A DNA stretch of 24,643 nucleotides from Coriobacteriaceae bacterium. Lineage in GTDB: Bacteria > Actinomycetota > Coriobacteriia > Coriobacteriales > Coriobacteriaceae. How positions within the stretch are numbered: the first letter of the stretch is position 1; each line of letters starts with the position of its first letter. The notes under the pieces were generated by a model that saw only the letters and a program-made list of their open reading frames with translations, made no database searches and was not told the DNA's origin. A program made the translations under genes and the position numbers. The stretch is taken from positions 8,628 to 33,270 of the forward strand of contig CABJEP010000019.1 of the NCBI GenBank assembly GCA_902364645.1, read 5' to 3'. This document shows positions 1 to 24,643 of this stretch, one piece after another.

Positions 1-10
1 GGGGGAAGGG

Positions 11-36
11 GTGGGGAAAGGTGTTGAAAAATGGGG
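11..36 (+). promoter_or_regulatory. Candidate MraZ-binding boxes (10-bp spaced direct repeats)
   Basis: TGGGG at 12-16, the degenerate TGTTG at 22-26 and TGGGG at 32-36 lie at an exact 10-bp period just upstream of mraZ. In E. coli MraZ binds TGGGN direct repeats separated by 5 bp, which is the same spacing, and represses its own promoter. Here the second box overlaps the -35 and the third falls in the promoter spacer, the geometry expected for autorepression. The middle box is weak. Repeat and spacing are seen in the sequence; MraZ binding is inferred from the family. Confidence 0.6.
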
Positions 37-52
37 CGGTTCCCCATATTAT
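24..52 (+). promoter_or_regulatory. Sigma-A type promoter of the dcw cluster
   Basis: TTGAAA at 24-29 and TATTAT at 47-52 are separated by exactly 17 bp, a near-consensus housekeeping promoter. Transcription would start near 59-60, giving a leader of about 60 nt before mraZ that contains the second GC-rich hairpin (68-84). It is the best promoter-like sequence seen in region 1 and probably drives mraZ and the following genes. Confidence 0.7.
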
Positions 53-82
53 TGATGACGTCGACAGGCGGGGTGGTTCCCC
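33..82 (+). repeat. Two copies of GGGGYGGTTCCCC dyad flanking the start of transcription
   Basis: GGGGCGGTTCCCC (33-45) and GGGGTGGTTCCCC (70-82) are almost identical and 37 bp apart. Each sits in a longer inverted repeat with a 5-nt centre: ATGGGG/CCCCAT (31-36, 42-47) and GCGGGG/CCCCGC (68-73, 79-84). The first lies in the promoter spacer. The second would be in the mRNA leader, where it could form a short hairpin ahead of the mraZ ribosome-binding site. Function is unknown; an operator pair or an mRNA structure are both possible. Confidence 0.5.
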
Positions 83-120
83 GCGTACGTGCCATCTGAG
101 TAACCGAGGGGAGGGCGCAC

Positions 121-555
121 ATGGGAATGACTGGTGCATACGAGCGCAATCTCGATGCAAAAGGTCGTCTGTCCCTGCCTGCACCCCTTCGCGAGGAGCT
201 TGGAGAGCACGTTCGCGTGTTCAAAGCCCTGGATGTCGATGCTCTGTACGTGTTCTCTGCCGAGGCCTTCGATAAGTGGGTCGAAGGACTCTTCGCGGGT
301 CGTGAGGGCCACGAGGGTTTTAACCCGCGTGACATTAACGACCAGAAGCTCATGAGGGCGATCAACAAGCGCACCACGTCGATGGACGTGGACAGCGCCG
401 GTCGTATCGGTCTTTCCGAGTCTCTCCGCAAGCAGGCGAACCTCGACCGCGAGGTCACGGTTGTGGGCAACTACGACCACCTTGAGGTTTGGGACCGCGC
501 TACGGCCGATGAGGACGATGACGATGAGGCCCTGCTGGACCTCTTCTTCTCGTAA
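121..555 (+). CDS. mraZ: Transcriptional regulator MraZ
   Basis: 144 aa, the normal MraZ length. The protein is a tandem of two AbrB/SpoVT-like half-domains, each with the conserved DxxGR motif: D12-R16 in the N-terminal half and D91-R95 in the second. MraZ forms ring-shaped oligomers and binds direct repeats upstream of its own gene to control the dcw operon. The ATG is preceded by a strong purine-rich site (GAGGGGAGGG, from about 108). The C-terminal tail is very acidic (EDDDDE around 131-136). It is the first gene of the cluster, 20 nt ahead of rsmH. Identification is secure. Confidence 0.96.
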   Translation: MGMTGAYERNLDAKGRLSLPAPLREELGEHVRVFKALDVDALYVFSAEAFDKWVEGLFAGREGHEGFNPRDINDQKLMRAINKRTTSMDVDSAGRIGLSESLRKQANLDREVTVVGNYDHLEVWDRATADEDDDDEALLDLFFS

Positions 556-575
556 GGGCAAGGCACGGGTAACGG

Positions 576-1541
576 ATGGAGCGTGGGATCTTGACACAAG
601 AATATCGGCATGAACCTGTCATGCTCGGCGAAGTACTTGAATCGCTGCGGCTAAAGAGCGGCTCCGTTGTCTGCGATTGCACCCTTGGCGGTGCCGGCCA
701 TTCGGTAAAGATGGCCGCGCAGGTGGGGGAGACGGGCCTTTTGCTCGGCGTCGATCAGGACGACATGGCCCTCGAGGCCGCTGGCGCCCGTCTGGACCGC
801 GAGGTTCCCGGCGTTCCGCACCAGCTGCTGAAGGGCAACTTCGGCGACTTGGACGAGCTGCTTTGCTCGGCCGAGGTGCCCGGGGTCGATGGCTTCCTGT
901 TCGATTTGGGCGTTTCGTCACCGCAACTCGATATCCCTGGCAGGGGCTTTTCGTATAACGAGGACGCCCCATTGGACATGCGGATGGATCCGGGTAATAA
1001 CACCTTAAACGCAGCTGAGGTCATCAACACCTATAACGAACACGACCTCGCCCGGATTCTACGCGTCTACGGCGAAGAGAAGTTCGCCTCGCAGATCGCG
1101 CGCGAGATCGTGCGCCGCCGCGAGCAAGAACCGATCGAAACCACCGGGCAATTTGTCGAGATCATCAAGGCGGGTATCCCGGCTGCCGCTCGTCGGCATG
1201 GCGGACACCCGGCCAAGAAAAGTTTCCAGGCCATTCGCATCGAGGTCAATCACGAGCTCGATGTGCTCGAACGAGGGCTTGATGCCGCCACCAGGTGGCT
1301 CAACCCGGGCGGACGTATCTGCGTCATCTCGTATCACTCGCTTGAGGATCGTATCGTAAAGAATCACTTTAAGGAGATGAGCCAGGGGTGCACGTGTCCG
1401 CCGGAGATTCCGGTGTGCGTGTGCGGCAACGTGCCGATACTCAAGGTCATCACCCGCAAACCCCTGGTTGCCCAGCCTGATGAGGTTGAGCGCAACCCTC
1501 GGGCGAGATCAGCCAAAATCCGCGTGGCGCAGCGTCTGTAG
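576..1541 (+). CDS. rsmH: 16S rRNA (cytosine(1402)-N(4))-methyltransferase RsmH (MraW)
   Basis: SAM-dependent methyltransferase that modifies C1402 in the P-site region of 16S rRNA. The SAM-binding motif DCTLGGAGHS lies at residues 34-43, GVDQD follows at 58-62, and the family block FDLGVSSPQLD is near 110-120. The C-terminus (NPRARSAKIRVAQ) is typical of the family. 321 aa from this ATG, close to the usual 310-320. The start is uncertain: the ATG at 576 has only a distant AAGGG, while TTG at 591 has GGATGGAG (574-581) about 9 nt upstream and gives an N-terminus (MTQEYRHEPVM) more like other RsmH proteins. Conventional second gene of the dcw cluster. Confidence 0.95.
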   Translation: MERGILTQEYRHEPVMLGEVLESLRLKSGSVVCDCTLGGAGHSVKMAAQVGETGLLLGVDQDDMALEAAGARLDREVPGVPHQLLKGNFGDLDELLCSAEVPGVDGFLFDLGVSSPQLDIPGRGFSYNEDAPLDMRMDPGNNTLNAAEVINTYNEHDLARILRVYGEEKFASQIAREIVRRREQEPIETTGQFVEIIKAGIPAAARRHGGHPAKKSFQAIRIEVNHELDVLERGLDAATRWLNPGGRICVISYHSLEDRIVKNHFKEMSQGCTCPPEIPVCVCGNVPILKVITRKPLVAQPDEVERNPRARSAKIRVAQRL

Positions 1542-1631
1542 GCGCGACCGCGCGATATTGGACCTCCCGCTCGCACCATAAACGAAGCTTAAACACACTA
1601 CCAACGTACTCGGGATGGGAGGCGGCATATC

Positions 1632-2102
1632 ATGGGCTACAACACTTCAAACGCAGCACTCGCCTATGATATGAACGCCATGCCCGCCTATCGTGAGACG
1701 CCGCAGGCCCCCGTTGCTCCCCGTGAGCAGCGCACGCCGCGCTTTGATGTCTACACGGGCGCGGGCCGTCAGGCAAACCAGGCGGTAAGCCCGGTTTTCA
1801 TGAGCGTTCTTAAAACGTTTTGCATCATTGCGGCTATCTTCATGACGATCGGCGTCGCCCGCGTGGCGCTCGCCGGCGTTACGGCCCAGGTGCTCAACAG
1901 CAACGCCGAGCTTACCAACACGCTCGAAAAGGCGACCGATGAGAGCTCCGACCTGGAGGTCATGCATTCGGTCTATGGCGCCGACACGCGCATTCGCGAC
2001 CTTGCGGGCGCTTATGGCATGGTGGAGCCCAGCGAGAGCGTTACACTTGACTTTTCGCAGGATGCAGCCGCGGGCGCCAACGCGACCGCGACCGCTCAGT
2101 AG
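1632..2102 (+). CDS. ftsL: FtsL/DivIC-like septum formation protein
   Basis: 156 aa, small bitopic membrane protein. A cytoplasmic N-terminus of about 54 residues (P/Q/R-rich) precedes one hydrophobic segment at about 55-80. An extracellular helix with spaced hydrophobics follows at 84-112, likely the coiled coil that pairs with DivIC/FtsB. The tail IRDLAGAYGMVEP (121-133) matches the end of the FtsL family (usual form: A..GMv.P). Its place between rsmH and the class B PBP is the standard ftsL position. FtsL-FtsB-FtsQ activates FtsWI at the septum. Good ribosome site GGGAGGCGG at 1617-1625. Primary-sequence conservation is low in this family, so the name rests on topology, the C-terminal motif and context. 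Confidence 0.85.
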   Translation: MGYNTSNAALAYDMNAMPAYRETPQAPVAPREQRTPRFDVYTGAGRQANQAVSPVFMSVLKTFCIIAAIFMTIGVARVALAGVTAQVLNSNAELTNTLEKATDESSDLEVMHSVYGADTRIRDLAGAYGMVEPSESVTLDFSQDAAAGANATATAQ

Positions 2103-2119
2103 CAAGACGGTAGCTGAGT

Positions 2120-3985
2120 ATGACAAATGACTATCGCCGCGGTTCCGATGGGGGCCGCGGTTCTGGACGTCCCTCGTCGCGGGGACGTTCTGGTTATCAA
2201 GGAACGGGTCGGCAATCTTACAACGCCGGGCGGTCCCGTGGCAACGACCCGGCGTCGCGACTTCGCGGCTCGGGTGGCCCTCAAGTGCATAACACCAGGT
2301 CGCGCAAGAGTTCGTCGACCGAATGGCTCACGGGCACGCCGCTGCCTCGCCGCAAAGCCGTCATGGGATTCATCGGGCTTGGCTTGGGCTTGGGCGTCTT
2401 TCGCCTTGCCGACTATCAAATTGTCGAAGCCGATAAACTGCGCGAGCGTGCCGATGCGCGTCGCCTGCTTGCGCAGACCCTCTATGCCAAACGTGGCACC
2501 ATCTACGACCGCAACGGTAACGTGCTGGCGTCGTCGGTCGAATGTCGCAACATCGCCGTGAACCCGCAGCTTGTCGAGGACGTTGACAAGACGGTGTCGG
2601 CGCTGGTCAAGGCAACTGGAATCGATAAAAAGACCTGCCGCAAGCTCGTCGAGTCCGATGGAACCTGGGTGTATATCAAGCGCCAGGTGGACGAAGACGA
2701 TGCTGTGGCGCTGGAGAAGAAGAACCTGCCCGGCGTGCTTTTTGAGCAGGCCATGAAGCGCGTATATCCATACGGCAATCTGGCATCGCAGGTGCTGGGT
2801 GTAGTGAATGTAGACAACGACGGCTTGACTGGTCTCGAAAAGCAATACAACAAGCTTCTGACCGGCACGAACGGTTCTCTCGTACGCGAGCGCGCGAGGG
2901 ACGGCAGCTATATCGCGGGCGGTGCCTATAAAAAGGTGGCTGCGGTCGACGGCGTTGATATCGTGACGACGCTCGACGTCAATATCCAGCGTGCGGCCGA
3001 GGATGCCCTGGCAGAGGCAGTTGAGAAGACTAAGGCCAAGAACGGCTCGGCGCTGGTCACCGATCCTACGACAGGAGAGATCTTGGCAGCCTGCTCGTAT
3101 CCGACCTACGACCAGACCGATTTGGAAAACGCCAAGACCGAGGATATGAACCTGCGCCTGGTTACCGACGCCTACGAGCCCGGCTCGGTCTTTAAGACAC
3201 TCGTGGCGGGCGCCGGCTTCGACTTGGGCGTCGTGCGATCGAGTACGTCGTTTGAGGTGCCGGCGAGCATCAAGGTGGGCGACGATACCGTCACCGATGC
3301 CGACAAGCGCGACTATGCCATGACCATGGATGTGCGCGAGATGATGCGCCGTTCGTCCAACGTGGGCTTTGTCCTGGTGGGGCGCAAGATCGGTGCCGAC
3401 GACTTTGCCGCCTATGTGGACAAGTGGGGCATCGGTCACAGCTCTGGTGTAGATTTTCCGGGCGAGAGCCTGGGCATCGTCAAGGAGCGTGACCAGTATG
3501 ACGGCGCCACGCTGGGCTCGATGAGCTTTGGACAGGCGCTGTCTGTCTCGCCGATTGAGATCGCACGTGCCGTGGGCGGCATCGCCAACGGCGGCGTGAT
3601 GATGACCCCGCACTTCTATAAGTCCAGCAAAGGCGACGAGAAGGACTGGGGCGAAGGCGAGCGTGCGATTTCTGAGGATGCAGCATCCCAGGTGACATCG
3701 TGCATGCAGACGGTCGTGTCGGAGGGAACGGGCGTTGGCGGCGCGGTTGACGGCTATGACGTGGCGGGCAAGACCGGCACGGCCGAACGTGCCGACGAGA
3801 ACGGCGGCTACCTCAAGGAGAACTACATGTCGTCCTTTATGGGCTTTGCGCCGGCACAATCACCCAAGGTGCTGTGCTATATCACGCTCGACGGAACGCC
3901 GAGCGGCTCAGATGCCGCTGCGGTGCCGTTCCAGTCCATTATGGCCAACGCGCTCGACGTGCTGGGCATCCCGCGCACGAAGTAG
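2120..3985 (+). CDS. ftsI: Class B penicillin-binding protein, septal transpeptidase (FtsI/PBP2-type)
   Basis: 621 aa. A cytoplasmic tail of about 78 residues is followed by a membrane anchor at about 79-96, the PBP dimerisation/pedestal domain (conserved KRGTIYDRNGN, 124-134) and a transpeptidase domain. All three active-site motifs are present: SVFK with nucleophile S356 and K359, SSN at 412-414, and KTGT at 551-554. It crosslinks septal peptidoglycan as partner of FtsW. No PASTA domain follows; the protein ends about 70 residues after KTGT. The N-terminal tail is notably rich in R, G and S (residues 6-50). The start has a weak ribosome site and lies 17 nt after the ftsL stop, suggesting coupling. 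pbpB would be an equivalent name. Confidence 0.94.
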   Translation: MTNDYRRGSDGGRGSGRPSSRGRSGYQGTGRQSYNAGRSRGNDPASRLRGSGGPQVHNTRSRKSSSTEWLTGTPLPRRKAVMGFIGLGLGLGVFRLADYQIVEADKLRERADARRLLAQTLYAKRGTIYDRNGNVLASSVECRNIAVNPQLVEDVDKTVSALVKATGIDKKTCRKLVESDGTWVYIKRQVDEDDAVALEKKNLPGVLFEQAMKRVYPYGNLASQVLGVVNVDNDGLTGLEKQYNKLLTGTNGSLVRERARDGSYIAGGAYKKVAAVDGVDIVTTLDVNIQRAAEDALAEAVEKTKAKNGSALVTDPTTGEILAACSYPTYDQTDLENAKTEDMNLRLVTDAYEPGSVFKTLVAGAGFDLGVVRSSTSFEVPASIKVGDDTVTDADKRDYAMTMDVREMMRRSSNVGFVLVGRKIGADDFAAYVDKWGIGHSSGVDFPGESLGIVKERDQYDGATLGSMSFGQALSVSPIEIARAVGGIANGGVMMTPHFYKSSKGDEKDWGEGERAISEDAASQVTSCMQTVVSEGTGVGGAVDGYDVAGKTGTAERADENGGYLKENYMSSFMGFAPAQSPKVLCYITLDGTPSGSDAAAVPFQSIMANALDVLGIPRTK

Positions 3986-4112
3986 GGGGTTACAATCTTT
4001 GGGGCGTGGTTTGTTGTCCCATATGAGGGGTGTTCACATGCCCTGCACCACGCATGCGCGGCGCTGGGATACAATACGCCGATAGCATTATTAGGTTTAC
4101 AGGGGAGCTGCA
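3986..4112 (+). other. Spacer where murE is usually found
   Basis: This 127-bp gap is the longest between ftsI and murG. It contains GGGTTACAAT (3987-3996) and GGGATACAAT (4066-4075), two near-identical decamers whose TACAAT cores resemble -10 elements, though I see no convincing -35 for either. A 7-bp inverted repeat GCGTGGT/ACCACGC (4004-4010, 4047-4053) could form a hairpin with a 36-nt loop. There is no T-run, so it is not an intrinsic terminator. No gene of support is present. It may hold a weak internal promoter for murF onwards. Confidence 0.35.
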
Positions 4113-5537
4113 ATGATAGAGATCGCCGTCAACAACCTCGCGGCCGCAACAGGGGCCCGAACCGTGACGGGAGAAGTCGATCGGGTATGCCGCGGGTGCG
4201 TTATCGACTCGCGCCAGGTCGAGGAAGGGACGATTTTCGTCGCCTTTCCCGGTGAAAACGTCGACGGCAATGATTTTGCTTCCCGTGCCGTCCAGTCGGG
4301 TGCCGGCGCCGTCGTGATGACGCGTGAGCCCGATGCCGAGTTGGTCTCGCTGGCGCAGGACAAGGGATGCGCCATCCTGCTGACCGATGATCCCGAGGAG
4401 TTTCTGCTTCGTTTGGCGCACGCGTACCGCCTGGAGCTTGGCTGCCTGGTCGTTGGCATTACCGGTTCCATCGGCAAGACGACGACCAAGGACGTGCTCG
4501 CCGCTGTACTCGCCAAGCGCTATCGTGTCTGGGCCACCAAGGGCAATTTCAATAACCTGATCGGCATGCCGCTCACGGTGCTTTCCGCCCCGGCCGGTAC
4601 CGAGGTCCTGGTGCTCGAGATGGGCATGAACCATTTCCACGAGATCGAGCGCCTGTCCCAGTCCGCCAATCCCAACCTTGCCATCGTGAGTAAGATCGGC
4701 ACCTCTCACATCGGCATTTTGGGCAGCCGCGAGAACATCGCCCGCGCTAAGGCCGAGATTGTCCAGGGTATGTGCGCCGCCGGCGACTTCTTGCCGCTGC
4801 TGGTTTTGGGCGGTGAGGACGACTTTACGCCGTTCATTCGCGATACGTTCGCCCGGCCTGCTGGTATCGATGTGATGCTGGCCGGCGTCTCGGACGATGA
4901 TGAGGTCCGCGCCCGCGAAGTTCGTGTTGATGACGAGGGCCGTCCGGTCTTTACGCTCGATTTTGGTCAGGGCGAGACAATCGATACCATGCTTGCTATC
5001 CCCGGCGTGCAGTCCGTTCCAAATGCCGTTAAGGCCGCCGCGGTTGCCTATCGCCTGGGCGTGACGCCCGAGCAGATCGATGCTGCCTTTAGGGGCCTCA
5101 CAATCACCGGTCACCGCCAGGAGATCAAGCGCGCCAAGAGCGGTGCACGCATCATCGATGACTCCTATAACGCCAGCGCCGAATCGATGGCAGCCGGTCT
5201 CGATCTGCTGTGCTCGCTTTCGTGCGCGGGGTCTCGCATGGCGATCCTGGGCGAGATGGGCGAGATGGGCGATGAGGCTCCTCGCATGCATGAGCTCGTG
5301 GGCGCCTATGCCGCCGCCAAGAAGCTCGACATGCTGGCGTGCGTGGGTGGTGAGCTGGCCCAGCTTATGGCCGATGCCGCGCGCATGATGGGCATGGACG
5401 AGGACCGCATCCAGGTGTTCTCCGATTATCAGCAGGTGCTCGACCGCATGGGCGGCGCGCTTGAAAAACATGATGTTGTACTGGTCAAGGGTTCCCGCTT
5501 TGTTGAGCTCGACCGCTTTGTGGAAGGTGTGTGCTAG
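4113..5537 (+). CDS. murF: UDP-N-acetylmuramoyl-tripeptide--D-alanyl-D-alanine ligase MurF
   Basis: 474 aa cytoplasmic Mur ligase that adds D-Ala-D-Ala to the UDP-MurNAc tripeptide using ATP, completing the soluble precursor for MraY. The ATP loop GITGSIGKTTT is at 115-125, followed by the MurF-type block NFNNLIGMPLT (145-155) and EMGMNHFHEI (169-178). The C-terminal part carries DDSYNAS and GEMGEMGD, both typical of MurF rather than MurE or MurC. The ATG has a GGGGAG ribosome site. Only 3 nt separate its stop from mraY, so the two are almost certainly cotranslated. Confidence 0.96.
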   Translation: MIEIAVNNLAAATGARTVTGEVDRVCRGCVIDSRQVEEGTIFVAFPGENVDGNDFASRAVQSGAGAVVMTREPDAELVSLAQDKGCAILLTDDPEEFLLRLAHAYRLELGCLVVGITGSIGKTTTKDVLAAVLAKRYRVWATKGNFNNLIGMPLTVLSAPAGTEVLVLEMGMNHFHEIERLSQSANPNLAIVSKIGTSHIGILGSRENIARAKAEIVQGMCAAGDFLPLLVLGGEDDFTPFIRDTFARPAGIDVMLAGVSDDDEVRAREVRVDDEGRPVFTLDFGQGETIDTMLAIPGVQSVPNAVKAAAVAYRLGVTPEQIDAAFRGLTITGHRQEIKRAKSGARIIDDSYNASAESMAAGLDLLCSLSCAGSRMAILGEMGEMGDEAPRMHELVGAYAAAKKLDMLACVGGELAQLMADAARMMGMDEDRIQVFSDYQQVLDRMGGALEKHDVVLVKGSRFVELDRFVEGVC

Positions 5538-5540
5538 CCC

Positions 5541-6560
5541 ATGTTCGGCAATCCCTCGTATCCAACGTATCAGGCTTTTTTGGGGCTTGGCATCGCCGCC
5601 GCCATTGCGCTGCTGCTCATGCCGTGGTGGATCAAGCTGCTCAAGGTCGAGGGTATCGGCCAGCAGGTTCGTGCCGACGGCCCCAAGCGTCATTTGGTTA
5701 AGCAGGGAACGCCCACCATGGGTGGCGTTGTCATCCTCATCGCGATCTCGCTGACCTGCCTGCTGATGGGCAAGCTCACCACCGAGCTCGTGCTCGTGCT
5801 GCTCGCCACGCTGGCGACCGGCGTGCTGGGTCTGATCGACGACCTGACCTCCGTTACGCATGGGCGCTCGCTCGGTCTGACGCCTCATGCCAAGATGATC
5901 GGCCTAACCATTATCTGTGTCACCTTTACGGTGCTTGCCGTCAACTGGTGCGGCGTCGCCCCCGAGATTCGTTTTCCCGGTGGGTTGACGATCGACCTTG
6001 GCGTGCTTTCGACCACCATCTGCGGCTATTCGTTCCCGTGGCTCTACATTGTCTTTTGCTGGCTGATGATCGCCGGTCTTTCTAATGCCGTGAACCTGAC
6101 CGATGGCCTTGACGGTCTTGCTGGTGGCACCTCCATGATCGCCATGCTCGCCATGGCTGCCATGGCGTTTTTGCACGGAGACGTGAACCTGTCCATCTTC
6201 TGCACCGCGTGTGCCGGTGCCTGCTTGGGCTTTCTGTGGTTCAACTGCTATCCGGCGAGCATCTTTATGGGCGATACCGGCTCGCTTGCCCTGGGCGCCG
6301 CGTTTGCCTGCACGTCCATCATGACCAACACCGAGGTCGTCTCCCTTATCATCGGCGGCCTGTTTATCGTTGAGACCCTTTCGGTCATGATTCAGGTTGT
6401 CTACTTCCACTTTACGCACAAGCGCGTCTTCCTTATGGCGCCCATCCATCATCATTTCGAAAAGAAGGGTTGGGCCGAGACCAAGGTCGTCATCCGTTTT
6501 TGGATTATCGCTGCGGCCTTTGGTGCCGTTGGCCTTGCTTTGTTCTTCCAGTTGGGATAG
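5541..6560 (+). CDS. mraY: Phospho-N-acetylmuramoyl-pentapeptide-transferase MraY
   Basis: 339 aa polytopic membrane enzyme with about ten hydrophobic segments. It transfers phospho-MurNAc-pentapeptide to undecaprenyl phosphate, forming lipid I. Conserved catalytic and magnesium-binding elements are visible: D100-D101 in GLIDDL, the block NLTDGLDGLAGG (185-196), D245 in FMGDTGS, and the MraY-defining triple histidine HHH at 303-305 in APIHHHFEKKGW. TPTMGG near the N-terminus (57-62) is also diagnostic. It sits between murF and murD as usual. Length is slightly below the 360 aa of E. coli but normal for Gram-positives. Confidence 0.97.
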   Translation: MFGNPSYPTYQAFLGLGIAAAIALLLMPWWIKLLKVEGIGQQVRADGPKRHLVKQGTPTMGGVVILIAISLTCLLMGKLTTELVLVLLATLATGVLGLIDDLTSVTHGRSLGLTPHAKMIGLTIICVTFTVLAVNWCGVAPEIRFPGGLTIDLGVLSTTICGYSFPWLYIVFCWLMIAGLSNAVNLTDGLDGLAGGTSMIAMLAMAAMAFLHGDVNLSIFCTACAGACLGFLWFNCYPASIFMGDTGSLALGAAFACTSIMTNTEVVSLIIGGLFIVETLSVMIQVVYFHFTHKRVFLMAPIHHHFEKKGWAETKVVIRFWIIAAAFGAVGLALFFQLG

Positions 6561-6569
6561 TGGTCTTTC

Positions 6570-7976
6570 ATGCCTCTTGCTGATGTCTTTAGCCTGCTCG
6601 TTTTGGGTCAGGGCAAATCCGGTCTCGATGTCGCCCGCTGGGCGCTGGCACATCCCGAGCGCGTAAGTGCCGTTACCGTGTATGGCGGCGGCACCTCTGA
6701 GCCCAATGACGCCACGCGTGCGCTCGAGGCTGCTGGTGCGTCGTTTGTCTATGGGACCGAACAGGTCGAGGGCGCCTATGACGTATGCGTGACGTGCCCG
6801 GGCATCTCGGAGTTCTCGGGCTTCTTTAAGGCCGGGCGCGAGCATGCCGCCCAGATTATGGGTGAGCCCGAGTTTGCCTATCGCCTGTCGCCCGATAACT
6901 GGATTGCCATCACGGGCACCAACGGCAAAACGACCACCACGTCGCTGACCGATTATCTGCTCAAGGCTTCCGGTGAGGCCAGTGTAGCTGTCGGCAACAT
7001 CGGTGAGCCGCCTATCAACGAGATTGACGGCCGAGCCCACAACGAGTGGTTTGTGGCTGAGCTCTCGAGCTATCAGATTGCTACGACCACCGAGCTCCAC
7101 CCTCGCGTGGCGGTGCTGCTCAACATCACTCCCGACCACTTGGGCTGGCATAAGAGCCATAAGAACTATGCGCTTGCCAAGATCAAACTGTTTGACAATA
7201 TGGTCGATGACGATCTGGTGGTCGTCGACGTCGAAGACGCCGGCATTCACGAGTTCGATGAGTACATCTACACGCCGGGTCGTCGCATCTGCAAGGTTGC
7301 CTTTGACGAGCCAGAGGGTGAGGATGTCGCCTTTGTGCGCGATGGCAAGATGATCGTGCGCCTGAAGGGCGTCGAGACCCCGCTCATCGCTACATCCGAG
7401 CTCAAGATCTCGGGCCATCATAATGTTATCAATGCCCTGTGCGCTGCCACGGCTGTCCTGGCCGTCGGTGCCAATCCCGAGGGCATTTGCCGCGGTCTGG
7501 CCTCGTTCCAGCCGCTCGAGCACCGCGTGGAGCCGTGCGGCGAGATTGACGGAGTGCGCTACGTCAACGATTCCAAGGCGACCAACACCGACGCGGTCGA
7601 GAAGGCACTGACGGCATTTCCCGATGACAACGTGATCTTGCTGCTCGGCGGCCACGATAAGGGCACGCCGCTCACGGACTTCGCGCGCGTCGTTATGGAT
7701 AACGTGCGCTCGGTCGTCTGCTTTGGCGATGCGCGCGAGCGCTTTACCGCCGCTATGGACGAGGCCGATGTCGATGGCGATGTGGATATCGCCCAAGCGG
7801 ATGACCTACGCGATGCCGTGGACGTTGCCCGTTCGCTGTCGAGCCGTGGCGACGTGATCTTACTTTCTCCTGCCTGCTCTTCGTTCGATGAGTTCTCGGG
7901 CTATGAGGAGCGCGGCCGCGTGTTTAAGGACTACGTGGCTCAGCTTGCCGCTGCAGCGAAATCGCAAATGGAATAG
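6570..7976 (+). CDS. murD: UDP-N-acetylmuramoylalanine--D-glutamate ligase MurD
   Basis: 468 aa ATP-dependent ligase adding D-Glu to UDP-MurNAc-L-Ala. The N-terminal Rossmann-like domain starts with VLGQGKSG; the central ATP site is TGTNGKTTT (115-123). Further family blocks are NIGEP, ELSSYQI, NITPDHLGWH, GHHNVINALCAA and the MurD signature NDSKATNTD, then GGHDKG and LSPACSSFDEF near the C-terminus, the last two being hallmarks of MurD. It follows mraY by 9 nt; the ribosome site is poor, consistent with translational coupling. Cytoplasmic. Confidence 0.96.
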   Translation: MPLADVFSLLVLGQGKSGLDVARWALAHPERVSAVTVYGGGTSEPNDATRALEAAGASFVYGTEQVEGAYDVCVTCPGISEFSGFFKAGREHAAQIMGEPEFAYRLSPDNWIAITGTNGKTTTTSLTDYLLKASGEASVAVGNIGEPPINEIDGRAHNEWFVAELSSYQIATTTELHPRVAVLLNITPDHLGWHKSHKNYALAKIKLFDNMVDDDLVVVDVEDAGIHEFDEYIYTPGRRICKVAFDEPEGEDVAFVRDGKMIVRLKGVETPLIATSELKISGHHNVINALCAATAVLAVGANPEGICRGLASFQPLEHRVEPCGEIDGVRYVNDSKATNTDAVEKALTAFPDDNVILLLGGHDKGTPLTDFARVVMDNVRSVVCFGDARERFTAAMDEADVDGDVDIAQADDLRDAVDVARSLSSRGDVILLSPACSSFDEFSGYEERGRVFKDYVAQLAAAAKSQME

Positions 7977-7985
7977 GGGTTGCCG

Positions 7986-9506
7986 GTGAGAGAGGAGAGC
8001 CCCCGACAAGGTATGAGGAGGCCCGACTCGGACCGTGCTTCCTCGCGGCGCAGCACACCGCGTTCCGGTCGTGGCAGGCAGTCGTTTAGCGAACGCTATA
8101 TTGCCGGCGTTCCCGCCCGCATCATGCGCCCCCGTCTGATATTTATGGCCTGCCTGTTTACTTTGGTGTGCTTTGGTCTGCTGATGGTGTACTCGGCGTC
8201 TTCGGTCGAGGCGCTGCACGAGAATGGCTCGGCGACGTTTTTCCTGGGTCGACAGGCCGCGTTTGCCGTGGTTGGTGTTCTGGCGCTGATTGCCATCGTG
8301 CGCGTTTTGCCGGACAGCTGGTTTGGGGAGGATGTGCTTAGGATCTTCCTTATCGGCATGATAGGGCTACTGTTTCTGGTGTTCTTGGTGGGCAGCGGCA
8401 GCCGTGGCGCCACGCGCTGGCTCAACATCGCCGGTATTCAGTTCCAGCCTTCCGAGTTTTTAAAGCCATTTGCCATTGCGTATTCGGCCATCATGCTTGA
8501 TCGCTTCTTTTCGCCCGGTGGCAACATCAACGAATTCCTTCGCAAGATGGGCATCTACCTGGGTATTTCGCTCTTTCTGATCTTTATCCAGCCCGATTTC
8601 GGTACTGTCCTGATCATCCTGTTGACCCTCATGTGCATGGCGTTGTTTGCGGGTCTCGACCCGAGATTTATCATCGGCGTGCTAATCTTCGGCATTCTCG
8701 TGATCGTGATTGCACTTGTCGCAGAGCCGTACCGTATGGTGCGTATTCAGGTTGCCTTGAACCCTTGGGCTGACGAGTATGGTGACGGCTATCAGGCCAC
8801 GCTTGCCATCATGGCCTTTGCCTCGGGCGGTCTGTTCGGCCGTGGCATCGGCAACTCAACCATGAAGTACTCGTATCTGCCCGAGGCGCACAATGACTAC
8901 ATCCTGGCCATCATTGGCGAGGAAGTCGGCTTTGTCGGAACCGTGCTGTTCTTCTTGGTGTTTGCGATGCTGATCTACTCGGCGTTTCGCATTGCCGAGC
9001 AGGCGACCGATCGTCGGGGCGCGCTTATGGCGTCTGGCTCCGCGGTCATTCTCGCGGTGCAGTTTTTGATTAACGCGCTGGGCATCCTCAACGTGTTTCC
9101 CATGACGGGCAAACCGTTGCCGTTTATTAGCTACGGCGGTTCGTCGATTATTGTGTCGCTTATGCTTGCCGGTCTGATCCTGCGCGTTTCGTACGAGAGC
9201 GCCCGTCGCGATGAGTACGACCGTCGCCGCGAGAGCTTTGCCGTTATGGATGAGAGTACCGCCGGCGTAGCCCATGTGCGCGGTGAACGACCTTCGCGTA
9301 GCGGCTTTACCGTTCTGGATGGTTCTACATCCGAGCCGGCAGCTCGTCCACGTCCGCGGACGGCTCCGCAAGGTCGTCCTCAGCGCCCCAGCCCTCGCAG
9401 CGCGGGCGGCGGATATAATCGAATCGATTTGAACTCGGACCCGTCGGCGCGTCTACGCATCGACGACCAGGGACCGCGTGTACGAAGGGACTACCATGAC
9501 CGATAA
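7986..9506 (+). CDS. ftsW: SEDS-family septal peptidoglycan glycosyltransferase FtsW
   Basis: 506 aa membrane protein that polymerises lipid II at the septum with the class B PBP. About ten hydrophobic segments span residues 50-402. Conserved blocks include GSRGATRWLNI, QPSEF, QPDFGT, and PEAHNDYILAIIGEE, whose Asp (about residue 304) matches the catalytic Asp of the SEDS family; GKPLPFISYGGSS is the FtsW signature. The start is set at GTG 7986 because AGGGG (7975-7979) lies 6 nt upstream; an in-frame TTG at 7980 is too close to it. The cytoplasmic N-tail (about 46 aa) and C-tail (about 100 aa, R/P/S-rich) are long and probably disordered. The 3' end overlaps murG by 11 bp. Confidence 0.94.
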   Translation: MREESPRQGMRRPDSDRASSRRSTPRSGRGRQSFSERYIAGVPARIMRPRLIFMACLFTLVCFGLLMVYSASSVEALHENGSATFFLGRQAAFAVVGVLALIAIVRVLPDSWFGEDVLRIFLIGMIGLLFLVFLVGSGSRGATRWLNIAGIQFQPSEFLKPFAIAYSAIMLDRFFSPGGNINEFLRKMGIYLGISLFLIFIQPDFGTVLIILLTLMCMALFAGLDPRFIIGVLIFGILVIVIALVAEPYRMVRIQVALNPWADEYGDGYQATLAIMAFASGGLFGRGIGNSTMKYSYLPEAHNDYILAIIGEEVGFVGTVLFFLVFAMLIYSAFRIAEQATDRRGALMASGSAVILAVQFLINALGILNVFPMTGKPLPFISYGGSSIIVSLMLAGLILRVSYESARRDEYDRRRESFAVMDESTAGVAHVRGERPSRSGFTVLDGSTSEPAARPRPRTAPQGRPQRPSPRSAGGGYNRIDLNSDPSARLRIDDQGPRVRRDYHDR

Positions 9507-10611
9507 GATGACCGTTGCTATTGCAGCCGGCGGCACGGCGGGACACATCAACCCCGCGCTCGCCTTGGCCGAAGAGCTGCGTGATCGTGGCCACCACGTT
9601 GTGTTCGTGGGCCAGTCGCGCAAGCTCGAGGGTCGTCTGGTCCCCGAGGCTGGGTTTGATTTTGTGCCCATTACGGTCACGGGCTTCGACCGCTCCCGTC
9701 CTTGGACGGCGCTGACCTCCCTGTGGCGTGTCAACAAGGCCAAGCGTGCGCTCACCAGTCATTTCTCAAAGGTCGGCAAGCCCGATGCCGCCATCGGTTT
9801 TGGTGCCTATGTCGAGGTTCCGCTGCTGGGGTGGTGCAAGGGCGCAGGCGTTCCGTATCTGCTGCATGAGCAGAACTCTGTTCCGGGCCTGGCCAACAAG
9901 ATGATGAACTCCCACGCCGCCCACGTGTGCATCTCGGTGCCGGCAGCGCGTTCGGTCTTTGAGCGCGAAGGTGACCCTGACCACGTGCTCATGACCGGCA
10001 ACCCCGTACGTCGCTCGGTGATCGAGGGCGATCGCGCTCGCGGCCGCAAGGCACTTGGCGTTCCCGAGGACGCTACGCTGCTGCTCGTCTTTGGCGGTTC
10101 ACTCGGCGCCCAGCACCTCAACGAGCGCGTGGCTTCGCTCAAAAACGAGCTGCTTTCGCGCAAGAACCTCTATGTGTTGCATTCGACGGGTGCCGACGGC
10201 TTTGAGGAGACCGAGCGCGCTTTGGCGCTGACGCTCGAGGAGGCGAAGCGTTACCGCGTCCAGCCTTACATCGACAACATGGGCGACATGCTGGCTGCTG
10301 CCGATTTGGTGCTATCGCGTTCGGGAGCATCGAGCGTGGCCGAGATCGCTGCGCTCGCCGTGCCTTCGGTGCTCGTGCCGTACCCGCATGCGACGGCCGA
10401 CCACCAAACCACCAATGCCCGTTATCTGGTCGACGCCGGGGCCGGCGTGCTCTGCGCCGATGCCGATATCGACGGTTCTGCCTTTGCCGATGAGCTGCTG
10501 CACCTGGTCGATGACGCGGCGGCGCGCGACGCCATGCGTCAGGCGGCGCGTGGTCTGGCTCAGGATAGAGCCGCCGCTCTTCTGGCGGATGCAGTAGAGG
10601 GTTTGCGTTAG
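9496..10611 (+). CDS. murG: UDP-N-acetylglucosamine--lipid I transferase MurG
   Basis: 371 aa GT-B glycosyltransferase on the inner membrane face, converting lipid I to lipid II. The G-loop GGTAGHINP (12-20; usual GGTGGH) and the lipid-I site HEQN (122-125) are in the N-domain. GNPVR (166-170), GGSLGAQ (198-204) and the UDP-GlcNAc region with SRSGASSVAE and PYPHATADHQ are in the C-domain. ATG 9496 is chosen because GAAGGGA (9484-9490) lies 5 nt upstream; an in-frame GTG at 9478 lacks a good site. It overlaps the end of ftsW by 11 bp, implying coupled translation. Confidence 0.96.
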   Translation: MTDKMTVAIAAGGTAGHINPALALAEELRDRGHHVVFVGQSRKLEGRLVPEAGFDFVPITVTGFDRSRPWTALTSLWRVNKAKRALTSHFSKVGKPDAAIGFGAYVEVPLLGWCKGAGVPYLLHEQNSVPGLANKMMNSHAAHVCISVPAARSVFEREGDPDHVLMTGNPVRRSVIEGDRARGRKALGVPEDATLLLVFGGSLGAQHLNERVASLKNELLSRKNLYVLHSTGADGFEETERALALTLEEAKRYRVQPYIDNMGDMLAAADLVLSRSGASSVAEIAALAVPSVLVPYPHATADHQTTNARYLVDAGAGVLCADADIDGSAFADELLHLVDDAAARDAMRQAARGLAQDRAAALLADAVEGLR

Positions 10612-10708
10612 TTAGACGGGATATCTTCGGTCGCCCTCGCGCTGATGCGGTAGGTGCGGTACAGTTAACGGGTTACAGGCAGTGTTTACGCAAGGAGTAC
10701 ACGAGCAC

Positions 10709-12127
10709 ATGGCTGATTCCCAGACTGCAACCTCCGCGCCCGAGTTTAAGAGCGCCCACTTTATCGGTATCGGCGGCGCCGGCATGAGCGGCATCGCCCT
10801 CGTTCTGCACGAGCGCGGTTATGCCGTTACCGGCTCCGACCTTAAGACGTCACGTTATATCCGCCAGCTTACCCGCGCTGGTGTGAAGGTGCATGTGGGC
10901 CATGAGGCCGCCACGATCGACGAGGTCAAGCCCGACGTGGTTGTTGTCTCCACCGCTATTCCGGAGTCCAACCCTGAACTCGTGCGCGCTCGCGAGCTTG
11001 GTATTCCCGTGTGGCCCCGTGCCAAGATGCTCTCTGCTTTGGGTCACGGCTACACCACCGTCGCTGTTGCCGGCACGCATGGCAAGACCACCACGTCTTC
11101 GATGTGTGCCACCATGCTCGACCGCATGGGTCTGGATCCGAGCTTCCTGATCGGTGGCATCGTCGAGGGCTATGACACGAACGGTAAGAACGGCTCGGGC
11201 GACTACTTTGTCGCCGAGGCCGACGAGTCCGACAGCTCCTTCCTGTTCCTGAACCCCAACGTAGTCATTGTGACCAACGTCGAGGCCGACCACCTCGATC
11301 ACTACTCGGGTATCGAGGAGATCGAGGCAACTTTCGCCAAATTCATGAGCCTGGTGGGCGAGGACGGCACCGTCATCGTCTGCGGTGAGGACCCGCATCT
11401 GGTCGAGCTCGCCAAGTCGACGGGCCGTCACGTGCTTTCCTACGGCTTTGCCGAGAGCAACGACATCGTCTGCATGCACCCGGATGTCAAGGGCATCCAG
11501 AGTGACTTTATCGTTCGCTTTGAGGACGGCACTGAGCGCGCTGTGGAGATCAAGAGCAATCCTGGTCGCCACAACATGCTCAACGCCACGGCGGTGCTCA
11601 CCGTCGCCCATGTCCTGGGCCTTGACATCGACGCCGCCGCCAAGGCGCTCTCGAGCTTTGAGGGCGTCCGCCGTCGCTTTACCCACGTGGGCGATATCGA
11701 TGGCATCACCGTGGTCGATGATTACGGCCATCACCCCACCGAGATCAAGGCGACGCTTGCTGCCGCTTCGTCGCTGGGTTACAAGCACGTCGACGTCGTG
11801 TTCCAGCCGCACCGCTATTCGCGCCTGCAGGCCCTGTGCGACGACTTTGCCGATGCATTTGCCAATGCCGATAAACTGCTGCTGATTGATGTGTTCTCGG
11901 CTGGCGAGATGCCCATTCCGGGTGTCACCTCTAAGATGCTCGCCGATACCGTGCGCGCCAAGCATCCTGGCAAGGAGGTCGTGTACTGCTCCAGCCGTCT
12001 TGAGCTCAATCAGGAGCTCGAGCAGATGGTGGGCGAGGGCGACCTGCTGCTCACCATGGGTGCCGGCGACGTTACGACCGTCGGTCCCGAGTTCATTGAG
12101 TATCTGACTGCCAAGAAAGACGCTTAA
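10709..12127 (+). CDS. murC: UDP-N-acetylmuramate--L-alanine ligase MurC
   Basis: 472 aa cytoplasmic Mur ligase, first amino-acid addition to UDP-MurNAc. The N-terminal dinucleotide-like motif GIGGAGMSGIA (20-30) is diagnostic of MurC; the ATP loop AGTHGKTTTS is at 121-130. Downstream are EADESDSSF, NVEADHLDHY, GRHNMLNA, DDYGHHPTE and FQPHRYSR, then GAGDV near the end. ATG 10709 is preceded by AAGGAG (10692-10697) at 11 nt, slightly long; an in-frame GTG at 10682 would add 9 unconserved residues and has no site of its own. A 97-nt gap separates it from murG, with no convincing promoter seen. Confidence 0.96.
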   Translation: MADSQTATSAPEFKSAHFIGIGGAGMSGIALVLHERGYAVTGSDLKTSRYIRQLTRAGVKVHVGHEAATIDEVKPDVVVVSTAIPESNPELVRARELGIPVWPRAKMLSALGHGYTTVAVAGTHGKTTTSSMCATMLDRMGLDPSFLIGGIVEGYDTNGKNGSGDYFVAEADESDSSFLFLNPNVVIVTNVEADHLDHYSGIEEIEATFAKFMSLVGEDGTVIVCGEDPHLVELAKSTGRHVLSYGFAESNDIVCMHPDVKGIQSDFIVRFEDGTERAVEIKSNPGRHNMLNATAVLTVAHVLGLDIDAAAKALSSFEGVRRRFTHVGDIDGITVVDDYGHHPTEIKATLAAASSLGYKHVDVVFQPHRYSRLQALCDDFADAFANADKLLLIDVFSAGEMPIPGVTSKMLADTVRAKHPGKEVVYCSSRLELNQELEQMVGEGDLLLTMGAGDVTTVGPEFIEYLTAKKDA

Positions 12128-12132
12128 GTCTA

Positions 12133-13044
12133 ATGGGTCTGTTTAACGCCGTCATGGCGCTCTCGGGCATGATCGACACGGATGTGATCGAGGACGAGCG
12201 CCTTGCGCGTCATACGAGCTATCGTATCGGCGGCAAGGCCGACCTCTTTGTGACGTGCCATAGCTATCATGCCCTCCGCCGCGCCGTGGCGGTGCTCGAT
12301 CGCGAGCAGGTGCCGTGGGTCATCATCGGCAAGGGCTCCAATCTGCTGGTTGCCGATGGCGGTTATCGCGGTGCCGTCATTTCGCTCGGACGTGAGTTTC
12401 AGCGCACGGTTGTTGCCGAGGACGGCTGCACGCTGACCGTTGGTGCGGGCGTGATGTTCGCGCGTTTGGTCAACGATGCCTTGTCGCGCGGGCTTTCGGG
12501 CCTTGAGTTCGCGGTCGGTATTCCCGGTTCGGTCGGCGGCGCCGTGTCCATGAACGCAGGTACGCGGACCGAGTGGATCGGTTCCCTTATCGAGGACGTG
12601 GTCACGTTTGATCCGGCGTCCGGTATTAAGCACTATGCAGGGTCCGAGATCGCTTGGGGGTATCGCGAGTGCAGCTTGCCGCGTAACGAGATCATTCTCG
12701 AGTGCGTGCTCAAGCTCAAACCCGCGCCCAAGGCAGACATTCGCGAGCGTATGGAGCGGTACCTGACGCGCCGCAAGCGCACGCAGCCCATGGGTCGCGC
12801 ATCCTGCGGATCGGTCTTTCGCAACCCGCCCGATGCAAGCGTGGGCAAGTTGATTGAGGATTGTGGATTAAAGGGTTTTTCGGTTGGCGGTGCGGAAGTT
12901 TCGCCCGTACACGCTAATTTTATCGTTAATAACGGAACCGCCTCGGCCGATGACGTGGCCGCGGTTATCAGGCATGTGCACGGAAAGGTGAGGGAGGCGT
13001 ATGGCATCGAGCTCAGACCGGAAGTTAAATTCCTCGGCTTCTAG
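12133..13044 (+). CDS. murB: UDP-N-acetylenolpyruvoylglucosamine reductase MurB
   Basis: 303 aa FAD enzyme that reduces UDP-GlcNAc-enolpyruvate to UDP-MurNAc with NADPH. FAD-binding elements are TSYRIGGKAD (28-37), GKGSNLL (66-72) and GIPGSVGGAVSMNAG (129-143). Catalytic residues are R178 in GYRE, S227 in GSVFRNP as proton donor, and E297 in the C-terminal RPEVKFLG. VGGAEVSPVHANFIVN (251-266) is the standard C-terminal block. It begins 5 nt after murC with no clear ribosome site and ends 44 bp inside ftsQ. murB between murC and ftsQ is a common Gram-positive arrangement. Confidence 0.96.
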   Translation: MGLFNAVMALSGMIDTDVIEDERLARHTSYRIGGKADLFVTCHSYHALRRAVAVLDREQVPWVIIGKGSNLLVADGGYRGAVISLGREFQRTVVAEDGCTLTVGAGVMFARLVNDALSRGLSGLEFAVGIPGSVGGAVSMNAGTRTEWIGSLIEDVVTFDPASGIKHYAGSEIAWGYRECSLPRNEIILECVLKLKPAPKADIRERMERYLTRRKRTQPMGRASCGSVFRNPPDASVGKLIEDCGLKGFSVGGAEVSPVHANFIVNNGTASADDVAAVIRHVHGKVREAYGIELRPEVKFLGF

Positions 13045-14266
13045 AGCATCGAAACCAACCTTCCGCCGCGCCGGAGGGCGTTCCGGCGCACCTGCCCAGT
13101 CTCAACATAAGCCCGCCATGCCCTCCAAGTCTGTTGGGTCCGTCCGTCCTGCCAAGCGCCCGGTCGTCGGCTCGCAGCTGGGGGGACGCCCCGCTTCTAA
13201 AAAGACGAGTCTTCCGGCTCCGCGTCCTTCGGTGACGCCCAAGCCGGCGATGGGCACCAAGACCTCCCGACCTATGGCGACGCTCAGACCTTCGCTGGGA
13301 GCTCGTGCGCCGCATGCCGGCCGTACGTTGGCTGGCGCTAAGCCGCGTTCACTGACATCGGTGCCCGCTGCCAAGGCGTCTTCGGCAAAAAAGGGCATCA
13401 ATCCTCTGTCATCGCTTGGTGCCATGGCAAGCAAGACGACCGACGTCGCTTCTGCCATTAAAGGTAAGGGCAAAATCGCGGGCGGCATCCTGGCAGCCGT
13501 GGTCGTACTTGCCATTGTTGCCATCGTCGTCATCAACTCCGGCCTGTTTGCCGCCACCGATATTCAGATTCATGGTAGCGAGCATGTGACCAAGCACGAC
13601 GCCATGCAGCTCATCAGTCTTCCCGAGAACACGTCGCTCTTTAACGTGGATCCCGATCAGATCACCGAGGGCCTCAAGCAAAACCCGTGGGTCTCGGGCG
13701 TGGATGTCCAGCGTCAGTTTCCCCATACGCTTATCATCACGCCGACGGAGCGTAAAGTTACCGCCATTGCGTATATCAGCTCCGACGACCTTGCCTGGGC
13801 TATCGGAGACGATGACACCTGGATCGCTCCGCTTTCGACGTCTGTCGAGGTGGATGACCAGGGGAACGTCATTACATCGGGGGAGGGTGCCAACACCCTG
13901 ACCGGCATCGATGCGGCCCTGGCGCTTGCCAAGCACTACGGCGCCGTGCTGTTGACTGATGTCTCGGCCGATGTCGCACCGGTTTCGGGTCGGGCGGTGA
14001 GCTCCAAGGCCGTCAAGGCCGGCCTGGATTACGCACGCGGTTTTTCGAGCGAGTTCTTGGACCAGGTGAAGGATATTTCCACGCCTTCCGTCGAGGCTAT
14101 CTCGGCAAATCTCGACAACGGCGTCGAGGTGTCGCTGGGCGATTCGGATGATATCGCCAAGAAAGAACGCATCGTGACCAAGCTGCTTTCGCAGGTAGAG
14201 GGCGTGACCTATATCAATGTGCGCTCTCCAGGCAACTACACGTTTAGGAACGCACCGACCGCCTAG
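13001..14266 (+). CDS. ftsQ: Cell division protein FtsQ/DivIB
   Basis: 421 aa bitopic divisome protein. Cytoplasmic residues 1-159 are basic and rich in S, P, A, K and R, with no evident domain. The membrane segment is at about 160-183 (GGILAAVVVLAIVAIVVI), followed by the extracellular POTRA domain at about 184-254, with IQIHGSEHVTKHD and the NPWVSGVDVQRQFPHTL block typical of FtsQ/DivIB, and then a beta domain. FtsQ recruits FtsL/FtsB. The ATG has a strong GAGGGAGG site lying within murB, giving a 44-bp overlap in another frame. The extension makes the protein longer than typical FtsQ (roughly 250-310 aa). Confidence 0.92.
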   Translation: MASSSDRKLNSSASRASKPTFRRAGGRSGAPAQSQHKPAMPSKSVGSVRPAKRPVVGSQLGGRPASKKTSLPAPRPSVTPKPAMGTKTSRPMATLRPSLGARAPHAGRTLAGAKPRSLTSVPAAKASSAKKGINPLSSLGAMASKTTDVASAIKGKGKIAGGILAAVVVLAIVAIVVINSGLFAATDIQIHGSEHVTKHDAMQLISLPENTSLFNVDPDQITEGLKQNPWVSGVDVQRQFPHTLIITPTERKVTAIAYISSDDLAWAIGDDDTWIAPLSTSVEVDDQGNVITSGEGANTLTGIDAALALAKHYGAVLLTDVSADVAPVSGRAVSSKAVKAGLDYARGFSSEFLDQVKDISTPSVEAISANLDNGVEVSLGDSDDIAKKERIVTKLLSQVEGVTYINVRSPGNYTFRNAPTA

Positions 14267-14329
14267 CATCCAAATGGCTTTGTTGAGGGGCCATACCACG
14301 CCGTTTATCTGGTTTGTTTGGTTTTCACG

Positions 14330-14387
14330 GTCAATTATTTGACTGATACGTTCATAATGTGCAAACATAATACGGTTTACCTTTGCA
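14330..14387 (+). promoter_or_regulatory. AT-rich ftsZ upstream region with two dyads
   Basis: The 198 nt between ftsQ and ftsZ are much more AT-rich than the surroundings. Two inverted repeats stand out: GTCAA-TTAT-TTGAC (14330-14343, perfect 5-bp arms) and TGCAAA-N16-TTTGCA (14360-14365, 14382-14387). CATAAT occurs at 14353-14358 and again at 14366-14371 inside the second dyad, and TTGACT is at 14339-14344, but no pair has good 16-18 bp spacing. I read this as a dedicated ftsZ promoter/operator region whose exact promoter I cannot fix. Confidence 0.45.
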
Positions 14388-14464
14388 TTTACTTTCAACC
14401 TGAAGGTTAATGTGCGCAGGGGTCAACCCATGCTATGGCTATAACCTTTGTTCGGAGGACCGAC

Positions 14465-15619
14465 ATGCACGAGACAGAGATCAACAACTACCTTGCCGTC
14501 ATTAAGGTGGTCGGCGTCGGTGGCGGCGGTACCAACGCGGTCAATCGAATGATCGAAGAGGGCATCCGCGGCGTCGAGTTTGTTGCCATCAACACCGATG
14601 CTCAGGCGCTCGCGATCTCTGATGCCGATATCAAGGTGCACATCGGCACCGACCTTACCCGCGGCCTGGGCGCCGGCGCCAACCCCGAGGTTGGCCGCAA
14701 GGCTGCCGATGAGTCGCGCGACGATATCGCCGAGGCGCTCGCTGGCGCCGACATGGTGTTCATCACCTGCGGCGAGGGCGGTGGTACCGGTACCGGCGCT
14801 GCTCCCATCGTTGCCGATATCGCGATGAACGAGGTCGGCGCGCTGACCGTCGCCGTCGTGACCAAGCCCTTTACCTTCGAGGGTCGCAAGCGCAAGAAGA
14901 GCGCCGAGGAGGGCATCAAGACGCTCTCCGATTGCGTCGACACCATGATCGTTATCCCTAACGACAAGCTGCTCGACATCGCCGAGAAGAAGACCACTAT
15001 GCTCGAGGCGTTCGCGATTGCCGATGGCGTCCTTTCCCAGGGCACCCAGGGCATCACCGACCTCATCACCGTCCCGGGTATCATCAACCTGGACTTCGCC
15101 GATGTTAAGACCATCATGAAGCAGGCCGGTACCGCCATGATGGGTATCGGTACCGCTTCTGGGGACACCCGTGCCGTCGACGCTGCCCAGCAGGCTATCT
15201 CCAGTCCGCTGCTCGAGAGCTCCATCGATGGCGCCACGCGCGTCCTTCTTTCCATCGCCGGCTCCAAGGACCTGGGAATCCAGGAGATCAGCGACGCCGC
15301 CGACGTTGTCGCCAATGCCGTCGACCCCGAGGCCAACATCATCTTCGGTACCGTTGTTGACGAGTCCCTGGGCGACCAGGTGCGCATCACCGTTATCGCC
15401 ACGGGCTTCTCCGACTCCAACGTCAACCGTCAGGACGAGCTCTTCGCTGCCCAGCAGTCCCAGAGCAAGGCCGCTGCTTCTGCTGAGCCGCAGCGCACCG
15501 CTCCGGCTGCCAGCCCCGCTCAGGCTGCCCCGACTCGCAACGTCGGTGGTACCGAGCTGCCCAACTTTGGCAACGATCAGTTTGAGCTTCCCGACTTCCT
15601 CAAGCGCGGCAGCTTCTAG
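14465..15619 (+). CDS. ftsZ: Cell division GTPase FtsZ
   Basis: 384 aa tubulin homologue that polymerises into the Z ring. GTP-binding [14 protein letters not shown] (16-29), tubulin signature GGGTGTG (105-111) and the T7 loop NLDFAD (208-213) with catalytic aspartates are intact. The core ends near 320 and is followed by an A/P/Q-rich linker and the conserved tail ELPDFLKR (374-381), the docking peptide for SepF (encoded at 21991). ATG 14465 is chosen because GGAGGA (14454-14459) lies 5 nt upstream; an in-frame ATG at 14435 would add ten unconserved residues. An intrinsic terminator follows. Confidence 0.98.
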
Positions 15620-15643
15620 TTCGTTTTTATCAACGACCTGCAT

Positions 15644-15675
15644 GGGGTGCGTCCGATTGGGCGCACCCCTTTTTT
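15644..15675 (+). terminator. Intrinsic terminator after ftsZ
   Basis: GGGGTGCG (15644-15651) pairs perfectly with CGCACCCC (15662-15669) across a 10-nt loop, followed directly by six T. It lies 25 nt after the ftsZ stop and should end dcw transcription before pgeF. Confidence 0.9.
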
Positions 15676-15714
15676 GTTGTGGTTCGTCTTTGTAAACGAA
15701 AGCCTCCAATCTCC

Positions 15715-15757
15715 TTACGTTCCCTTTACGTTTGGTCCGTACTGCTGCGGGTATCCT
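15715..15757 (+). promoter_or_regulatory. Candidate Pho box and promoter for pgeF-pst-phoU
   Basis: TTACGTT occurs at 15715-15721 and 15726-15732, an exact 11-bp direct repeat. PhoB/PhoP response regulators bind direct repeats with 11-bp periodicity upstream of pst operons; the B. subtilis half-site is TTAACA-like. A modest -10 candidate TATCCT lies at 15752-15757, 19 bp after the repeats, with no recognisable -35, as is common for activator-dependent Pho promoters. Repeat spacing is seen; PhoP control is inferred. A GCGGC/GCCGC hairpin (about 15794-15808) lies in the leader. Confidence 0.45.
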
Positions 15758-15835
15758 TTTGATGAAGTATGGCAGCCGTATGACACGGACTGCTGCGGCG
15801 TCGCCGCGATACTTGTGTTATTAGGAGGCTTTAGT

Positions 15836-16636
15836 ATGGCAGCACGTGCGGACAACGTTTCGCGTGTCGACCATGATGGAGTTACGTTGGTAGAGGGCGC
15901 GACGCACGATGTTCGTTTTGCCTTTACCGAGCGCACCGGTGGCGTTTCCGAAGATGCGTACTCCTCGCTCAATCTGGGCTCGCATGTAGGCGATGACCCC
16001 TTTGCCGTTCAAGAAAATCGCCGTCGAGCGCTCGAAGCCATGGGCGCCGCCGAGTGCGAGCATAATCTGCTCGTGCCCAATCAAGTACATGGTGACCATG
16101 TCGTGACGGTGACCTCGAACGGCGCCGATGATCTTGAGAACATTCGCGAGCAGATTGCCGAGGGCTGCGATGCCATCGTCTGTACGGCCCATGAGGTACC
16201 CGTGCTACTCTGCTTTGCCGATTGCGTTCCCGTGGTGCTGGTTGCTCCCAACGGTTTTGCCGTGGTGCATTCTGGCTGGAAGGGCACGATTGCGCGCATT
16301 TCCGCCAAGGCGTGCCAAGCGCTTTGCGATGCAACCGGCTGCAATGCGAACGATGTTTCTGCCTATATTGGGCCCCATATCCTGGGCGACGAGTACGAGG
16401 TGTCCCAAGAGCTCATGGACCGCTTTGCCGCCGAGTTCTCGTGCATCGATGCGGGCGCTTCCCGTATGCTCGATCTTTCCGCCGCCATTCGCGAGGCGCT
16501 GGTGGATGCCGGCGTCGATGTGAACGGCATTGTGGACACCAAACTTTCCACCGTTCGCCAGAACGACCGCTTTTATTCCTACCGCAACGAGGGTGGCACC
16601 TGCGGGCGCCATGCGGCGATCGGCGTGATGCTATGA
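15836..16636 (+). CDS. pgeF: Peptidoglycan editing factor PgeF (YfiH, laccase-domain protein)
   Basis: 266 aa, single-domain member of the cytoplasmic multicopper-polyphenol-oxidoreductase/YfiH family. Metal ligands of the family are visible: H85 in NQVHGDH, C130 in CFADCVPV and H145 in VVHSGWKG; AYIGPHI lies further on. In E. coli PgeF removes wrongly incorporated L-Ser from UDP-MurNAc precursors; other members show purine nucleoside phosphorylase/adenosine deaminase activity, so substrate is not settled by sequence. ATG 15836 has a GGAGG site (15824-15828); the open frame extends upstream to 15647 but through the terminator. The stop overlaps pstS (ATGA), placing it in the phosphate operon. 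Confidence 0.9.
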   Translation: MAARADNVSRVDHDGVTLVEGATHDVRFAFTERTGGVSEDAYSSLNLGSHVGDDPFAVQENRRRALEAMGAAECEHNLLVPNQVHGDHVVTVTSNGADDLENIREQIAEGCDAIVCTAHEVPVLLCFADCVPVVLVAPNGFAVVHSGWKGTIARISAKACQALCDATGCNANDVSAYIGPHILGDEYEVSQELMDRFAAEFSCIDAGASRMLDLSAAIREALVDAGVDVNGIVDTKLSTVRQNDRFYSYRNEGGTCGRHAAIGVML

Positions 16637-17469
16637 GAAAGATCGCATCGGTCCTGAGTGCGGCGGTGCTCACGCTCACGCTGTGCGCCTGCTCCTCGGG
16701 ATCTTCTACGTCTTCTATTACCGTGGCTGGCTCGACCACCTGCCTTCCCATTGCCGAGATCGCGGCCGAGGGCTTTAAGGAAGAGACCGGCATCGACGTG
16801 CTGGTTTCTGGTCTGGGCTCATCTGCTGGCATCGAAGCTGTTAGCGCCGGCACCGCCGATATCGCCAGCTCCTCTCGTGGCCTCAACGCCGATGAGCAAG
16901 ACCTGGGCCTGACGCCTATCGTTATCGCACACGATGGCATCGCGGTCATCGTGAACGACGACAACCCGGTCGATAACCTCTCGACTGAGCAGCTCCGCGA
17001 TATCTATGCGGGCAAGATCACCAACTGGAAAGAGGTTGGTGGCGAGGACCTGAAGATTCAGGTTATCAACCGCGACGAGGCGTCCGGCACGCGCGAGGCC
17101 TTCCGTACCATCGTGATGGACGGCACGCCGTTCGATCGTCGCTCGGCCGTTCTTTCGGGTACGGGCCAGGTACGCGATGTCGTGTCTCGCTCTCGTGGTG
17201 CTATTGGCTACATCTCGCTGGGCTTTGTCGAGAGCCTCAACGCCAAGACTTCGGTCAAGGCCGTTTCGGTCAATCACGTCGAGGCGTCCGAGAAGACAGT
17301 CGCGAGCGGTGGTTATCCCATCTCCCGCGACCTCTACTTCTTTGTGAAGGGAACGCCTTCGCAGCAAGCGCAGGATTACATCGACTACGTGACGTCCGAA
17401 AAGATGGACAAGCAGATTCGCGAGGCGGGCTTTATTCCTGTCACCAACGACGGAAAGGGGAGTGAGTAA
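16633..17469 (+). CDS. pstS: Phosphate ABC transporter substrate-binding lipoprotein PstS
   Basis: 278 aa. An N-terminal lipoprotein signal (MRKIASVLSAAVLTLTLCAC) ends in a lipobox with C20 as the likely lipidated residue, so the protein is anchored outside the membrane. The mature protein has the periplasmic phosphate-binding fold: GSTTCLPIAE near 33-42, SSRGLN, and RDEASGTREAF, the last containing typical phosphate contacts. ATG 16633 overlaps the pgeF stop by 4 bp; the frame is open further upstream but only the internal start gives a signal peptide. It captures phosphate and passes it to PstC-PstA. Confidence 0.94.
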   Translation: MRKIASVLSAAVLTLTLCACSSGSSTSSITVAGSTTCLPIAEIAAEGFKEETGIDVLVSGLGSSAGIEAVSAGTADIASSSRGLNADEQDLGLTPIVIAHDGIAVIVNDDNPVDNLSTEQLRDIYAGKITNWKEVGGEDLKIQVINRDEASGTREAFRTIVMDGTPFDRRSAVLSGTGQVRDVVSRSRGAIGYISLGFVESLNAKTSVKAVSVNHVEASEKTVASGGYPISRDLYFFVKGTPSQQAQDYIDYVTSEKMDKQIREAGFIPVTNDGKGSE

Positions 17470-17470
17470 C

Positions 17471-18397
17471 GTGGAAGCAGTGGAAAACTCCCAGACCGAG
17501 CAGACTTCTCGGGCACCCAAGAAGCGCGAGCTGGCGCTCGTGTCGCGCAGCACTTATATTAAGGAGAAGGCGCTGCAGTGGATCTTCTTTGCCTGTGCAT
17601 TCTTGGCGGTCGTCACCGTCATCCTGATCTTTGTCTTTACCACGTACTCGGCGCTGCCCGTCTTTACCGACATTGGTCTGGCGGACTTCTTTAGCTTTAC
17701 GTGGGCGCCCTCCGAGGGCCACTACGGCATCATGTCGCTGCTGGCCGGCTCGGGTCTGGTGACCGTCGGTGCCCTTGCCATGGGTGTGCCCCTGGGTGTG
17801 GGCACGGCTGTGTATCTGGTCGAGATTGCCAGCAAGCGCGTGCGCAAGCTCATCAGCCCTGCCGTCGACCTGCTGGCGGGCATCCCCTCCATCATCTACG
17901 GCTTCTTCGGCATGATTATCATCCGCCCGTTTATCGCGCAGCTGACCGGCGGTCTTGGCTTTGGTGCCCTGACGGCGTGGTTCGTGCTCGCCATCATGAT
18001 CGTCCCCACCATCACCACGCTCACCATCGATGCCCTCAATTCTATTCCCATGGGTATTCGCGAGGCATCGTATGCCATGGGTGCTACTAAGTGGCAGACC
18101 ATCTATAAGGTCGTGCTACCTGCCGCCAAGCTGGGTATCGTGGACGCCATCGTGCTGGGCATGGGTCGCGCTATCGGCGAGACCATGGCCGTGCTTATGG
18201 TCGTGGGCAATGCTCCGGTCATTCCCGATAGCATCGCGAGCCCCATCTCGACGCTCACGAGCCAGATTGCGCTCGACATGAGCTACTCCTCGGGATTGCA
18301 CCGCTCGGCGCTCTTTGGCATGGGCGTGGTCCTGTTTATTATCTCCGCCGCGCTGGTGGGCATTGTCCGTCTGATTTCCAAGAAGAAGAGGGGGTAG
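17471..18397 (+). CDS. pstC: Phosphate ABC transporter permease PstC
   Basis: About 308 aa membrane permease with six predicted hydrophobic segments starting near residue 37 of the chosen frame. The BPD-type permease domain contains GIPSIIYGFFG and the EAA-like cytoplasmic loop REASYAMGATKWQTIYKVVLP that contacts the ATPase PstB, followed by GRAIGETMAVLMVVGN, characteristic of PstC/PstA. GTG 17471 is preferred because AGGGGAG (17456-17462) lies 8 nt upstream; GTG 17462, overlapping the pstS stop, is an alternative that adds three residues. 3 nt separate it from pstA. Confidence 0.93.
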   Translation: MEAVENSQTEQTSRAPKKRELALVSRSTYIKEKALQWIFFACAFLAVVTVILIFVFTTYSALPVFTDIGLADFFSFTWAPSEGHYGIMSLLAGSGLVTVGALAMGVPLGVGTAVYLVEIASKRVRKLISPAVDLLAGIPSIIYGFFGMIIIRPFIAQLTGGLGFGALTAWFVLAIMIVPTITTLTIDALNSIPMGIREASYAMGATKWQTIYKVVLPAAKLGIVDAIVLGMGRAIGETMAVLMVVGNAPVIPDSIASPISTLTSQIALDMSYSSGLHRSALFGMGVVLFIISAALVGIVRLISKKKRG

Positions 18398-18400
18398 GCT

Positions 18401-19306
18401 ATGTCCGATTCCGTTGACACGACGGTCGATACGACCTCGTCGCGCGAGCGCATCAAGCATGCCCTTTCCCATGGCAAGAAGGGCCGTATCAATAAGGACC
18501 TGTCCAACAAGATCATGCTCGGCGTATTCCGCGCGGCTGCCTACATCACCACGCTGGTGCTGGTCGCTATCATCGCCTACGTGGTCATCAACGGCCTGCC
18601 GCATATCTCGCTCGACTTTATCTTCGGCTGGCCGCAGGGCGTAAACGCCGAAGGCGGCATTTGGCCGACGATTGTCTCGACCGTCTACGTGACGGCGCTC
18701 GCCATGCTCATCTGCACGCCGGTTGCCGTCCTAGCTGCGGTCTATCTGGCCGAGTACGCCAAGCAGGGCAAGGTCGTCGACATCATTCGCTATGCTGCCG
18801 ATGCCCTGGCCTCGGTGCCCTCCATTGTTATGGGCCTCTTTGGCTATGCCTTGTTTGTCGAGGCCATGGGCCTAGGTCTTTCGATGGTCTCTGCCGCGCT
18901 GGCGCTGGCACTTCTGATGCTGCCTATCGTCATGCGCACCACCGAGGAGGCAATCCGCGCCGTTCCACGCTATATCCGTTGGGGTGCATATGGCCTGGGC
19001 GCCACCAAGTGGCAGGTCGTCTCCAAGATCGTGCTTCCCTCTGCCTTCGGCCGCATCGCCACCGGCATTGTCCTTGCCATAGGCCGCGCCATCGGCGAGA
19101 CCGCCGTGGTGCTCTACACCATGGGCCAGGCCATCAACCTGCCTATTTTGCCGCTCGATTCCGGTCGTCCCATGACCGTTCACCTTTATCTGCTCGCCAA
19201 TGACGGCATCAACATGAACGCAGCCTACGGCACCGCGCTTTTGCTGATGGCGATTATTCTGGCCTTCAACCTGTTTGCGCGCTATCTGTCGCGCAAGCGC
19301 CGCTAG
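18401..19306 (+). CDS. pstA: Phosphate ABC transporter permease PstA
   Basis: 301 aa permease pairing with PstC to form the phosphate channel. A polar N-terminal stretch of about 45 residues precedes six membrane segments. Characteristic blocks: SVPSIVMGLFGYALFV, then the EAA-type loop RWGAYGLGATKWQVVSKIVLP, and GRAIGETAVVLYTMG, distinguishing it as PstA. A strong GAGGGGG site precedes the ATG, 3 nt after pstC. Confidence 0.94.
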   Translation: MSDSVDTTVDTTSSRERIKHALSHGKKGRINKDLSNKIMLGVFRAAAYITTLVLVAIIAYVVINGLPHISLDFIFGWPQGVNAEGGIWPTIVSTVYVTALAMLICTPVAVLAAVYLAEYAKQGKVVDIIRYAADALASVPSIVMGLFGYALFVEAMGLGLSMVSAALALALLMLPIVMRTTEEAIRAVPRYIRWGAYGLGATKWQVVSKIVLPSAFGRIATGIVLAIGRAIGETAVVLYTMGQAINLPILPLDSGRPMTVHLYLLANDGINMNAAYGTALLLMAIILAFNLFARYLSRKRR

Positions 19307-19318
19307 TTAAGGAGTCCC

Positions 19319-20120
<802 letters not shown>

Positions 20121-20122
<2 letters not shown>

Positions 20123-20194
20123 TCGGTGCGACTAGTCCCAAGCCGATCGGACCTGGTCCGGTGCGTATTCACTGTGCGGGCGGCATGACCGCAC
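20121..20194 (+). other. Dyad-rich pstB-phoU spacer
   Basis: Three dyads are packed in the 92-nt gap: GATCGG/CCGATC (20121-20126, 20143-20148), the near-palindrome CGGACC-T-GGTCCG (20148-20160) and GTGCGG/CCGCAC (20174-20179, 20189-20194). None is followed by a T-run. They could act as mRNA stability or processing elements separating pstB from phoU, or as an operator; function unknown. Confidence 0.35.
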
Positions 20195-20214
20195 CCAACT
20201 GATTGGAGTGAACC

Positions 20215-21072
20215 ATGCGCAAACTGTTTTCCCGTCAGCTCATCGAGGCCCGTCACGAGATGCTGAGCATCTACGAGGCTGTAGACCTGGCACTTCACGA
20301 CGCCGTGAAGGCCTACGCGACCGACGATCGCAAGCTCGCCACCAAGACCAAGAAGCGCACGCTTTCGATTGACGCGCGCTGCGCCAACTTGGAGGCCGTG
20401 TGCTACAACCTGATCGCTACGCAGTCGCCGGTCGCCTCTGACTTCCGCTTGTTGCAGACAATCATCTACGTCGACTTTAACCTGCAGCGCATGACCGATA
20501 AGGTTCGCCAGATCTGCCGCGCCACGCATCACATGGTCAAGGCCGACATCTCGCTGCCTCAGGAGCTTGTGACCTTGGTTGAAGCCGAGGCCGAGGCCGT
20601 CTATCAGGTGCTGGGTTCGTCGCTTTCTGCGCTCGTCACCAACGACATGTCCATCATCTGCAATCTGGCCGTCGAGGACGAGCCGGTGCATGCGGCGTAC
20701 GAGAAGTTCTTCCGTACCTTCAACCGCATGGACACGGGAGATTTTATGGACGACGACAGTAACTATGACGATCTGCGCCGTGCCATCATGGTTTCGCGCT
20801 ACCTCGATCGTATCGCTTCGATTTCCATCGATGCAGCCTGTCGTCTGACCTTCCTTTTGACCGGCCAGCGTATGACTGCCGGCGATATCGCCCGCACGGA
20901 CGAGGACGAGCTCGAGAGCATGCGCGTGCCTTCGGGCGAGGGCGTTATCATGAGGCCTGCCGTCGATGCGCGCTTTGTTGCCAAGGTGCCTGCTCACGAG
21001 GTGAGCGAGGGCCTTCGCTACCTGCTCGAGCACCTCGAGGACGAGGACGACACCGAGGACGACGAGGAGTAA
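20215..21072 (+). CDS. phoU: Phosphate transport system regulator PhoU
   Basis: 285 aa. Two PhoU helical-bundle repeats are recognisable, beginning with RQLIEARHEMLSIYEAV and with KFFRTFNRMDTGDF, and the metal-binding type ends of the family are partly preserved (SDFRLLQTIIYVDFNLQRMTD; RYLDRIASISIDAA). PhoU normally has 215-240 residues; here about 50 extra form a C-terminal extension finishing in a dense acidic run (EDEDDTEDDEE). PhoU restrains Pst uptake and Pho signalling when phosphate is plentiful. The ATG has a TTGGAG site. Last gene of the pst operon; a hairpin follows. Confidence 0.92.
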   Translation: MRKLFSRQLIEARHEMLSIYEAVDLALHDAVKAYATDDRKLATKTKKRTLSIDARCANLEAVCYNLIATQSPVASDFRLLQTIIYVDFNLQRMTDKVRQICRATHHMVKADISLPQELVTLVEAEAEAVYQVLGSSLSALVTNDMSIICNLAVEDEPVHAAYEKFFRTFNRMDTGDFMDDDSNYDDLRRAIMVSRYLDRIASISIDAACRLTFLLTGQRMTAGDIARTDEDELESMRVPSGEGVIMRPAVDARFVAKVPAHEVSEGLRYLLEHLEDEDDTEDDEE

Positions 21073-21110
21073 GGTAGCTCCGTTCGTCGAAAGATTGTAA
21101 ATACCTAAGT

Positions 21111-21148
21111 GAGCGCGGCCTTGCACCTGCAGGGCCGCGCTCTTGCGT
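21111..21148 (+). terminator. Probable terminator after phoU
   Basis: A perfect 10-bp stem GAGCGCGGCC (21111-21120) / GGCCGCGCTC (21133-21142) with a 12-nt loop is followed by TTGCGTT. The stem is very stable but the T-run is interrupted, so termination may be partial. It separates the pst operon from yggS. Confidence 0.6.
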
Positions 21149-21192
21149 TAGCATGGGACTACTTGTATGGCTGTCAGCGGAGGCGATTGGCA

Positions 21193-21930
21193 ATGGATAA
21201 CTATTTGGACTTGATGCGCGCTCGCCGCGAGCAGATTCTGGAGCGTTTTTATGCGGCACTCGATCGCGCGGGCCGTTCTCACGATGCCGCACGTCTGATT
21301 GCCGTCTCCAAGACCGTTGGCGTCGATGAGACCGTTGCCGCCATCCAGGCAGGGTATCGTCATTTTGCCGAGAACCGTCCGCAGGAGCTTGTTCGCAAGC
21401 TTGCGGGCCTCACAGAGCATCCGGAGCTACCCGAGGTGCGCTTCGATATGATCGGCAACCTGCAGACCAACAAGATCAATGCGGTTCTGGGCTCGGCCGA
21501 GCTGATTCATTCGGTAGGCTCGCTGCATTTGGCTCAGGCTATCTCGAGCCGTGCGGTCCGCAAGATTGAGGCAGGCGAGCTCTCCGGCCCCCAGCGCGTG
21601 CTGATCGAGGTCAATGTGAGCGGCGAGGAGTCCAAGGGTGGCTTTTCGCCCGACGAGGTCCGAGACGCCGCAAGCGAGCTTGCGGAGCTTGAGGGAATTT
21701 GTGTGCAGGGCCTTATGACTATGGCGCCCCGGGGGAACAAGGATGTGGCGCGCCGCACCTTTGCCGGACTTCGCGAACTAAGGGACGAGCTTGAGGCTAC
21801 GCACTCCGATCTGAGCCTGCCCGAGCTTTCCTGCGGCATGAGCGAGGACTTTGAGCCTGCCCTTGAGGAGGGCTCAACGCTTGTTCGCCTGGGCAGGGTA
21901 GTATTTAGCCCGGAGTTTGCAGTAAAATAA
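21193..21930 (+). CDS. yggS: PLP homeostasis protein YggS/PLPBP family
   Basis: 245 aa cytoplasmic PLP-binding TIM-barrel protein without known catalytic activity; it helps maintain vitamin B6 and amino-acid pools. The PLP lysine is K40 in RLIAVSKTV. FAENRPQEL (usual FGENYVQE), MIGNLQTNKIN, IEVNVSGEESKGGF, GLMTMAP and the C-terminal SCGMSEDFEPALEEGSTLVRLG are family blocks. ATG 21193 has a CGGAGG site 9 nt upstream; the longer open frame from 21109 runs through the terminator hairpin and is not used. It begins the conserved yggS-sepF-yggT-divIVA group. Confidence 0.94.
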   Translation: MDNYLDLMRARREQILERFYAALDRAGRSHDAARLIAVSKTVGVDETVAAIQAGYRHFAENRPQELVRKLAGLTEHPELPEVRFDMIGNLQTNKINAVLGSAELIHSVGSLHLAQAISSRAVRKIEAGELSGPQRVLIEVNVSGEESKGGFSPDEVRDAASELAELEGICVQGLMTMAPRGNKDVARRTFAGLRELRDELEATHSDLSLPELSCGMSEDFEPALEEGSTLVRLGRVVFSPEFAVK

Positions 21931-21990
21931 GGCTCTGAAGTGCGCACTGATTATCGGAGCGCCTGCACTAAACCGCGAGAGGACACAACC

Positions 21991-22716
21991 ATGGGCTTCC
22001 TTGACGAGATTAAAAATAAGATGCACCTGGGCGGCCAGCAGGGTTACGACCAGGGTTATGGTCAGGACGACGACTACGGCTACGATGACGGCTACGACGA
22101 TGGCTACCAGAACAATGGCTACAGCGGCGCCTCGGGCGATGGCTTCTACACCCAGGACGAGCCGAGCAACGGCCTGTTGGGTCAGACGCGCCGCGGCGAG
22201 GCCGAGTCGGTGGCCGTGTACACACGCTCCGGTCAGCTGGTCGGCGACGATTCTCGCCACGCTACGACCTACAACCCGCCATCGCGCTCGCAGGAGACGG
22301 TTGCGGGCGGTTATCGTCCCGGTGCCTACGACACGCCGTCGAGCTACGCCGAGAGCACACGTGCCCGCGCTGCTGCCCCCGCACCTGCTCCCTCACCGAG
22401 CGATGCCTCGGCGTATGCGAGCAACATCATCAACTCTACGCCGCAGCTGCCGGCCTATGTCCTGCGCCCCGAGAGCTATGACGACGTGGAGACCGTCGTG
22501 CGCCGCGTGCGCACCAAGCAGCCTGTCGCGCTGATTTTTGTGGGCGTTCGTACTGAGGTCGCCAAGCGCGTCCTGGACTTCTCTTACGGCTTTGCCTGCG
22601 GCCTGGGTGCCACAGTCAAAGAGGTGGGCGATCGCGTGTTTATGGTGCTGCCCACCGGTTGCGAGGTCAAAGATTCGGACCTCAAAAAGCTCCGTGCCGA
22701 CGGCTACCTTAAGTAA
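21991..22716 (+). CDS. sepF: Cell division protein SepF
   Basis: 241 aa. Residues 1-13 (MGFLDEIKNKMHL) form the amphipathic membrane-targeting helix. Residues 17-45 are a Gly-Tyr-Asp-rich repeat, followed by a disordered linker and the SepF domain at about 157-236, with RPESYDDVETVVRRV, FSYGFACGLG and FMVLPTG. SepF anchors FtsZ to the membrane by binding its C-terminal tail; no ftsA is in the cluster, so SepF is the likely main anchor. ATG 21991 has a GAGAGGA site; the upstream in-frame start at 21940 lacks the membrane helix at its N-terminus. Confidence 0.94.
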   Translation: MGFLDEIKNKMHLGGQQGYDQGYGQDDDYGYDDGYDDGYQNNGYSGASGDGFYTQDEPSNGLLGQTRRGEAESVAVYTRSGQLVGDDSRHATTYNPPSRSQETVAGGYRPGAYDTPSSYAESTRARAAAPAPAPSPSDASAYASNIINSTPQLPAYVLRPESYDDVETVVRRVRTKQPVALIFVGVRTEVAKRVLDFSYGFACGLGATVKEVGDRVFMVLPTGCEVKDSDLKKLRADGYLK

Positions 22717-22737
22717 AAACAAGACGAGGAGATTCTC

Positions 22738-23019
22738 ATCAACATCTACACCATTGTCCAGCTGGTCAATACGCTGTTCAACTTTTACTCCACGCTCATT
22801 GTGGTTTACTGCCTTATGACGTGGATTCCCATGAAGCAGGGTGGATTGCTACAGGATATCGCCGCTGTTCTCGATAGCGTGTGCGGCCCGTGGCTCAATT
22901 TGTTCCGCCGGTTTATCCCGCCCATGGGCGGCATCGATTTTTCACCGGTCGTTGCGATTATTGCGTTGCAGTTGGTGCAGAAGCTGGTTCTGCAACTTCT
23001 TATAGGTATACTCATATAA
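22738..23019 (+). CDS. yggT: YggT family membrane protein, apparent non-canonical ATC start
   Basis: About 93 aa with two hydrophobic segments, the second ending the protein (VVAIIALQLVQKLVLQLLIG). The centre has the YggT pattern TWIP...GPWLNLFRRFIPPMGGIDFSP. Family alignment expects the protein to begin just before NIYTIVQLVNTLFNFY. No ATG, GTG or TTG occurs in frame between the sepF stop and GTG 22801, and starting at 22801 would cut the first membrane helix. GAGGAG (22726-22731) lies 6 nt before ATC 22738, which is placed exactly where an ATG is expected. YggT/YlmG proteins are linked to membrane and division functions; no enzymatic role is known. Confidence 0.8.
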   Translation: MNIYTIVQLVNTLFNFYSTLIVVYCLMTWIPMKQGGLLQDIAAVLDSVCGPWLNLFRRFIPPMGGIDFSPVVAIIALQLVQKLVLQLLIGILI

Positions 23020-23081
23020 AACTGGCTTAGTAACTCACGTCGGGCGCACGGCGCCAAGGCGAAGATAAAGGAGAACTTGTT

Positions 23082-23759
23082 ATGGCTATTACCCCTGCTG
23101 ACATTCAGGCTCAGACCTTCTCTGAGGCCAAGCGCGGCTACGATCCCGCCGAGGTCGACGTCTTCCTGGAGACGCTGTCCTCTGAGGTCGACGCCATGCT
23201 CGCCAAGATTGTCGATCTTAAGGGTCGTCTGACTGCTACCGAGCAGCAGCTTGCCGATACGCAGGCCCAGCTTGCTCAGGCTCAGGACGCCGCCGCGCAG
23301 GCCGTTCCCGCCGCTCCTGTGGCCGCTCCTGCACCCGACTTCTCCGCTCAGGAGCGCCAGATTTCCGCGGCGCTGATCGCTGCCCAGCAGACCGCCGAGG
23401 GTATCGTTAACGACGCCAACGAGAACGCCGAGCGTATCCGCAACGAGGCCGACGCCAAGGCCCGCGAGGTCATCCGCCAGGCCCTGACCGAGAAGCAGGC
23501 CGAGCTCGAGGAGATCGACCGTCTGAAGGCTTCCCGTGAGGAGTTTAAGGCCGAGTACCTCAAGCTCATCCAGCACTTCATGGACGATGCCCAGAACTCC
23601 TTCCCGGCCGATCTCATGGCTTCCACGCCGGTCGGTTCTGCCGCTTCTTCGGCTGTGACCGTTCCTGCTGCCGAGCCGCTGCCCGTCGCCGAGCCGGTTA
23701 TCCCCGTTGCCGATCCCTTCGCGCCGATCGACAACTTCGCCGCCGACGACTTGGACTAA
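23082..23759 (+). CDS. divIVA: DivIVA domain protein
   Basis: 225 aa. The N-terminal membrane-curvature-binding DivIVA domain is clear (ITPADIQAQTFSEAKRGYDP, then EVDVFLE, residues 3-30), followed by a short coiled coil (about 32-70), an A/P linker, and a longer coiled coil (about 88-172). A Pro/Ala/Val-rich tail ends the protein. DivIVA/Wag31 proteins mark poles and septa and recruit growth or division partners. The ATG has an AAAGGAG site. TATACT (23007-23012) and TATAAA (23015-23020) at the end of yggT could be -10 elements of its own promoter, though no good -35 is visible. Last gene of the division cluster. Confidence 0.94.
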   Translation: MAITPADIQAQTFSEAKRGYDPAEVDVFLETLSSEVDAMLAKIVDLKGRLTATEQQLADTQAQLAQAQDAAAQAVPAAPVAAPAPDFSAQERQISAALIAAQQTAEGIVNDANENAERIRNEADAKAREVIRQALTEKQAELEEIDRLKASREEFKAEYLKLIQHFMDDAQNSFPADLMASTPVGSAASSAVTVPAAEPLPVAEPVIPVADPFAPIDNFAADDLD

Positions 23760-23787
23760 CGATCGGACTACAATCTAGCATCCTTGT

Positions 23788-23816
23788 GAGGAGCTCGCGC
23801 CTGTGGGCTCCTTTTT
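23788..23816 (+). terminator. Intrinsic terminator after divIVA
   Basis: AGGAGC (23789-23794) pairs with GCTCCT (23807-23812) across a 12-nt loop and runs into five T; a further T6 follows at 23821-23826. It lies 30 nt after the divIVA stop. Confidence 0.8.
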
Positions 23817-23836
23817 GTAGTTTTTTGGGACATGCC

Positions 23837-24304
23837 TTAATTTCTACCTTTTTTGATGATTTTAAATACCGTGCTACGGGGGATGCCTGTTACGAGTTCG
23901 ATTTGTTTGAGCGAAAGTCCGATGTCTGCAAGTTTGATTCGCGCTTCATTTCGCGGTGGTTTTTCCAAGCTTTTGACTTGCACGCATCGCAAAGGATATA
24001 AGGCGGCTTCGGCAACTTCACGATAATCCTGCTCAGAAATTGACCTTCCGGTTTTGATGTAATACGCATTGGGAAGTCCGGACGTACTAAATCGATAGAA
24101 GCTCTCGGTGCTGCCGAGCAGGGCGTTAATCGTTGATGTGTCGGTAATCTGCGGCTCAGTCATGTATTCGTGAAAACTGCTCCATCGGTATTCCAATAGG
24201 GAGGCACGTCCCCCTTTGACTGGGTTATCGTGGATATACCTCATGGCTTGCAAGAGCTGATTGTCGTCTTCGATAGGCTTGCTGTAGAAGCGACCCTTGA
24301 ACAC
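23837..24304 (-). pseudogene. 5'-truncated Y1 (IS200-like/REP-associated) transposase fragment
   Basis: The 155-residue frame matches the C-terminal half of Y1-type single-strand transposases: VFKGRFYSKPIEDD, then LLQAMRYIHDNPVKGG and YRWSSFHEY. The final part, LSLKQIELVTGIPRSTVFKIIKK, resembles a helix-turn-helix found at the end of some REP-associated members. The HUH metal-binding motif and the N-terminal fold of about 110-140 residues are missing. The frame stays open upstream to about 24418 and reads QKTGLEGPVFKGRF across the family-like junction, but before that it becomes AT-rich and unlike the family, with no ATG. The only start in reach is GTG 24304. It is therefore almost certainly inactive, cut near 24310-24340. 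Confidence 0.8.
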
Positions 24305-24325
24305 GGGGCCCTCCAGCCCGGTTTT

Positions 24326-24355
24326 TTGTATAAAAAGCGATATACTAGATATAAC
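24326..24355 (+). promoter_or_regulatory. Candidate promoter of the structured RNA
   Basis: TTGTAT (24326-24331) and TATAAC (24350-24355) are separated by 18 bp. The -10 matches consensus at five of six positions; the -35 is modest. Transcription would begin near 24361, upstream of the stem-loop series. The region is generally AT-rich, so chance matches are more likely here than in the GC-rich part. Confidence 0.4.
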
Positions 24356-24360
24356 GAAAC

Positions 24361-24546
24361 AACGAACTGAATAAAGAATACAAAAAAAGAGCCACGACCA
24401 GTTAAAGCCTGAGAAACTTTAACTGCGAGCCTTAATTGATTACCACCAATCAATTAAAGAAGTCGAGACCCAAAATTTGGTAAAGTATTTAATTACTTTA
24501 TTAATCAGATACTTAAATATCTGTAAACCCATTATATCGGGTTTTT
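24361..24546 (+). ncRNA. Putative structured RNA: serial stem-loops ending in a terminator
   Basis: No protein frame of merit exists here, but perfect stem-loops follow one another. H1: 9-bp CAGTTAAAG/CTTTAACTG (24399-24407, 24417-24425; 9-nt loop CCTGAGAAA). H2: 10-bp TTAATTGATT/AATCAATTAA (24432-24441, 24448-24457; loop ACCACC). A small CCAA/TTGG element is at 24470-24480. H4: 7-bp TAAAGTA/TACTTTA (24481-24487, 24494-24500; loop TTTAAT). H5: 6-bp CAGATA/TATCTG (24506-24511, 24518-24523; loop CTTAAA). An intrinsic terminator follows at once. Such an ordered series is hard to explain by AT-richness alone. It could be a free small RNA, an mRNA leader, or the RNA part of a defence or mobile element whose protein lies beyond the window. 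I recognise no family. Confidence 0.5.
24525..24546 (+). terminator. Intrinsic terminator ending the structured RNA
   Basis: AAACCC (24525-24530) pairs with GGGTTT (24539-24544) around an 8-nt loop, and the T-run is 24542-24546. The orientation fits + strand transcription. ACCC at 24468-24471 could alternatively pair with the GGGT of the stem, so an antiterminated form is conceivable. Confidence 0.65.
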
Positions 24547-24643
24547 GAGGGGATTTCAAGTCTTTAAGAAGATACCAGGCAATCAATTAAGAAAAACGGC
24601 TTATAGGACAAAATGTGTGTCCACTTTAGGGGCATCGGCGCAG
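24547..24643. other. AT-rich edge region without a gene
   Basis: No coding frame is supported. AATCAATTAA, the right arm of stem-loop H2, recurs at 24581-24590 with similar flanks (ACCA before and GAA after). GGACA/TGTCC (24606-24610, 24618-24622) forms a short dyad, after which the sequence turns GC-rich (GGGGCATCGGCGCAG) at the window edge. This change could mark an element boundary or an insertion-sequence end, but the window stops too soon to tell. Confidence 0.3.

What the first reader, a model, noticed from the sequence alone, without database searches (positions are those of the whole stretch)
24361..24546. Unannotated AT-rich RNA locus with four strong consecutive stem-loops and its own promoter and terminator
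Seen: perfect stems of 9, 10, 7 and 6 bp in series, three of them with 6-nt loops, followed within 2 nt by an AAACCC/GGGTTT-T5 terminator and preceded by a TTGTAT-N18-TATAAC promoter candidate. No protein is encoded. Composition contrasts sharply with the GC-rich division genes, and a broken transposase lies beside it, so it looks horizontally acquired. Known classes with multi-hairpin RNAs next to a protein partner include retron msr-msd RNAs, RNA antitoxins including those beside HEPN Abi-type proteins, transposon guide RNAs and mRNA leaders; I cannot assign it to any of these.
Basis: partly seen in the sequence, partly recalled or inferred. Interest (0 to 1): 0.72.

Follow-up and report, generated by a model that had tools for sequence, protein, structure and literature searches.

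The report
Stranded plasmid copy-control antisense RNA
The hairpin-rich stretch is a 268-base scrap of a well-known enterococcal and streptococcal plasmid (the leader of its replication gene and the matching antisense RNA), stranded in a gut Collinsella genome between a broken transposase gene and an insertion sequence; the RNA itself is already known, its location is unusual.

Summary
The hairpins are real, but this is no new RNA. Rfam RF00235 (Plasmid_RNAIII) matches 24524-24397 on the MINUS strand at 146 bits (cut-off 60). 24331-24597 is identical over 267 of 267 bases to Enterococcus faecalis plasmid DNA and 266 of 267 to pIP501. [quoted passage not shown] the - strand is the antisense RNAIII gene with a good promoter.

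The piece is cut on both sides. Left, it joins a truncated REP-associated transposase gene, so copR and the native upstream part of the repR promoter are missing. Right, at 24598, an IS1249-family element of Collinsella begins; repR is not in the window.

The leader is in 0 of 43 genomes of the genus, so the arrival looks recent. A scan of species genomes gave one comparable repR-less copy, in a Streptococcus suis contig beside guaA.

Most likely: a remnant of an Inc18 plasmid that entered Collinsella, with an RNAIII gene that may still be transcribed and probably no present role. Boldest open reading: it acts in trans as an incompatibility determinant against incoming Inc18 plasmids (0.07).

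The parts
24331..24597 (+). Inc18 plasmid DNA: leader of the repR mRNA (from just inside the pII promoter region to about 84 bases before where repR starts in pIP501)
   Evidence: 267 of 267 bases identical to E. faecalis LR961960, 266 of 267 to pIP501; in pIP501 the match ends at 536 and repR starts at 621
24397..24524 (-). antisense RNAIII (Rfam model extent; the transcript probably runs on to about 24389)
   Evidence: RF00235, 146.1 bits, cut-off 60, full model; fold z -6.9, 0 of 200 shuffles
24531..24559 (-). promoter of RNAIII (pIII): TTGAAA-N17-TATAAT
   Evidence: 11 of 12 consensus matches; present unchanged in aligned pIP501 and LR961960
24525..24546 (+). attenuator hairpin AAACCC/GGGTTT with T run
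24387..24396 (+). 5' antiterminator arm that pairs with 24538-24546 in the full leader fold
23840..24330 (-). truncated REP-associated tyrosine transposase (RAYT) gene, 5' part missing; joined to plasmid DNA at about 24330
   Evidence: NF047646 E 2.1e-6, 27.7 bits, below its cut-off of 80; no Pfam family at 0.001; relatives in 37 of 43 genus genomes; alignments start at residue 2-4 of the frame in 15 of 15 relative loci
24598..24643 (+). first 46 bases of an IS1249-family insertion sequence (25-bp terminal inverted repeat); the window ends inside it
   Evidence: IS end found in 12 of 58 related genomes; complete copy L005 1502-2855, transposase NF033544 441 bits

Best explanation
A remnant of an Inc18 (pIP501-type) plasmid in the genome of a gut Collinsella. 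In the intact plasmid the + strand makes the long leader of the repR mRNA and the - strand makes antisense RNAIII; when RNAIII binds the growing leader, the antiterminator pairing is lost, the AAACCC/GGGTTT hairpin forms and transcription stops before repR, which keeps copy number low (published for pIP501; here only sequence and predicted folds are shown). In this window the piece is joined to a broken RAYT gene, without copR and without the native upstream part of the repR promoter, and is cut by an IS1249-family element, so no repR follows in the window. Inferred: RNAIII can still be made from its intact promoter, the sense leader weakly if at all, and the piece has no present role unless an Inc18 plasmid enters the cell.
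For: Full-length RF00235 match; 267 of 267 identical bases to plasmid DNA; 104 plasmid records with a match, all of Bacillota genera; intact pIII promoter; leader fold with antiterminator, and attenuator when the RNAIII stretch is blocked; compensatory changes in one stem; RAYT homology up to the left junction and an exact IS end at the right one; 0 of 43 genus genomes hold the leader.
Against: The window's own assembly is not held, so the DNA beyond the IS, and with it repR, is unseen. No expression data. In one of six related leaders (pTEF1, L048) the terminator arm pairs elsewhere in the unblocked fold. RF00235 stems 1-3 show no variation, so covariation supports only stem 4.
Confidence: 0.87

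Rival explanations
1. A larger Inc18 replicon is integrated and only interrupted by the IS: repR, oriR and more continue beyond the window, so the RNAIII gene is not an orphan.
For: The window ends 46 bases inside the IS; a simple IS insertion would leave the rest of the leader on its far side. Complete IS copies show an 8-bp target duplication (L005).
Against: The left side already lacks copR and the promoter upstream part, so the replicon is at least partly broken. RepR was found in 0 of 43 genus genomes (no positive control in that call).
Confidence: 0.35
2. Assembly chimera or contamination: Enterococcus plasmid DNA wrongly joined to a Collinsella contig.
For: Perfect identity to Bacillota plasmids, absence from 43 genus genomes, position at the end of the window.
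Against: Two separate joins would be needed around 268 bases; the right one is exactly at the first base of an IS native to Collinsella, and the left one shares only a few bases.
Confidence: 0.1
3. A new multi-hairpin RNA of another kind (retron, RNA antitoxin, transposon guide RNA).
For: Strong hairpins and a nearby transposase gene.
Against: Full-length match to RF00235 and near-complete identity to plasmid leaders; no other Rfam family at E up to 1 in 23700-24643; the RAYT gene is unrelated DNA joined at a breakpoint.
Confidence: 0.01

Closest known systems
RNAIII / repR leader of plasmid pIP501 (Inc18; Rfam RF00235)
   Same: 266 of 267 bases, same RNA, same promoter pIII, same attenuator
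   Different: copR, the upstream part of the repR promoter and repR are missing here; host is Collinsella, not Bacillota
Copy in Streptococcus suis 2187 (L054)
   Same: 266 of 266 bases; RNAIII complete (146.1 bits); no repR found in the 8 kb held
   Different: A copR relative with an altered end is kept; lies beside guaA
IS-cut leader copy on pRE25 (L049)
   Same: Leader separated from repR by an IS, RNAIII model match complete
   Different: On a plasmid, other Inc18 lineage, copR kept; match to the window ends at 24544, before the pIII -35

Membership tests
Plasmid_RNAIII (RF00235) | covariance-model score above the curated cut-off, full length | tested here: met
   146.1 bits against 60, model positions 1-131
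Plasmid_RNAIII (RF00235) | antisense to the repR leader, from its own promoter | tested here: met
   minus strand of DNA identical to the leader of an Inc18 plasmid; promoter-like site 11 of 12; transcription itself not tested
Plasmid_RNAIII (RF00235) | length of 136 nt (PMC4981023, section 6) | tested here: inconclusive
   24389-24524 is 136 nt, but I set the 3' boundary with a sequence marker of my own; the Rfam match itself spans 128 nt
Plasmid_RNAIII (RF00235) | stops repR transcription by attenuation | not testable with these tools
   predicted folds agree; needs RNA work
Functional Inc18 replicon | copR, intact repR promoter, repR and oriR present | tested here: not met
   copR and upstream promoter sequence absent at the left junction; repR not found in the window; beyond 24643 unseen
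Other structured RNA family (retron, toxin-antitoxin RNA, guide RNA) | match to such a family in Rfam | tested here: not met
   only RF00235 at gathering scores in the window and at E up to 1 in 23700-24643

The most novel reading that the evidence does not exclude
A repR-less RNAIII gene outside the plasmid acts as a standing RNA barrier: it stops repR transcription of any incoming Inc18 plasmid and so keeps these plasmids out of its Collinsella host; the copy in Streptococcus suis would be a separate case of the same domesticated incompatibility gene.
Probability: 0.07. Interest if true: 0.65.

Novelty: already known. Interest (0 to 1): 0.22.

Why it matters
It explains an apparent new RNA as a textbook plasmid copy-control RNA seen from its other strand. 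What is unusual is the place: near-perfect Inc18 DNA of the enterococci and streptococci, joined to native DNA and to a native IS, in a gut actinomycete. It suggests that such plasmids reach Collinsella in nature, and it offers a simple test of whether a stranded antisense RNA gene can still hinder them.

Tried and rejected
Rejected: retron, RNA antitoxin and guide-RNA readings. Rejected: decayed coding region; in the plasmid relatives no annotated feature underlies the match in 59 of the 60 rows listed, of 104 records, and the 60th record has no annotation (those gene tables are incomplete).

Led nowhere: junction pattern in genome contigs, 0 stretches; leader patterns in viral contigs, 0 in each of three scans; leader in the phage collection, no match; 23760-24330 in plasmids, no match. 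RF00235 in 396 genomes of the phylum, 0 (stricter filters, and none of the 14 control genomes rang; the same family was found in 2 of 2 genomes known to hold it). RepR in 43 genus genomes, 0 (nothing rang, no positive control in that call). Papers: 'Inc18' with 'Collinsella' gave 1 paper, whose passages do not connect the two; 'Inc18', 'Actinobacteria', 'gut', 'pIP501' gave 1 paper (listing only); terms for a chromosomal incompatibility remnant gave 0; S. suis with guaA and copR gave 0; Collinsella with pAMbeta1 and others gave 1 congress abstract book (listing only). These searches cover an open-licence library only.

Rows set aside: of the 12 of 395 and 8 of 284 genomes with leader DNA matches only 3 and 1 cover the leader; G1041 matches 66 bases of the query; the others match about 21 to 68 bases and were not followed.

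Odds of the bold reading are unchanged.

Full report
WHAT IS THERE. The hairpins are real. The + strand of 24361-24546 folds at -38.2 kcal/mol, z -5.0, 0 of 200 shuffles as good. The minus strand of 24388-24524 folds at -43.0, z -6.9, 0 of 200. An Rfam scan of the window gives one match at gathering scores: RF00235 Plasmid_RNAIII, 24524-24397, minus strand, 146.1 bits against 60, full model. A lax scan of 23700-24643 adds only a sub-threshold match of the same family on the + strand, 25.7 bits.

IDENTITY. Among 72,556 plasmid records, 104 match 24322-24597: Enterococcus 87, Streptococcus 7, Ligilactobacillus 5, Lactococcus 2, Vagococcus, Bacillus and Pediococcus 1 each; 70 of the 104 cover at least 80% of the query. 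Against fetched loci, 267 of 267 bases (24331-24597) are identical to E. faecalis LR961960 and Vagococcus vulneris L053, and 266 of 267 to pIP501 and pGB354. In pIP501 the match ends at 536 and repR starts at 621. [quoted passage not shown]

MECHANISM IN THE PARENT PLASMID. From PMC4981023 (abstract, passages and section 6 seen): RepR is rate-limiting; RNAIII, 136 nt, induces premature termination in the repR leader; CopR represses the repR promoter; copR and repR are separated by a 329-bp leader region. PMC5703833 (passages) tells the same. In the window's full leader fold the 3' arm of the terminator (24538-24546) pairs with 24387-24396. With the stretch covered by RNAIII blocked (24389-24524), the AAACCC/GGGTTT hairpin forms at -6.6 kcal/mol. 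That stretch is 136 nt long, but I set its lower end with a marker of my own, so the agreement with the published length is not independent. The same switch appears in 5 of the 6 related leaders folded; in pTEF1 (L048) the arm pairs elsewhere in the unblocked fold. These are predictions; attenuation is published and not shown here.

COVARIATION. On 6 RNAIII sequences, 4 distinct, 99.3% of cells pair. Five of nine pairs of the last stem change on both sides; stems 1 to 3 never vary, so they are neither supported nor opposed. Shuffles reach the covariation score in 0 of 500, but the number of two-sided pairs in 118 of 500 and the number of pair types in 361 of 500. The changes separate two lineages and may be one event. 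Of 8 Inc18 loci scanned, 5 reach the family threshold; the divergent leaders L050 and L051 and the partly matching L052 do not.

PROMOTERS. The only promoter-like site reported in 24200-24643 is on the minus strand, 24559-24531, TTGAAA-N17-TATAAT, 11 of 12. Shuffles give 0.8 such sites on average, so its weight comes from its place just before the RNAIII start and its presence in the intact plasmids. Its -35 lies across the left junction, and the plasmid's own upstream sequence is gone. Which hexamers form the repR promoter is not given in the passages I saw; that it is weakened here is inference.

LEFT JUNCTION. Left of about 24330 the minus strand reads the C-terminal part of a REP-associated tyrosine transposase: NF047646, E 2.1e-6, 27.7 bits, below its cut-off of 80, as a fragment would be; Pfam names no family at 0.001. 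37 of 43 genus genomes hold relatives. In 15 of 15 relative loci the alignment starts at residue 2 to 4 of the frame that opens at the junction, so homology reaches the junction. Of 15 loci taken around the same divIVA end in relatives (L016-L030) only L016 has a trace of such a gene, 58 residues at 38%, with a stop inside.

RIGHT JUNCTION AND HOST. From 24598 the DNA matches the end of an IS found in 12 of 58 related genomes. The copy in L005 is 1354 bp with perfect 25-bp inverted repeats, has a 374-aa IS1249-family transposase (NF033544, 441 bits) and is flanked by an 8-bp duplication. The window starts this IS at its first base. The host genus is Collinsella: genome G008 of the same set has the IS end at 237918-237963 of a 899,693-base contig, the same length and coordinates as NZ_OY725717.1, Collinsella aerofaciens.

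DISTRIBUTION. Leader DNA: 0 of 43 genus genomes; the same kind of query finds it in other groups, so the method works. RF00235: 0 of 396 genomes of the phylum with stricter filters and no ringing control, against 2 of 2 genomes known to hold it. An exact 41-base pattern in genome contigs found 2 stretches: Vagococcus vulneris, with repR at 96% protein identity, and Streptococcus suis 2187. In the S. suis contig the leader with a complete RNAIII (146.1 bits) follows a copR relative with an altered end; no repR is found in the 8 kb held; guaA lies beside it (NF000848, 804 bits). The contig starts about 1 kb away, so the rest of that element is unseen. In 395 genomes of the order of the Vagococcus genome, 3 have a long leader match and all 3 have repR; in 284 genomes of the genus of the S. 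suis genome, 1 has a long match, that same genome. pRE25 has a leader copy cut by IS1216, a precedent for stranded leaders made by IS activity.

READING. The simplest history: an Inc18 plasmid entered a Collinsella (pIP501 has been transferred to Streptomyces, abstract of PMC4981023), a part joined the chromosome inside a RAYT gene, and a resident IS1249-family element later inserted. Shown: the identity, both junctions, an undamaged RNAIII gene. Inferred: chromosomal location (the next gene is divIVA), expression of RNAIII, no present role. Not visible: whether repR survives beyond the IS.

BOLDEST READING. A stranded RNAIII gene could still inhibit an incoming Inc18 plasmid in trans. For another plasmid, pSA564, a 269-bp leader fragment is an incompatibility element (PMC8129170, passages). 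An undamaged RNAIII with no repR, here and in S. suis, is compatible with this; recent arrival explains the perfect identity as well, and two cases do not make a pattern. I give it 0.07.

VERDICT. The RNA is already known; the placement is a mildly interesting case of plasmid DNA crossing between phyla.

Noticed in passing
L054:699-3170 (Streptococcus suis 2187, NZ_POJH01000055): copR relative, Inc18 leader and complete RNAIII without repR in the 8 kb held, beside guaA: a second stranded copy of the same module.
   Followed up: partly
window 23840-24330: RAYT gene fragment downstream of divIVA; one of 15 related loci (L016) has a decayed RAYT trace in the same intergenic space.
   Followed up: partly
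L005:1502-2855: IS1249-family element of Collinsella, 1354 bp, 25-bp perfect inverted repeats, 8-bp target duplication.
   Followed up: yes
NZ_OY725723.1 (hit H42): A 1,628-bp Collinsella aerofaciens record filed as a plasmid begins exactly with this IS end; it may be an IS circle or an assembly fragment.
   Followed up: no
L003:4361-5732: RepR of E. faecalis LR961960 matches in two overlapping pieces in different frames, which suggests an interrupted reading frame in that record.
   Followed up: no
L049:601-901: pRE25 carries a leader copy that ends at IS1216; the record has a second leader place that was not fetched.
   Followed up: partly
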